Positions 1 to 64,000 of a stretch of 64,000 bases of DNA are shown here, in pieces. The notes below the pieces were generated by a model. The model was not told where the DNA came from. It was given only the letters and a program-made list of their open reading frames with translations, and did not search any database. Where the stretch lies: the NCBI GenBank assembly GCA_905182485.1, contig CAJJBO010000004.1:1-64000 (forward strand), read 5' to 3'. The stretch comes from an uncultured Luminiphilus sp. (GTDB taxonomy: Bacteria > Pseudomonadota > Gammaproteobacteria > Pseudomonadales > Halieaceae). Numbering within the stretch: position 1 is the first letter of the stretch; every line of letters starts with the position of its first letter. Made by a program: the position numbers and the translations under genes.

Positions 1-312
1 GAACACAGCGCCACCAAGGTTCACTTTGGCTGGTTTAGATATTTAGTCCCAGATAACCGCTTTCACCGCATACATCATTCAATAGAGCCAAGGCATTTCG
101 ATCGTAATTTTGGAAGCAGCTCGGCACTTTGGGACTTTGTGTTCAAAACGATCTATCATCCTAGAAATGATGAATGGCCGCAGGTTGGAATAGAAGAAGT
201 CCATGAACCGCGGTCAATTCGCGAGTTCCTATTCATGCCCTTTTCAACATTAAGCGACAAGAAAAAAGGCCCACAATTCCAGCGAGCTAAGGACAAGGCA
301 GGTCAGCACTAG
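1..312 (+). CDS. Sterol desaturase / fatty acid hydroxylase family protein, C-terminal part
   Basis: The open frame enters from the left edge and stops at a TAG at 310-312, giving about 103 residues. It contains the last histidine cluster of the di-iron membrane hydroxylase family (HRIHHS, near residue 29) followed by a PRHFDRNFG stretch, as in the sterol desaturase / fatty acid hydroxylase superfamily. These enzymes hydroxylate or desaturate lipids in the inner membrane with a His-coordinated di-iron centre. The N-terminal membrane segments and earlier His boxes lie outside the window, so the substrate cannot be inferred. It lies on the side of the tRNA-Met fragment (723-767) where an integrated element would be, so it may be cargo of that element. 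Confidence 0.8.
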   Translation, partial: EHSATKVHFGWFRYLVPDNRFHRIHHSIEPRHFDRNFGSSSALWDFVFKTIYHPRNDEWPQVGIEEVHEPRSIREFLFMPFSTLSDKKKGPQFQRAKDKAGQH

Positions 313-722
313 CACTCAGGGATCTATTAGAAACGATGACGTGATTAATTCAGTTAGGGAAACAAGAAGGGCTATAGAGTTGTTGAGGTTTACGCTGGTG
401 GAAGAATCAAAACGTGCCAGTTAAACGCTGAGGATCACATTGTAATGAGTGCTCATGATATCGAGCCACTCGAAGACGAGCAGCTGTTAGTTCGTCTCTT
501 ATAGAGAGTCTCGAAACTGACAGGGTCGGTTCGGCTTCAGTTCGGTGTTCGATGTTCGGTTGGAGAACCTTGTTATGAATCCTCGACTTACTGAATTCGT
601 GTTGGTCTAAAGCTCAGTCAAGGTTCAGGATAGGTTCGGACGGCCTGAAATCAAAAATCAGTATCCAGAAAAGACCTTACGATTCTTACTCTTGGAAGAG
701 TCTTGCCGGATTCTACCCCGTC
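313..722. other. Gap without a recognisable gene
   Basis: About 410 bases between the desaturase stop and the tRNA fragment. A short open stretch at roughly 352-504 on the + strand reads as plausible protein (about 50 residues ending EDEQLLVRLL) but has no convincing start and no recognised family; it may be the tail of a broken gene. Degenerate TTCGGT-like repeats occur around 526-562. No terminator or promoter could be defended. Confidence 0.4.
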
Positions 723-767
723 CTCATAATTGATTGGTCGCAGGTTCAAGTCCTGCGGTCCCTACCA
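723..767 (+). other. 3' fragment of tRNA-Met, probable attachment-site copy (att)
   Basis: The sequence reads as the 3' half of a tRNA from the anticodon loop onward: loop CTCATAA (723-729, anticodon CAT), 3' anticodon-stem strand TTGAT, variable region TGGTC, a perfect T stem GCAGG/CCTGC around TTCAAGT, 3' acceptor strand GGTCCCT, discriminator A and CCA at 765-767. The 5' half is absent: the bases before 723 do not pair with TTGAT, and no AGGGACC acceptor strand lies upstream. Fragments covering anticodon loop to CCA are typical cores used by tyrosine integrases. By the usual geometry the element lies to the left and native chromosome to the right. The intact tRNA and integrase are not in the window. 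Confidence 0.7.
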
Positions 768-812
768 ATGCTAATTGAAGCTGAGCAACAGTCGATCTGT
801 ATCGGCTCCCCG

Positions 813-2575
813 TCATCCAGTTTGAGCAAGACCTGGTCTTACCTGCATTGCATGACTGACCAATCTGCTTTTTTGCTTACCCCTAGGCGGAAGGTCCCGG
901 ATGTTGTGCTGTCCCAACCGACGCCGCGCATAAATCATCAGCATTGCAATCAGACCGAATAGTCCAGGGCTTGGAAGGGTGTTAACCGCAATAGGGCCAC
1001 AGGCATCGCCCACGCCATTGTCGAGGGAGTCCGACTGACTAGGATTAGACACTAGCGGACAGTTATCCTTGCTATTCATGATGCCGTCACTGTCGCGGTC
1101 ATCGTCACAGGCGTCCCCGAGACCATCACCATCCGTATCGAGCTGGTCGGCATTACTCACCAGCGGGCAGTTGTCACTGCTATCCGTGATGCCGTCACCG
1201 TCAAGGTCATCGTCACAGACGTCCCCGAGACCATCACCATCCGTATCGAGCTGGTCGGCATTGCTGATCAGCAGCGAGCAGTTGTCGCTGCTCATCCGGA
1301 ATGCCGTCACCATCGCCGTCAAGCGGTCATCATCACAGACGTCCCCGAGACCGGCACCATCCGTTTCGTCGCTGGTCGGTATTGGTCAGCAGCGAGCAGT
1401 TGTCACTGCTATCCTTGATGCCGTCACCTGCCCCAGGTCCAGCTATCACAGACTGGTCTCCCTGGCCATCGGCCGTGGCCGTGTCGAGCTGGTCGGCATT
1501 ACCCCCCGATGCGGGCAGTGGTCACTGCTGAGCCGGATGCACTGCCGCCACCAGCACTGCTGTGGCTGAGGCTGCGTAGACTGCAATGAAGCTGGCCGCA
1601 CTCGTTTTGATTGCTGGTGATATTGGTCAGCGAGCAGGTGGCACCTTGGCCGTCGCATGCCCCAGTCCAGCTATCAAACTGGTATTCGGCATCGGCGGTG
1701 GCCGTGCAAGTACTGCTCCCGCCCGATGCAACAGATGGTGCTGAGCACGCTGCACTGCCGCCAGTTCCTGCTGTCACTGAGACTGAGTAGGTAACTACGA
1801 CCACTGGCACTAGGCTGAAGCTGGCCGCACTCGTTTTGTCGCTAGTGATATTGGTCAGCGAGCAGGTGGCACCTTGGCCAGCGCATGCGCCAGTCCAACT
1901 ATTAAACTGGTATCCGGCACCGGCCGTGGCCGTGCAAGTACTGTTACCGCCCGATGCAACAGAGGTGACGGAGCAGGACGCGCTACCACCAGCGCCTGCT
2001 GTCGCTGTAGACGAGGTAAAGGTTCGACCCACCATAGTTATCCAACTGCGGGTCGGTTGGGTATTTAATGTCAACTACCCATTCGTAGGGGTTGCCTGGA
2101 GTCCATTGATCAGGATCCGGGAACACCTCCGTATTTGACATAAAATAACCCGTGCCCCCCCGATTAGCGGGAACGCCAATGTAAAGAATGCCGTCGCCCA
2201 GGGCCTGCACATAGCCGTCGGTCGACACGACTTGTTTTTGTACCCCCCCACTGGAGTACTGAATCAGTTTAACATTAGGGTAGTTTAGGTCTCCGACGGG
2301 GCCAGAACTCCCTACCCCACGGACAAACTGCATATAATCCCCCGCCGCCCAAACGGCTCTAACCCCGTTATCGAACGGGGCGATATAAGGTGTTGTAAAA
2401 TTGTAGACCCCACAGGTTGCACCCTGAGTGAGGCAGTTAACTTCTGTCCGAAATACATCAAAAGTTGCGTATTGCCCATATTTACCGTCATACAGAGATC
2501 CGACGGCTGATTGGGCTGCACATAACAGCAGAAGCCAGAGACAACACGAGCCAACGCTTTGCGTAACAACCTCAT
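813..2575 (-). pseudogene. Secreted repeat protein with thrombospondin type 3 repeats, frame broken several times
   Basis: Reading across at least three frame breaks (near 2530, 2045 and 1640, and more at 1320-1500) gives one protein: a hydrophobic signal peptide starting at 2575, a globular region with YDGKYGQYATFDVF, two or more Cys-rich repeats of the divergent InlB B-repeat type (YQFNSWTGACAGQGATCSL and a near copy), then thrombospondin type 3 calcium-binding repeats (DTDGDGLGDVCDDD and copies). It ends with a hydrophobic segment and an RRR cluster, resembling PEP-CTERM or GlyGly-CTERM sorting tails. It would be an exported, calcium-stabilised surface or adhesion protein. The repeated DNA makes assembly errors likely, so it is uncertain whether the gene is truly dead. 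Confidence 0.6.
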
Positions 2576-2623
2576 ATCAACTCTGCGACCTGCGCAGTGT
2601 TAGCCTCACCGGTATCGCGCCCG

Positions 2624-2998
2624 TCAGACGAGAGCGCCGGACCGCTCGCCCACACCGAAGGTCGCGACGCTGTCCTTAACTGTCATCCAGCTGCAATCCG
2701 CTGCTGCAAATGAAGGACTCGAAAAGACGCTCAGGATCATCAGAACGGCGCCTACAACAAAGGCACAACGCGGCATTATCGCGCCAATTGTGTTACCCGC
2801 TTTCCAAGTGTGGTGGTGATTGAGCAAAAAAAACCGGCTATGGCTTGAGGCGCGATTGCGATCGCCGTTTATGTTTTGGCACCCAGTGCTCAGCTGTGCG
2901 GAAGCAGGCTCAACGAGGGTGCCAAGACCCATAGCCAGTAGACCCGTCACAAAGTACGTTCTGGCTATCTGGCGGCGTGTGGCGAACAGGTACGGCAT
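2624..2998 (-). pseudogene. Small secreted protein or N-terminal fragment, unrecognised
   Basis: From 2998 the frame encodes an Arg-containing N-region, a hydrophobic core and an Ala-X-Ala site (PASAQ) consistent with a signal peptide, then a Cys near residue 39. A second signal-like segment begins internally (MPRCAFVVG...SFAAADC), which suggests either a separate short exported protein starting near 2774 or a frame-shifted junction. It lies just upstream of the broken repeat protein on the same strand and could belong to that locus. No family was recognised. Confidence 0.35.
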
Positions 2999-3466
2999 GC
3001 GTTCTGGTTTTCCAAAATGTCATGACAGTCCCTTGCCTCAGCCCTCTAAGCAGTCCGTTGCTCACAAGAAAATTCGAGCCGGAATGCTACCGCCACTGAA
3101 ACCTACGCTGTCTCAGCATTTGGTGACAAGGACTCGAAAATTCTTCAGCATTTGGTGACAAGTGTGCTCGTCGCGGTATCACGCCGTCCGGATTTATGTC
3201 GCCAGAATTAAAATTGCGCGACGCGGGCGCCCCCAACACTGCAGCCCAGAACTGGCCGCGGGACATACAACCTTATTGTCAGGCCGCGTAGCATCGCCGC
3301 CAGCATCATGCTGATACCCTCAGTAGCAGTCGAAGAGCATCTCTAGACGCGGCTGACAATGCAGAAAATATTGGCATTTTTAACAACGCGACCAGAAAAA
3401 AATATACCATTCCAACTGCTCGGGCCCATAACCCCTATTTACTCATAGCGGGAGAACGCTGACATC
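2999..3466. other. Gap with an 18-bp direct repeat
   Basis: No gene is recognisable. The 18-mer TCAGCATTTGGTGACAAG occurs at 3113-3130 and again at 3145-3162, separated by 14 bases. The bases before 3467 include an AGCGGGAGAA ribosome binding site for the next gene. Confidence 0.5.
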
Positions 3467-5118
3467 ATGACAAACCCTCTCAATACAGATGTGCTGATCA
3501 TCGGAGCCGGCGCTGCGGGCTTAACCGCGGCTTTGACGGCTCACCAATGCGGCGCAAAAGTCACCGTCATCGAGAAAGGGGCGCGACTGGGTGGCACCGC
3601 GGCCATTTCGGGGGGCATTGTTTGGGTGCCAAATAATCCACAGATGAAAGCCAAGGGCATTGCCGACAATCGAGACGATGCGCTCGCTTACTTTCGGTCT
3701 TTAGATCATGGCGAAATGAGCGCTGACACGTTGGAAGCCTTTGTCGACGAAGGGAGCAACGCGCTTGAATTCTTAAATGAACAGGGCGCTCTTGAGTTAC
3801 ACATCCTAGAGGGCTATCCCGACTATTACCTCGACCGCCCCGGCGCAATTGCTGACGGAGGACGAGCTCTCGATAACGCCCTGTTTGATTACAGCACCCT
3901 AGGCGAGTGGGCTGACAAGATATACAACGGTGGCGACATAGTGCGCATGATGCTCCTTGAAACGCCTTAGGCGGCGGCACCGGCATCATCGAGCCCGAAG
4001 AAATGCAGCGTCGTATTGACGGCGATTTGCGGGGTTGGGGTCAGGCGTTAATCGGACGTTTGCTGAAAGCGTGCCTAGATCGCGACATTGAGCTGCTGCT
4101 TGAAACCAGCGCCAGAGCGTTAATCAATACAGAGGGTCGCATCACCGGTGTCACGGTAACAAAGGATGGCGTCGACCAAACCATCCACGCCGAGCGGGGA
4201 GTCGTTTTGGCGACCGGTGGTTTTGAATGGGATGAAGCGTTAAAAACCACCTTTATGCGTGGCCCGCTAACGGCGCCCGCATCACCACCGACTAACACCG
4301 GTGATGGCCTAAAAATGGCGCTGAGTGCAGGAGCCGGATTGGGCAATATGACCAGCGCCTGGTGGATCCCCACATTGTCTATGAGCGGACATAAATGGCC
4401 AGAAAATGGTGCCCCGCAAAAAGAAGTGCAACGGTCGCTACCGGTGCTGATCGAACGGACTTTGCCACATAGCCTGATGGTGAATCGACAGGGCAAACGA
4501 TTCTGCAACGAGGCTAATAATTACTCTGCACTGGCAGGCGCGTTTCAGAGTTTTGACCCAGCCACCTACGATTATCACAACCTGCCCGCCTATCTCATCA
4601 TGGACAGCCAATACGTTGGCCGGTATCCCATTGCCTCTGTGATGCCTGGAGATCCCTTGCCGGACTGGATTATTCAAGGGGCAGACCTGCCAAGCCTGGC
4701 GAGTACCTTGGGAGTGGATGCGGAGCAGCTAGAGGCAACGGTGTTCACATTTAACACCCACGCGGCAGATGCCAAGGACCCCGATTTTGGGCGCGGTGAA
4801 AGTGCCTACGACCGTTTCTATGGCGACCGCTCGCGGCCCGGTGCTGCCGCCACCTTGGGACCCGTAGAAGTCGGGCCTTTCTACGCGGTGGAAATCAATA
4901 TGGGCGCACTGGGCACCAATGGTGGCGCCAAAACCAATGGCACAGCGCAAGTACTGGATGTCCACGGCGAGGTCATACCGGGGCTTTACGGTGCGGGCAA
5001 TGTGATCAGCAATCCAACGGGCAGCGTTTATGCTGGCGCCGGCGGCACGTTAGGCCCGACCCTCACCTTTGGCTATATCGCCGGCAAGTCAGCCGCCCAA
5101 TCGGAGAATGCAGAATGA
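3467..5118 (+). CDS. FAD-binding dehydrogenase, 3-ketosteroid-delta1-dehydrogenase / fumarate reductase flavoprotein-like (one frame break)
   Basis: Two frames join at about 3965 to give roughly 550 residues, the usual size for this family. The N-terminus has the FAD Rossmann motif DVLIIGAGAAGLTAA with a downstream IEKG acidic end, a GGTAAISGG loop, and a C-terminal FAD motif (GLYGAGNVISNPTGSVYAG). The family flavoproteins dehydrogenate steroid A-rings, fumarate or related substrates; the closest resemblance is to KstD-like enzymes. Substrate is inferred only. The break leaves a TAG where a GGG-TGI loop should continue, consistent with one missing C in a C run. The next gene overlaps its stop by four bases (ATGA), so the two are translationally coupled. 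Confidence 0.82.
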
Positions 5119-6062
5119 CCAGAGTGTTAGTGCTTGGCGCAACGGGAGACCAAGGCCATCCCCTCCTGACTCGCTTGATGGATGCGGGCTTCACGCCCGT
5201 CGCCGCGCTGCGCAATCCTGATGCTTTACAGGGCACAGAGTTTGCCCATGTCGAAACAGTGCAAGCAGATCTTTATGACGCGCAATCTATGATTAAGGCG
5301 GCACAAGGTACCGACGCGATCGCCGCGCATCTACCCTTTGTTTTTGATCGCGAGATGGCCGCAAGCTTAGGGAACAATATCGCAGCAGCCGCCAACGAAA
5401 ATGGCGTTAAAAAAATTGTCTTTAACACCAGCTGCTTTGTCGCTGAACAGGAAAACGGCAACCCCGCCCATGATGGGCGCCGCGATATTGAGCAAGCCAT
5501 TATTGACAGCGAGGCGGCCTACGCCATTTTCGAACCCAAGGTGTTCATGGACAACCTGATCCGCAGCTGGAACAAGCCAGCAATTGTGAATCAAGGCATC
5601 TTTGCCTACCCGGCTAAACCAGATTTACTGATTTCATGGATCTGCCTCGATGATGTCGCCGCCTACATGGTCGAGGCGCTTAGCCGCGACGATATCCCCA
5701 GTGGTCGTTACGCGATCGGGGGACCAGAGGCCTTAGTGGGGGATCAACTTGCCGAAAGACTGAGCAAGGTGACGGGAAAAACCGTTACCTTCAATAGCCT
5801 AACCCCGGACCAGTTTGCCTCCGGCATGAGCTTGTTGGTGACCGGTTCAGAAACAGTAGAACCGCTGTCAATCTACGATCGCATGGCGGGGTTTTATCGT
5901 TTCTACAACACGCAGGACGTGTCTCCTTTGATCGCAGACACTGCGCACATCAATCACATTTTTACGCACCGACCCGCCTCATTTGACCAATGGGCGGCGC
6001 GACAGGACTGGACGGACCCTACCGACCCCGCCCTCAAAGTGAGAATGGCAGGAATGGTCTAG
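5115..6062 (+). CDS. NmrA-like NAD(P)-binding oxidoreductase
   Basis: A 315-residue atypical short-chain dehydrogenase. It starts with the NAD(P)-binding glycine motif VLVLGATGDQGHP at residues 4-16, then an ALRNP segment, and lacks a clear YxxxK catalytic pair, as is usual for NmrA/HSCARG-type proteins. These act as reductases or redox sensors. It overlaps the flavin dehydrogenase by four bases and is probably cotranscribed, suggesting a two-step oxidation/reduction of a cyclic substrate. The gene is intact. Confidence 0.8.
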   Translation: MTRVLVLGATGDQGHPLLTRLMDAGFTPVAALRNPDALQGTEFAHVETVQADLYDAQSMIKAAQGTDAIAAHLPFVFDREMAASLGNNIAAAANENGVKKIVFNTSCFVAEQENGNPAHDGRRDIEQAIIDSEAAYAIFEPKVFMDNLIRSWNKPAIVNQGIFAYPAKPDLLISWICLDDVAAYMVEALSRDDIPSGRYAIGGPEALVGDQLAERLSKVTGKTVTFNSLTPDQFASGMSLLVTGSETVEPLSIYDRMAGFYRFYNTQDVSPLIADTAHINHIFTHRPASFDQWAARQDWTDPTDPALKVRMAGMV

Positions 6063-6291
6063 GCGAAAACCAGTCGTTTAACGTCTCGCCGGAAAAGTGG
6101 TGCCCTCCGGCCCGTTGTTACAGGCTGGCGCAAAAAAATAGCATTACGCGCTCTAATGTTGCCGACGCGCGCCAGTTAGCGGCATCTCGCCTCACATCAA
6201 CCCGGTTGCCCCGTAGCCTACCAACGAGCTATCGGTGTGGCTGGGCTTTTATTTGGCTGGGCTTTATGCCACCTCTTACGTTGAGCAATAC

Positions 6292-6327
6292 CCCTATCGG
6301 TGGGCACATAATGCGCTACCAATAGGG
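6292..6327. terminator. Hairpin between convergent genes, possible terminator
   Basis: CCCTAT...ATAGGG with inner GGT/ACC pairs forms a long interrupted stem, followed by TCTTAAT. It sits between the convergent NmrA-like gene and the DUF1254 gene. The U-tract is short, so efficiency is uncertain. Confidence 0.45.
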
Positions 6328-6353
6328 TCTTAATCAGAACGTCGTTCAGCGTT

Positions 6354-7433
6354 TTAGTCTACTTTCTGAACCAAGGGCATGAGTCGGTAGCCGTCAAACT
6401 TCACCCGGTCAGACGGGATGTAGTGCCGCACAATAAAGTTGAAGACGCCCGTCTCGTTGGAAATGGGCAAATTGTTGGCTGCATCAGCGCCACATCCCAT
6501 ATTTACGGTGTAGGTCCCATCGTCATTTGCAGTAGCAATATCGGAACTCATGTGGGCGACGTCATCGAACATGAAGCCGTTTTCATCGTATACCGTGAAC
6601 GACCAGAAAGCGCCGTTATCGGGGTCCTCAAAAGTCGCTGAGTAGCAGCCCTCTGCTGGGTAATTCGGCGAACTCTCATAAACATTATCGGTCAGCTGAG
6701 CCCCGCCCCAGCCGATAGCGGCGCCCACGGTGTACTTTTCAACATTGAACATACCGCGTGAATCGTCAGTGGGCGCTGTAAACATCCCGGAGACGATATC
6801 GCCTCCATACTTCGCCACCAACTCGGGCAACTGTTGACGCAGTGATAACTCAACCGCATCGAAGCTGTCTCGGTCGACTGGCTCGGCGGCGAAGGGTTCG
6901 GCGCTGACTGCAGTAATGACCATGCCATCTTGTATGGCGTTAGCCTCTGATTCGCTCAGCGTATTGTCGAGACGAATCACCAGATACAAGTGAGTGCCAA
7001 AGTGAGTGGCCAGCTCAAACGTCCCGCTGCCGTAAGACATCGGTTGAATCCTATGATCCATCGTCACCGGCTGAACCGAGACGTATTTCCCATCGGGCAG
7101 AGACGGAATCGTGATCGACGCACCCGCTGACACATCGACAACCGCAAAGCTATAGTAAGTGTCTCGGTTCATCCGCACGACAGGCTGATCGTTTGTGGGC
7201 GTGAGTTTTCGGTTGTGGGCGATGTCATTCACGGCGGCCCGACCTTGCGCAATCAGTAGCTGTCGGGACGTTTCCAAAGTCGGGTAATTCTCTACCGTAG
7301 CAGTGACGCCATCAGGCTGGAAAAAATCGTCGATTGAGCCAGCAGGATCGGCCGAGGTGGTTGCTGACGCTGCAACAGCGATGGCGGCGCCTAATAAAGC
7401 ATGGCGGGCAGACGAGAGAGAAACTGAGTTCAT
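6354..7433 (-). CDS. Exported DUF1254/DUF1214 domain protein
   Basis: A 359-residue protein with a signal peptide (cleavage likely after residue 28, TTSADP). The N-terminal half contains the DUF1254 features DTYYSFAVVDVS and SLPDGKYVSVQPV; the C-terminal half has the DUF1214 pattern with AFWSFTVYDENGFM and a final IVRHYIPSD segment. The family is widespread in marine and soil bacteria; no biochemical role is established that can be asserted here. It would be periplasmic. It is an intact single gene, convergent with the upstream operon, with no obvious partner. Confidence 0.85.
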   Translation of the reverse strand: MNSVSLSSARHALLGAAIAVAASATTSADPAGSIDDFFQPDGVTATVENYPTLETSRQLLIAQGRAAVNDIAHNRKLTPTNDQPVVRMNRDTYYSFAVVDVSAGASITIPSLPDGKYVSVQPVTMDHRIQPMSYGSGTFELATHFGTHLYLVIRLDNTLSESEANAIQDGMVITAVSAEPFAAEPVDRDSFDAVELSLRQQLPELVAKYGGDIVSGMFTAPTDDSRGMFNVEKYTVGAAIGWGGAQLTDNVYESSPNYPAEGCYSATFEDPDNGAFWSFTVYDENGFMFDDVAHMSSDIATANDDGTYTVNMGCGADAANNLPISNETGVFNFIVRHYIPSDRVKFDGYRLMPLVQKVD

Positions 7434-7609
7434 AACGACGCTTCCTTACACGAGGGTGCTAAAAATTAGAGCGTGGATAGTACGTCAACAAAAACGCCTC
7501 TACCAGCCTCCCGCTCACTGCACGCAGTTGACCATCGTGAATCGCCGCATCGTTTTCAGCTCTCGCTGCCGGTTCGTCACCTCAAGATGACCACCATCGC
7601 TCGCCGCCG

Positions 7610-7976
7610 TCACCTGACCCCACGATAAATCAGTAACAACCAACTCAGTATCAGCACTGTTCCGCCCAGCGGCGTCACCATAGCGAACATCGCGATTCCC
7701 GTTAAGACATAGGCATAGAGGGAAAAAGAGAACAGGACCACACCACCGGTGAACCCGATAACGGGCCACGGACCCAGTGACATGCCATCGCTGATTTGCG
7801 CTGAGCGCAAGGACCATCACGACCACGGCGTGGATCAAATGATACTGTGCTGCTGTCGCCCAGATATCCAATTGCGCCGGAGTCACCAAGGCCTCGAGTG
7901 CATGGGCGCCAAAGGCACCCGCTGCGACACCTGTTGCCCCAAGGAACCCCGCGACCACTAGGGCGTGATTCATCAT
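7610..7976 (-). CDS. DUF423 family membrane protein (one frame break)
   Basis: The N-terminal part (AGFLGATGVAAGAFGAHALE and a QYHLIHAVVV helix) and the C-terminal part (GPWPVIGFTGGVVLFSFSLY, then MVTPLGGTVLI) are the hallmarks of the small four-helix DUF423/YgdD family. They lie in different frames joined near 7800. The reconstructed protein is about 120 residues, the normal length. It is an inner-membrane protein of unknown function. Its start overlaps the stop of the upstream cysteine-rich mini-gene by four bases, so the two form a translationally coupled pair. Confidence 0.8.
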
Positions 7977-8140
7977 TTCCCCTCGGTTTGCACAACCGAA
8001 CGCTTAACGGGTGCACCATCCGCCTCGTCGCGGGGGATTCGCCAAGGCTGCCCATGACACCGATCTCGATTCACACAATCTGGCTGACAGCCCCGGCAGG
8101 GGAGTGTCTCAGGATGGGAAATGGGCGATGTCTCGATCAT
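7973..8140 (-). CDS. Cysteine-rich 55-residue protein
   Basis: An ATG at 8140 is preceded by AGGAG seven bases upstream, and the stop overlaps the DUF423 start. The product carries four closely spaced cysteines in CRGCQPDCVNRDRC followed by HGQPWR, suggesting a small metal- or redox-binding knuckle. No family name is known to me. The strong ribosome binding site and coupling to DUF423 argue that it is a real gene. The longer in-frame extension upstream (to 8269) lacks a good start context and was not used. Confidence 0.6.
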   Translation of the reverse strand: MIETSPISHPETLPCRGCQPDCVNRDRCHGQPWRIPRDEADGAPVKRSVVQTEGK

Positions 8141-8419
8141 GGGTATGCTCCTATGCCGCGGCCCACTGTAACCGATCTTGCGCTGTGCCGGCAGGCTCCG
8201 AGAGGTCCAATCCTGCTGACTACCCTTCAACGACCTCGGCGCGGCAAACGCTGGGCGCGGTTGGCCCATCTATCGCCTACGATCCGCCATTTTTGACACA
8301 TCCGAAAAGGGCTAACTAGAGTAGAATCGAGGCGAGCACGCTATATTTCATGCGCTAGCCATACGCTGACCCCACTAGAGTGTACTGCGCTAATTTCCGC
8401 TGTCAGGGACATATCGCCG

Positions 8420-9550
8420 ATGAGGAACCTAAAGGGAGCGAACATTCGACTAGTCACCGCTGCCATCGCGGTCGTGCTGGGGATGGCTGGATGCGGCGAT
8501 GATCGCAATGCCGATCAAAATTCGAATCGCTTCGGCGGCCAATCGGGCGGTGCACCTGTCGTGACTGCGCCTGTTCTGCTGACCGACCTGAATGAACGCC
8601 TCACATCAGTCGGCACTGCAAGGGCACTCAAGAGTGTGGTCATTTATGCCGAGAACTCCGGCCGTGTCACCGCCGTCAATATCAAAGCCGATAGCCTGGT
8701 GGCAGAAGCACAAACGCTGCTGCAGCTCGATGACCGGGACGAGCGATTAGCGGTTGAGCTGGCTACCGTGCAGCTGGCCGATGCAGAGCGGCTAGTGCGA
8801 CGCTACATCACCGTTAACACCCAAGATATGAATATCCCCGAGAGCCAGTTAGATGATGCTCGTGCCGCGGTAGACGCCGCACGCATTGCGCTGGCGCAAG
8901 CGCAAGTCGCGTTAGATCGACGGCAAATTAGAGCACCCTTTCATGGCAAGGTGGGCATCACCGAAGTCGATGTGGGGGATCGAATCGATACCAGCACGAT
9001 GGTCACGACGATTGACGATCGTAGCGTGTTACTCGTCAATTTTTCGGTGCCAGAAGTCTATGTAGAGCGGGTCACTCGGGGCACACCGGTGACGGTTCGC
9101 CTCTGGGACGCCGCCGATATCGCGGTGCAAGGAGAAATTACCGCAGTCGATTCACGTATCGACATCAATTCTCGCTCTTTTATTGCGCGAGCCGCGATCG
9201 ATAACACTGAGGATCAATTCAGACCGGGTATGGCCTTTGAAATCAGTGTTGACGCGTCGCGGGGCCAGTATCTCTCGGTGCCCGATGTGGCGGTGCAATG
9301 GGGCGCCGATGGTGCTTATGTCTGGATTGTCGATGAAGGACATGCTGTGCGGCGCGAGATCCGCTTAGTCAAACGGTTTGCCGGTTCGATATTGGTCGAG
9401 GGCGAATTGACGGAAGGCGAGAGCGTGGTCATAGAGGGTGTTCAAGCCGTCCGTGCAGGCGCCGCTTTACAAGTGATCTCTACCACGGCATTGGATGCCA
9501 AGCCGGCCCCCGTCACTACGGGTATGACACAGAGCAGCGCCAATGGCTGA
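8420..9550 (+). CDS. RND efflux periplasmic adaptor (membrane fusion protein), lipoprotein
   Basis: A 376-residue HlyD/AcrA-family adaptor. The N-terminus has a lipobox ending at Cys25 (LGMAGC), so it should be anchored by lipid to the inner membrane. The body shows the biotinyl-lipoyl-like half motifs (VIYAENSGRVTAVNIKADS and IRAPFHGKVGITEVDVGD) flanking a short coiled-coil hairpin at about residues 105-160, then a beta-barrel region. The coupled downstream gene is the RND permease, overlapping by eight bases. No outer-membrane channel gene is adjacent, so a TolC-type partner must be encoded elsewhere. Confidence 0.92.
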   Translation: MRNLKGANIRLVTAAIAVVLGMAGCGDDRNADQNSNRFGGQSGGAPVVTAPVLLTDLNERLTSVGTARALKSVVIYAENSGRVTAVNIKADSLVAEAQTLLQLDDRDERLAVELATVQLADAERLVRRYITVNTQDMNIPESQLDDARAAVDAARIALAQAQVALDRRQIRAPFHGKVGITEVDVGDRIDTSTMVTTIDDRSVLLVNFSVPEVYVERVTRGTPVTVRLWDAADIAVQGEITAVDSRIDINSRSFIARAAIDNTEDQFRPGMAFEISVDASRGQYLSVPDVAVQWGADGAYVWIVDEGHAVRREIRLVKRFAGSILVEGELTEGESVVIEGVQAVRAGAALQVISTTALDAKPAPVTTGMTQSSANG

Positions 9551-12500
9551 CCCAAAAGGTCTGTTACAGGGTGGCCTAACCGAGCTCGGCGTCAGGCGTC
9601 CTTGGTTGGTACTGGTCGTGAATTTGCTCATCGCAATCGGCGGACTTGCGGCACTGCTGGCGATTGAAGTCAGAGAGTTGCCCGATGTCGACCGCCCTAT
9701 CGTATCAGTGCGGGCTTTCTTGCCAGGCGCGTCTCCCGAGACGATGGATGCTGAGGTCACTCGATTACTTGAAGGCGCCGCAGCACGGGTCTCCGGTGCA
9801 CTCGAGATCAACTCAGCCAGTGAGGAAAACAACACCCGCATCTGGATCGAATTCCGCTCGGATATTGACGTCGATCAGGCCGCGTCCGATGTCCGCGAAG
9901 CCGTCAGTCGAATTGAACGCGACCTACCCGACGCAGTGGAGCAACTCTCCGTCTTCAAAGCGGATGAGCGCTCAGAAGAAATCATTCGCATTGCCGTCAA
10001 ATCCAACGTTTATGCTGAGGAAGCGCTCAACCGAGTGATCGAGCAGGACATCGTGCCCCGCTTTATCTCACTCCCTGGTGTAGCCGATGTGCCGCTATTT
10101 GGGTCACGGCAGCGTGTCCTCAGAATCATATTAGACCCCCTGCGACTCACCAGCTATGGGCTCACCGTGGCGGATGTCACTGCCGTACTGCGCGCCGCGC
10201 CGCTCGATGTCCCCGCCGGTAGTTTCCGAGCCGGGGATCAACAGCTGTTAGTGCGCGCCGATGCCGCCGTCACCAAAGAAGAAGACATTGCCTCGCTCAT
10301 CATCCGAGATCAGATCCGCATCGGCAATGTCGCAAAGGTCGCGTTCTCACCTGAGGACTCAACGGGTTTTGTCAGACTTAACGGCGAGCGAGTAGTAGGC
10401 ATCGGCATCATCCGACAAGCGGGCTCCAATACGATTGAGATTGCCAAGGGTGTGCGCGCCGCCGTTGACGACGTTAATGCTCGGATGAATGGTGTGACAC
10501 TGCAGGTGATATCCGACGACTCTATCTTTATCCGCGGATCGGTACGCGAAGTCATCACGACCTTACTCATTTCGATTTTGGTGGTCATCGGCACCATCAG
10601 ACTCTTTACGGGCTCAATGCGGTTGACCTTGATTCCAGCCATTGCCATACCCGTATCCTTACTGGGTACCTTAGCCGCGAGCTGGGCCCTCGGGTTCTCG
10701 ATCAATATTCTGACGCTTCTGGCACTGGTGCTCGCAGCTGGCCTCATTGTCGATGACGCCATCGTGGTGCTCGAAAGCGTGCAGCAACGTCGCTCGGAAG
10801 GTGCGGGCCCGAGCGCCGCGGCGGTCACCGGCACGCGTAGAGTTTTTTTTGCAGTGATCGCCACCACCGCCGTACTGGTCGCCGTCTTTATACCGATCGC
10901 CTTTCTGCCGGGGACAGCAGGCCGGTTATTCCAAGAATTCGGTTTGGTGCTCGCTGTGGCTGTCGCGATCTCTTCCTTTGTTGCATTGAGTTTGGTGCCC
11001 GCAGCGATGGCGAATTTACCGCCCGCTGCGCCCAAAGAACGGAGGCTCGGGGTTATCGGCATGCAATTAGCCGAGCAGTATCATCGATCCCTCCGGTTCG
11101 TTCTCAACACTCCGTGGCGAACTTTTATTGCCTGCGTCGTGGCGGCGAGTGGTTCAGCAGCCTTGTATTCTCAATTGGATCAAGAGCTTCTCCCCAAAGA
11201 AGATCGTGGCACGATTAATCTGTTCGCACGGGGGCCCGATGGAGTCGGCCTTGACTACGCTGAACGCCAAGCCGATCGCATGGAAAACTTATTAGTGCCG
11301 CTGCTCGAAAACGGCGAAATCGACAACCTGTACTCAGTGATTGGTCGCTGGGATCCCAATATCGTGTTTATGGTTGCGCGACTCGCCCACTGGGATGATC
11401 GGGACCGGAGCCAGCAGGTCATCGCCGCAGAATTAAAACCCTTGTTTGCCGAGCTCCCGGGCATGACGACTCGTATCTTTGCCGCAAACTCACTTAACTT
11501 GCGGGGTGCCTCCAGTGGCGGGCTGAGTCTCGCCCTATTGGGCACTGACTATGACGATATTTATGCCGTCGCTCGAGACTACACAGATCACATACGCACA
11601 CGACTCGATAGTGTGAGCAGGCCTCGTATCAGCTACGACCCCTCCCAACCACAACTCTCAGTCAAAATTGATCGCGAACGCGCATCAGATCTGAATGTAT
11701 CACTCGATGATATCGCCCAAACCTTGCGTGTCATGGTAGATGGTTCGCGGGTGGTCGATCTCAACGCTGACGATCAAACCGTGCCGATTGTCCTCGAGGC
11801 AGGGTCTGACAAGATCCGAGATCCTGATGATCTTGTGAACCTCTACGTGCGCACAGGCGAAGGTGCGCTGGTTCCCCTATCGAGCTTAGTCCAGCTATCC
11901 GAGAAAGGGGTCGCTGGCCAACTTGATCGACGGGCTCAGCGACGGGCGATTGAGCTTGATGTCGAAATTAAACCAGGCGTTGCGATGCAAACGGCGATCG
12001 ACGATCTCTTTACCCTGGCAGATGAGGTATTGCCCGATGATGTCACGCTCATTACGCGTGGCGAAGCTGCAGCCTTGGTCGAGACCAACCGCGAAACAGT
12101 GATCACGTACGCCTTTGCCCTACTCATTGTCTTTCTTGTCTTGATCGCACAGTTTGAGGGGATCACCTCGGCATTGGTCATCATGGCGATTGTACCCTTT
12201 GGGTTAGCCGCTGCCATTTTCGCCCTATTTTTAACTGGCACATCGCTCAATATATATTCACAAGTAGGGCTGGTGATGCTCATTGGGCTCATCGCTAAAA
12301 ACGGCATTCTGCTGGTCGAATTTGCAGATCAGTTACGCGACAAGGGGTACGGCGTCAGAGAGGCGATCGAAGCGGCTGCGCGTACGCGCTTACGACCTAT
12401 TGTCATGACACTGGTCTCTACCATCTTCGGTGCCCTGCCCCTGATTTTGGCAACAGGGCCCGGCTCAGAGGCCAGGTCTGCGGTTGGCTGGGTCGTATTT

Positions 12501-12641
12501 GGTGGAATGGGCCTCGCGACTGCGTTTACCTTGTACCTCACCCCTGTCGCGTACTTGGGTATTGCCCGATTTGCCTCAGCACGTGCCTCCGCGAGCCAAA
12601 AGCTATCGCAAGAATTAGCCGATGAGCAAAGCGCCCAATAA
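9543..12641 (+). CDS. RND multidrug efflux permease
   Basis: A full-length 1032-residue AcrB/MexF-like proton antiporter. An N-terminal membrane helix (LVLVVNLLIAIGGLAALLAI) precedes the first periplasmic loop. The TM4 proton-relay pair is present in GLIVDDAIVVLES, and the TM10 lysine in GLIAKNGILLVEFADQ. Length, the duplicated 6+6 helix layout and large periplasmic loops match the family. Together with the upstream adaptor it would export hydrophobic compounds from the periplasm using the proton gradient. The frame is intact over 3.1 kb, a useful contrast to the many broken genes here. Confidence 0.94.
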   Translation: MADPKGLLQGGLTELGVRRPWLVLVVNLLIAIGGLAALLAIEVRELPDVDRPIVSVRAFLPGASPETMDAEVTRLLEGAAARVSGALEINSASEENNTRIWIEFRSDIDVDQAASDVREAVSRIERDLPDAVEQLSVFKADERSEEIIRIAVKSNVYAEEALNRVIEQDIVPRFISLPGVADVPLFGSRQRVLRIILDPLRLTSYGLTVADVTAVLRAAPLDVPAGSFRAGDQQLLVRADAAVTKEEDIASLIIRDQIRIGNVAKVAFSPEDSTGFVRLNGERVVGIGIIRQAGSNTIEIAKGVRAAVDDVNARMNGVTLQVISDDSIFIRGSVREVITTLLISILVVIGTIRLFTGSMRLTLIPAIAIPVSLLGTLAASWALGFSINILTLLALVLAAGLIVDDAIVVLESVQQRRSEGAGPSAAAVTGTRRVFFAVIATTAVLVAVFIPIAFLPGTAGRLFQEFGLVLAVAVAISSFVALSLVPAAMANLPPAAPKERRLGVIGMQLAEQYHRSLRFVLNTPWRTFIACVVAASGSAALYSQLDQELLPKEDRGTINLFARGPDGVGLDYAERQADRMENLLVPLLENGEIDNLYSVIGRWDPNIVFMVARLAHWDDRDRSQQVIAAELKPLFAELPGMTTRIFAANSLNLRGASSGGLSLALLGTDYDDIYAVARDYTDHIRTRLDSVSRPRISYDPSQPQLSVKIDRERASDLNVSLDDIAQTLRVMVDGSRVVDLNADDQTVPIVLEAGSDKIRDPDDLVNLYVRTGEGALVPLSSLVQLSEKGVAGQLDRRAQRRAIELDVEIKPGVAMQTAIDDLFTLADEVLPDDVTLITRGEAAALVETNRETVITYAFALLIVFLVLIAQFEGITSALVIMAIVPFGLAAAIFALFLTGTSLNIYSQVGLVMLIGLIAKNGILLVEFADQLRDKGYGVREAIEAAARTRLRPIVMTLVSTIFGALPLILATGPGSEARSAVGWVVFGGMGLATAFTLYLTPVAYLGIARFASARASASQKLSQELADEQSAQ

Positions 12642-12761
12642 GCGAAAATCCCACTAAGCAAAAACCCTAAGGCATTAGAATCACGCAAGACGCAGATCTC
12701 TTCACTTAAGACTGGCGTTCTGCGGTGCGGCTTGAGCGCCAACGGAGTGCTCAGTGGAGCA

Positions 12762-13046
12762 CTAGAGTAGATCGAAGTCGTAGTTAACAATAATCCTTAA
12801 ATCAAACAGGTTGTCCGCACCGGGGAAAGCATCATCTTGATTCACCCACGCCCCCCGAAATCGGATCCATACCCGCTCAGACCAGCCCTTGTTCAATCGC
12901 CAATCTACCGTTAGATCCAGTTCGGTCGCATCAGGGCTAGCATTGGGTCCTTGCTCGGGCGTATCTCCCCAAGCAATAATGGCGCCTGACATCAGGCGTT
13001 TATCAACGTGCCTTTTGGTCGGCGCCTTCTTTTTCGATATTGCCAA
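12762..13046 (-). pseudogene. C-terminal remnant of an outer-membrane porin, OprD-like
   Basis: The frame ends in a beta-barrel terminal pattern: alternating residues (ELDLTVDWRLNKGW, then VWIRFRGAW) followed by LFDLRIIVNYDF just before the end. This resembles the last strands of OprD-type porins. Only about 60 residues are convincing and the N-terminal part of the frame (KKKAPTKRHVDK) is not porin-like, so this is a truncated remnant or a heavily frame-shifted gene. Confidence 0.45.
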
Positions 13047-13123
13047 CGTGGTGATTATTAAGGCACTACTGGATTAGGTCGCCTAACGATACGCAGCCCG
13101 CGATATGACAGAGCTAGTTGGTG

Positions 13124-14407
13124 ATGACAGACAGTAAATGGCAACGAGGTTTAGTTATCTTTTCGCTGATTTGTGCGGGGGAAGCCATTTTTACTCTCCC
13201 TTATCATGTCACACGATTTTTTCGCCCCACTTTTTTAGAAGTATTCGATCTCACCGCGACCGAACTCGGTGTCGCACAGAGTGCCTACGGTGTCATTGCC
13301 ATGGTCGCCTATTTTTTTGGTGGGCCCTTAGCAGATCGTTTTGAACCCCGTAAGCTTCTCGCAGGCTCGTTGTGGGCAACCGCATTAGGGGGACTTTACT
13401 TAGCAACCTTTCCTGATGTCACCGGCGTGATGTTGGTATGGGGTTTTTTTGGTCTGACGAATATTTTGCTGTTCTGGGCGGCGCTGATAAAGGTGACACG
13501 CAGCTGGGGCGGCAACGATCAACAAGGCCTCGCCTATGGCTTGCTCGATGGAGGTCGCGGCCTACTCGCCGCTGTTCTAGCCTCGCTGGGCGTGCTCGCC
13601 TTTGCCAGCGCCTTTCCATTGGGATACGACAGCGCGACCCTGACCGAGAAAGGCGCAATACTCAGGCAGGTGATCTACGGCTATACCGCCGCAACGGCGG
13701 CAGTGGGCGTGATGGTGTGGTTTACGCTGCGCGGCATTCCCGTCGAGACCGAAACAGAGCACGACAGCGGATGGGCAACCGCGCTGACCCAATTCCGCGC
13801 GGTGGTTAAGCTCAAAGTCGTCTGGCTCCAAGCCACGGTCTTGGTATGTGCCTACTCAAGCTACAAAGCCTTCGACCAATATGCCTTGTTCGCCGTGCGC
13901 GGTCATGGGATTGATGAGATTGACGCGGCGCAAATTGTCACCGCGGGGGCTTGGACGCGGCCTATTGCGGCATTAGCGCTGGGCTTACTCGGTGATCGCT
14001 TTGGGATTTCGCGCATGGCGCTGGTCTGCTTTGTGCTACTGATCATCAGTCATTCTCTGTTCGCTTTTACCGGGCAGGCACTGGGCAGCCTGTCGATGAT
14101 TCTCTTGAATACTTTGGTCACGGGCGTCGCTATTTTTGGCCTGCGAGGGCTGTATTTTGGTCTGCTCGAAGAAGGACAAATACCCCTCGCTGTCACGGGA
14201 ACTGCTGTGGGTCTAGTCTCGGTGATTGGCTACACGCCCGACGTGTATGTGGCTGCGATCGCGGGGTACCTAATTGACCAAAATCCAGGGCTACTGGGTT
14301 TCCAACACCTGTTTGTGCTGTTACTCGTCTTTTCTGTTGTCGGTGCATTCGCAGCCTTGGCGTTCACGCGACAGGCAACGCCATCATCGTTGGCATCAGG
14401 GCGCTGA
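13124..14407 (+). CDS. MFS transporter
   Basis: About 427 residues with twelve predicted membrane helices. The helix 2-3 loop has GGPLADRFEPRKLL, the characteristic MFS DRxxR-type motif. ATG 13124 was chosen over the in-frame TTG two codons upstream. The family covers sugar-phosphate, organic acid and drug carriers; the substrate cannot be assigned. The 3' end overlaps the convergent TSUP permease gene by twelve bases. Confidence 0.85.
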   Translation: MTDSKWQRGLVIFSLICAGEAIFTLPYHVTRFFRPTFLEVFDLTATELGVAQSAYGVIAMVAYFFGGPLADRFEPRKLLAGSLWATALGGLYLATFPDVTGVMLVWGFFGLTNILLFWAALIKVTRSWGGNDQQGLAYGLLDGGRGLLAAVLASLGVLAFASAFPLGYDSATLTEKGAILRQVIYGYTAATAAVGVMVWFTLRGIPVETETEHDSGWATALTQFRAVVKLKVVWLQATVLVCAYSSYKAFDQYALFAVRGHGIDEIDAAQIVTAGAWTRPIAALALGLLGDRFGISRMALVCFVLLIISHSLFAFTGQALGSLSMILLNTLVTGVAIFGLRGLYFGLLEEGQIPLAVTGTAVGLVSVIGYTPDVYVAAIAGYLIDQNPGLLGFQHLFVLLLVFSVVGAFAALAFTRQATPSSLASGR

Positions 14408-15163
14408 GGTAACAAAAAAATAAGCTGTCGTCGCACCCGCAATCAGAATCATCAATCGCCGGATCCAGATCGGATTAAGCCACTTTGCCGTTATCGCGGC
14501 GCCATAGCCGCCCAATAGCGTGCCCACCAACACGATACTGCCCTGATGCCAGGCAATGATGTGCTCCGAGGCAAAAATCATCACCGCAATCAGGGCAACC
14601 ACTGCGGACACCAGTAGCTTGATGCCATTCATCACATGAACGTCGGTATAGCCCGCCAGCGTCAGGAATCCGAGCAAAATGATGCCTAGGCCGGCATTAA
14701 AGAATCCCCCATAGGTAGAGATCGCTAATAACGCAAAGGAGAAAGCCAGCATGCCGAGCGCTGACGCCTTCGCTGAGCGCCCAAACCAGTCGCGCAGTGC
14801 AGCTTGTAGGCGATGCCCATAAACCAGTAACACGGTGGCAAATAATAAAAGCCAGGGAATCGCTACTGCAAAGGTCTGCGGCGACGTTTGTATCAGTAAC
14901 CACGCGCCTATTGCACCGCCCAATAGACTCGATAGCATTATCCTTGGCAGCAACTTGCGGTGCGCCCACAGCTCATGCCGAAAGCCCAGCGCGCCACTGA
15001 TATAACCGGCGCAGGAGGCATAGGTATTGGTGGCATTGGCACTTATCGGAGGGACACCTGCGGCAATCAAGGCCGGAAAAGTAATAAAGCTGCCTCCCCC
15101 GGCAATGGCGTTCATCATGCCACCCAGTACACCCGCACCGAACAGTAACATCACCTCTAGCAT
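14396..15163 (-). CDS. TSUP (TauE/SafE) family permease
   Basis: A 255-residue membrane protein with eight helices. The N-terminal repeat motif GGMMNAIAGGGSFITFPALI and the matching second repeat (GGFFNAGLGIILLGFLTLAG) are typical of TauE/SafE anion permeases, which move sulfite, sulfonates or small organic anions. The gene is intact and monocistronic. No sulfur-metabolism genes adjoin it, so the transported anion is not inferable. Confidence 0.9.
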   Translation of the reverse strand: MLEVMLLFGAGVLGGMMNAIAGGGSFITFPALIAAGVPPISANATNTYASCAGYISGALGFRHELWAHRKLLPRIMLSSLLGGAIGAWLLIQTSPQTFAVAIPWLLLFATVLLVYGHRLQAALRDWFGRSAKASALGMLAFSFALLAISTYGGFFNAGLGIILLGFLTLAGYTDVHVMNGIKLLVSAVVALIAVMIFASEHIIAWHQGSIVLVGTLLGGYGAAITAKWLNPIWIRRLMILIAGATTAYFFVTSAP

Positions 15164-15339
15164 GACCGCTCCATCATGACTCGTTCACCATACCGCTTCA
15201 CCACAACCTCACTCCCTTGCCCCCCCCCTCAGACGGTGCACTGGCATAGCCTTACCCAATAACAACCGGCGGCGAGGAACAATCAACACATCATGCCAGA
15301 TTACTGTAATAATCGGCCGGTCTAAAAAGAGGGATGTGA

Positions 15340-17237
15340 ATGCGACACTGGCTTGGACGGATCTGCAACGGGCTGCGGTGGACCAGCGCACTACTGTGCC
15401 TCATCACCAGCACCCACCTGCCGGCCGCGGAGATTGACGCCCCACAGGTCTTTCTCGATGGCATTCACTACCAAGTCACCGCCGAGTTGGATGAAGTGAG
15501 TGACGAGCCAGTGTTTTTGCGCATTGGCCAACAGCAATACGCATCCGATCAGTGGGTCAGACGAGAGTGTTCTCTGACGTTGTGTTATCAGACCGAGGCA
15601 ACGTCACTCTTGAACTCATCGCCACTGATCAGGTGCTGGCTGCCGCGGAGGTACCAGTCATCCCCGCTTGGATTTCTATTCTTCCGCCGCTGGTGGCCAT
15701 TGGCATGGCGCTGCTATTGCGGAGTGTCCTGCCCGCTTTGATGCTGGGCATCTGGCTCGGCGCTTGGGCGCTGGAGGGTATGACCCTAAAAGGCTTTTTT
15801 TATGGGCTGTTCAGCAGCTTTGAGGTCTATGTCGTCAACGCGGTGGCCGATCGCGATCACGTCACGATTATGCTGTTCACTTTTATGATTGCAGGCATGG
15901 TGGGCATCATTTCACGTAACGGCGGCATGAATGGCATCGTTGAGCTCATTATCAAAGGGGCTAATAGCGCCAAGCGCGGCCAGTTAGCCGTCTGGTCATT
16001 GGGCCTGCTCATCTTCTTCGATGACTACTCAAATACCTTAGTCGTCGGCAATACCAGTCGGTCTATCACCGATCGACTGCGCATTTCACGCGAGAAGCTG
16101 GCCTACTTGGTAGACTCCACTGCCGCACCCATTGCCACCGTTGCTTTGGTCACCACCTGGATCGGTTATCAAGTCAGTTTAATCGGCGACGCCATTGCCC
16201 CGTTAGAAGACCTCAATACCAGCGCCTACAGTCTATTTCTGAACTCCGTTTTGTATAGCTTCTATCCTTTTATGGCCATCTTGTTGGTCGTATTGGTGAT
16301 CACCACGGGTCGCGAATTTGGCCCCATGCTCACCGCAGAGCGTCGCGCACGTTCAACCGGCATCACCGCGCCACCGGTAAAATTAAAAGTGGGTCAAGAC
16401 GACGAGGCCGCGTTAGCCATGAAGCCCGGTATGCCACCGCGGGCCATCAATGCGCTGGTCCCCGTCGCGGTCATGGTCATCGGTATCTTGGCGGGGTTAT
16501 ACATCACAGGCGAGGGCGATTCGGTTGGCGATATTGTGGGGTCAGCCAATTCGTATCGCGCGTTAATGTGGGCCTCCCTCCTCTCGGCCTTCACTGCCGT
16601 TTTAATGACGGCGGCACAGCGATTACTCACGCTAGATGAAATTGTGGATGCCTGGGTATCGGGTGCGCGGTTTACGTTTCTTGCCATGATTATTTTAGTG
16701 CTGGCTTGGTCAATGTCAGAAATCAGCCAGGAGCTCCATACTGCTGCCTTTCTCATTGCCAGTTTCGGGGACAGTTTGCCCGCCGAGGTACTGCCCGCCA
16801 CGGTATTTGTGCTCGCCGCTTTTACCGCTTTTTCTACCGGGAGCAGCTGGGGGGCGATGGGCATTCTATTGCCGCTCGTGCTGCCACTGACGTGGGCCAT
16901 TATGGGCAATCATGGATTGACCGACCCCCACTACCACTACTTACTCCACGCCTCGATATCGGGTGTGCTTGCGGGTGCCGTATGGGGCGACCACTGCTCA
17001 CCAATCTCTGACACCACCGTGTTGTCTTCACTATCGGCGGGGTGTGATCACATTGAGCATGTACGAACACAGCTTCCGTACGCGCTGCTAGCCGGTGCCG
17101 CTGCGCTGCTGTTTGGTACCCTGCCTATCAGTTTTGGCCTGCCGTGGTGGGGGGGGATGCTCGCCAGCGCCGCGGTGACCGCAGTGGCATTGCGCCTGCT
17201 CGGACAGCGCGTAGAAGACTATCGACCCGCTTCTTGA
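15340..17237 (+). CDS. NhaC-family Na+/H+ antiporter with periplasmic N-terminal domain (one frame break)
   Basis: The reconstructed protein is about 630 residues. It begins with a signal peptide (ATG 15340, preceded by AGAGGG) and a periplasmic beta-rich segment (FLDGIHYQVTAELDEVSDEP), then shifts frame near 15555 into the antiporter domain. That domain has the NhaC signatures LIFFDDYSNTLVVGNTSRS and a late GDHCSPISDTTVLSS loop. It should exchange sodium for protons across the inner membrane, as expected for a marine organism. Known relatives include antiporters with extra exported N-terminal domains. The break is within the periplasmic domain, so the transport core is intact. Confidence 0.88.
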
Positions 17238-17350
17238 CTGATGCCGTCTGCATCGCAGTGACGGTGATTGACTGGTTTTTTTTCTCAGTGCACCTTCGTA
17301 TACTTTCAATTCTGGTACGACACCAGTAGCAACATGAGAGGCCACCCACC

Positions 17351-18373
17351 ATGACAAGCTGGACCTTTAAAACGGCTAAAGGGCGGTTATGGCATAGCGG
17401 CGCCATTGGTTATTCAGTGGTGGTTTATGCCCTGGGATGGTGGCTCCTACTGACGGCGAGTTGGATCACCTTTTTACCCGGCGTGATCCTCCTCGGGCAC
17501 GCCATGATCATCGCGGCCTATCTGATCCACGAATGTGCTCACAACACCTTGTTTACGGTCAATCGACACAATATGCAGCTGGGTAGTCTGCTCGGTTGGA
17601 TCTGCGGATCCTGCTACGGCACGGTTGAAGATATTCGGACCAAGCACTTTCGGCATCACGTTGAGAATGACGATGTCGTGTGGTTTGACTATGAAGCTTT
17701 CTTTAAGCGGCACCCTCTGGTTTATCGCGTGACGATTTTTCTCGAATCGTGCTACATCCCCGCTCACTGTATTTTGATGCACACCATTATGGTGTTCACC
17801 GGTTTCATCATTCCGGAGCGGCGCAATCAATTACCGAGGAACGTCAGCGTTATTCTCATTCGCGGTGGGCTCTTGTTGACGCTCGCGCTCCTCAACCCAC
17901 TGGCGTTCATGGGGTACTTAATCTCCTACATGCTGATGATCATCGTACTGCGATTTGTTGACGGACTAGAGCATGACTACCCGTATCGAACTAATCTCTT
18001 TACCGATGAGGTCTCTGAAAACAAGGGTGATCTTGTCTGGGAACAAGAACATACCTTTAGTCCCATTCTCTCTTGGCGTTATGAATGGGTGAACTGGCTC
18101 ATTTTGAACTTTGGCTACCATAACGCTCACCATGCCAAACCCACGACACCGTGGTTTGATTTACCCACGCTGCATCGGGAGCGCTTTGGTGAGAATCCCG
18201 ATACGGTGATTCGGCTTTGGCCTCAACTGGTTATGTATCACCGATATCGGCGATATCGCATCTTTCATGATGCACCCGGCCTCAAGGACGTCAGTGGCAA
18301 AGATTTTTTACGAGCCGCGCAATCAGCGCAACTCACCGGCGGCAACGCCGCATCTTTCTTAACGTCTTTCTGA
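17351..18373 (+). CDS. Membrane fatty acid desaturase family protein
   Basis: A 340-residue integral membrane protein with the three histidine boxes of the di-iron desaturase family: HECAH, HFRHH and HNAHH, at about residues 60, 100 and 257. Membrane helices flank the boxes. Such enzymes desaturate acyl chains or modify carotenoids; the sequence does not settle which. GAGAGG-type spacing before the ATG is good. The next gene starts one base after its stop, implying cotranscription with a sugar-isomerase-like TIM barrel, an unusual pairing. Confidence 0.85.
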   Translation: MTSWTFKTAKGRLWHSGAIGYSVVVYALGWWLLLTASWITFLPGVILLGHAMIIAAYLIHECAHNTLFTVNRHNMQLGSLLGWICGSCYGTVEDIRTKHFRHHVENDDVVWFDYEAFFKRHPLVYRVTIFLESCYIPAHCILMHTIMVFTGFIIPERRNQLPRNVSVILIRGGLLLTLALLNPLAFMGYLISYMLMIIVLRFVDGLEHDYPYRTNLFTDEVSENKGDLVWEQEHTFSPILSWRYEWVNWLILNFGYHNAHHAKPTTPWFDLPTLHRERFGENPDTVIRLWPQLVMYHRYRRYRIFHDAPGLKDVSGKDFLRAAQSAQLTGGNAASFLTSF

Positions 18374-18374
18374 T

Positions 18375-19226
18375 ATGGCACAGACACTCGAGATCTACCA
18401 GTCGCTGTGGGCTATGGAGCAGCGAATCCCTGGGGAGGCAGAAGCCACACCGGAGGCCATGCTTGAACGCATCGCTGCGGCGGAGTATCACGGGGCCTGC
18501 CTCGACCCCAATGTGGCAGAGATTGGCGACTGCTTGAAGCTAGGTGGGACTTTCGACGCACTAGGGTTGGCCTGCATGGTCAACGCGTTTCCCCACGACA
18601 CCGACTCCCTCGAACCGCTCCTAGAGATGGCCGCACAATTGCAAGCGACGCAGGTTAATGTCATTGGTGGCGTTATGCCGCTGAGCGCAGTCGACGCGAT
18701 TCCAGTGATCGAAGCATGGTTGGCCATGGCAGCGAAATTCCCCTTTCCGGTGTTATTGGAAACACACCGAAACGGGACACTCAACGACCTGTTTTACACC
18801 CTAGAGGTTTTGGAGCATCTACCAGAGCTCCGTCTCTGTGCCGACTTGTCACACTTTGTCATTGATCGTGAATTGCAATTGCCGCTCAGCACCATCGACC
18901 ACGATCACTTCACCCGGATTCTCGAGCACTCGGACTCTTTTCAGGGACGCATCTCGAATAATCAGCAGATCCAAATTGCACTCGACTTCCCGCAACATGA
19001 TGCGTGGGTGGCGCAATATCGGAGATGGTGGGCGCAGGGGTTTCAAGCGTGGTCTGACCGCCAGTCACAAGACGCGACGCTGCGCTTTTTAGTCGAACTA
19101 GGACCACCGCCCTATGCCATTACCGGAGCTGATCAACGTGAGCTATCCGACCGGTGGTCCGAAGGGCTTTTGATCAGGCGCTGGGTAGAAGACCTGTGGC
19201 AAGAGGTCAGTGCGTCTCACGTCTGA
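18375..19226 (+). CDS. Xylose isomerase-like TIM-barrel protein
   Basis: A 283-residue protein resembling the sugar phosphate isomerase / AP endonuclease family 2 superfamily. Acidic and histidine residues typical of metal binding occur at barrel strand ends (LLETHRNG near residue 136, LCADLSHFVID near 154). It begins one base after the desaturase stop. The metal-dependent reaction is unknown. It is intact and followed by about 130 bases of gap before a convergent gene. Confidence 0.75.
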   Translation: MAQTLEIYQSLWAMEQRIPGEAEATPEAMLERIAAAEYHGACLDPNVAEIGDCLKLGGTFDALGLACMVNAFPHDTDSLEPLLEMAAQLQATQVNVIGGVMPLSAVDAIPVIEAWLAMAAKFPFPVLLETHRNGTLNDLFYTLEVLEHLPELRLCADLSHFVIDRELQLPLSTIDHDHFTRILEHSDSFQGRISNNQQIQIALDFPQHDAWVAQYRRWWAQGFQAWSDRQSQDATLRFLVELGPPPYAITGADQRELSDRWSEGLLIRRWVEDLWQEVSASHV

Positions 19227-19358
19227 AGCCCGATTCCCCTGAGACCCACTCGCCTCATAAATGGTTGCGCTAGCGCGAAAACCGACGCCCAGACTCTCGC
19301 GCTCTCGCAGCCACTATTGAGTAAGCCACTAACGTGCAAGACACGAACGAGAAAGACA

Positions 19359-20597
19359 CTATTGAGCCAGCGTGTGAGTGATGAGATCGAGCGCCGTGCT
19401 GACTTCCTCTGAGGTGTTGTAATGACCCAAGCCTAATCGCACCACACCCTGCTCTGGATCAAGCTCGAGCGCGCGCGCCAGTTCAAAGGCATAGTTGTCC
19501 CCCCAGTGGCAATAGAGTCCCGCCGCTGAGAGTTGCGCCGCAATCGCACTGGGAGTGTGGCGGTCATGAACAAATGAAACGGTGGCGACTCGTTTTTCCA
19601 TCGAACTCGACCCTTTTAGGGTGACACCGGGTATGGCGAGCAAACCCGACAGTAGCTGCTTTAATAGCGCATCCTCGTGAGTCCCCATCGCGTGATACGC
19701 GGCGCTAAATTGCGCACGGCGTGCGCCCTGCTCTCCCAGTTGTGTCGCCAGCCACTGAAAATACGACAACGTCCCCATGAGTCCGGCGACCAATTCAAAT
19801 GCCGGAGTGCCGGTACTAAAACGCAGCGGTAACTCATCCGTCGCACATCGCAATTTATAGGGGTGTAATGCGTCAAGGCGCTCGCGCTGACCATACACAA
19901 CACCCAAATGAGGGCCGTAAAACTTATATGGAGAGCAGGCTAAAAAATCACACCCTAGCTCTTTTACATCGATTAACCGATGTGAGGCGTACTGCACGGC
20001 ATCGACATAGACCTGCGCCCCTGCTGAATGCGCTATTTCCGTCAACGCTTTAACATCGTTGACGCCGCCCGTCAGGTTACTTGCATAGTTCAGCGCTAAT
20101 AACTTTGTGCGATCTGTTATTAGCGCCTCTAACATCGGCGGCTCGACCACCCAGCTGTCGCGATCGAACTCCAACCATTTGACTGTCAGATCATTGTCTT
20201 CGGCCATTTGCAGCCACGGTGACACATTGCCTTCATGCTCCATGCGCGTAATGATAATTTCATCGCCCGGTGAAAATTGATGTGCCAGGCTGCGGGACAA
20301 GTGGTACGTCAGGGTGGTCATGCTGGCGCCGATTAAGACCTCGCCGGGGTCGGGCGTGCCAAGGAAGTCTGCCATAGCCTGTGTTGCCTCAGCGTACATC
20401 GCGTCCACCGCGACTGAGGTCGGGTTGAAGACCCCTGTATTACTGTTGTAGCGCTGAAAATAATCGACAACGTGATCGATCGTCTGCTGCGGCACTTGTG
20501 TCCCCGCGGCATTATCAAAGTAGATACGCGGCTGCCCTGCGTCGGTCGTCAATAAAGAGGGAAACTGCGTTCTCACGAGGTCGATCGGAAATGTCAT
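19359..20597 (-). CDS. Cysteine desulfurase-like protein (TIGR01976 type), PLP class V aminotransferase
   Basis: A 412-residue fold type I PLP enzyme. IYFDNAAGTQVP near the N-terminus, the VYVDAVQYASH aspartate motif and the PLP lysine in CSPYKFYGPHLG are visible. The overall pattern matches the cysteine desulfurase-like family TIGR01976 rather than IscS or SufS, and no scaffold or sulfur-acceptor genes adjoin. It may act on cysteine, selenocysteine or a related amino acid; the real substrate is unknown. An array of four 14-bp repeats lies directly upstream of the start. Confidence 0.85.
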   Translation of the reverse strand: MTFPIDLVRTQFPSLLTTDAGQPRIYFDNAAGTQVPQQTIDHVVDYFQRYNSNTGVFNPTSVAVDAMYAEATQAMADFLGTPDPGEVLIGASMTTLTYHLSRSLAHQFSPGDEIIITRMEHEGNVSPWLQMAEDNDLTVKWLEFDRDSWVVEPPMLEALITDRTKLLALNYASNLTGGVNDVKALTEIAHSAGAQVYVDAVQYASHRLIDVKELGCDFLACSPYKFYGPHLGVVYGQRERLDALHPYKLRCATDELPLRFSTGTPAFELVAGLMGTLSYFQWLATQLGEQGARRAQFSAAYHAMGTHEDALLKQLLSGLLAIPGVTLKGSSSMEKRVATVSFVHDRHTPSAIAAQLSAAGLYCHWGDNYAFELARALELDPEQGVVRLGLGHYNTSEEVSTALDLITHTLAQ

Positions 20598-20614
20598 GGC
20601 GTCACCTGAGTAGA

Positions 20615-20670
20615 GTCTATTGATCTGAGTCTATTGGTCTGAATCTATTGGTCTGAATCTATTGGTCTGA
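20615..20670. repeat. Tandem repeat, four 14-bp units
   Basis: Units GTCTATTGATCTGA, GTCTATTGGTCTGA and ATCTATTGGTCTGA (twice) run without spacers immediately upstream of the cysteine desulfurase-like gene (20597). The array lies where its promoter or leader would be expected. Confidence 0.85.
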
Positions 20671-20744
20671 ATCGGCTCACTGATCTGAGCACCATCATCT
20701 AGACCCGCAGAACGGCTAAGCGTCCCAGGCACATTGTGCATCAC

Positions 20745-22337
20745 TTAGCGTGAATGCTGGTCAAAAAAATCGAGTACCAGTGGCCACGACCACGATAGCC
20801 CATAGGCGTGCCCCATATCTCGACGGCAATCCAGCACGGGGGGCCACTGAGTTTCGCCCCGACAGAAAGACCATCCACGGCAGTCCACGTCAGCGACACC
20901 CACGTCTATGGCCGCAGCGGCACTACTGGTATCGCAACCATAAGCCTCCGCCCACGCTTTGGTAATCGCCGTTGCGCCGGTGTAGTGATAGCGATCTCCA
21001 TCGGTCGTTGTGGTGAAAGAGGCGTCACCCCAATCGCCCGGCGGTACCGTGCGATCCCGTGACCCTGTAATAGACATCACGGGCATTCCCCCCATCGCGG
21101 TGGGTGGTGACAAGTAGCCGCGGTGGGGCAAGCCAATGAGCGATGCCATCGCGGCAAAAATACCTAGACTGCTTTCCTCACGCGCCAAATCCCAAACAAA
21201 CATGCCGCCATTGGATCCCCCCAGCGCATAGATACGATCTGTATCAACACAGTAATGCTGCTGAATGTCGGCGACTAAATCCGCTGTAAACTGGAAGTCG
21301 TCAGTGGTGCACTGGGTCCAAGAACAGCCATTTTCAGCGGTGCCTTGGCAAGAGGGATAACCGTAATCCGCCGTGACCGTATCGTCACAAATGGCGCTAG
21401 AGTCATTGGGCACCAAGGCATTCAAGCCATCTCCGTCAAGGCCCGTCGTCGACCCGCTAAATGACCAAGATGCTAGAGGGTTGCCTGGCTCTTCTTGGCC
21501 CAAACCCAGTGGGGCGACCACAATGTAACCACGTTGATCACTCTCTGATCGCACCACCGCATTATCCAAGAATTCTCCCGTATCACCGCCCCAGCCGTGA
21601 AAGGCAATGATCAGTGGATACTCGGTCTCGGAGAGCGTAGCCTGTCGGTGTGTGAACGCGAAACGCCCGTGCCACACCCTGAGAATTCAGCGTGTATTCT
21701 CCCGCTGTCCGGCTCGGACCAGAACAACCCACTCCGGCAGTGGGCGACTCCTGTGGCGTGATCTCAGTGAGCTCAAAGCCCTGAGTCGCCGTATCAAAAC
21801 TCAGCGCAACATCGAAAGCCTGTCCTTCGACTCGTAATCCTTTTAATTGCAACGCAGACTTTGTCAGTGTGACATCCGATACCGCACTGATATCGACCTC
21901 ATCGGGTCAGCAATGAAAGACGACACAAACCGGTCTACCGTAAACTGTACTTGCCGAATCGCCACTGCTCCGTCTTTTGACAGGGCACGAGCCGTCACCT
22001 GATGCGAGCCCACGGCCAAGGCTTTGTAATTAAAGGCCATAGAGAAACCGGACTGCGACGCATTGGGAAAATCCGGATAGGCAGACCCCACATCGCCTCG
22101 ACTCCCGCCCATTGGTATGTCAAAAGCGTAAACGCCGTCGATATCCAGCTCGATCTTATCGATACCAGACTCGGCAATTGCCCATCCGCGAAGGTTAGAA
22201 ATGCCCGTATAGGTGCCGCCCTCTTGCGGCTCTTCCAGCGTGAGCACCATGGAATCGGCCAGCGCCGGCACAGACACTGCGCAGATAACACTCATGGCAA
22301 AACGACGCAGCCGCTGTTTTTCTTTGTCCAAATTCAT
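20745..22337 (-). CDS. Secreted PHB depolymerase / feruloyl esterase-family hydrolase (frame broken twice)
   Basis: Three frames join near 21880 and 21660 into about 530 residues. ATG 22337 begins a signal peptide (FAMSVICAVSVPALA). A beta-sandwich region follows (TLEEPQEGGTYTG, IDKIELDIDGVYAF), then an alpha/beta-hydrolase domain with IAFHGWGGDTGEF, the nucleophile in ALGGSNGGMFVW, and a terminal MGHAYGLSW histidine. The family hydrolyses extracellular esters such as polyhydroxyalkanoates or feruloyl esters. Paired cysteines (SCQGTAENGCSWTQC) suggest disulfides as expected outside the cytoplasm. The substrate is inferred only. It is divergent from the SDR gene at 22406. Confidence 0.8.
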
Positions 22338-22405
22338 GCCTGTGAAGCTACTTTCTCTGTCCAATATTTGCAACAATCAAACCACTGCCCCTATTAGGAA
22401 TCCTT

Positions 22406-23165
22406 ATGCAACTAACCGGTAAAGTCGCTATCGTCACGGGCGCCGCGCGCGGGCTGGGCCGCGCTTACAGTGAGGCGCTCGCCGCTGAAGGCGCCGCCGT
22501 CGTCGCGGCTGATTTACACGACTGCAGCGCGACGGTCACTGCTATCGAAGCAGCAGGTGGGCAAGCCCTCAGCGCTGTCGTCGACGTTGCTAATGGAGAG
22601 CAGTTGTCAAGCCATGGCGGATCTGACCATGGCAACCTATGGGCGGATCGACATTGTGATCAACAATGCCGCACTGTATGCCGGTCTTCAAGGCGCGCGC
22701 TTTGAAAAACTCGACGAGGCACAGTGGGATCGCGTGATGCAGGTGAATATCAAGGGGACCTGGCTAACAAGCCGCGCGGTCGTTGAGTACATGAGAGCGA
22801 GCGGCGGCGGATCGATTATTAATATCGCCTCGTTAGCCGCGGTCTTCGGTTTGCCTTATGGGCTTGATTACGTCGCCTCTAAGGCGGCTGTCATCGGAAT
22901 GACACGCGGCATGGCGCGGGAGCTGGGGGCAGATCATATTCGCGTGAACGCGGTCGCGCCGTCTGCTGTTATGACCGAAGGCACGGAGGAATTTTTTGGC
23001 GAAAAGTTTGAGAAGGCAAAAGCCGTGATCGCCGCCAATCAATTGATCCCGCGCAATCTAGAATCAGAGGATCTCACGGGTACCATCATTTACCTCGCCT
23101 CCGATGCCAGTCAGTTTGTCACGGGGCAAACCCATATGGTGGATGGCGGCTCTTGGTTTTTGTGA
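22406..23165 (+). CDS. Short-chain dehydrogenase/reductase (one frame break)
   Basis: Two frames join near 22615 to give about 253 residues. Motifs in order are [17 protein letters not shown], a catalytic serine in [17 protein letters not shown] and the C-terminal [12 protein letters not shown]. This is a classical NAD(P)-dependent SDR of the FabG-like group. An AGGAA site precedes ATG 22406. The start is divergent from the secreted esterase. Substrate unknown. Confidence 0.88.
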
Positions 23166-23272
23166 CAGCACTCAGCGGGACCCCTCTCGCCACTGCCTGA
23201 TCGGTGTCGTTATAGGGACCACTGAGTTCATCAGCGGCAACCCCTGCACCTCGGAATCCCTCAGTGAACTCC

Positions 23273-23324
23273 CGTCTCGTAATACCGTCTCGTAATACCG
23301 ATTCGCATTACCGATTCGTGTCAC
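23273..23324. repeat. Tandem repeat, four 13-bp units
   Basis: Consecutive units CCGTCTCGTAATA (twice), CCGATTCGCATTA and CCGATTCGTGTCA fill the gap between the SDR stop and the convergent zinc-finger gene. Confidence 0.8.
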
Positions 23325-23344
23325 CGATCTTTTATTATGCACCA

Positions 23345-23809
23345 CTACTCTGACGCCGCTGGCGACGGCTCCACTGTCGCCGTGTCCGTATTGAAATCGA
23401 AGGGCAGTTGATCGGTATTGGCCTTCGCTGGCCGCGTCTTCACTTTGGCCGGCTTATCGGGTAGCCACGAATAGCGCACACCCGGCGCCAGTGTCTGATG
23501 TTGCATCTTGCGACGCAATTCCGCGGGGGAAAAAGGCGTTGCGCGAGACCATTCGATGGGACCTATCCCGGACATCGCCGCATCGGGTGTTGGCGCCACA
23601 TGACGGTTACGAAACAAACGAGACCGACAAGTGGCACTGCAAGTCTTCTGATCCGGTCGGCCCAAAAAGACTTTGCCGCACCCACCGCAAGTGACTTTGA
23701 TTTTTTCGGCCACCAGCCGCCGCGCATTATGAAAAGCGATCCGGCACGCCACACTGCAAAATCGTTGCTTGGCCTGTTTTCGACAGCCGTAGTGCTGGCA
23801 ATGTTTCAT
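23345..23809 (-). CDS. Small protein with two FCS/MYM-like zinc fingers
   Basis: A 154-residue protein. Two treble-clef-like cysteine modules are clear: CQHYGCRK...RFCSVACR near residues 4-22 and CGGCGKVF...KTCSATCRSRLFRN near residues 41-66, each with a CxxC plus CxxxC layout. The rest is basic and proline-rich, probably unstructured. Such fingers occur in proteins that bind nucleic acids or act as adaptors. No named family is claimed. It is intact, and an AT-rich promoter region lies upstream. Confidence 0.7.
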   Translation of the reverse strand: MKHCQHYGCRKQAKQRFCSVACRIAFHNARRLVAEKIKVTCGGCGKVFLGRPDQKTCSATCRSRLFRNRHVAPTPDAAMSGIGPIEWSRATPFSPAELRRKMQHQTLAPGVRYSWLPDKPAKVKTRPAKANTDQLPFDFNTDTATVEPSPAASE

Positions 23810-24285
23810 TTAATTTCTAGTCAGTTAAAATAAGTGTTTCCGTAAAAATATGTTAAATCTCGTTTTTATTCAATGCTTTATATTTAATTGCAACGCTTTA
23901 TTGATATTTTTATTGCCGAGCTATTACGGTTTTACATGAGGTTTGGAATACCGCCAGGCACTGAGGGGGTCACACAGCACGGTAACCGTCGGTCAAGATT
24001 TTGCAAAAGCAGGGGCATGGCCGAGCGTCTGATCACCGATTTTTCTTGTCACTATTAGTCGAGTCCAAGCGACAACCTTTACGCGCCGCCCGGTGACGTC
24101 TTGACGCAGGAGACGTGGCGAGCCAACTTCCGAGGACCTATTACCGCCGACCAACCTGAGCGAATAAAAGGTCTACAGGGGGTGCTTTGGGCTCGACAGA
24201 TAGTCGGTTGTCACGCACCCTTTGCTCTAAGCTATGCGTCAGGCTGGTATCACCTAACAAACTCACCATGACAAAGGAGAGGCCT
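23810..24285. other. Gap with AT-rich promoter-like region
   Basis: Bases 23815-23940 are strikingly AT-rich against their surroundings and probably carry the promoter of the leftward zinc-finger gene. Nothing coding was recognised. An AAAGGAGAGG ribosome binding site at 24273-24282 sets the start of the next gene at 24286. Confidence 0.4.
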
Positions 24286-25095
24286 ATGAACCCCTTAAAC
24301 ACTACAGTGACATCTCGCCTCGGTGGGATACTGCTGGCGGTGATGGCATCAGGTTACTTACTGATCGGTCCTATCAGTGTTGCCGCTGAAACGACTGGCA
24401 ACCGAGCAATCAACAACCCACCCGCTACGATTTTAGTGACAGGCGCTAACCGCGGCATCGGCTTGGCATTAGCTCGTTATTTTCATCAACACGGGTTCTC
24501 GGTCATTGCGACAGCGCGTAAGCCCAATGAGGCGCTCCAACTGAAAGCCATCGGCGTTGAAACCCTGCAGCTAGATATCACCGATCCCGCCAGTATCGCA
24601 GCCTTAAAATCCGGGTTAACCGGTCGTCCAATCGACATTCTACTCAACAACGCGGGAATCAAAGGGCACAGCGCCACCGCATTAGACGATTTGGATATTG
24701 AACAGTTAAAGACAACATTTGATGTCAACAGTTTAGGGGCACTTCGCGTCATTCAAGCATTGATGCCTAATCTGAGGATCGGCGCACAAAAAACCGTGGT
24801 CAACATGAGTAGTCGTATGGGAAGCATCGCAGATAACACTGGGGGCGCCGTCGGCTATCGTGCCAGCAAGGGTGCCTTAAATAACTTTAATAAGTCGCTA
24901 TCGATTGAATTCTCAGAGCAGGGTTTTGTCTTTGTGGTGCTGCACCCCGGCTGGGTAAGAACTGACATGACCAGCGATCGAGCAACTTATTCAACGGATG
25001 ACAGTGCCAAAGCACTTTTTGAGCTAATCACCGAGCTGTCGCAAGGCGATAACGGACGCTTTTATGATTTACATGGTGAATCGATTGCTTGGTAG
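24286..25095 (+). CDS. Short-chain dehydrogenase with N-terminal signal or anchor sequence
   Basis: A 269-residue SDR. The start ATG 24286 is fixed by AAAGGAGAGG just upstream. Residues 11-32 form a hydrophobic segment ending in VAAET, a signal peptide or membrane anchor, before the cofactor motif VTGANRGIGLA. NNAG, serine in VNMSSRMGS and YRASK follow. Exported SDRs are odd because NAD(P) is cytoplasmic, so a membrane-tethered form facing the cytoplasm is also possible. It resembles C-factor/CsgA-like SDRs. Function unknown. Confidence 0.8.
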   Translation: MNPLNTTVTSRLGGILLAVMASGYLLIGPISVAAETTGNRAINNPPATILVTGANRGIGLALARYFHQHGFSVIATARKPNEALQLKAIGVETLQLDITDPASIAALKSGLTGRPIDILLNNAGIKGHSATALDDLDIEQLKTTFDVNSLGALRVIQALMPNLRIGAQKTVVNMSSRMGSIADNTGGAVGYRASKGALNNFNKSLSIEFSEQGFVFVVLHPGWVRTDMTSDRATYSTDDSAKALFELITELSQGDNGRFYDLHGESIAW

Positions 25096-25312
25096 CGCTC
25101 ATGAATAACTCCGCGCGAGGCAAACGAGCCTCTGTGGTGGCAAGTAAGTTGGCCAGACATTTTCCGCGTGACCCAGTGTCGCCATTCACACTGACTTGAC
25201 CGTCTCCAATAGGAGGCTCCGCTTCGCCACCCACAGTCTTTAACCCCCCATCCCGATATCTACTATCTGTATGCGGTACTCCTCAGATCTTTTGGTAACG
25301 CCTAGCCTGTTG
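25096..25312. other. Gap without recognisable gene
   Basis: Nothing supportable was seen between the SDR stop and the transporter remnant. Confidence 0.4.
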
Positions 25313-25490
25313 TTACGAGGCACCCGACTCCTTGACGCGATACAGTGCGGCATAAAAGACCGGAACGACGCATAACGTTAACGCAGTGGATACCAGCAAG
25401 CCGCCCATGCTGGGCACGTCTGAGAGACCCTTTCAGTGCTGCGAGCGTGTGCGGCATCGCCATTCCAACTGCGTTAACAAACAAGGGTAG
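25313..25490 (-). pseudogene. C-terminal remnant of an RND-type efflux permease
   Basis: On the minus strand the last about 60 residues of a membrane transporter are readable across one shift: GGLLVSTALTLCVVPVFYAA then LYRVKESGAS and a TAA at 25313-25315. This is the terminal helix pattern of RND permeases. No further permease sequence lies upstream (higher coordinates), so this is a truncated relic. Confidence 0.45.
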
Positions 25491-25556
25491 GCCTGCGTCG
25501 TCAAACAGCGCAACCCTTACCGCTGTCAGGTCCCCTTATGGCCACCATCATAAACC

Positions 25557-25608
25557 ACCATCGTGAGATACCATCGTCAGGTACTGTCGTGAGGTACCAT
25601 GACGAATC
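25557..25608. repeat. Degenerate tandem repeat, four 13-bp units
   Basis: Units ACCATCGTGAGAT, ACCATCGTCAGGT, ACTGTCGTGAGGT and ACCATGACGAATC lie directly upstream of the DoxX gene. Confidence 0.7.
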
Positions 25609-25626
25609 GCGGAATGGAGCATCACT

Positions 25627-26028
25627 ATGAACATGAAAAACGCCACAGCTCATTCAGGGCGACTACTCTTAGCGCTGTATTTCTTCCTTCCTGGCATCAT
25701 GAAATTTATGGATTGGGATAGACACGTCCAACTCATGGAAACCCACGGAATGGTGTTGGCACCTTACTTGTTAGGTCTCGCTGGCGTCATACAAGTCGTC
25801 ACCAGCTTAAGTCTTTTCATCAACCGACACGTTGCGATCTGTGCGCTCACACTGGCTGTGATGACACTCGTCATTAACGTGAACCTCCACGACTTCTGGA
25901 ATATTTATGAAGGTGTCGACGTGAAGCACGAAACTCAGAATTTCGTCAAAAATCTGGCCATTTTTGCCGGCTTACTGGTGCTCGCAGCCAATGCAATGGG
26001 AACGCCACCTCAAGACAATGCGCATTGA
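25627..26028 (+). CDS. DoxX family membrane protein
   Basis: A 133-residue protein with four predicted helices and the DoxX start pattern GRLLLALYFFLPGIMKFMDW. GGAG lies upstream of ATG 25627. DoxX-like proteins are small inner-membrane proteins linked to redox or sulfur chemistry in some bacteria; no specific role can be assigned here. The gene is intact and sits alone between two gaps. Confidence 0.85.
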   Translation: MNMKNATAHSGRLLLALYFFLPGIMKFMDWDRHVQLMETHGMVLAPYLLGLAGVIQVVTSLSLFINRHVAICALTLAVMTLVINVNLHDFWNIYEGVDVKHETQNFVKNLAIFAGLLVLAANAMGTPPQDNAH

Positions 26029-26290
26029 GCCAGCGCGCTGTGTCACAGTGAGGTGCAGGCGGTTAACCTGCAGGCCGAAGCAACAAACGGAGCGAGGACT
26101 AATAGCTTGGCGAACACTTTTTGGGTGGACACATTGGGCATACCTCAGGCTCACCGCCCGCAAAGATCGGTGAGCCACTGCGGTCAGCGCGATTGGACTC
26201 AAAGGGCACTCGGCGTCCTGAACGTTAACCACTGTTTACCCGATATAGGTGCTCCCTCATGAGTGATCCGACAGAGGAGCATGAAACACC

Positions 26291-26914
26291 ATGCAGTTAG
26301 ACTTTTTTTATGATTTGTCGTCCCCCTGGACGTACCTTGCTTTTAATAATATTCAACCCATTATCAAAGAGACGGGCGCCGCTGTTCGCTGGCGGCCCTT
26401 TCTTGTAGGCGGCGTCTTTAATGCTGTGAATCCGGGGGTTTATGAGGCACGCGCGGTACCCACGGATCCGAAGGTCATTCATAACTTTCGATGGTTACAC
26501 GAATGGGCGCGACTGGCAGATCTACCACTGGTATTTCCGACCGAACACCATCCTGTGAAATCCGTTCTAGCCATGCGCGTTTGTTGTGCACTGGAGCCGC
26601 AACAGCAGGCGTTGCAACTGTTTTCCGCGGCCGCCTTTGACGCGTATTTTGCTGAAGGCAACAATATCGACGACCCCGCAGTGTTGGGGCGGGTTGCGGA
26701 CCGCTGCGGTCTAGATGGCCACAGCCTCATTGAGCAGGCTTCTCAACAATCGATCAAGGATCAACTGCGCGCCAATACCGAGGCTGCGATTGCACTTGGC
26801 GCCTACGGATCACCCTCTGTGTTTGTCGCTGACAAGCTTTATTTCGGCAACGACCAGTTACCCCTTATCAGGGGAGTCTTATTACGTGGACAAAGTAACG
26901 AATCCTCGCTGTAG
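26291..26914 (+). CDS. DsbA-like thioredoxin-fold protein, 2-hydroxychromene-2-carboxylate isomerase family
   Basis: A 207-residue protein of the HCCA isomerase / kappa-class glutathione transferase type: DFFYDLSSPWTYLAF at the N-terminus (SPW in place of the thioredoxin CxxC), an all-helical insertion, and GAYGSPSVFV near the C-terminus supplying the cis-proline region. The family isomerises aromatic breakdown products or conjugates glutathione. It lies upstream of an acyl-CoA synthetase in the same direction, compatible with aromatic or hydrophobic compound catabolism. Confidence 0.87.
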   Translation: MQLDFFYDLSSPWTYLAFNNIQPIIKETGAAVRWRPFLVGGVFNAVNPGVYEARAVPTDPKVIHNFRWLHEWARLADLPLVFPTEHHPVKSVLAMRVCCALEPQQQALQLFSAAAFDAYFAEGNNIDDPAVLGRVADRCGLDGHSLIEQASQQSIKDQLRANTEAAIALGAYGSPSVFVADKLYFGNDQLPLIRGVLLRGQSNESSL

Positions 26915-27019
26915 AAAGCCCGGGAGCGATTTTCGGGCTGCTCTGAAGTACCTTCCCGCCAAAGATTTTTAATAGGTTACGCAGTAGACTCCCGAGCACC
27001 ACCTACTGATGGGAGTCTT

Positions 27020-28492
27020 ATGCCTGCTGATTTGAAAACACCCGGTGAAATTTTGGATCGCATCAGCATCCAAAAGCCTGACGAGATTGTCATTACCACA
27101 ATCATGCGCGACGGCTCTGACGACGCCATCACCCGCCAAGCACTCAAGCATCGATCTGACACCATGGGTCAAGCCTTGCGAGACGCCGATGTCAGCCCCG
27201 GCGATTTTGTCCCGATTCATCTCCCCACGTGCACCGACTTTCTCGTTGCGACGATTGCGGTTTTCAAAGCTGGTGGCACGCCAATGCCCGTCAGTGACCG
27301 ATTACCTGATAGTGAGCTGGCGCAGTTACTGGCACTGGCTGAGCCCAAGGTGATTATCAGTCGCACGCTCTCTGCACCGGTCGTGCTCAATCCGGCCGAT
27401 TTTGAGGCAAACGCATCGTGTCCATCAAACCTGCCCATTCTCATCAGCAACCCCATCAAAGCATTGGCGAGTGGTGGCTCCACAGGCAAACCCAAGCTGA
27501 TCATCACCACGGGTGATGCCCTGTTTCATGCAGACAAACCCATCATTCCCATGCTGATGCGATTTGAGCCCGACGACCTCAAGTACTCACCGGGCCCGCT
27601 ATACCACAACGGGCCCTTTTGGTTTTCGGTGAACATGCTGCTCCGCGGCGGCCGCATTCTTTTAAACGAGCGTTTTAATGCGGCGCAGTGTCTGCATGAC
27701 ATTGAGGCTTATCGTCCCACCGTACTGAACCTTGTGCCAACTATGATGCAACGGCTGCTGCGCGAAGACCGGTGGGCAGAAGCCGACCTCTCTTCCGTCC
27801 GGGTTGCATGGCACCTCGCAGCACCTTGTCCAGCCTGGGCAAAAGAGGCCTTTATTGAAAAGCTGGGTGAAGACGTGGTCTTGGAACTCTGGGCTGCAAC
27901 TGAGGGTAATGGCTTAACCATTATCGATGGTGCGCAATGGCGCTCACACCGTGGCAGTGTCGGCCGGCCCGTGGGCACTGATATCCTCATTCTAGATCAA
28001 GACCGGCACCCAATGCCCACTGGAGAGATTGGCGAAATCTATACCAGAATGGCACAAGCTGCTCCGCCCTGTGAGTATCGTGGCACCCAGAATCTCGAAG
28101 TCATACTCGATGGCTTCAGTAGTGTCGGCGATATGGGTTGGGTCGATAACGAAGGCTATCTCTACTTAGCGGATCGACGCACTGATCTCATTATTTCGGG
28201 AGGCGCCAACATCTTTCCCGCTGAGGTTGAGTCAGTGGTGACGCAGCACCCTAAGGTCAAAGATGTGGCCGTGGTCGGTTTAAAAGACGACGACCTAGGT
28301 CGTCGAGTGCACGCTATTGTGGAGAGCTTCGACGAGGCGGACGCACCTACCATAGAAGAACTGACCAGTCTCTGTGCGGACCACTTGGTCAAATATAAAG
28401 CACCACGCTCCTTCGAATTGGTGCGGGCACTGCCTCGCAATGAAGCGGGCAAGATTCGACGTAGTCAACTCCGAGAAGAAAGAGGCGGATAA
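27020..28492 (+). CDS. AMP-dependent acyl-CoA synthetase/ligase
   Basis: A 490-residue adenylate-forming enzyme. The phosphate loop ALASGGSTGKPKLI lies near residue 150, the A5-like LWAATEGNG near 290, and the hinge/A8 region DRRTDLIISGGANIFPAEVE near 390; the catalytic A10 lysine is in NEAGKIRRSQL. It should activate a carboxylic acid to its CoA thioester through an acyl-AMP. The substrate is unknown. Neighbouring HCCA-isomerase-like and LLM genes point to breakdown of a cyclic or branched compound. Confidence 0.9.
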   Translation: MPADLKTPGEILDRISIQKPDEIVITTIMRDGSDDAITRQALKHRSDTMGQALRDADVSPGDFVPIHLPTCTDFLVATIAVFKAGGTPMPVSDRLPDSELAQLLALAEPKVIISRTLSAPVVLNPADFEANASCPSNLPILISNPIKALASGGSTGKPKLIITTGDALFHADKPIIPMLMRFEPDDLKYSPGPLYHNGPFWFSVNMLLRGGRILLNERFNAAQCLHDIEAYRPTVLNLVPTMMQRLLREDRWAEADLSSVRVAWHLAAPCPAWAKEAFIEKLGEDVVLELWAATEGNGLTIIDGAQWRSHRGSVGRPVGTDILILDQDRHPMPTGEIGEIYTRMAQAAPPCEYRGTQNLEVILDGFSSVGDMGWVDNEGYLYLADRRTDLIISGGANIFPAEVESVVTQHPKVKDVAVVGLKDDDLGRRVHAIVESFDEADAPTIEELTSLCADHLVKYKAPRSFELVRALPRNEAGKIRRSQLREERGG

Positions 28493-28599
28493 GCCATGTC
28501 CATCTGCCCAGCACACCGCCATCCGATCAGCGGGCTGGGTCTTTGATACGACTTAGGCGATACTCTGAGCCCGCCTACCGAAACTAAAAAAGGCCCCTT

Positions 28600-29647
28600 A
28601 TGCAAGTGATGACGGTATTGCCACAGGAGGATCTGCGGGGCATCGAACAGTCGACGCAGGCGGCCGAGTTAGCGGGCTATGACCAAATTTCAAGCATGGA
28701 AAACCGCTATGACCCCCTGCTGCCTTTAGGCATCGCCGCCGTCGCCTCGAAAAAAATTAATATCGGCACCGCTGTTGCTATTGCCTTTCCTCGATCACCC
28801 ATGGTGGTCGCCAACAGCTGCTGGGACCTTCAAAAAGCGTCAGAGGGGCGCTTTATTTTAGGGCTGGGACCGCAAATCAAAGCACATAATCAGAGTCGCT
28901 TTTCAGTGCAATGGTCTGCACCCGTACCAAGAATGCGGGAGTACGTTGCGGCGTTACGCGCCATTTGGCGCAACTTGGCAACTGGGAGAACCGCTCGATT
29001 TTCGAGGCGAGCACTACAAATTTACGTTGATGACTCCGAACTTTGTACCCGAGTCGACGAATCAACCCCCGGTCCCCATTACCATCGCCGCAGTCGGTCC
29101 CAATATGCTCAAGCTGGCCGGGGAAGCCTGCGACGGCGTGCATCTGCATCCTTTTTGTACCCGCGCCTATATCGAAGACGTCGTCACACCCAGAATTGAG
29201 TCAGGACTCACCGAGTCGGGCAAGTCACGCGAGCACTTCCAAGTGGCTGGCGGGGGATTCCTGGCGACTGGCGAGACGGATGAAGCAGTTGCCGAAACGG
29301 TTGAATGGGTGCGATACCGCATCGCCTTTTATGGCTCGACTCCTGCCTATTGGCCCGTGCTAGAACATCATGATCTGGGCGATCTCGGACGCAAACTCAA
29401 CAGCATGACCAAAGCGGGTCAATGGGATCAACTCTCAGCAGAAATCGATGACGACGTGCTATCACTCTTCACTGCCATCGGTCGCTACGATGAAATCACA
29501 AACGCAGTGAGAGAACGATTCGGCGGCGCAGTTGATATGCTCTATGCGAGCCTCTCTGCCGACAATATCCCCAACATTCCCCATGATGTGCTGCAAGACA
29601 TTCAGGCGATTGAGGTGGCCTTCACCGGCTTTCAACGCAATTGGTGA
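28600..29647 (+). CDS. LLM class F420-type oxidoreductase (one frame break)
   Basis: Two frames join near 28975 to give about 345 residues. The N-terminal barrel has MENRYDPLLPL and GRFILGLGPQIK, and the C-terminal part PITIAAVGPNMLKLAGE and EACDGVHLHPF. This is a luciferase-like monooxygenase-fold enzyme of the TIGR03617 type, annotated as F420-dependent; in a gammaproteobacterium FMN is also possible. It is one of several candidate degradation enzymes in this stretch. The convergent RIO kinase gene lies twelve bases beyond its stop. Confidence 0.85.
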
Positions 29648-29658
29648 AGGCCGACTGT

Positions 29659-30513
29659 CTAGTCTTCCGTTGCATCCTGTAGACGCTCTAAGCGATCTTG
29701 TTCTGCTTGCAGAGCGGCTTTAATTTCCAGCATCACGCTATCGGTATCTGCCGCAATCAGTTCTGTATCAAACACACCCGTGAGTTGTGTCTCGGGGTGA
29801 AGCGCTCCGTCTTCATACAGCGCCCACACCTCTTCCGCATATTGACCCTCTAACAGTTCAGGCGCCGACTGACCGTAATACGCCGTAATGTTGTCGACAT
29901 CGCGCGTCAGCATCGACTTAGCGTGATTGTTGCCCGCCGCGTTGACTGCCTGCGGTAAATCAATAATCACGGGGCCGTAATCATCCACCAGCACATTGAA
30001 TTCAGACAGGTCACCGTGCACTAACCCCAAGCACAGCATTTTGACCACGTAACTCATCACCGTGGCATGGTCTTCCAGCGCTTGTTCTCGGGTGAGCAAG
30101 ACGTCGTTTAATCTGGGAGCAACATCACCGTCCTCAGTCGTCACTAACTCCATCAGCAGAACACCCTCAAAACAACCAAAGGGCTTAGGTACCCTAACCC
30201 CCGCCGCCTCGAGTTGATACAGCGCATTCACTTCGGCGTTGTGCCACTCTGCTTCTTGTTGTTTACGGCCGAATTTCGAGCCCTTGTCGATCGCTCGCTG
30301 TCGCCGGCTATTGCGCCCCTTGCGGCCCTCTTGATACTCCACTGCCTGCTTAAAACTACGCTTAGCGGCGTCTTTGTACACCTTGGCGCAACGGATTTCA
30401 GTGCCACATCGCACGATATAAACGGTCGCCTCCTTGCCGCTCATCAGCTGCTGGAGCACTTCGTCGATGACGCCGTCTTCGATCAACGGCACGATGCGTT
30501 TGGGTGTTTTCAT
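29659..30513 (-). CDS. RIO1-family serine/threonine protein kinase
   Basis: About 284 residues from the likely start MKTPKR (30513). GKEATVYIVRCG supplies the nucleotide loop, AKVYKD the ATP lysine, VHGDLSEFNVLV the catalytic HGD...N, and IIDLPQAVN the metal aspartate motif. These define RIO kinases, which act in ribosome maturation in archaea and eukaryotes and whose role in bacteria is unclear. The C-terminus is an acidic coiled-coil-like tail. The gene is intact. Confidence 0.9.
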   Translation of the reverse strand: MKTPKRIVPLIEDGVIDEVLQQLMSGKEATVYIVRCGTEIRCAKVYKDAAKRSFKQAVEYQEGRKGRNSRRQRAIDKGSKFGRKQQEAEWHNAEVNALYQLEAAGVRVPKPFGCFEGVLLMELVTTEDGDVAPRLNDVLLTREQALEDHATVMSYVVKMLCLGLVHGDLSEFNVLVDDYGPVIIDLPQAVNAAGNNHAKSMLTRDVDNITAYYGQSAPELLEGQYAEEVWALYEDGALHPETQLTGVFDTELIAADTDSVMLEIKAALQAEQDRLERLQDATED

Positions 30514-31013
30514 ATTTTCATTATCTTCGCCGCAGGGCCTGAGCACACGGTAGGTTCACAACTGTCGAGGTGCCATGACCCCGTTCCAGACATAGTATGC
30601 GGCCAAGCGCTCGTGCTGCCAAATAAACGCCACCGTACCCTCTCAGTTCAACGAGCATATTGGCAACCGCGGGGGTGTGAGCGCAGTGCTGCGGCGGCTG
30701 TCGCTGCCGATGCTGCTGAACAGCCCGGGACTGCTTAGATTCAAACTCCACAGCCGCGCGCGAGTGAAACAAGAGCAAGCTAGACACCCTTTTTAACTGG
30801 CATGCGCACGATACATGCGGGGTGTTTGCTTCGTGAGCACGCTTGGGTCCACTTCGATAAGTGAGGCGCAAGCAGCGTCGTCTGATTGACGCGATCTTTC
30901 CCCAACACACGCCTTGTACCCTATACTCCGCTCCGCACGATAACCCAGTAATGCGTCTGTGGCGATGCGATAACAGACCCCACGCGCCTGGCCACCAACA
31001 AGAGAGAATCCTA
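30514..31013. other. Divergent gap without recognisable gene
   Basis: Five hundred bases separate the leftward RIO kinase from the rightward dehydrogenase. Open frames in it do not look like real proteins. No regulator motif could be defended. Confidence 0.4.
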
Positions 31014-32151
31014 ATGTCAGACACTAACGCCAGAGAACTCCGCTCCACCTTGACCGACGAGGGAGTGATAGAGCTGTCAATTGTGACGCAAGAGCGGCCT
31101 GTTCCCGGAGACGACGAGGTGCTGCTTAAAGTAGAGGCATCGCCCATCAATCCCTCTGATTTGGCGTTACTGATTAGCTTCGCGGCGAACTTAGAGGCGC
31201 TGTCGACCGCGGGCTCAGGTGATCAGACCGTTACGTCCATACCCATACACCCCGGGATGATGGGCGCGTTAAAGCCTCGAATGGGGCAGTCCATGCCCGC
31301 AGGTAACGAGGGTGGTGGCGTCGTCATAGAGGCCGGCGTTAACGCCCAACACCTGATCGGCAGCACAGTGGGAGTCGCGGGTGGCGCCATGTACAGCGAG
31401 TACCGCTGCCTTCCTGCACAAAGCTGCCTCGTCATGAACGACGGAACCAGCTCGGAAGCAGCTGCATCGTCTTTTGTAAACCCGCTCACCGCCCTCGCCT
31501 TCGTTGAAACCATGCGATTGGAAAATCACAGCGCGCTGTTGAATACTGCTGCCGCCTCGAATCTGGGCCAAATGCTGGTCAAAATCTGTCAAGAAGACAG
31601 CGTGCCCCTGATTAATGTCGTGAGGAAGCCCGAGCAGGTTGCGGTGCTTAAAAAACTCGGTGCTGACTATATTTGTGACACCAGTGCCGATAGCTTTATG
31701 AATGACTTGGTCGACGCCCTTGTTGCGACCGGAGCCACTTTAGGCTTTGACGCCACCGGTGGCGGTAACGGCGGCAAACTGCCGGGCCAAATACTGGCGG
31801 CCATGGAAATAGCAGCGAATAAAAGCGCGACGGAATACAGCCGGTACGGTTCTGACATTTACAAGCAGGTGTATATCTATGGCGGGCTTGATATGTCAGC
31901 CCACTATTCTCAACCGCTCATTTGGCTTGCAGTGGGGCTTAGGTGGCTGGTTGCTCACGCCCATGATTGGCCGCATCGGCATGGAAAAATTTCAGCAAAT
32001 GCGCGAGCGCGTAGCGCGCGATATTAATACCACCTTTGCCAGTCACTACACCCAAGCCATCTCACTCGAGGACATGTTGCAGCCAGAGATCATTAGGCAG
32101 TACGCAAAGCAGGCCACCGGTGAAAAGTACTTGGTGAAGCCCCACCAATAA
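31014..32151 (+). CDS. MDR-family NADPH:quinone reductase / zinc-type alcohol dehydrogenase-like protein (one frame break)
   Basis: About 378 residues across a break near 31935. The N-terminal GroES-like domain has VEASPINPSDLALL, typical of quinone oxidoreductase-like members without catalytic zinc. The Rossmann domain has an atypical nucleotide loop around NTAAASNLGQMLV, then TLGFDATGGGNGG. The C-terminus (FQQMRERVARDINTTF) lies in the second frame. ATG 31014 follows AAGAGAGAA. Relatives reduce enoyl or quinone compounds. Substrate unknown. Confidence 0.85.
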
Positions 32152-32523
32152 GGCGTCACGCGATCAGGCTGAGGGGCCCTGCCGTTCAGCAATGAGCGTT
32201 GCATGCCGTGTCCTGATTGACGTCTTTGTTGGCCCTTGATTGGGCAGTCCTTGATTGGGCAGTCCTTGATTGGGCAGCCCTTGTCTGAGCTCCCCCTCCA
32301 CTGATCGGCCCCTTATTAGAGAGTCCTTTACTAATGCGCCCTATACTCCGCGGCGCGTTACCGAAGGATCTCGAGATTAATAGCAGGCCCCCAATGTCGT
32401 GAAGCGCACCCTTTGTTCGATCCGGTTCGGTTCGGTTCGGCTTGATTTGGTGCGGCTTGTCCTGACAACTCGGCGGCTGTGCGTCAGTCACCACATCGTC
32501 AGACCAAGCGACTGGTAAACGAC
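32152..32523. other. Gap with simple repeats
   Basis: Contains a three-unit 15-bp array (32234-32278) and a CGGTT pentamer run (32423-32440). No coding sequence is apparent. Confidence 0.5.
32234..32278. repeat. Tandem repeat, three 15-bp units
   Basis: CCTTGATTGGGCAGT occurs twice, followed by CCTTGATTGGGCAGC, with no spacers. Confidence 0.85.
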
Positions 32524-32949
32524 TTAGCGTCCGAGCCATGTGATCACCTCAATGAGGATCATTGCCAAGAGCATCAGCGACGACAGCGCAAAAATCGCTG
32601 CCCGCCAAGACACGTTATTCACGCTAAGTTGCACGATCGAGTGCACCACTCGGCTGGCCACATAGGCCCAAGCTAACGACACGGTCAGTGCGGTCGCTGT
32701 TCCAACTAAATGGATATAAACCACCGTTGCATAGAAGAGCGTGGGCTGCTCGAGAAGGTGATTATAATTGTCAGTCACATACCGCATTCTCGCCGGCAGC
32801 TTAGGTCGCATTTCGTCAGAATGCATGGCCTGCTGAAGCTTCCCCCAGTATCTCAGCACCACAGGAATGCGCGTTGCCATGAGCATCGCCACCACACAGC
32901 CCGACCATGCAATCATGGCCAACATTGGATTCAACACATCCACGAGCAC
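32524..32949 (-). CDS. MAPEG family membrane protein
   Basis: A 141-residue four-helix membrane protein. RYVTDNYNHLLEQPTLFYAT and AWAYVASRVVHSIVQL match the conserved loop and helix 4 of the MAPEG family (membrane glutathione transferase / eicosanoid fold). Bacterial members are poorly characterised. A GAGGAGG stretch sits next to the GTG start at 32949; the downstream GTG codon 3 is another possible start. Confidence 0.85.
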   Translation of the reverse strand: MLVDVLNPMLAMIAWSGCVVAMLMATRIPVVLRYWGKLQQAMHSDEMRPKLPARMRYVTDNYNHLLEQPTLFYATVVYIHLVGTATALTVSLAWAYVASRVVHSIVQLSVNNVSWRAAIFALSSLMLLAMILIEVITWLGR

Positions 32950-33034
32950 CCTCCTCTCACGTCACGCCGGCAGAGATACCCAACTGCCACATCGATTTAA
33001 CTCGACCCTACTGGGTGACCGCAACTGCAAAGTA

Positions 33035-33658
33035 TCACAGCGATGCAGCATGATTTGAGAGGTAATCAGCAACCCCTTCAGCCGTATTGACCATACCCGC
33101 ATCGCCTTTCTGCCAACCAGCGGGGCAAACCTGCCCGTGCTCCTCAAAAAATTGCAGCGCCTCCACGACCCTGACCACCTCATCGACACTGCGCCCTAGC
33201 GGCTCATCATTCACCACTTGGTGTCTCACGATACCTTTTTGGTCCATGATAAAGGTGGCTCTCATGGCAACACCAGCCGGATAAAAAGAGTCACTGTCAT
33301 CAGCCAGGATGCCATAGGCAGACGAAATATCTCGGGTCATGTCGGAGACCAGCGGGAACGGAACGGGGCCAATGCCGCCTTGCTCCACGGGGGTATTGCG
33401 CCACGCAAAATGGGTGTGATGCGAATCCGTACTCACTGCGACTACTTCACAGTTAAGGGCTTTCAGTGCAGGCGTTCTATTGGCAAAGGCGATAATTTCT
33501 GAGGGACAGACAAACGTGAAATCCAACGGATAAAAAAATAATGCCGCATATTTGCCCGAAATGGCCTGCCCGAGATAAAAATCGTCGACGATTTCTCCAT
33601 TGGCAAGAACTGCCTGTGATTGAAACAACGGGGCCTTCTTTCCCACTAAAACGCTCAT
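33035..33658 (-). CDS. Typical 2-Cys peroxiredoxin (AhpC/Prx1 type)
   Basis: About 207 residues from ATG 33658, which follows AAAGGA; an in-frame upstream extension is not needed. The peroxidatic Cys51 lies in DFTFVCPSEI and the resolving Cys in HGQVCPAGWQKGD, so it is a typical 2-Cys peroxidase that reduces H2O2 and organic hydroperoxides with thioredoxin or AhpF-type partners. It is divergent from DUF3501 across a Fur-type box, so iron status may control both. Confidence 0.93.
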   Translation of the reverse strand: MSVLVGKKAPLFQSQAVLANGEIVDDFYLGQAISGKYAALFFYPLDFTFVCPSEIIAFANRTPALKALNCEVVAVSTDSHHTHFAWRNTPVEQGGIGPVPFPLVSDMTRDISSAYGILADDSDSFYPAGVAMRATFIMDQKGIVRHQVVNDEPLGRSVDEVVRVVEALQFFEEHGQVCPAGWQKGDAGMVNTAEGVADYLSNHAASL

Positions 33659-33732
33659 GATTTTTCCTTTAGTTTGTTGACCGGAGAATTGATACAACCA
33701 AGCCTCAATGCAGGTTGACTGCCCGCATACTA

Positions 33733-33761
33733 TTGCGAATGGGAATGATTATCAATACTAT
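33733..33761 (+). promoter_or_regulatory. Promoter with Fur-type box between peroxiredoxin and DUF3501
   Basis: A -35-like TTGCGA (33733-33738), a 17-base spacer and a -10-like TACTAT (33756-33761) face the DUF3501 gene. The spacer and flank contain GCGAATGGGAATGATTATC, a recognisable Fur-box-like run of hexamers. It is also 75 bases upstream of the leftward peroxiredoxin start. The assignment is by eye. Confidence 0.6.
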
Positions 33762-33791
33762 ATGGGGCTCCAGCCGAAGTGAGGTGTCAGC

Positions 33792-34412
33792 GTGCTGAGC
33801 CCTACCAAGCTCATCGAGAAGATTTATACCGCAGCGGGCCGAGTCACCGCTGAAGATCTGTTGAGCCGATCGGACTATCAGGAACTCAGGCAAGACCTGT
33901 TGAGACTCGTGTTACAGCATAAGCGCAAACGCAGAGTGCGGCTCGACGACAATTTATCCATCGTGTTCGAAAACAGACTAACCGCTTGGTTACAGGCGCA
34001 GGAGGAACTCAGATGGCTTAGCCCGACCCGAGCCTGAGGGATATCGATGACATCTTGCAGACGGGCGAACCAGTTGGTGGCTGAGCCGGGTCATCTCGCC
34101 GCAACGATTTTTGTCGACGGCGCACATCGCCCCGCCGTCAGCGGTTATGTCGCTGCCATCGCCTCTCACGAGTTTGATCTCGGGGTTCATTTTGACGGCC
34201 ACATTATGGAGGGACAGTTCGTGGAGGCACCACACGAAGGATGGAACACCGTTCATCCTCTCCGGTTCAGCCCCACCGTCAGGGAGGCCGAGCAACCGGC
34301 AATCGTTTGGGGCAATGGCACCACCCAAGCCATACCGCTTCCAAACTATGTTCAAACGGCGCTCGGTATGGATCTTAATCGATCGCCCACCCCCTACTTC
34401 TTGTTTGCGTGA
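33792..34412 (+). CDS. DUF3501 family protein (frame broken)
   Basis: The first frame has TAEDLLSRSDYQELR, KRKRRVRLDDNLSIVFENR and LQAQEELR, the N-terminal pattern of DUF3501. After a break near 34030 the second frame gives LAATIFVDGAHRP and ends before a VHPLRFS strand pattern typical of the family, for a total near 200 residues. DUF3501 genes commonly neighbour rubrerythrin and iron-sulfur oxidoreductase genes; here the neighbour is a peroxiredoxin and the promoter has a Fur-type box. A role in iron or peroxide stress is inferred. A TTG/ATG-type start near 33792 is the best available. Confidence 0.7.
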
Positions 34413-34514
34413 GCGGTTGGCATCTCTGTTCCGACGCAGGTCACTGTGTATCTGCGCCTCGCCGACGCCGTCTAGGACACCCTGTCGCAACACTCCGTTT
34501 CTTTCGAGAGCGAC

Positions 34515-34547
34515 TTGCTATCATTAATGATAATGACTATCATTATC
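34515..34547 (+). promoter_or_regulatory. Near-perfect Fur box inside a promoter, no clear gene downstream
   Basis: GATAATGACTATCATTATC at 34529-34547 matches the classic 19-base Fur consensus at 17 positions. A -35-like TTGCTA (34515-34520) and -10-like TATCAT (34538-34543) are spaced by 17 bases across it. Transcription would run rightward, but no recognisable protein follows for 400 bases. Confidence 0.7.
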
Positions 34548-34949
34548 GTTGCCGGGATGGCTGTGCGGTCAAGCAAGCAATCGACATGCGTGTGTTACTT
34601 GGTCAAACGTCACCGCCATACCAGCGTGGCTCCGCTCAGTCCTCAAACCCCTGAGCGACGCCTCTCGCCCCATTCAGGTCCTCTCAGCCTGACTGGGGCG
34701 ATCCTTGTCAGCACTGGGCTATGCGGCTGTCACGACTGATTCAAAAGCCACCGCGACTGGTTGTCATTGGCGGCGGCTGTCAGCAGCCACCACATCGCCC
34801 CAGCTTGGTCTAGAAATCTCTCTGCGCCCGCGCTCTAGCAACCCCATCAGAAACCTTGCGCTCGCCGCTGCCTTACCTTGTGGCAAGTCACCGTGAGAAT
34901 CTTTGCTAGTATCGAGCGGCTCTCTCATAATAAAAACGGAAAATCGACG
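34548..34949. other. Region after the orphan Fur promoter
   Basis: No known protein is readable. A perfect 7-bp stem CGCTCAG/CTGAGCG spans 34633-34657, about 85-110 bases after the predicted start of transcription, but lacks a T-run. The stretch could encode a small RNA or be the remains of a gene. Confidence 0.35.
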
Positions 34950-36077
34950 ATGGCATGGCCAATAAGAGCAGGTATTTTTACCCTAGTATTAACGGTAACG
35001 CTGTCGGCGTGTTCAGGGTCGAGTGGTCGGGGTCAGCGCCAGAGAGCACCCCACCAGCCCCCCCACCCAGTGTGGAAGCGATCCCTTTTGAAACTCCTAT
35101 ACGAACAGGGCGTTGACCAGTACCTGGGCGATTTCACACCGATGCTGTCTGAGGCTGCGAACGACATTGTTCAGCATACTTTCGGAACGGGAGAAGGCCC
35201 TCGGTGTTTACTCGGTGGCGACTACACCATGGCAACTCGCGAGGGATCGAGTAGCGAGCTAATGATATTTCTCGAGGGCGGTGGTGCCTGCAACAGCCTC
35301 CTGTGCCAAGCCACGCCCGTGGCATCCCCCGGCATGCCACGCTTCGGCATACTCAATCCAGAAGCCAGCAGTAATCCCGCTCGCAATTTCAATGTGGCTT
35401 ACTTACCTTACTGTGATGGCTCGGTGTTCTCCGGTGATACAGCAATTGACACCGACGACGATGGCGTCGTGGATCGCTATCATCATGGCCTGAAAAATCT
35501 TTCTGCATCGATAGATGTCATTGCCTCAACGTTTCCCGCACCGGACCGCATACTGCTCACGGGCAATAGCGCAGGGGGTTTTGGCACCGATTACATGCTG
35601 CCATTGGTGCGAAAATTATATCCGGATACACCAATCGATCTGATCAATGACTCAGGCGTGGGTATCTCACGTCCGGGTTACGTCGACTTTGTCAGTAACG
35701 AGTGGAATGCCACTCGCTTTTTTCCAGACGATTGTAATGACTGCGTGAGTGAGGCGGGACACACAACGGGGTACCATATTTACCAGCTCAATGAGGACCC
35801 TAATCTTCGCATGGGGTTCATGAGCACCAAACAAGACTCCGTCATCGCTGATGTGTTCGTTGGTATTGGCGGCGAAGCGTTTGAAGCGGCGTTGCTGCCA
35901 GAAATGGAAGCCCTCGCAGCGGCGCATCCGGAGCGCTTCAAAAGTTTTATTGCCGATGGCACGAGCCACACCTTTCTACAAGCTCAGTTTTCTCGCGAAG
36001 TCGAGGGTATTCCGGCTTACCAATGGGTGGCCGACATGTTGAGTGGTTCAGCAGACTGGCGAAGCCTGTCTGATTAA
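34950..36077 (+). CDS. Pectin acetylesterase / notum-like serine hydrolase, lipoprotein
   Basis: About 375 residues from ATG 34950. A lipobox (LTVTLSAC) predicts a lipid-anchored exported protein. FLEGGGACNS forms the oxyanion hole region, the nucleophile is in LTGNSAGGFGTD, and the terminal histidine is in IADGTSHTFLQ; this triad layout is that of the pectin acetylesterase (notum-type) family. Many bacterial homologues act on unknown esters. Asp-rich DTDDDGVVDRYHH resembles a calcium site. The frame is intact. Confidence 0.83.
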   Translation: MAWPIRAGIFTLVLTVTLSACSGSSGRGQRQRAPHQPPHPVWKRSLLKLLYEQGVDQYLGDFTPMLSEAANDIVQHTFGTGEGPRCLLGGDYTMATREGSSSELMIFLEGGGACNSLLCQATPVASPGMPRFGILNPEASSNPARNFNVAYLPYCDGSVFSGDTAIDTDDDGVVDRYHHGLKNLSASIDVIASTFPAPDRILLTGNSAGGFGTDYMLPLVRKLYPDTPIDLINDSGVGISRPGYVDFVSNEWNATRFFPDDCNDCVSEAGHTTGYHIYQLNEDPNLRMGFMSTKQDSVIADVFVGIGGEAFEAALLPEMEALAAAHPERFKSFIADGTSHTFLQAQFSREVEGIPAYQWVADMLSGSADWRSLSD

Positions 36078-36082
36078 CAGGA

Positions 36083-36101
36083 GCCTCAGTGAGACTGAGG
36101 C
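36083..36101. repeat. Short perfect inverted repeat after the esterase gene
   Basis: GCCTCAGT-GAG-ACTGAGGC forms an eight-pair hairpin six bases after the stop, without a T-run. It may be a weak transcript end or mRNA-stabilising structure. Confidence 0.4.
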
Positions 36102-36185
36102 GGTATCCACGCGCACCCTACCTGTGCTGATCGGCTGCACAGCATGGTTTATTTGCCGCTTAGGTTCCCGACGTCGCGAGCTTCA

Positions 36186-37148
36186 TTACTGTGCTAGCCA
36201 CTGAGTCACCACCGCGCGCAGCGCGCTCACAAAGGCAATCGGCTCGTCTAGCATCAAGTGATGACGGGCGCCGGGAATGCCTATGGTGGGTATGTCGGTC
36301 CCCCCACACTCTCGCAGATAATCGGCAGAATCATCATCAAACAAGACACTGTCCTGGCCGTACACGATGGCTTTACGCCCCGGTGTTTCGGCAATGACAT
36401 GACCGAGCCGCAGCATACCCTCTTGCTGACCGAACTCGCCTTGAAACACGCCCGCATCAAACTTCCAGCTCCAACCACCCTCAGCCCGCTTGAGCGAGTG
36501 ATAGGCCATGTAATCGAATAGAGCGGGAACCGTCACGGGTTGCGGAGGTGTCAGCACGAAGCGGCCCCGGGCCGTCTCATAGTCAGGATAGATGCGATTG
36601 GGGCGAGGCTCTCCCCCACGGAGCGGCTTCTCCGCTTCAAAGAAAGCCTTTACACGCTCGGGACGAAGCAACATTAAATCGCAAATAATGACTCCACCAA
36701 ACAGTGCATGCTGGTCCTGCATCGCCGTTATCGCCACATGACCGCCATAAGAATGCGCAATGACGATAGGCTTTATCGCGTGGTCAAACAAACCCGTCGC
36801 GCGGGCCACATCTTCCACCTCGGCGGCACGAACGGCATCGGTATAGTGGTCACGTGGATCCGAATCGCCCATGCCAGAAAAATCAAACGCCACAACGTGA
36901 TAATGCTCGGCTAAAAAGGGTGCAATAAAGGCAAAGCAGCGAGAATGCGCTAAGAACCCATGCATCAGTAGTAGCCCTGGATTCTCTGGATTACCCCAAC
37001 GAAAGTAATGAATATTGGCGCCGCCCGACGCGACCCAGCCCTCCTCGCGGGGCACTTGCAAGGCGTCTTTTAGCCACTCAGGCGCGTCGGCCGTATCGGC
37101 CGGTAGCTCGCGCTCGAGATCGGGTATTGCTGTTACGACTGTCTTCAC
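36186..37148 (-). CDS. Alpha/beta hydrolase
   Basis: A 320-residue protein. LLLMHGFLAHSRCF gives the oxyanion HG motif, VIAHSYGGHVA the nucleophile serine elbow, and GARHHLMLDEP the catalytic histidine. There is no signal peptide. The GTG start at 37148 follows AAAGGA at good spacing. It resembles haloalkane dehalogenase/esterase-like hydrolases; the reaction is unknown. It is a single gene convergent with the pectin acetylesterase-like gene. Confidence 0.88.
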   Translation of the reverse strand: MKTVVTAIPDLERELPADTADAPEWLKDALQVPREEGWVASGGANIHYFRWGNPENPGLLLMHGFLAHSRCFAFIAPFLAEHYHVVAFDFSGMGDSDPRDHYTDAVRAAEVEDVARATGLFDHAIKPIVIAHSYGGHVAITAMQDQHALFGGVIICDLMLLRPERVKAFFEAEKPLRGGEPRPNRIYPDYETARGRFVLTPPQPVTVPALFDYMAYHSLKRAEGGWSWKFDAGVFQGEFGQQEGMLRLGHVIAETPGRKAIVYGQDSVLFDDDSADYLRECGGTDIPTIGIPGARHHLMLDEPIAFVSALRAVVTQWLAQ

Positions 37149-37450
37149 ACGTGTCCTTTATCGGCCGCTGAGGCGAATCAAAAAAGTGCTGGGTACCACG
37201 GCGTCGATGCAGACACTGCGCATCAGGGCAGTTTACAAGAGGAGGACGTGCGGAGCCACACAGGATCCGATATCGCTTGCCCCACACCCTCACGCGTCAT
37301 CCAGCGGCATGACTCGCCTAACAGCCCGGCGCCTCACTCACCTAGGCTAGACAAGGGCGCCCGCGCAACCGCGATTGCAACACAATAGTCTTGGCCTCGT
37401 GCATTATGCGGACTCATCTCGAAGGGCAATAGTCCGGCATACGGTCGATA
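37149..37450. other. Gap without recognisable gene
   Basis: About 300 bases upstream of the hydrolase and downstream of scoB; nothing supportable was seen. Confidence 0.4.
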
Positions 37451-38106
37451 TTAAAACGTCATTTCGGGTATCTCACCCTCAACGACAAGCGCTCCCTCGG
37501 TGAGGGCTATGATTTCTTCCACCGTGACACCTGGCGCCCGCTCTCGCAAAATAAAGTGCCCGTTATCAACATCTAACAAAGCTAGATCTGTCAGCACGCG
37601 CTTAATGCAACCCTTACCGGTAAGCGGCAACGTGCATTCTGATAACAGTTTTGATTGCCCTGATTTAGACGCGTGCGTCATGGTCACGATGATCCTCTCA
37701 GCACCAGCAACCAGGTCCATCGCACCACCCATTCCTTTGACGAGTTTCCCTGGGATCATGTACGACGCAATGTTACCCATGCAGTCCACCTCAAAGGCGC
37801 CCAGTACCGTCAGGTCAACATGGCCGCCCCGAATCATTGCAAAGGACTCAGCGGAACAAAATAACGACGCGCCTGTCACCATGGTCACCGTCTGTTTACC
37901 CGCATTAATCAGATCTGGGTCGACTTCTTCTTCTAACGGAAACTGCCCCATGCCTAGAAGCCCATTCTCAGACTGCAGCATCACCTGCATACCGTGCGGA
38001 ATATAGTTGGCGGCCAGGGTAGGAATACCAATGCCGAGATTGATGTAATAGCCGTCGTGAATTCTTGCGCAACGCGTTGCGCAAGCTGTTCACGCGTCAA
38101 TGCCAT
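37451..38106 (-). CDS. scoB: 3-oxoacid CoA-transferase subunit B (one frame break)
   Basis: About 218 residues from ATG 38106. The first codons read TREQLAQRVAQE, then the frame shifts near 38058 into HDGYYINLGIGIPTLAANY and continues to the active-site glutamate in LQSENGLLGMG. GGHVDLTVLGAFEVDCMGNI and KLVKGMGGAMDLVAGA are conserved family segments. With the adjacent A subunit it moves CoA between succinyl-CoA (or another donor) and a 3-oxo acid such as acetoacetate, in ketone body or branched-chain acid breakdown. Confidence 0.9.
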
Positions 38107-38119
38107 TATTAGACCCCTC

Positions 38120-38822
38120 TCATGCGTCACGCACTGTGCGTTGCTCGATGCGCTTCTCAAACGTGCCTTGTATCAGGCGATTGACATAAATGCCGGGCAA
38201 ATGTATCTCGTCTGGATCGAGCTGCCCCACCTCTACGATCTCTTCAACTTCTACCACCGCAATCTTGCCGGCGGTGATGGCCAACGGATTAAAGTTGCGC
38301 GCGGTTTTTCGAAACATCAAATTACCGTAACGATCGGCTTTCCACGCCTTAGCGATGGAAAAATCGCCCCGCAGGGCTTCTTCGAGAATATAGTGGCGGC
38401 CATTGAATGATCTGACCTCTTTGCCCTCACCAACCGGAGTGCCGTATCCGGTGGCCGTATAAAAAGCGGGAATGCCTGCACCACCCGCTCGCATTTTTTC
38501 AGCCAAGGTTCCCTGAGGAGTGAGTTCAACTTCTAACTCGCCATTCAGTAATTGCTGCTCAAATAATGCGTTTTCTCCCACGTAAGAGGCAATCATTTTT
38601 TTGATCTGCTTGGTCTTCCAGCAGCAAGCCCAAACCAGCACCGTCGACGCCAGCGTTGTTGCTCGCAATAGTGAGTCCCTTAGTGCCGCGGCGCTTGATT
38701 TCTTTAATGAGGTTCTCAGGGATACCACAAAGACCGAAACCGCCAGCGATGATGGTCATATTATCATCGAGGCCAGCCAAAGCCTCTTCATAGCTGCTGA
38801 CCGTCTTATCCAACCCAGGCAT
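38120..38822 (-). CDS. scoA: 3-oxoacid CoA-transferase subunit A (one frame break)
   Basis: About 233 residues. The N-terminal frame has [16 protein letters not shown] and LTIASNNAG; the frame shifts at a run of T bases near 38595 into [19 protein letters not shown] and then [19 protein letters not shown]. These are typical of the alpha subunit of the succinyl-CoA:3-oxoacid transferase. It is 13 bases upstream of the B subunit in the same direction, one operon. The homopolymer position of the break suggests a sequencing indel. Confidence 0.9.
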
Positions 38823-39087
38823 GCTGCACTCCCCTCAATGTTGCACCGGCGTGATGATCAAGCGTGCAAGAGCCAGTGATAGTAATAGAGTTGCTATTTT
38901 TATACATTCATAAGTTGGCGATATTTCAGCGCCGCCCTTGTGGTCGCTATCCCGCACATCGCATGCTCCTCTCCCTCGCATTGGACTCACTCGAGGTTGA
39001 TGACGCAAACCCTCATCAATGGTAAGGCGGGAAACTTGCCTGTGCTGGGAGCGCTGTTATTGCAAGCGGATGCCACTCGGCTTTCAC
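38823..39087. other. Gap without recognisable gene
   Basis: Contains presumptive promoter sequence for scoA; no protein or RNA gene was recognised. Confidence 0.35.
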
Positions 39088-39115
39088 AAAAAAGGCGCAC
39101 CGGAGTGCGCCTTTT
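39088..39115. terminator. Bidirectional intrinsic terminator
   Basis: GGCGCAC-CGGA-GTGCGCC is flanked by six A bases on the left and TTTT on the right. It would end the leftward small-secreted-protein gene with a run of U residues, and could also act in the other direction. Confidence 0.8.
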
Positions 39116-39143
39116 ACGTAAGCTGCATGATCGCGGTCAGCGC

Positions 39144-39580
39144 TCACTTCACAATATAGACATCGTGAGTCAGTTCACGAGTGAACGCATTAAATACAAT
39201 CTTGTCTAGGTTCTGAGTGCCATCATTAATCCTGAACAATACGTGCATCGTGAACGTTGTGCCATCACGAGTGTAAGCGCCCGATGCCAGCACCCGAAGC
39301 AAAAGAACCGTCTTGCAATGCGCCTCTGCCCTCTCCCTATACCGTACCGGACAGGCCATTTGCATCAGCTGTCAAGCGCGTAAGTCAGATAAACCCGTCC
39401 ATACTCGCCCATTTGTCCCTCAGCAGTGATCGTGCCACCGCCTTGAGTCAAATTGACCGACGTCACCGTCATCTCCGTACTATCTTGCCGCTGCTCAAAA
39501 GAGAGCATATTGCCGTGACCATCAGCGAACGCCGAGACAGCCGAACCCTAAACGAGGATGGCTAAAAAAAAGTGCTTCAT
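39144..39580 (-). pseudogene. Small secreted protein, frame broken, with in-frame TAG codons
   Basis: ATG 39580 begins MKHFFLAILV, then a TAG codon, then a signal-like SAVSAFADGHG. The mature part reads MLSFEQRQDSTEMTVTSVNL and GRVYLTYALDS. The frame then shifts, meets another TAG, and shifts again to end TRDGTTFTMHVLF...HDVYIVK. The combined product would be about 140 residues, exported. No family was recognised. AAGGAG-like GGAGTT precedes the start. A strong terminator follows (39088-39115), suggesting a once-functional gene. Confidence 0.45.
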
Positions 39581-39702
39581 TTTGAACTCCTTTTCTGTTT
39601 TACGCATTGTAAAAACCGAGTCACCTCTGCTGGCCAGTTAAGCTCACAACAGGCAACCCGCTCATTCTCGATCGTGACTTAGCTCAGTGGCGCAATGACC
39701 CT

Positions 39703-40740
39703 TTACTGCCATCCTGCGCGGTCAAACACCATGATCGCGGTCGACTGATGAACGCCCAACTCAGTTGCGCTGAGCCCATCCTCTTTAAACTCTCCCAGTG
39801 CCGCCACCTTGGAGGAGGCACCCACACTGGGCACCGCCGGATATTCGTTGTTGCCATCGGCAAATAACGATTGTGCTCGATCACTCGTCAAATACTCAAG
39901 AAATCGAATCGCGTTGTCTCGGTTTGGCGAGGTACTGACCACGCCAGCGCCACTGATATTCACATGCGTCCCGTTGCCTTGCTGACCGGGGAACACAATG
40001 CCAACCGCTGCGGCGACCGCTAAATCGGCTGGGTCGTCAGACGCGGCTAAGCGAGCGAGGTAGTACGTATTCACCACCGCAATCTGACATTCGCCGCTGG
40101 CGACGGCGCGGATCTGTCCCGTGTCGTTGCTTTGAGGCGTTCGAGCAAAATTGCGGACAACGCCCTCCGCCCATGACTCCGCCGCCGCTTCACCCAGATG
40201 CGCCACGATGCTGGCCATCAGTGACACGTTGTAGATGTTGCTGGAAGATCGAATACACACCTTGCCTGCATGGGTGGGATCTGCGAGATCAGTGTAGTCA
40301 GCGAGCGGCGTCGGTAACCCCGCCTCACGGTTATAAACAATCACTCGGGCCCGCTTAGATAAACCAATCCACAGACCCTCGGGGTGTCTCATATTGTCCG
40401 GTAATCGCTCAGTCAAAACCGCAGAGTCCACAGCTTGAAAGATCCCCGCCTGCTCAGCCCGCCACAACCGGCCCGCGTCGACGGTGATCAAAAGATCGGC
40501 AGGGCTGGACTCGCCCTCACTTTGAATACGCGCAATCAACTCATCGGCCCCCGCCTCAATCCGATTGACCTGAATCCCCGTGTCTCGGGTAAAGTCATCG
40601 TAGAGGGCGAGATCCGTGTCGTAATGCCGAGAGGAATACAAATTCACCTCGCCCGCAGTGTCTTGCGATTCCCTGTTGTCGCAGGCAGTGAGTGACAACA
40701 ACGCCATCCAGCAGGCGACGATCTTCGATAATGTGCGCAT
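39703..40740 (-). CDS. fbpA: Ferric-iron ABC transporter, periplasmic binding lipoprotein
   Basis: About 345 residues from ATG 40740. The lipobox ends at a cysteine in LLSLTACDN. VNLYSSRHYDTDLALYDDF is the classic start of FbpA/FutA-type iron-binding proteins, and VVNTYYLARL carries the tyrosine pair used for Fe(III). It would capture ferric iron in the periplasm and hand it to FbpB/FbpC. A Fur-type box (40788-40806) lies about 50 bases upstream, overlapping a plausible -35 region. Intact gene. Confidence 0.92.
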   Translation of the reverse strand: MRTLSKIVACWMALLSLTACDNRESQDTAGEVNLYSSRHYDTDLALYDDFTRDTGIQVNRIEAGADELIARIQSEGESSPADLLITVDAGRLWRAEQAGIFQAVDSAVLTERLPDNMRHPEGLWIGLSKRARVIVYNREAGLPTPLADYTDLADPTHAGKVCIRSSSNIYNVSLMASIVAHLGEAAAESWAEGVVRNFARTPQSNDTGQIRAVASGECQIAVVNTYYLARLAASDDPADLAVAAAVGIVFPGQQGNGTHVNISGAGVVSTSPNRDNAIRFLEYLTSDRAQSLFADGNNEYPAVPSVGASSKVAALGEFKEDGLSATELGVHQSTAIMVFDRAGWQ

Positions 40741-40787
40741 AGAGTGAGCCTTCAGGGTGCCAAGCACGATTGTATGAAGCGATTAAT

Positions 40788-40806
40788 GGTAATGAGAATC
40801 ATTCTA
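40788..40806 (-). promoter_or_regulatory. Fur-type box upstream of fbpA
   Basis: GGTAATGAGAATCATTCTA matches the 19-base Fur consensus at 15 positions. It lies between the fbpC stop (40811) and the fbpA start (40740), just upstream of a TACAAT -10-like element on the minus strand. Confidence 0.65.
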
Positions 40807-40810
40807 CTTA

Positions 40811-41851
40811 TCAACCAATGGATGCGGGACTCGCAAAGACCTTACCGGTTATAGGTGTCACACGAACCCGCATGCCTGCCGACAGCGTTCTGCCCTCCAC
40901 TCTCAAACAATCCAGAAAGGTAATGGCATCCCCCTCCCTCGACTTGAGATAGAGACGATCGAGTCTGCCCACCGCCCTGATCTCGTCGATCAAAAGCCCC
41001 TGTGGATCGGGGTCAATCAACAGATGATCTGCATCCACGACTAGCTTGAGGGCATCGCTCGAAATCGTCGGATCGATCAACGTGGAACGATCCCAATCCC
41101 CCACCGCCGTCGTGATCACTTGATCATGCATTGTGGCGTCAAAAACCTGTGGCTCACCAAACAGCTCCGCGCCGTAAGTCGATCTCGGTGCGTCGAATAA
41201 CCCTTGAGGCGCACCCACGTCGACAATGCCACCGTTATCCAGCACCACCACGTGATCTGCCACCGTCAACACCTCGTCGGGATCATGGGTCACCAATAAA
41301 CCAATCGAGTCTGTTTGACGGATAATCTGCCGAGCATCCTCGCGCAGTGCTCGACGAAACGGCACATCTAAATTGGCGTAGGGCTCATCAAATAACAGCA
41401 CCCGCGGCTCTGGTGCCAAAGCGCGCGCTAACGCCACACGCTGACGCTGCCCCCCCGATAAACTCTCGGGGTAACGATTAGCAAATCAGGCAGGCCAACC
41501 CGACCAAGCCATTGCAAGGCGATCTCATAGGCGCCTTTTTTTGGCAGACCAAATGCAATGTTGTCGGCAACCGTCATGTGAGGAAACAGCGCACCCTCTT
41601 GAAACACCATGCCCACGGAGCGCTGCTCTGGGGGCAACCTCAGTGAAGCACTGGCCAGCGACTCGCCATCAAGCGTGATCTGCCCAGACTGTAGCGTTAA
41701 CAAACCTGCCACCAAGTCGGAGCAAAGTGGTCTTACCACAACCCGACGGCCCGATGAGGCAGGTGATCTTGCCACTATCGCACTGAAGCGAAATATCGTT
41801 GAGCACCGCGTTGTCGTTAAATCGGTGCGATACTTTGTCAATTACGAGCAT
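40811..41851 (-). CDS. fbpC: Ferric-iron ABC transporter ATPase (frame broken twice)
   Basis: Three frames join near 41735 and 41450 to give about 346 residues. Walker A is in [14 protein letters not shown], the Q-loop region in [15 protein letters not shown], Walker B and D-loop in [12 protein letters not shown], and the switch histidine in LLVTHDPDE. The ABC signature region sits at the second break (near 41450). A C-terminal regulatory TOBE-like domain follows. Together with FbpB it powers ferric-iron import. It is divergent from fbpB by 40 bases. Confidence 0.88.
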
Positions 41852-41891
41852 CTGGATACACTACCACTTGAAAGACAGCACGCGACAGTCT

Positions 41892-43512
41892 ATGCGGAAT
41901 CCCTTACTGCGATCTAGCGCTCTTTGGGCATTACCCGCTTGGTGTGATGGCCGGCTTGGTGGCGGTGCCCATTCTGGTCACACTGCTGTCCATCACCGGC
42001 TCGCCGACGCCGGTATGGAGCCACCTCAAGGCGACGGTGCTCAGCGACTACGTCTTGCAAATTCGCTGATTATTAATGGGGCTCACTGCCACGTTCTCGC
42101 TCATCCTGGGCGTCTCCACTGGCTGGCTGATTGGCGCTTGCTCATTTCGAGGGCAGCGCACTTTATCTTGGCTATTGATGCTTCCGTTGTCGGCACCTGC
42201 CTACATTGTGGCTTATGTGTACACCGACCTGCTCGAAGTGTCCGGCCCCGTGCAGAGTGCGCTACGGTCATGGCTTGCGTTGGGAATCGGCGAGCTGCAA
42301 CTGCCGTCGATCCGCACCTTACCGGGTGCCGCACTATTACTGTCGCTGGTGCTCTACCCCTATATTTACCTGCTCGCACGCAATAGCTTTGCAGGGCGCT
42401 CGGGCACTCAATTTGACGCCGCCAGGGTACTAGGGCACGGCCCCTACAGCGCGTTTTTTCGTATCGCACTCCCCGCTGCTCGCCCCGCTATTATCGGCGG
42501 CCTCGCGCTCGTTTTAATGGAGACACTCGCGGACTTTGGAGTGGTCAGTTACTTCTCAGTGCCGACCTTCTCGACGGGGATTTATCGAACGTGGCTTGGT
42601 TTCGGCGACAGTGGTGCAGCGCTCAAGCTCGCGTCGCTCATGCTGTTATTTGTCATTGCACTCATCGGGCTCGAGGAGAGCAGCCGCCGCAGCGCGGTCG
42701 ACCGCAGCGATGTCTCTCGTGCCACCCCCATCTCACTCACTGGTGCACGCGCCCTCCTCGCCGTGACAATCTGCAGCGTCCCGGTCTTGTTGGGATTCGT
42801 AGTGCCCGTTTGCACACTCGCGATATACGCGGTTGAGCACTGGCACCTGTCATCGAACAGGCACTTTGGCACCCTGGTGTTTAACAGCACCTCGCTGGCC
42901 ATTGCGACCGGCATCATGGCCACGATGATTGCGTGGGGATTAGCGTACCTAAAACGCCTGAACCCCAGCCCGCTTAATTATGGTCTGATCCGCCTATCCA
43001 CCCTAGGTTACGCACTGCCCGGTATCTTGCTGGCACTCGCCATACTAGACGCATCAGGCACATTGGCTCAGTGGTGGCCCGCCAGCGCTCGCTTCATGCT
43101 CTCTGGCGGCATTGCGCTGCTGTTGTATGCTTATGTTTGTCGCTTTCTGACAGTTGCCTATCAGTCGGTGGACGCTGGCTTCTCCAGCATTTCCCCTGAC
43201 ATCGATGCCGCCGCTCGAACCTTGGGTGCCGCACCGAGTCAGGTACTGTGGCGCATTCATTTACCACTGCTGCGACCCAGCATCCTCGCTGCCAGTCTCC
43301 TCGTGTTCGTTGATGTCATGCGCGAGCTACCCGCGACACTGATCTTACGGCCCTTCAACTTTGACACCCTCGCCACGCGAGTTTATCGATTGGCAAGCGA
43401 TGAGCGCTTGGCCGATGCCTCGCTACCCGCGATCGTGATCGTATTGGTGGGCGTCATCCCGGTGCTGTTGTTACAGCGTTCCAGCGCTACTCGAGAGCCG
43501 ATCGAGACCTGA
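41892..43512 (+). CDS. fbpB: Ferric-iron ABC transporter permease (frame broken near the start)
   Basis: About 540 residues with two fused permease halves, as in FbpB/SfuB. ATG 41892 starts RNPLLRSSALWALPAW; the frame shifts near 41945 and twice near 42065 to reach the conserved NSL and TATFSLILGVSTGWLIG. Two EAA loops are visible (FDAARVLGHGPYSAFFRIALP and DAAARTLGAAPSQVLWRIHLP). An apparent in-frame TGA at the second break is explained by indels, not by selenocysteine, because the neighbouring frame restores the conserved NSL. Confidence 0.87.
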
Positions 43513-43722
43513 TCCTTACCTATCTCGATCGCCGAGCTTGACGCACCATGGCAGACCCCCATCCGCTAGTTGATTAAGGAGCCTACGCCGCGCTGATCGC
43601 GCCGTCAGCGACGCCGAATATTTGGCTCAAGCACGCCAACGACGGCTGATAATAAACATTCATTAGTTCGTTAACGCACTAACGGTGTCGGCTCACGCTT
43701 GTCATTATTCGCTGCGAATTTT

Positions 43723-44568
43723 TTATTCACCTGCGGTTTTTTTGACGGGCAGCAAAGCATCGTATTCAGGCTTTTCGCCTTGAGCCTGCGCCATATAAGA
43801 AGTGCGAATAGCCTCACCATCGAGCATGGCTGCATTCCAGGTGGCAATGTAATCGAGACCGTCTGCCGTGGTGTGATCACGAGCATAATTGACCATGCGC
43901 TTAGCACCCGACACGGCGAGGGGCGCATGTGCGGCTATCTGTCTAGCAATATTCATGACCGCCTCGAGCATGTCCTCTGCCGTGTCGTACACTTCGTTCA
44001 CAAGACCAATATCGCGCGCCTTGTCAGCACTGACGCGCTCAGCGGTGTAAGACATTTGACGCGCCCACCCCTCAGGAATCAGCTTTACCAAGCGCGGGTA
44101 AGTGCCTACATCTGCCGTCATACCAATAGCGGTCTCATGAACCGAGAAAAAAGCATCTTTCGTGGCGTAACGGCAGTCACAGGCAGTAATCAGGTCCATG
44201 GCGCCGCCCACTGCTGCCCCTTGAATAGCCACCAGCACAGGCATCCGTGCTTCTTCTAGGCAACTAAAAGCATCTTGGAGTGCCATACAGTGATGACGAA
44301 ACGCTTCTGCGCGAACAAAACGGCTGTCACTGTCGGGGCCCTCTAAGCCTCCGTCTGTGAAAACAGCAATATCCATTCCGGAGGAGAAGTGCCGACCCTC
44401 AGCCGAGAGCACAATGACCCGCGCTTCGGCCTCTCTGGAGAGCGCATTCACCGCGTCAGGCAACTCTGTCCAGAAAGAGGGGATCATGGAGTTCGCCTTA
44501 TCGGGACGATTAAAACGAATATGCGCGATGCCCTCGGCAACAGTGAGATCAAAACATTCGTAACCCAT
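43723..44568 (-). CDS. Enoyl-CoA hydratase/isomerase family, dienoyl-CoA isomerase-like
   Basis: About 281 residues from ATG 44568, chosen because GAGG lies just upstream; the long in-frame extension to 44730 is unlikely. The oxyanion-hole segments HFSSGMDIAVF and IQGAAVGGAMDLITACD are crotonase hallmarks. Acidic residues in SVHETAIGMTADVGTYPRL match the active site of delta3,5-delta2,4-dienoyl-CoA isomerases, which help degrade unsaturated fatty acids. Intact gene. Confidence 0.88.
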   Translation of the reverse strand: MGYECFDLTVAEGIAHIRFNRPDKANSMIPSFWTELPDAVNALSREAEARVIVLSAEGRHFSSGMDIAVFTDGGLEGPDSDSRFVRAEAFRHHCMALQDAFSCLEEARMPVLVAIQGAAVGGAMDLITACDCRYATKDAFFSVHETAIGMTADVGTYPRLVKLIPEGWARQMSYTAERVSADKARDIGLVNEVYDTAEDMLEAVMNIARQIAAHAPLAVSGAKRMVNYARDHTTADGLDYIATWNAAMLDGEAIRTSYMAQAQGEKPEYDALLPVKKTAGE

Positions 44569-45121
44569 ATTTTTTTTCCTCAGTGTGGTTCGCATCATTA
44601 GCCAAAGCGGCACCGGCCCGTCAGCTATTATAGCGGCTACGATGCCAAGCTCCGTTATGGGAAGCAGGTTACAACAGCCCACCGTGAGCGTCATCAGTAT
44701 CGGGCCGCTCCGGCATCTTCTTCGGCGCAACTAGTGAAATCGAGGGCGTAATCAACGTTAAAACTCTCGACCTCGCAACATTACCCAAGCACTGCTCGCT
44801 AACGGTATTGCAGCTGGGAATCGTGTTGGCATCCCCGTAGCGAATCGTTCTGAGCGCCCACCTCTCCTCTTACCCGACTCGATCAACTGAGCTATCGCAC
44901 TATTGCTTCGCAATCACCGCAATAGCAATATGGCGGTCCTGAGCTAACGCTCTGGCTGGCCACCTTGACGCGACCCGTTCGAGTCTTTCATCGAAAGAGC
45001 AAAAAGGTGTGCCGAGGTGAGTGGATTTAGTCCTGGGCGTTAACGACGATGCTGAGCTTTAGCGACAACTCACCCGCCAGCGCTAGTGAAGGGAAGAGGA
45101 CATCAGCCCTCATGCCAAACG
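44569..45121. other. Gap without recognisable gene
   Basis: Nothing coding was recognised. A stretch on the minus strand near 44858-44900 resembles a tRNA D-arm (TAGCTCAGTTGATCGAG) but does not fold into a tRNA. Confidence 0.4.
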
Positions 45122-45920
45122 TTAAGAATGTAAAAACCCGCCGTCAATCACCGAAGACTCCCCCGTGATCATGGACGCCTCGTCTGACCCCAGAAAAGCT
45201 AACAGTGCCGCTACTTCCGTTGGCCTAACGTAACGGCCCAGAGGAGCCCTCTGATTATAGCTATTTTTAAATTCATCAGCGCTCACTACGACGCCGATCG
45301 AGACAGATTGATCTTCAATTTTTCTGATCATCGAGGTCTCGACTATGCCAGGACAAATGCAGTTAACGCGTATATTCAGGTGGGCCATTTCGACAGCGGC
45401 TGTTTTAGTCATCCCGACCACTGCATGCTTGCTCGCGCCATAACCAAATAACGTTGGCGTAGCCGTTAATCCTGCTGCCGAGGCCGTATTGATGATAGCG
45501 CCGCCACCGCGAGCCTCCATGGCAGACTTAACACAACGCATTCCTAACCAAACACTCTTTATATTGATTCGAAACAGATCATCAAAAACGTGTTCATCTA
45601 ACTCCTCTAGTGGCGCCACTTGACCCATGATGCCTGCGTTATTAAAAAGAAGATCTATGCCGCCAAAGCTCGCCACTGCCTCATCAACATACTGCTGCAC
45701 CTGAGACGAGTCGCCTACGTCTGCGATGACACTATGCACAGCAGCTCCGGCTCCAAAAACAAGTTCAGCTGTTTCAGAAAGGGCTGTCTCATCTAAATCA
45801 ACCGCGACTATCGAGGCACCTTCGCTAGCCAGTCGCAAGCAGGCGGCTCGACCTATTCCGCCACCGGCGCCGGTGATAACCGCCACTTTGTTAGCGTACC
45901 GTGACTGCAAGTGGGTTCAT
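45122..45920 (-). CDS. Short-chain dehydrogenase/reductase (possible one-base break at the start)
   Basis: About 265 residues. VAVITGAGGGIGRAA, LLFNNAGIMG, serine in IINTASAAG, YGASKHAVVG and DGGF at the end are classical SDR motifs. A strong AGGAGAAAACG precedes ATG 45920, which is out of frame by one base with the body; this suggests a single indel within the first few codons, although a TTG at 45910 is in frame. FabG/BaiA-like; substrate unknown. Confidence 0.87.
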
Positions 45921-46337
45921 CGTTTTCTCCTGCTTCGCTTCGCTGACAGTGGTGCTCAGGCAGCGTGCTTTTTAAGTTGAAGCGTCAACATTGCTGTCGG
46001 TTTTAAACACTATTTCGACAGATCCGTCTCGCTACGTTGAGGACGGGTAAGCATACCTAAAAGTAAGGTCATTTCCTGCAAGTGATTATTAGAGTTCACG
46101 GCGCTGCCAATGCTGAATCCGATAGCCTCTCGTTCATGCTGGAGAGCGGATGTGGCACTTCTTATGGAATGTTCAATGCTCGCACACACGCCGTTAGCGG
46201 CTCAGCACGGGTCTGTGAACGAGCAGATCCGAGGAGAAAGCCAACCGCCAATATTTTCATACAAATGCTTATAAACAATGGCTTAGCGGTTTTAGCCCGA
46301 ATTTACCGCCTCTCCTACATGGACTCTGCCAGTTTTA
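45921..46337. other. Gap upstream of proteorhodopsin
   Basis: About 420 bases between the divergent SDR and proteorhodopsin promoters. An open frame at 46082-46393 has no recognised features and is probably not a gene. Confidence 0.35.
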
Positions 46338-46367
46338 TTGCGAATGATTATCATTTACATATATACT
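46338..46367 (+). promoter_or_regulatory. Proteorhodopsin promoter with embedded Fur-type box
   Basis: A -35-like TTGCGA (46338-46343) and -10-like TATACT (46362-46367) are separated by 18 bases. The spacer carries AATGATTATCATT (46343-46355), a perfect 6-1-6 palindrome that is the core of Fur boxes; the full 19-base window 46340-46358 matches the consensus at 14 positions. It lies 44 bases before the proteorhodopsin ATG. A bound Fe-Fur repressor would block RNA polymerase, so expression should rise when iron is scarce. Confidence 0.65.
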
Positions 46368-46410
46368 CCCCAAGATACCCAAATATGGGTTAACTGAAGA
46401 GGTTATAAAA

Positions 46411-47136
46411 ATGAGTAACGTGATGGCACTTGACCCAACTGACTATGTTGGGGTTTCTTTTTGGGTGATCTCAGCTGCAATGCTCGCTGCTACGTATTTC
46501 TTTTCTGGGTAGAGCGAGACAGGGCTATTGGTAAGTGGAAGACCTCGCTGACCGTAGCTGCCATGGTTACTGGTATTGCAGCCTTACATTATTTTTACAT
46601 GCGTGAAGTTTGGGTTCATACAGGCGAGATCACCAACCGTATTTAGCTACGTAGATTGGTTGTTAACAGTTCCACTTCAGATTGTTGAGTTTTATTTGAT
46701 ACTTGCTGCTATCGCAGTTGTCGCAGTATCAGTATTTTGGCGACTACTTATTGCTTCAGTAGTAATGCTAGTGGCAGGTTATCTTGGTGAAGTTGGTTCA
46801 GTTGGAGTTTGGACTGGATTCACAGTAGGTATGATAGCTTGGTTATATATTATTTATGAAGTATTCGCTGGAGAAGCTAGTAAAATTAGTGCTAGCGAAG
46901 GTACCGCTCGCATGTCACGAAAGGCATTTAATGCGCTGCGAATCATCGTCACCTTTGGCTGGTCAATATACCCGCTGGGTTATTTGTGGGGATACTCCGT
47001 CGATGGCAGTCCTGCGACATTAAACTTGGTTTACAACCTTGCAGACTTCGTCAATAAAATAGCGTTTGGGGTTGTTATATGGTCAGCCGCAACGGCCTCC
47101 TCTGAGCTTCCCAACGAATCAAATGCCGCAGGGTAA
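46411..47136 (+). CDS. Proteorhodopsin, blue-tuned, frame broken twice as written
   Basis: ATG 46411 follows GAAGAGG. Frames join at 46501 (a T run one base short, otherwise TAG) and at about 46629 (an extra A) to give about 241 residues with seven helices. Features in green-proteorhodopsin numbering: H75 in LHYFYMR, proton acceptor D97 in YVDWLLTVP, Gln at the spectral tuning site 105 (PLQIVEF, blue light), proton donor E108, and the retinal lysine in LADFVNKIAFG. The usually invariant R94 reads as Ser (VFSYVDW), next to the second indel, so it may be an error or a real change. Bases 46681-46860 are only about 37% GC by hand count, lower than neighbours. No retinal synthesis gene is nearby. 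Confidence 0.93.
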
Positions 47137-47192
47137 GGTAAGTCAGTTTAGTGGCTGTAACAGTCGTTCAAGTTTCGCCTGAGCTGACAAAT

Positions 47193-47225
47193 ACACAGGT
47201 GCCCTCCCCGGCACCTGTGTTTCTT
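47193..47225 (+). terminator. Intrinsic terminator of proteorhodopsin
   Basis: ACACAGGTGCC-CTCCCC-GGCACCTGTGT forms a perfect 11-bp stem followed by TTCTTT. It is 57 bases after the proteorhodopsin stop, so the gene is a single-gene transcript. Confidence 0.9.
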
Positions 47226-47904
47226 TAGCGCACCGAATGCTGCCGAATAGCTTGAGATGACTTTTGAAGTTTTGTTGTCGTTATGATTGGGCTAGGCGAG
47301 ATCGAAACGTCACACTCACCAATGCCAGTATTCCACAGAGCTCTGTCGCGCAACGCTTTCAGGGCACTGGATTCCATCCAATGACTCCGAAACCGCGATT
47401 GATGGATAGCCGTTGGCACACAGTAAGAGGCGATGCCTCCTGCACAGAGTGAACACCTGTTACAGGGCCCTTCTGGTGGCCTGAAGTTTACGACTCGCGG
47501 TGAAGTCTTCTAGATGGAACCGATAGTATCAGAAGTGGAGCAGATTGCGGTCAGCTTGCCCCCCGGCTGCCGATCGCCGACGAACTGCACTACTTTCTAA
47601 TACTAACCTCCTACTGGGAGCGGGTCATTTTATCTCAGTCTGCACCGTAAACCCGCCTTGGATCGTCGCTTAACCCTCGTACAAGGTGAGTACACAAATT
47701 AGCAGCAATAAAACGGGAACTAAGCTGTTACCGATCTGGGCCAGCCGGGTTTACGGCTCTGAATCCACTGCGCTTCTATCTCCTACAGGTCCTCTCGTCT
47801 GACCGAGTGCGACCACAAGTGAGTCTAGGCAAGAATATAAATCCTGAATTGCGAGACGCGGGATGTTGGGGCCTGATCACAAGGTTTGCCTTTCGACCTC
47901 ATTG
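47226..47904. other. Gap between proteorhodopsin and TonB receptor
   Basis: On the minus strand a frame at 47225-47510 reads as a short Cys-containing protein (GPCNRCSLCAGG, then SHWMESSALKALRDRALW) with no ATG; it may be a gene remnant. Nothing else was recognised in about 680 bases. Confidence 0.35.
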
Positions 47905-47933
47905 TTGCGAATGAGAATGATTCGTATTATTAT
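47905..47933 (+). promoter_or_regulatory. Promoter with Fur-type box for the haem uptake operon
   Basis: A -35-like TTGCGA (47905-47910), 17-base spacer and -10-like TATTAT (47928-47933) precede the TonB receptor. Across it lies GCGAATGAGAATGATTCG, a Fur-box-like hexamer series. The shared TTGCGAATG start links it to the proteorhodopsin and DUF3501 promoters. Confidence 0.6.
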
Positions 47934-47965
47934 TAAATACTTATGCTGATAGGATAAAACAGACC

Positions 47966-50185
47966 ATGAGACTAATAGGACTACTCACCGCAGCTGCAAC
48001 AGCTTTTGCGACTGTGCCACCCCTGTTGATGGCCGCTGATCTTGAGACCATTACCGTCATTGGATCTCGCACCGAGAGACCATTGAAGGAAATAGCCGCC
48101 ACCATCGATATCATCGATACACAACAGATAGAAAAAGAGCTCGCGCGGGATATCGCAGATCTGGTTCGCTTCGAGCCAGGTGTCACTGTGTCCGGAACAG
48201 GTAGCCGGTATGGACTTTCAGGCTTCAATATCAGAGGTGTCGGCGGAAACAGAGTGCTAACGCTAGTCGATGGGGTAAGAGTTGCTGAAGAATTCTCATT
48301 TGGCCCATTTTTGTCTGCGCGGCGTGACTTCGTGGACATTGATAGTCTCGCCACCGCTGAGATAGCTCGAGGTCCGATATCGTCTTTATGGGGGAGCGAT
48401 GCCTTAGGCGGTGTTGTCGCGTTTAACACACTGTCGCCAAGAGATTTGCTCCGCGAGAAACGTTTCTACTCGGGCTATAAGCTCGGCTACTCCAGCGCTG
48501 ACCACTCAAGCGTGGGCACCGTCACAATAGCGGGTGACGCGGGGCAAGTCTCTTCCATGGTGTTACTCACACTGAGAAACGGACAGGAAACTGAAAATAA
48601 TGCCAACGGGGGCCCAGAGTATGGAGCCGAACGCACCAGCCCTGATCAGCAGGATACAAAAGCTCGCAACGTAACGGCCAAATTAGACTGGAATATCGCG
48701 GACAATCAGTCGCTCATCGTCACTCTGGAGAGCTTCAAGAATGAAATGGACACGAAGATATTGTCAGACTACGGCATCTATTCCCGAGGGACGCTGATTA
48801 ATTCGAGAGAGGCCGCGGACGAAAGGGACCGTTCCAGAGCCACTCTCAGATATCAGCTTAACCAAGTTTTTCCATGGCTTGAGAGCGCAGCGCTCACCGC
48901 CTATTGGCAGGAATCAGAGAGTTACCAGTCGCTGATAGAGTCACGTAGCCCTCCTCCTTATCTGTTTAATCAATCGCGAGATCGGATTTCATCCTTTGAA
49001 CAGACCGTGGTGGGTGCAAACGCACAACTTTCCAGCGTCTTTTTATCATCCAATACCACCCACACCATTACTTACGGACTCGACTATTACGAGACCTCAA
49101 ACGAATCTGTCAGAGATGGCGGAACGGTCGACGCGGCAGGAAACCCGGTGCGCGAATTTACCCCGTTACCTACCAGGGACTTTCCGAAAACTGACGTGGA
49201 AAACATTGCCTTTTTCATACAAGACGAGATTGAACTGCTTGATGGAAGGCTGCTGCTATCGCCCGGTGCACGTTACGACAGGAATAAAGCGACAACCGCA
49301 CCTGATTCCCTCTACTTTAGGGGAAACCCTGGCGTCGCAACTCCTATTGATTTTGATGAATCCGAAGTGTCACTGAAATTTGGTGCCGTCTACCAGCTCA
49401 ACTCGGCTCTATCAATCGTTGGACGTTATAGCGAAGGATTCAGAGCGCCCCCATTTGATGATGTCAACCTAGGCTTCACTAATGTATTGGGTGGTTACAA
49501 AACCATTTCGGCGCCAAACCTCACCTCTGAAACTAGCGAGAGTTTCGAGCTGGGGCTCAGATTCAGTGGATCAAACGTCGAAGCGTCACTGGCAGTCTTC
49601 ACGAATGATTATGATGATTTCATCGCATCCGCAGGCAGTGGTCATTGCCCAACCAGCTATCAACAGTTTGGTTGCATTGATCCCGAGGACGGCTTTTTGG
49701 TCTTTCAGTCGGAAAACATTTCTCAAGTCACTATCGATGGCGCAGAGCTCAGATTCTCGATGAAACTTGACTCAATTGGGGTCCCTACTCTCTCAGTCAG
49801 GGGCGCCATCGCCTATGCAAAGGGTGAAGACAAGGATACCGACGAGCCCATCAATACTGTACAGCCGCTTACTGGCGTAATTGGATTGTCTTACCGCTCA
49901 AACAATGATGTGTGGGGTGGCGATCTCATCTGGACAGGAGTTCAGGCAAAAGATGCGTCTGATATTTCGGGTAGTGCTTTATATGCAACCAGTGGCTATG
50001 GAATCTTGGATTTAATGGGTGAGTTCAGCTTTAACCAGGCCCTCAGCATTAACTTCGGCGTCTTCAACCTGACCGATAAAAGCTATATCCGCTGGGCAGA
50101 TTCGCCCGGTATTGGACGGGACGCTGCGCAACGGTTTACGCAGCCTGGGGTGAACTATAGTGTTGGCATCAAATACGAGCTATAA
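47966..50185 (+). CDS. TonB-dependent haem/haemoglobin-type receptor
   Basis: An intact 739-residue outer-membrane receptor. A signal peptide (to about residue 22) is followed by a TonB-box-like LETITVIGSRT. The plug domain has IADLVRFEPGVTVSG, FNIRGVGGNRVLTLVDGVR and ARGPISSLWGSDALGG, typical of the haemoglobin/transferrin/lactoferrin receptor group. A FRAP box occurs near residue 491 (EGFRAPPFDD) with an APNL element after it, but no histidine lies between them where characterised haem receptors have one. The barrel ends NYSVGIKYEL. It heads an operon with hmuTUV, which supports haem as the ligand. Confidence 0.9.
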   Translation: MRLIGLLTAAATAFATVPPLLMAADLETITVIGSRTERPLKEIAATIDIIDTQQIEKELARDIADLVRFEPGVTVSGTGSRYGLSGFNIRGVGGNRVLTLVDGVRVAEEFSFGPFLSARRDFVDIDSLATAEIARGPISSLWGSDALGGVVAFNTLSPRDLLREKRFYSGYKLGYSSADHSSVGTVTIAGDAGQVSSMVLLTLRNGQETENNANGGPEYGAERTSPDQQDTKARNVTAKLDWNIADNQSLIVTLESFKNEMDTKILSDYGIYSRGTLINSREAADERDRSRATLRYQLNQVFPWLESAALTAYWQESESYQSLIESRSPPPYLFNQSRDRISSFEQTVVGANAQLSSVFLSSNTTHTITYGLDYYETSNESVRDGGTVDAAGNPVREFTPLPTRDFPKTDVENIAFFIQDEIELLDGRLLLSPGARYDRNKATTAPDSLYFRGNPGVATPIDFDESEVSLKFGAVYQLNSALSIVGRYSEGFRAPPFDDVNLGFTNVLGGYKTISAPNLTSETSESFELGLRFSGSNVEASLAVFTNDYDDFIASAGSGHCPTSYQQFGCIDPEDGFLVFQSENISQVTIDGAELRFSMKLDSIGVPTLSVRGAIAYAKGEDKDTDEPINTVQPLTGVIGLSYRSNNDVWGGDLIWTGVQAKDASDISGSALYATSGYGILDLMGEFSFNQALSINFGVFNLTDKSYIRWADSPGIGRDAAQRFTQPGVNYSVGIKYEL

Positions 50186-50186
50186 A

Positions 50187-51050
50187 ATGGCCAATCTGAT
50201 AGTAAGGCTGTTGCTACTCGTTTTAGCCCCCATCGGTCACGCCGGAGAGGACGATAGCTGTTCAAAAGCCGGCGACACGTCTCGAGTCGTCGCCGCAGGG
50301 GGATCCATTGCCGAAATGTTCTTCGCCCTCGAGGCGGAGCATCTGCTCGTAGCGGTGGATAGCACCGCAAGCTATTTGCCTAGGGCAGCAGCACTACCTT
50401 CGATAGGTTACGTCAGAAACCTATCTGCCGAGGGTATTCTCACACTAGCGCCAACGGTGATTATTGGTGAGCATGATATGGGTCCGAGCGCTGTCATTGA
50501 TCAACTATCAATGGTTGACGTTGAAATAAGACGCGTGATCGAGACACACAGTGCCCAAGGCATAGTCGACAAATTTCTGTGTATCGCCAAAATCATAGAT
50601 CGTTTTGAAACTGCTGAGGCGGTCTTATCAGATCGCTTCTATGAAACGATTCAGCAGTTGACTGAAGGACCACGAGCTACCCGACCTGCGCAAGATCACG
50701 CAATGCTGATCCTTAATTTTGTTGATAATCAGCCGATCGTTGCAGGCGCCAATACCTCAGGAGATGGGATCCTGCGGATGGCGGGCGCTCGTAATATTTT
50801 CAGCGATATAGATGGTTGGAAACCGATTTCTCGCGAGTTGCTTAGCATTTCTAAACCCGATCACATTGTTCTTACCCAGCGCGCTCTGGAGTCGATCGGA
50901 GGCATTAGCAGCATGCAAGCAGATCCGCTTCTTTCGTCCACAAACGCCTTAAAGAATGAGAACGTACATGTCTTTCAAGGAATGAGCTTATTGGGATTTG
51001 GGCTGCAAACGCTTGACGTCGCACTGCAATTGAAAGATGCAATTGAGTAA
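50187..51050 (+). CDS. hmuT: Haem ABC transporter, periplasmic binding protein
   Basis: About 287 residues from ATG 50187, one base after the receptor stop. A signal peptide (LIVRLLLLVLAPIGHAG) precedes the class III binding-protein fold: RVVAAGGSIAEMFFALEAE, LAPTVIIGEHDMGPSAVIDQ and DGILRMAGARNIFSDIDGW. It would carry haem across the periplasm to HmuUV. The assignment to haem rather than a siderophore rests on the family pattern and on the receptor and monooxygenase neighbours. Confidence 0.88.
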   Translation: MANLIVRLLLLVLAPIGHAGEDDSCSKAGDTSRVVAAGGSIAEMFFALEAEHLLVAVDSTASYLPRAAALPSIGYVRNLSAEGILTLAPTVIIGEHDMGPSAVIDQLSMVDVEIRRVIETHSAQGIVDKFLCIAKIIDRFETAEAVLSDRFYETIQQLTEGPRATRPAQDHAMLILNFVDNQPIVAGANTSGDGILRMAGARNIFSDIDGWKPISRELLSISKPDHIVLTQRALESIGGISSMQADPLLSSTNALKNENVHVFQGMSLLGFGLQTLDVALQLKDAIE

Positions 51051-51056
51051 TTGAAG

Positions 51057-52091
51057 ATGCAAGGCAAGCTCGCCCGACTGAGCCTAAATCTTACGGCCAT
51101 AGACAGCAAATGGTCATCGGTCGGACTGGCAGCGCTGTTCCTTCTTGTACTCACACTGGGACTGTCGGTAGGTGCTGTTCCACTTCCCATCTGGGATATT
51201 GTCACAGGTTCAGCAGATTCGCTCGAAAGTACGATATTTACTCAAATTAGAGCCCCTCGGGTACTTCTTGCTGCAGCTGTGGGAGCTTCACTAGCGTGCG
51301 CGGGCGCCGTCCTTCAAGGGCTTTTTAGAAACCCTCTCGCAGACCCCGGTCTTATCGGTGTCTCGGGTGGCGCGGCTCTCGGGGCAGTGGCAGTAATCGT
51401 TTTCGGTTCGTGGCTCGATATCCCGCCTGAACTAGCCGGTTACACCATGCCAGTCGCAGCCGTTTTCGGGGCGCTAGTAGTTACAGGTATCCTCTACCTT
51501 TTTGCAAGCCGCTTTGGACAATTTAAAATTGTGACCGTGCTACTGGTCGGCATTGCCATTAATGCGTTGTCCAGTGTCGGCATTGGTCTTTTCCAATACT
51601 TAAGCGATGACACGCAATTGCGGACGCTAATCTTTTGGATGATGGGTAGCTTCGGGCGAGCACAATGGAGCACTGCGTTGCCCTGTATCGCCATGATGGC
51701 CCTCGCTACTTTTGCTCTGATAGGGAGATCAGGGCCACTCGATAAACTTCAGCTTGGAGAGTTTGAGGCCTTCCACCTGGGTATCGATGTCATATCCGTG
51801 AAACGCCAGGTGGTGCTTCTCTCCGCCGTCTGCGTCGGTGCGGGCGTCGCCGTTGCAGGAATCATTGGTTTCGTCGGTCTGGTTGTACCTCACATCGTGA
51901 GATTCACTCTAGGGGTTGCACATCGGCCTCTGATCTTGGGGTCGGGGTTTTTGGGTGCAACACTCATGGTCTCCGCCGATCTGGTTGCAAGAACAGCCGT
52001 ACTGCCTGCCGAGATACCAGTAGGTCTAGTAACCAGTGCTCTGGGAGCGCCTTTCTTCTTGTGGTTAATCACGAAGGTAGCTCCACGGTGA
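51057..52091 (+). CDS. hmuU: Haem ABC transporter permease (FecCD family)
   Basis: About 344 residues with ten predicted helices. IRAPRVLLAAAVGASLACAG and LQGLFRNPLADPGLIGVSGG are the FecCD/BtuC signature near the N-terminus, and GIIGFVGLVVPHIVRF the ATPase-contact loop. It starts within seven bases of hmuT's stop (an in-frame TTG at 51051 is an alternative) and overlaps hmuV by 31 bases. Intact. Confidence 0.9.
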   Translation: MQGKLARLSLNLTAIDSKWSSVGLAALFLLVLTLGLSVGAVPLPIWDIVTGSADSLESTIFTQIRAPRVLLAAAVGASLACAGAVLQGLFRNPLADPGLIGVSGGAALGAVAVIVFGSWLDIPPELAGYTMPVAAVFGALVVTGILYLFASRFGQFKIVTVLLVGIAINALSSVGIGLFQYLSDDTQLRTLIFWMMGSFGRAQWSTALPCIAMMALATFALIGRSGPLDKLQLGEFEAFHLGIDVISVKRQVVLLSAVCVGAGVAVAGIIGFVGLVVPHIVRFTLGVAHRPLILGSGFLGATLMVSADLVARTAVLPAEIPVGLVTSALGAPFFLWLITKVAPR

Positions 52092-52870
52092 CACTTGCCG
52101 TTCGAGACTTGTCTGTGAAATTCGGTACGAGAGTCATTCTCAAGTCAATTATTGCGAAAATAGAACCTGGCCGCATTACCGTTCTCATCGGCCCAAATGG
52201 AGCCGGTAAATCAACGCTCTTGTCGGGTTTCGCAGGGCACTTGGCCGATTACTCAGGGCTAATCACTATCGACGAAACCCCTATTGACAACTTCACACCC
52301 AAACAATTGGCTGCGCTCAGAGCGGTCATGATGCAATCGGACAACCTTGTCTTCGAGTTTTCAGTTAGCGATGTTATTCGCATGGGACTGTTACCACACG
52401 TCACCTGCAATGCGACCGCACAAACAGAAGTCATCGAGGATCTGGCTGATCGATGCGGGATCCGACACTTGCTGCATCAATCGATACTCAGGTTGTCGGG
52501 TGGAGAGAAGCAAAGGGTGCATTTTTGTAGGTGTCTCATACAGATTTGGTGCAATACAGGCTCATATCCAGACTCAGCGCAATATTTGATCCTAGACGAG
52601 CCCACATCAAGCCAAGATATCGCTGGAGAACTGCGCATTCTCAATCTAGTGAAAGAGAAGAGCTCCGAGGGTGTCGGAGTCCTGCTGGTCCTACATGACC
52701 TGAATATTGCCGCTCACTTCGGCGATTCGTTTTATCTTCTGAAAAATGGGAGCGTATTCGCTCACGGGGAGGCAGACGAAGTGCTTACAGAATCAACGCT
52801 TTCGAACGTTTACGAGACCCCGGTCAAAATCGAAACGAGAGAAAACAAAATCCAAATCAATACCTTCTAG
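52061..52870 (+). CDS. hmuV: Haem ABC transporter ATPase
   Basis: A 269-residue ATPase starting at GTG 52061 inside the permease gene. Walker A is GPNGAGKST near residue 46, the signature LSGGEKQR near 147, Walker B YLILDEPTSSQD, and the switch histidine is in VLHDLNIAAHF. A short insertion between signature and Walker B is typical of HmuV proteins. It would energise haem import. Confidence 0.9.
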   Translation: MVNHEGSSTVTLAVRDLSVKFGTRVILKSIIAKIEPGRITVLIGPNGAGKSTLLSGFAGHLADYSGLITIDETPIDNFTPKQLAALRAVMMQSDNLVFEFSVSDVIRMGLLPHVTCNATAQTEVIEDLADRCGIRHLLHQSILRLSGGEKQRVHFCRCLIQIWCNTGSYPDSAQYLILDEPTSSQDIAGELRILNLVKEKSSEGVGVLLVLHDLNIAAHFGDSFYLLKNGSVFAHGEADEVLTESTLSNVYETPVKIETRENKIQINTF

Positions 52871-52879
52871 AGACTCAAT

Positions 52880-53188
52880 ATGTTCATAGCAATGAATCGT
52901 TTCAAAATTAACCTCAATCATGATGAAGACTTTGAACAAGTTTGGCGCGAGAGAGAGACATTCCTGTCTGAGGTTCCGGGATTTCTGAAATTCGCGCTAC
53001 TGCGTGGTCCCCAATATGACAGCCATATACTTTATGTTTCTCATTCAACCTGGGAGACCGAGGAAGCATTTCATGCTTGGACGAAATCCGAGGCGTTCAA
53101 AAATGCTCACAGGCAGTCTAGTGCACCCAAAGGGACCTATCTCGCACATCCTGACTTAGAGATGTTTAATGCAGTCTTGGAAGAATGA
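52880..53188 (+). CDS. Antibiotic biosynthesis monooxygenase-fold protein, HmoA/IsdG-like haem monooxygenase
   Basis: A 102-residue single-domain ABM protein: MNRFKINLNHDEDFEQVW, then SEVPGFLKFALLRG and HSTWETEEAFHAWTKSEAF. The pattern with W/F/H residues resembles HmoA/IsdG-type haem-degrading enzymes. It follows hmuV by nine bases, so it probably releases iron from imported haem in the cytoplasm. Activity is inferred from fold and operon. Confidence 0.8.
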   Translation: MFIAMNRFKINLNHDEDFEQVWRERETFLSEVPGFLKFALLRGPQYDSHILYVSHSTWETEEAFHAWTKSEAFKNAHRQSSAPKGTYLAHPDLEMFNAVLEE

Positions 53189-53225
53189 GCGATAAAAGTG
53201 ATGCGGCTACCTTACGAAGGGGCCT

Positions 53226-54518
53226 CTATAGAAGAACTTGCCTATCCTGACTGAAGCGACGCCCAGCAAAGAAAAACAATGGGATTGCCGAAAACGAAAT
53301 CAATGTAAACGACACCAAGGTGATTGTGTAAGGGTTTGCAATCGCATTTACCGTTAGCCAGTCCAACAAAAGACCGCTAGATGTCACTCCCAAACCAAGA
53401 CCGACTACATTAATCATCAGCAACGCAACTGCAGTAACTGTCCCCCGTAAATACGTCGGGACTAACTCCTGAATCGTTCCAAAAACTGGCCCATATAAGC
53501 AGCCCAATTGAAAAAATGCTAGGAACATACAAACCATAAAGAAAAATGAAGTGGGATCAATAAATCGATACGCAAGCATGATGGGCATGATGAATAGGGT
53601 GATCCAAAACATAAACATCGGACGACCAATGCCCGTTTTCTTCAGAAAGTAGTCACTGCCCAACCCACCAAATAAATTACCGCTGATACCCCCTACTAGT
53701 GCCATCCAACCGGTGAGCTCAGCAATGCTATTTCGGTCAAATCCACGCTCCTCAACAAACCAAATTTGCTCGAAAACAGCGGCACCCAAAAAGACATGAA
53801 ACATTACTGCCCCAGAAATGGTTAACAACAGTGCCGGACACCGAAGCAAACACTCTCGGATGAGTATTATCGTGCCTTTCAATGGCAGCAAACCAGGCTT
53901 TCTGGACGAACGCATCGCCGAGTCATCTGCACGGGGGCGTGGCGTCTCTCTGAGGAACAAGAGCACTAAGCTCAACAAAACACCGATGCCACCAAGCGCA
54001 TAGAAACAACCGCGCCAGCCCAGTAAAGGCTCAAGGTATCCTGCAATCAATAAGCTCACAGAGATACCAATTGGTGCCGCCATGTAATAAAAGGACGTTG
54101 CGAAACCCAAGCGCTTTGCTGGGAAACGATCTGAGAGTATCGACATTGACGCGGGCGTCATGATCGATTCACCAATGCCTATAAACAACCGCGGAATCGC
54201 GAGGCTAACGAACCCCCTCGCCGCACCTGAAATAACTGTCAGCGCACTCCAGCTAGCCAAACCAAATGCGATAAAACGGGTTCGGTTAATACGATCCGCC
54301 AGAATCCCCATGAACACACCGGCGACCCCGTAGAAAACAATAAAAATGAGCCCCGTCAAAAGGCCAAACTGGGTATTGGTCAGATTGAGGTCTGGTTTTA
54401 TCCAGTTCGCCATACTGGCTATCAGTTGCCGATCAACTACGCATAACACATTGATAAGCGTTAAGAATGATAACAATCCGTAATCATTCGCCGAGGGCTC
54501 ACTGACTTTGTTGATCAA
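53226..54518 (-). CDS. MFS transporter, spinster-like
   Basis: A 430-residue, twelve-helix carrier. VDRQLIASMANWIKPDLNLT and GILADRINRTRFIAFGLAS match the spinster-like MFS group common in Sphingomonads and Cellvibrionales, often next to catabolic genes. A TTG at 54518 (MINKVSE) follows GGAG. It lies downstream of an esterase gene in the same direction. Substrate unknown. Confidence 0.85.
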   Translation of the reverse strand: MINKVSEPSANDYGLLSFLTLINVLCVVDRQLIASMANWIKPDLNLTNTQFGLLTGLIFIVFYGVAGVFMGILADRINRTRFIAFGLASWSALTVISGAARGFVSLAIPRLFIGIGESIMTPASMSILSDRFPAKRLGFATSFYYMAAPIGISVSLLIAGYLEPLLGWRGCFYALGGIGVLLSLVLLFLRETPRPRADDSAMRSSRKPGLLPLKGTIILIRECLLRCPALLLTISGAVMFHVFLGAAVFEQIWFVEERGFDRNSIAELTGWMALVGGISGNLFGGLGSDYFLKKTGIGRPMFMFWITLFIMPIMLAYRFIDPTSFFFMVCMFLAFFQLGCLYGPVFGTIQELVPTYLRGTVTAVALLMINVVGLGLGVTSSGLLLDWLTVNAIANPYTITLVSFTLISFSAIPLFFFAGRRFSQDRQVLL

Positions 54519-54576
54519 GTTTTCGGCTCCTTGAATGTCTCAGTTCGCCTTTGCAGCAAAAAGAAAAACCTCGGTG

Positions 54577-55554
54577 CTATGCGGCTCTGGTGGGAAGCAA
54601 CGCCTTGCGGATAGCGGCATAATGTTTATTTCTTGCATCCTCAGCGATTGTGGCCGCCGGAACCAGGAATTCGAATCCATGAAACCCACCGACAAAAATC
54701 TCTAGCTGAACGTCTACGTGATGCGAGGCTAGCCGATTAGCATAGTCGCGGTTTTCATCGATGAAGCCGTCAGCGGTCCCCACTGAAATGTACGCGGGCG
54801 GGAGATTGCCAAGATCCGTTGCACGACTCGCGGCGGCATAGATCGGGGTATTTTCTGCTGCTTTCCCGTCTGCATTCTTTTCTCGACCTAAATAATATTT
54901 CCACCCCATCTGGTTTGAATCTCGGTTCCAGAGTCTGGCATCGTTAGCTTGATACATTGATGGTGTAACGCTGCGATCGTCAATCATTGGGCAAAGCAAA
55001 AACTGAAAAGCGAGCTTGATATCCGAATGATCTCGTACATAAAGCGCCAACGACGCTGCTAGGCCTGCGCCGGCGCTCACACCACCGACAGCAATTCTAT
55101 GTCGATCTATTGCAAGCTCTTCACTCTGGTCAGCGATCCATGACAGGACTGCGTAGCAATCATTCAAAGCGAAAGGATAAGGAAATTCGGGTGCGAGTCG
55201 ATAGTCTACCGAGACCATGATGCAGCCAGTCTCTTTAACGAACTGGCGAACGATGTTGTCATCATTTTCCATCGCCCCCAGACAATAGCCTCCCCCATGC
55301 ATCCAGAGTAATGCGGGCAACGGGACTATCTGGCTATCTGGGCGATAAACGCGGAAAACCAAATCATGGGTATCGTCCTGCGGCAGCACATAGTCAGCAT
55401 GTTGAACACCTTCCACCGGCAGTGTTTGGCCGATTATTTTCTGACGCATTTTTTTCCCGAGGCTCCGCGTCTTCTCCAGATCGGTCCAAATGTCCAGTTC
55501 AGGGAATGAGTCAAGCGCAAGCAAAAGCTCTTCATCTATCTTGCTGAAGTTCAT
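54577..55554 (-). CDS. Alpha/beta hydrolase, hormone-sensitive lipase family esterase
   Basis: A 325-residue esterase with HGGGYCLG (HGGG oxyanion motif), the nucleophile in VGGVSAGAGLAAS, aspartate near SVGTADGFIDEN and histidine in GGFHGFEF. These define the HSL / bacterial family IV lipases. AGGAGG lies upstream of ATG 55554. It is followed by an MFS carrier gene, suggesting uptake and hydrolysis of an ester, and preceded by tRNA-Sec. Confidence 0.9.
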   Translation of the reverse strand: MNFSKIDEELLLALDSFPELDIWTDLEKTRSLGKKMRQKIIGQTLPVEGVQHADYVLPQDDTHDLVFRVYRPDSQIVPLPALLWMHGGGYCLGAMENDDNIVRQFVKETGCIMVSVDYRLAPEFPYPFALNDCYAVLSWIADQSEELAIDRHRIAVGGVSAGAGLAASLALYVRDHSDIKLAFQFLLCPMIDDRSVTPSMYQANDARLWNRDSNQMGWKYYLGREKNADGKAAENTPIYAAASRATDLGNLPPAYISVGTADGFIDENRDYANRLASHHVDVQLEIFVGGFHGFEFLVPAATIAEDARNKHYAAIRKALLPTRAA

Positions 55555-55621
55555 AGTGACTTAAAGCCTCCTCCCAATATTTATCGCTTTTTGCCGTGAC
55601 TTGCCAAAAAGCACACTTACT

Positions 55622-55715
55622 TGGCGGAAGAGGTAGGAGTCGAACCCACCAGGCACTGCTTAAGCGCCTCACTGGTTTTGAAGACCAGGCACCCCACCGG
55701 GAGCGTCACTCTTCC
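55622..55715 (-). tRNA. selC: tRNA-Sec (anticodon TCA), UGA-decoding
   Basis: The 94-nt molecule begins GGAAGAGTGACGCTCC and ends CTCTTCCGCCA with CCA encoded. The anticodon stem CTGGT/ACCAG holds the loop CTTCAAA, anticodon TCA. The extra arm AGGCGCT-TAAGC-AGTGCCT is long and pairs over seven bases, and the T arm is GTGGG-TTCGACT-CCTAC. Length, long variable arm and TCA anticodon identify selenocysteine tRNA. It is 17 bases after the selB stop on the same strand, so it is probably part of one selA-selB-selC transcript. Confidence 0.96.
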
Positions 55716-55732
55716 AAAAACAATTTGATCAT

Positions 55733-57680
55733 TCATGCCCTATCTAGGAGTCGCCCCGTAAGGACAACGCGCTTATCACCATCTCGTCGGGTGACGCCAA
55801 CTTGGTCAAAATACTCAAGTAAATCGACGCATGAATTACGTCCCAACCCTAGATGATCTCTCGCATCCGCTACCGAGAACATCCCTTGAGTCTCAAACAG
55901 CGTGGTCAAACTTTGAGCGAAATGATTGAGTCGATCGGACAGCAGAAAGCGCGTAGTGCTGATCTTGTGAACTCGACCATCTTTGACGGCCTCCATCAGA
56001 GCAGACTGAAGCGCTTCTCGACTAAGCTGGAGCGACTCGAGTAAATCTGACAGAGTCGGTATTTGGGCCTGATACTGACTCAGTATTGTGCTTATCAACT
56101 CCCAGTCCCTAGCTTCTTGGGCCGTCACTACCGGCTCGACGCCGGGCAAACGGACCCGACCACTAACCCGTTTTAAAAGCGAGCTATTTACCAAATCCGC
56201 TAAGGCGGCCTCCAGGAGCGACTCTTTATCCCTCCCCTGAAGTTGAGCGAGGCATTTAACTCGCAGGTGGTCAGTGGGCACTCCATCCGTATTTTGACTA
56301 TCCCGATAACAGCATTCCACCAGCTCGACTATCGTTTTTTGGCTACTAGCCCAGACATCATCAAGCACGCAAAAATCTTGCCCATTCATTCTGAAGTGAT
56401 GGATACGCGTGGCTAATTTAGCGCTGTGCAGTGCCGCCTCAAAATCCTGCGGCAGCGCATTACAAATCGACATGAAATGCGCTGTGTTTAACGCCTCTCG
56501 CCGATTAACGAGCAACTCCGTAAGCATCTGACCGAAGGTGGGTAACCCCATGGCCTGAAGATACCCTAGCGCTTCTTTATTCTTTGCTCGTGCCGGCTCC
56601 GCTCTGGGCTCCAGCACGATGCCTCCCGCTATGGTTGTGGACTCGCTGCTATCCCGAAGCAGAAAACGATCGCCCCAACAGCAATCTATGTCAGTTTCGA
56701 CAATCACCTGTACAAGTACTGTTGCGTCTCTCACTAGCCCGGTAGCGCGAGCGGATTCCTCCAAGAGGTACAGCTTTGCAGCTTGTCGCTTAGCGCCGAT
56801 ATAAATTTTAACCTTTGACAAATGTTTCACAGTGAATGGCAAGCTTTCAGACACAATCAGTCTGGCGTTGAAGCGATGAGAGGCCAGAACACCACTGCCC
56901 CCGTTAAGCCAGTCGCCACGCTTAAGGTCTGACTTTTTGATACCCGTCAATTGAAGCGCGCAGCGCTGTCCAGCTCTGCCGTATTGCGTCTTGGCGTTCT
57001 GAGAGTGTATCGAGCGAACTCTTACCTTCTTATTTTCAGGTAACAGCGTCAAATGATCCCCTACCGACACGCCACCTGAGATCGAGGTGCCCGTGACGAT
57101 TAATCCGCTGCCCTGTAGGTGAAAGACCCGATCAATCGATAACCGAAAATAGCCCCTCTCCGGTTTATCTTGCAAATTCTTTGCCGTTTTAACGAGAAAT
57201 TGTTTAAGCTCGGTAATCCCCGCCCCATCCGCATTGCTCACCACAAAACTCGGGGCGCTTGCCATCGGGATATGTGTTTGGATGGAAGCGAGCAGTGCTT
57301 CGGCAACGCCTGACCGCTCTGAAACGTCGATTTTGTCGATATGCGTTATCACAATGACATATTGATCCACACCCAACAAACGCAGCACTTCTAAGATGCT
57401 CAATGGTTTGAGGCATCGGCCCCTCGTTTGCCGCAACCACGACTAACGCAAGGTCTACGCTGCACACACCGGAAATCATCGTATTGATGAAACGGTGATG
57501 ACCGGGCACGTCAATAAAGCCGATATTGAAACCCGCTTCTGCCTGCAAAAAAGCGTATCCGAGTTCTATCGATAACCCACGTTGTTTTTCCTCTTCGAGC
57601 CTATCGGTATCAACCCCAGACAACTGTTTCACCAGGGAGGTCTTGCCATGGTCGACGTGGCCTGCGGTCGCGATGATCAA
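55733..57680 (-). CDS. selB: Selenocysteine-specific elongation factor SelB (one frame break)
   Basis: About 648 residues across a break near 57420. The G-domain has [14 protein letters not shown] (G1), [12 protein letters not shown] (G3) and VITHIDKID (G4). Beta-barrel domains follow, then winged helices at the C-terminus ([20 protein letters not shown] and [20 protein letters not shown]) that bind SECIS hairpins in mRNA. SelB delivers Sec-tRNA to UGA codons on the ribosome. Its TTG start at 57680 overlaps the selA stop, so translation is coupled. Confidence 0.93.
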
Positions 57681-59094
57681 AGTAACAGAGGCTCTAAATG
57701 ACGTGCCTGTTCGATAAATTTCTCGTCATCGTCAAGGCATCGTAAATCGAGCAATAGTTTACCTTCGTGCAGACGTCCAAGGACAGGACACGGTAGTCGC
57801 CTCATCGCTTCAGACAGCCGACGTAGATCAGCATCGGTGATCGCAGTAATGGCTAACGCGTAGCTCGGAATATTTTGAACGGGCATGGCGCCACTGCCAA
57901 TCTGACTGAGGCATGGCTGTGGCTCCACGGTAAAACCGTCTGGCAAGCAGCCTGCCAATTGAGGCGCCAAAAAGTACTGCTTGTTCAACGATCGTAGACT
58001 TTGTTCCTTCGTCAAGTACTGCAACGTCGGCAATTCACGCGCGAGTGTCTCCGGCTTACGATAAATTTTGAGCACCTCGGACAAAGCCGCTAGGGTCAGT
58101 TTATCTGATCGTAAAGCCCGTCGAAGCGGGTTACTTCTTATTCGATCGATAAGGTCTCGCCGTCCAGCAATAATCCCACTCTGCGGCCCACCCAATAGCT
58201 TGTCACCGCTAAACGTCACTATGTCAGCACCATTGCGAATGGCACTGGTAATCACAGGTTCTTCGGGAAGCCCGTAACATGAGAAGTCAATTAAATTGCC
58301 ACTGCCCAAGTCTACGACGAGTGGAAGATTGTGCTCATGTGCCAGCGTAGCAAGATCCGGCTCACCGACCGCTGAAGTGAAACCCTCTATCGAGTAATTA
58401 CTCGTGTGGACCTTTAAAATGAGAGCGGTGCTATTTTTTACGGCGTTTAAGTAGTCTTTTAAATGCGTACGATTCGTGGTGCCCACCTCAACGAGTTTAC
58501 AGCCAGACTTTTCCATAATATCGGGAATACGAAAGGATCCACCGATCTCTACCAACTCACCTCTGGAAACCGGAATCTCTAACCCCTGCGCCAGGGTATT
58601 TAATACAAGCAATAATGCGGCGGCATTATTATTAACCACCGTCGCCGCCTCCGTCCCCAGTAGCTCGCAAATGAGCTGCTCTGCGTGGTCGTCTCGCTCA
58701 CCGCGAGTCCCACTCTGCAGATCATATTCCAAGTTGGTTGGCATAGACGCTACTTGGTTCATCGCATTAATGGCTCGGCGAGGTTAAGCTATTAGCCAAG
58801 ATTGGTATGCAAAATGGCGCACAATTGCAGCTGAAATGTACACTGAAATGATGACTGAATCCAAATAGATAACCGTAAGCTGCGGGACGATTTCCTTTTT
58901 GCTGATATCGCAGGGTAATCTCTTGTCCTAAGCGTGATTCTCTAGTGAGCAAGCTCGGATTTAACCACCAGCACAACACGGGTTCTCCCCCAGGTCGCTT
59001 CGAGGTCACCGCAAGATTTCAGCACGGTGTCAACGGATGGCAGATCCCTGCGGATGTCTGCGCCGTTTCTATCATGCTGTTCACTCTTTCTCAT
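57677..59094 (-). CDS. selA: L-seryl-tRNA(Sec) selenium transferase SelA (frame broken in its first quarter)
   Basis: The C-terminal 350 residues are intact, with [50 protein letters not shown] and the PLP lysine in [14 protein letters not shown]. The first about 110 codons are recoverable upstream: ATG 59094 gives [11 protein letters not shown] then [20 protein letters not shown], and after two or more shifts ILHTNLG, the conserved block. Total about 472 residues, close to the usual 460. A short-start model at 58762 would lack the whole N-terminal domain. The enzyme converts Ser-tRNA(Sec) to Sec-tRNA(Sec) using selenophosphate. Confidence 0.92.
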
Positions 59095-59165
59095 ATGGTC
59101 TCCATGAGACACGCCTAGCACTGTAAGCCAATCAAATACTCACAATACAACCTCACCACATTCGC

Positions 59166-62100
59166 TTACCAGGTATCGATATAGGCATGCTTTTTTTCGA
59201 CGCGAGGTGGCCGTGGTGGCAGGCGCTTCAGCCCCTCGGCAATCCAAGAGCGCGTCTCGGCGGGATCAATCACATCATCAATACCACCCCCCGACGCCGC
59301 ATTTACCGCCTTGGCCAGCTCGTACTGCTCCTCTACTTTTTCTTTAAATAGCTGCTGTCTTGCTTCCGCTGATTCTATCGCCTCTAGCTCTTTTCTAAAG
59401 CCCAGCTTTACGCTGCCCTCTATATTCATCGCCGCAAATTCTGCCGTTGGCCATGCGATTGTCAGTAACCCCATGAGTGAACTGCCGCCGCACATTGCCT
59501 GAATGCCTAATCCATACGCTTTACGCACAACGACTCCAAACAGTGGCGTCGTTATATTTGCACCTGCATTGAACATCCGTGCCGAGTGCCTAACCAGGCC
59601 TGTTGCCTCAACTTGAGGCCCAACCATTAAGCCGGGGCAGTCCATCAAACTCAAAATGGGTATGTCGAAGGCATCGCATAACTTCATAAATCGAGCGCCT
59701 TTGTCGGCGCCTGCAGAATCGATTGCACCACTCAGATGATGAGGGTTATTGGCAATAACGCCCATCGGCTTGCCCTCTATGCGAATGAATGCAGTAATAA
59801 CTCCAGCACCAAATGATTTTCTTATCTCAAGCACGGAGTCGATGTCAGCTATCGTTTTTATAATTTCACGCATGTCATAGAGTCTCACCCGATTCTCTGG
59901 AACCACATGTCGTAAACTAATCTGGTCCGCACACTCCCACTGCTCAATTTCTCCCTGAAAGTAAGACAGGTATTTTTTAGCCACCGCGACCGCTTCTTGC
60001 TCATCCTTCACCAGTATGTCCACTACTCCATTTGGGACTTGGGTCGACATGGGTCCCACTTCTTCCGGTGAATAAACGCCCAAACCACCGCCCTCAATCA
60101 TTGCGGGTCCGCCCATACCAATGGTTGAATTCTCAGTCGCGATAATCACATCACAACAAGCCAGTAGGACAGTATTGCCAGCAAAGCATCGCCCATGATT
60201 CACACCAATCAGTGGGACCGCTCCTGAAAGTTTTGCAAACTGAGTAAACGTCTGAACATCAAAAGAAACTGCGGGCCCCAGTGAATCATCCCCAGGTCGC
60301 CCACCACCGCCTTCACTGAAAAGCACAAGGGGCAACCGAAATCTAAGGGCCAGCTCAAATAATCGATCTTGCTTGTAATGACCTCGGCCACCCTGCGTAC
60401 CGGCAAGGACCGTGTAGTCATAATGTACCAACATGGCTGAGGAAGCTTTTTCACCAAACAGAGACGCATTAATCGTACCGGTACCACCGATCACGCCGTC
60501 GGCGGGGCTGCGTTTGCGAAGCGATTCTGAATCATGGCGTTGATGCTGACGAGCCACTACTAGAGGCCAATATTCCTTGAAAGAACCTTCATCCATCAAC
60601 TCACGGATATTTTCGCGTGGCATACGCCCACCGCGTGATCTCCGTTTAGCAACCGCTTCTTGTCGATTCTCATCGAGCGTGTAAGCGTGTCGGTCGAAGC
60701 TCTCCTGTAAATCCGGCCTTATGTGGTTTACGTCCATTTGCACTTCTGGGGCTTTGTCTAGCTTGTCAAACTGAGCCTCTTCAAGATACAGGATGGACTG
60801 ATTCTCAGTGACAATACTGCCCACGGTGAGATCGATCTGGCGAACAATCCCGTCGCAGGTTGCCCTTATCTCATGCTCCATTTTCATCGCATCGAGCACC
60901 AAAACTAACTCACCAGAGCGGACTTCCTGGCCGAGATCACAATTAAGATCGATAATGGTTCCTTGTATAGGTGACGTGATAGCAACGAGCCCTTCGTGAA
61001 GGCTTGCCACATCAACCGGTGATTTCATACCCTCCATTGACGTCGGCGAAGACCGATGAGAGAACAGCGCCAAAGGATCATTCCCGTTTGAATCCGCCGG
61101 CAATCCAGCCCCGGCATTTTTTGCCTGCGTTAAGTTTGATACGAAGCGATCAGGCCCTTCCCACTCTGAGGTGAGCGCTTCTATGTTTTCATCTATCCAG
61201 CGCGTGTGGATTTTCCCCTGAGCGAAGTCAGGGTGGCTGATGATATTTTTTATGAAGGACAAGTTGGTCCTAATGCCCTCCAATCGGAACTCCGACACAG
61301 CTCTGATCGACTTTCTCGCCGCATCTGCAAATTGAGCTGACTTCTCGTGAACAATGACCTTTGCGATCAGGGAATCAAAGGCAGTATTGACCTCGTAGCC
61401 CACGTAGCCATATCCGTCTGTCCGCACGCCTGGACCATTTGGCGCTTCGTATCCGGTTAAAACACCAGAGCCGGGCAAAATGGTGCCGTCAGAATTGATC
61501 GTCTCCAAGTTCACTCGCGCCTGTATGGAGAAACCGTTATTCAACGTTGCATGAGGCTCCCTCAGGCCCACGTCGGCCAAGCTAGAACCCAGTGCGATCT
61601 GTATCTGCCCTCGTACCAAGTCGAAGCCAGTGATCTCTTCTGTGACCGTGTGCTCCACTTGCAGCCGAGCATTAGCCTCAATAAACACAAATCGCTCGTC
61701 GGGCGAATTAACATCAATGAGAAACTCGAAGGTACCGAGACTAAGATAGTGATGTTGCCGAGCAAATATCAGTGCTGCGTCAGTAATCTTTTCCCTCAAA
61801 CTCGCTGATAAACCTGGTGCCGGCGCGACCTCCACAATTTTTTGGTTGCGCCGCTGCACAGAACACTCTCTATCGCCTAGGTGACTGATGTCACCCATCA
61901 GATCCCCAATGATCTGAATTTCTATATGCTTGGCCCGACTTCAAAAACTCTTCGACGTATACCTGGTCATTACCGAATGCGGCTTGAGCCTCAGATTGAC
62001 ATCGAGTAAAGGCTTCCTCTAGTTCAGACTCATCGTAAACAACGCGGGTCCCTCTTCCCCCGCCTCCCATAACCGCTTTTAAAATGATCGGTCCACTGGT

Positions 62101-62577
62101 CGCGTTGAAGAAGACCCTTGCCTCATCGATCGTCACCGATCGATCACTGCCCGCTAGCACGGGCACACCTGCATCAATTGCGGCTTTTCTTGCCGCTACT
62201 TTGTCGCCAAAGAGCTCAAGATGCTCTGGTTTTGGACCAATGAACACAATATTGGCCTCTCTGCACCGCAGTGCAAAATCTGCACGCTCCGATAAAAATC
62301 CGTAGCCCGGATGAATCGCATTGCAACCAGATTCCTTTGCCGCATGAATAATCTCGTCAATGTCCAGATAAGCTCGCGGTCCGGCACCCGGTATTAAAAT
62401 CGCCTCATCCGCTATGTTGGTGTGCAAACTAGTGCGGTCATCGGACGAAAATATACTGACCGAGCGAATACCACTATCCGCAGCCGCTCTGGCAATGCGA
62501 ACGGCTATTTCCCCTCGATTGGCAATTAAAATGCCTCCCAAAGTGGCGTTAACTTCTGACTCTATCACTCTGCCCAC
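59166..62577 (-). CDS. Single-chain acyl-CoA carboxylase: biotin carboxylase, biotin carrier and carboxyltransferase (one frame break)
   Basis: About 1137 residues after joining frames near 61915. The biotin carboxylase part has ILIANRGEIAVRIARAA, AIHPGYGFLSERADFA, MGGGGRGTR and FIEANARLQVEHTVTE. The biotin lysine is in LVLDAMKMEHEIRA near the middle. The carboxyltransferase half has NHGRCFAGNTVLLACCDV and GVVVRKAYGLGIQAMCGGS. All three parts in one chain resemble long-chain acyl-CoA carboxylases (LCC). GTG start at 62577 overlaps the CaiB stop (TAGTG), one operon. It carboxylates an unknown acyl-CoA, possibly one made by the CoA-transferase. Confidence 0.9.
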
Positions 62578-63899
62578 TATGCCAACCTCGGTTTATTTCC
62601 AATAATCCCGTCGCTAGATAGCGACGCTATTTGGCCATTCGACAGACCTAGCATGCCGCCTAATATATCTTGGTTATGCTGACCCAGAGTGGGCGCTGAG
62701 CTACTGATTCTGATTGGGCCGTCCCCTAACCTCCATGGAGCGCTGGGATGGGGCTGCTCCCCTACAAACGCTCGGCTTAGGAATTGCATATAGCCGCGAC
62801 TCACTAGATGTGGATCCTCCATCAAATCGGCTACGTCATTCAGGATCGCTGCAGGGACACGAACCGCCTGAAGTGCTGCCATCAAGTCCTTCGCGCTCCG
62901 AGTACTCGTCCACTCGCCAATAGCGGCCTCAATTTCCATAAATTTAGCGCGCCGCTCCATAGGCTCTAAACAAGAAAAAGGCGTAAGGGCCGGCATCATA
63001 TCCATTACCGACTCCCACTCCGCTTCCGATTTAATCTGGATAAGGATCCACTGATCTCGGCCTTTACAAGGGAATACTTGGTGAACAAAATAATCCGAAG
63101 CATGGTTGCCCTGACGCGCCGGGGCATGACCGTTAACCGACTGGCAAAGTATTCCGTGTACCGCATGTGGCAGCATGCATTCAGCTTGGCTCAGATCGAC
63201 AAACTGGCCGATACCCGTTTTTTGCCTGTGTCTTAAGGCAGTTAACAGCGCCGCGGTGCCATAAAGACCAGAAATCGCATCACCGAAAGCAACATGCAGC
63301 ATCGTGGGCGGATCTGCTTCATCTCCTTGCAAATGAGGTAGCCCTGCAGCCTGCTCAACAGTGGATCCATAAGCCCGAAATTTTGCCCAAGGCCCCGTTC
63401 TCCCAAAGGCCGGCATCGACAGCATGACGAGGTCCGGTTTTACTTTCTTCATGACGTGATAATCAAGATTAAGCTTTTCCAAGACACCGGTGGGATAGTT
63501 GTCGACTACTGCATCGGCACCCTTCACCAGCTTTAGCAGAAGGTCTCGCCCAGACTTAGACTCAAAGTCGATCGTTACGCCAAGTTTCTGGCGATTTACG
63601 TAAATAAAATTATGTGCTTTCTCAGCGCCGTTATTATCAATCCATTCTTGACTGGCCTCCCAGCTTCGGAACCAATCGAATCTGGTACAACTTTCAACCT
63701 TTATGACCTTGGCACCTAGATCCGCTAGATTTCGGGTGGCGAGCGGCCCTGCCCACCCCATCGATAAATCGACAATGGTCACACCTTCAAGTGGTGCAGG
63801 TGGTGGTGATGCCTTATCAATGCTCGAAGAGAAACCCGATTTATTCGGCCCAAGATCTTGCGAGGTGCCTTTGATCCCAGAGTGCATTATCTGCCCCAA
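62577..63899 (-). CDS. CaiB/BaiF family (class III) CoA-transferase
   Basis: A 440-residue protein. VTIVDLSMGWAGPLATRNLA at residues 40-59, GAKVIKVES, NRQKLGVTIDFES and DAVVDNYPTGVLEKLNLDY are family signatures. The catalytic aspartate is expected in the VDLSQAECM segment. It should move CoA from a donor thioester to a carboxylic acid. It is directly upstream of the acyl-CoA carboxylase with overlapping stop and start, so the pair probably activates and carboxylates one substrate. The start near 63899 is the longest possible; the N-terminal 30 residues look unstructured. Confidence 0.9.
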   Translation of the reverse strand: MGQIMHSGIKGTSQDLGPNKSGFSSSIDKASPPPAPLEGVTIVDLSMGWAGPLATRNLADLGAKVIKVESCTRFDWFRSWEASQEWIDNNGAEKAHNFIYVNRQKLGVTIDFESKSGRDLLLKLVKGADAVVDNYPTGVLEKLNLDYHVMKKVKPDLVMLSMPAFGRTGPWAKFRAYGSTVEQAAGLPHLQGDEADPPTMLHVAFGDAISGLYGTAALLTALRHRQKTGIGQFVDLSQAECMLPHAVHGILCQSVNGHAPARQGNHASDYFVHQVFPCKGRDQWILIQIKSEAEWESVMDMMPALTPFSCLEPMERRAKFMEIEAAIGEWTSTRSAKDLMAALQAVRVPAAILNDVADLMEDPHLVSRGYMQFLSRAFVGEQPHPSAPWRLGDGPIRISSSAPTLGQHNQDILGGMLGLSNGQIASLSSDGIIGNKPRLA

Positions 63900-64000
63900 G
63901 CCTAGACACCTCTCCGCCCATCTTAGGCGGCGTTTCCATTAATCTGAACGGACAGCTCGGCCCCTCAAATTGAATCCCCTCCGATGTAAATTCGCTAAAA

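Follow-up and report, generated by a model that had tools for sequence, protein, structure and literature searches.

Much of the sunlit ocean is short of iron, and respiration is costly in iron. The role and timing of bacterial proteorhodopsin (PR) are still under debate, and a 2025 paper calls the role of PR in bacterial iron metabolism unclear (PMC11833320). The DNA analysed here (64,000 nucleotides, hereinafter designated the window; part of contig C4 of assembly G000, which is 2.17 Mb in 42 contigs and 69.6% complete) carries a PR gene with a Fur-type palindrome just upstream, and raises the question of whether iron status governs this light-driven pump. A hard-wired link between the two would yield a precise prediction in named genomes. 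We put at about three in four the probability that the PR promoter belongs to the host's Fur regulon, with iron-loaded Fur repressing PR and iron shortage releasing it.

A Fur-type box between promoter-like hexamers

The PR locus contains the following features.

46338-46343, + strand: -35-like hexamer TTGCGA of the PR promoter (promoter scan)
46340-46358, + strand: Fur-type box, 19-mer (pattern, consensus and matrix scoring)
46362-46367, + strand: -10-like hexamer TATACT, 18-base spacer from TTGCGA (promoter scan)
46398-46402, + strand: AGAGG, likely ribosome-binding site, 8 bases 5' of the ATG at 46411
46411-47136, + strand: proteorhodopsin gene (PF01036), frame interrupted twice in the G000 assembly
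47193-47220, + strand: intrinsic-terminator-like hairpin 3' of PR (terminator scan)

The box contains a perfect 13-base palindromic core, AATGATTATCATT, at 46343-46355, 55 bases from the PR start. The preliminary description had placed this palindrome between TTGCGA and TATACT at 18-base spacing, and its coordinates are correct. Compared with GATAATGATAATCATTATC, which we take to be the 19-base gammaproteobacterial Fur operator consensus, the 19-mer at 46340-46358 matches at 15/19 positions on its better strand; a hand count on the + strand agrees with the 14/19 first scored by eye. The location of the box between the predicted -35 and -10 elements is one from which RNA polymerase could be blocked. 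The promoter scan by itself is unremarkable, with four promoter-like sites versus a shuffle mean of 2.7. The hairpin 3' of PR, of a kind found twice in the region versus 1.8 times in shuffles, implies that PR may be a single-gene unit. In a region rich in Fur-type sites the box might act for a neighbouring gene instead of PR, a reading that we find barely credible, as the SDR-like gene upstream starts more than 400 bases away on the opposite strand and the heme receptor downstream carries a box and a promoter-like site of its own, beyond the terminator-like hairpin.

PF01036 matches occur in 2/57 genomes of the genus, 20/140 of the family and 54/390 drawn from the order. The second PR of the genus, in Halieaceae bacterium AH-326-F22 (hereinafter designated G039), has a 17/19 box at the equivalent place, 51 bases from the PR start (55 in the window); the box is present at both PR genes found in the 57 genus genomes. 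When 187 bases upstream of each gene are compared, the longest stretch common to both is AATGATTATCATTT, 14 bases long (the next longest is 7), and none of 1000 shuffled pairs reaches 14. Dinucleotide shuffles of the 300 bases 5' of helix A reach 15/19 with p = 0.003 for the window PR, the corresponding value for the G039 PR region being 0.0005, and the exact core appears in 0/5000 shuffles of either upstream region.

The motif is also enriched genome-wide. At up to two mismatches, the 13-mer occurs at 42 sites in the whole 2.17 Mb assembly versus 10 for a backwards control, exact copies being confined to PR and C11:321; in the window it yields 13 matches (both strands, 8 places) versus 1.5 expected, and the fixed 19-mer consensus at 14/19 or better yields nine positions versus one for the reversed control. 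G039 has eight sites at up to one mismatch versus none in its control. As the preliminary description had proposed, the box was scored with a Fur-type matrix, here trained on ten sites with the PR sites left out; one training site (C11) precedes a gene without Pfam match and a redoxin gene. The window PR site scores 22.3 bits and ranks third of 189,811 G000 positions, which come from stretches mostly chosen for containing sites and include about 4 kb counted twice. The G039 PR site scores 24.5 bits, the top of its 19 kb; left-out training sites score 18.3-26.0 bits, whereas a complement-matrix control never exceeds 12.5. Because the training sites were picked through the 13-mer and most of the stretches for their sites, the matrix lends support but is not an independent test.

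Taken with the position of the 14-base block at the same place in both genes, these shuffles argue that the PR box is not due to chance. A palindrome arising by accident in an AT-rich spacer would fit the G+C content of 37% in the 150 bases 5' of PR (53% for the window) and the fact that sigma-70-like hexamers are expected by chance; given the shuffle values above, we regard such an origin as highly improbable.

The proteorhodopsin gene and its host genomes

The window PR matches PF01036 with E 2e-33. Its translation contains YVDWLLTVPLQIVEF and ADFVNK, which provide the DTE motif, the retinal lysine and a Q at the colour position; from the roles of these residues, PR is predicted to be a blue-tuned proton pump. 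In G039 the frame is intact (238 aa), and its product is nearest to the solved proteorhodopsin 4jq6 (E 1.6e-84). The two genus PRs share 83% identity over 226 residues and are sisters in a 75-row tree with support of 91/97, which is below the starred level; some Methylophilaceae PRs are equally similar (84% identity). The G039 PR lies on another contig than the iron-uptake island of that genome and has other neighbours than the window PR, so the box either was kept with the PR gene or may have been acquired twice in the genus. The G+C content of PR (45% versus 53% for the window) and its patchy spread fit a horizontal arrival.

The window PR frame resumes after two breaks. SMC-like and RecF-like genes of G000 (named from family and length) are also in pieces, which makes base-calling errors the likely cause of the PR breaks, with a pseudogene as the alternative. 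Other window genes are apparently split by frame breaks, for example at 55733-57680 and 59166-62577 (ORF list, by eye), and the split genes suggest an error-prone assembly. The gene for retinal-forming Blh (PF15461), found in 9/140 family genomes (8 over the cut-off), was not found in G000 or G039, both incomplete assemblies, which agrees with the Halieaceae PR strains lacking retinal genes that are described in one study (PMC10100682).

The twice-broken frame, the missing Blh and the restriction of PR to 2/57 genus genomes are also what would be expected if the operator were a true Fur-type site in front of a decayed passenger, an inherited site that no longer matters here. We consider this unlikely, as the G039 frame is intact, the SMC-like and RecF-like genes of G000 are fragmented as well, and the long last piece of the window gene alone is still a PR (PF01036, E 5e-33).

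Iron-type neighbours, the regulator and a proposed switch

The window PR has an Fbp-like ABC transporter on one side and, on the other, a TonB heme receptor followed by an importer. These genes and the further Fur-type sites of the window are as follows.

33035-33697, - strand: peroxiredoxin, divergent from the DUF3501-like gene (Pfam)
33735-33759 (19-mer 33738-33756), no strand assigned: Fur-type box between the divergent genes, conserved in G039
from 33792, + strand: DUF3501-like gene (Pfam)
34529-34547, no strand assigned: site closest to the consensus in the whole window, 18/19 (consensus scan)
39703-43512, both strands: Fbp-like ABC transporter, whole (Pfam; NCBIfam below cut-off)
39703-40767, - strand: Fbp-like binding protein (best NCBIfam 2-aminoethylphosphonate, below cut-off)
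40788-40806, - strand: Fur-type box 5' of the Fbp-like substrate-binding protein (pattern and matrix)
40811-41437, - strand: Fbp-like ATPase piece (NCBIfam ferric, below cut-off)
42076-43512, + strand: Fbp-like permease (NCBIfam molybdate, below cut-off)
47907-47925, + strand: Fur-type box, heme-receptor promoter (pattern and matrix)
47966-50185, + strand: TonB-dependent heme/hemoglobin receptor (TIGR01785, TIGR01786 over cut-off)
50160-52870, + strand: importer, heme/B12/siderophore class (Pfam; NCBIfam below cut-off)
50160-51050, + strand: importer periplasmic protein (best NCBIfam B12, below cut-off)
51051-52091, + strand: importer FecCD permease (best NCBIfam B12, below cut-off)
52061-52870, + strand: importer ATPase (best NCBIfam heme, 254.8 bits versus a cut-off of 261)

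Heme is the probable substrate of the importer because of the adjoining heme receptor, and ferric iron is the inferred substrate of the Fbp-like transporter, which reaches no substrate-specific cut-off. The PR motif is shared with the heme-receptor, Fbp-like and ferritin-like genes of G000 (the site of the last lying 316 bases from the gene) and also with the peroxiredoxin. In G039 the same box type stands at the orthologous promoters of the Fbp-like protein (75% identity), the heme receptor (73%, its start set at 10991, which aligns with the start in the window) and the peroxiredoxin (72%), the counterpart of the peroxiredoxin/DUF3501 site being L258 2540-2558. The hexamer TTGCGA adjoins the box at the heme-receptor promoter as well (47905): a TTGCGA-AATGA junction occurs at the window PR and at both heme receptors (G000 and G039), and recurs at DUF3501 with one change in the window; the G039 PR has TTGATA instead. 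Not all matches are functional, since some further sites fall within genes or 5' of genes that are not known to be connected with iron. The 18/19 site at 34529-34547 lies about 340 bases 5' of a pectinacetylesterase-like gene.

Matrix, genus ortholog and neighbourhood together lend good support to a Fur-type operator within the PR promoter, as first proposed. The box, its position, its conservation and its company are apparent from the DNA itself; binding by Fur, repression and a physiological benefit are what we infer from them.

The chief gap in this argument is the regulator. A strong PF01475 match is present in 52/57 genus genomes, and the one genus Fur that was compared is over the NCBIfam Fur cut-off and closest to the solved Fur 1mzb (E 5e-56). 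A canonical Fur gene was not found in G000 (69.6% complete) or G039 (88%); in these two, as in G035, G037 and G043, PF01475 is matched only weakly. Both PR genomes thus fall among the five genomes without a strong Fur, which is odd. In relatives bamE adjoins fur; a search for bamE detected it in three controls and in none of these five genomes, which points to a genome region missing from the assemblies as the reason for the missing Fur. A relative's SMC_N-family protein, presumably recN-like, used as a query against 20 loci, matched nothing beyond the control L158 and a G043 piece (residues 24-184 of 482). A strong Fur match is lacking in 2/2 PR genomes versus 3/55 of the others; a genuine loss of Fur in PR-bearing genomes was considered and not accepted, since bamE is absent too. 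Three near-complete Fur-bearing relatives have only one, one and two sites at up to one mismatch, which tells against the preferred reading.

Since searches of G000 and G039 recovered no PF01475 member other than the Zur-like paralog, the box could be read by another Fur-family metalloregulator of this kind. We think this quite improbable: the best NCBIfam hits, neither of which reaches its cut-off, are Zur for the G000 paralog and the zinc protein ZrgA for the adjoining gene, and the boxes accompany genes for a heme receptor, an Fbp-like transporter, a ferritin-like protein and a peroxiredoxin.

Under the preferred reading, regulation by Fur, Fur-Fe(II) would occupy the box that lies between the two promoter hexamers, blocking RNA polymerase, when iron is plentiful. 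When iron is short, Fur would leave and PR would be transcribed alongside the Fbp-like and heme importers; the predicted outcome is release of PR under iron starvation. At such times a blue-type proton pump that works without iron would generate proton motive force in place of the proton pumping of a limited, iron-rich respiratory chain, and its output would help to pay for the TonB-dependent import that is then in demand. The presence of the box at both genus PR genes suggests that these cells may switch the pump on when iron is short.

In G039, locus L257 (13051-15140; G039:C18) holds divergent genes for a nickel superoxide dismutase and an NAD-dependent formate dehydrogenase, iron-free enzymes beside the iron-uptake island; the promoter gap between the two genes contains an exact Fur-type core (13810-13822). 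We offer as a tentative extension, on balance doubtful, an iron-sparing energy switch in which Fur would govern the importers together with the iron-free PR and, in G039, also formate dehydrogenase and nickel superoxide dismutase; the Methylophilaceae pair would then have reached such wiring separately. If true, light and formate would replace iron-rich respiration under iron shortage.

Rhodopsin genes beyond the genus and known systems

The preliminary description had named, in advance, the lack of a box at related PR genes as grounds for refuting it. Within the genus the box is there (2/2); it is not a general PR trait. We scored the upstream DNA of 145 PF01036 genes, reduced to 140 by dropping five duplicates (with L018 and L072 still one gene) and to 125 distinct regions by stricter removal. 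The sample includes the best 80 of 549 relatives and excludes L033 and L035 (upstream DNA ending at the contig end), L088 (no usable upstream DNA) and order-level matches in G278 and G481. The exact core occurs in 3/125 regions, those of the window, G039 and Methylophilaceae L057, and a one-mismatch core in 1/125 (Methylophilaceae L063); all others have at least two mismatches. The upstream regions of L199, L204 and L215 match at 12, 12 and 9 of 19 positions, with no core at up to two mismatches. The box as a general PR trait was rejected on this count, two regions of 125 plus the weaker Methylophilaceae pair.

For the 123 non-genus regions, shuffles predict 0.01 exact cores, rising to 0.2 cores when one mismatch is allowed, and at least two regions at up to one mismatch arise in 0.5% of 200 shuffle rounds. 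Both the L057 and L063 boxes lie directly 3' of tRNA-Pro(ggg), about 200 bases 5' of PR. No box was found upstream of L070; the PRs of L070 and L063 share 98% identity. As a second instance of a box at PR, the Methylophilaceae pair is a lead only. The extended-box pattern has four matches in viral contigs.

Two studies bear on rhodopsin pumps and low iron. Koedooder 2020, working on Photobacterium angustum S14, is said to have addressed the same question, the PR response to iron limitation in a marine gammaproteobacterium, and PR reportedly rose in stationary phase regardless of iron; the Photobacterium PR upstream regions in our sample, L115 (P. angustum ATCC 25915) and L122 (sp. SKA34), which are not S14 itself, match the consensus at 12/19 each. 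Diatom proteorhodopsins were reportedly studied under low iron by Marchetti 2015; they too are rhodopsin pumps implicated in coping with low iron, although in a eukaryote.

In the SAR11 literature, repeat models of Fur operators are described and SAR11 is said to be without classical Fur boxes (PMC3090418), and a study of SAR11 under iron limitation does not mention rhodopsin (PMC2864753).

The preliminary description knew of no bacterial case with such a layout, a statement that Anabaena corrects. There, according to two papers, a FurA site at asr was predicted and is reported as validated, asr is strongly induced by iron starvation, and the authors proposed for it a role as a low-iron light-driven pump (PMC4005646, PMC4788461). 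A Fur-family site at a rhodopsin gene has precedent; in the open-licence literature searched, as far as its texts were accessible, we noticed no heterotroph whose proton-pumping PR is described as being under Fur. In both the Anabaena and the Halieaceae system a microbial rhodopsin gene is preceded by a Fur-family site. The two differ in that Anabaena is a cyanobacterium with a sensory rhodopsin, whereas a DTE-type pump stands here beside importers in a heterotroph; the FurA site is A/T-rich, unlike the GATAAT of the present box, and asr is reportedly induced even with FurA overexpressed. In sequence, -35/-10 placement and iron-uptake neighbours, the PR box resembles gammaproteobacterial Fur operators; it departs from them in its putative target, a light pump that yields energy, where theirs is an importer.
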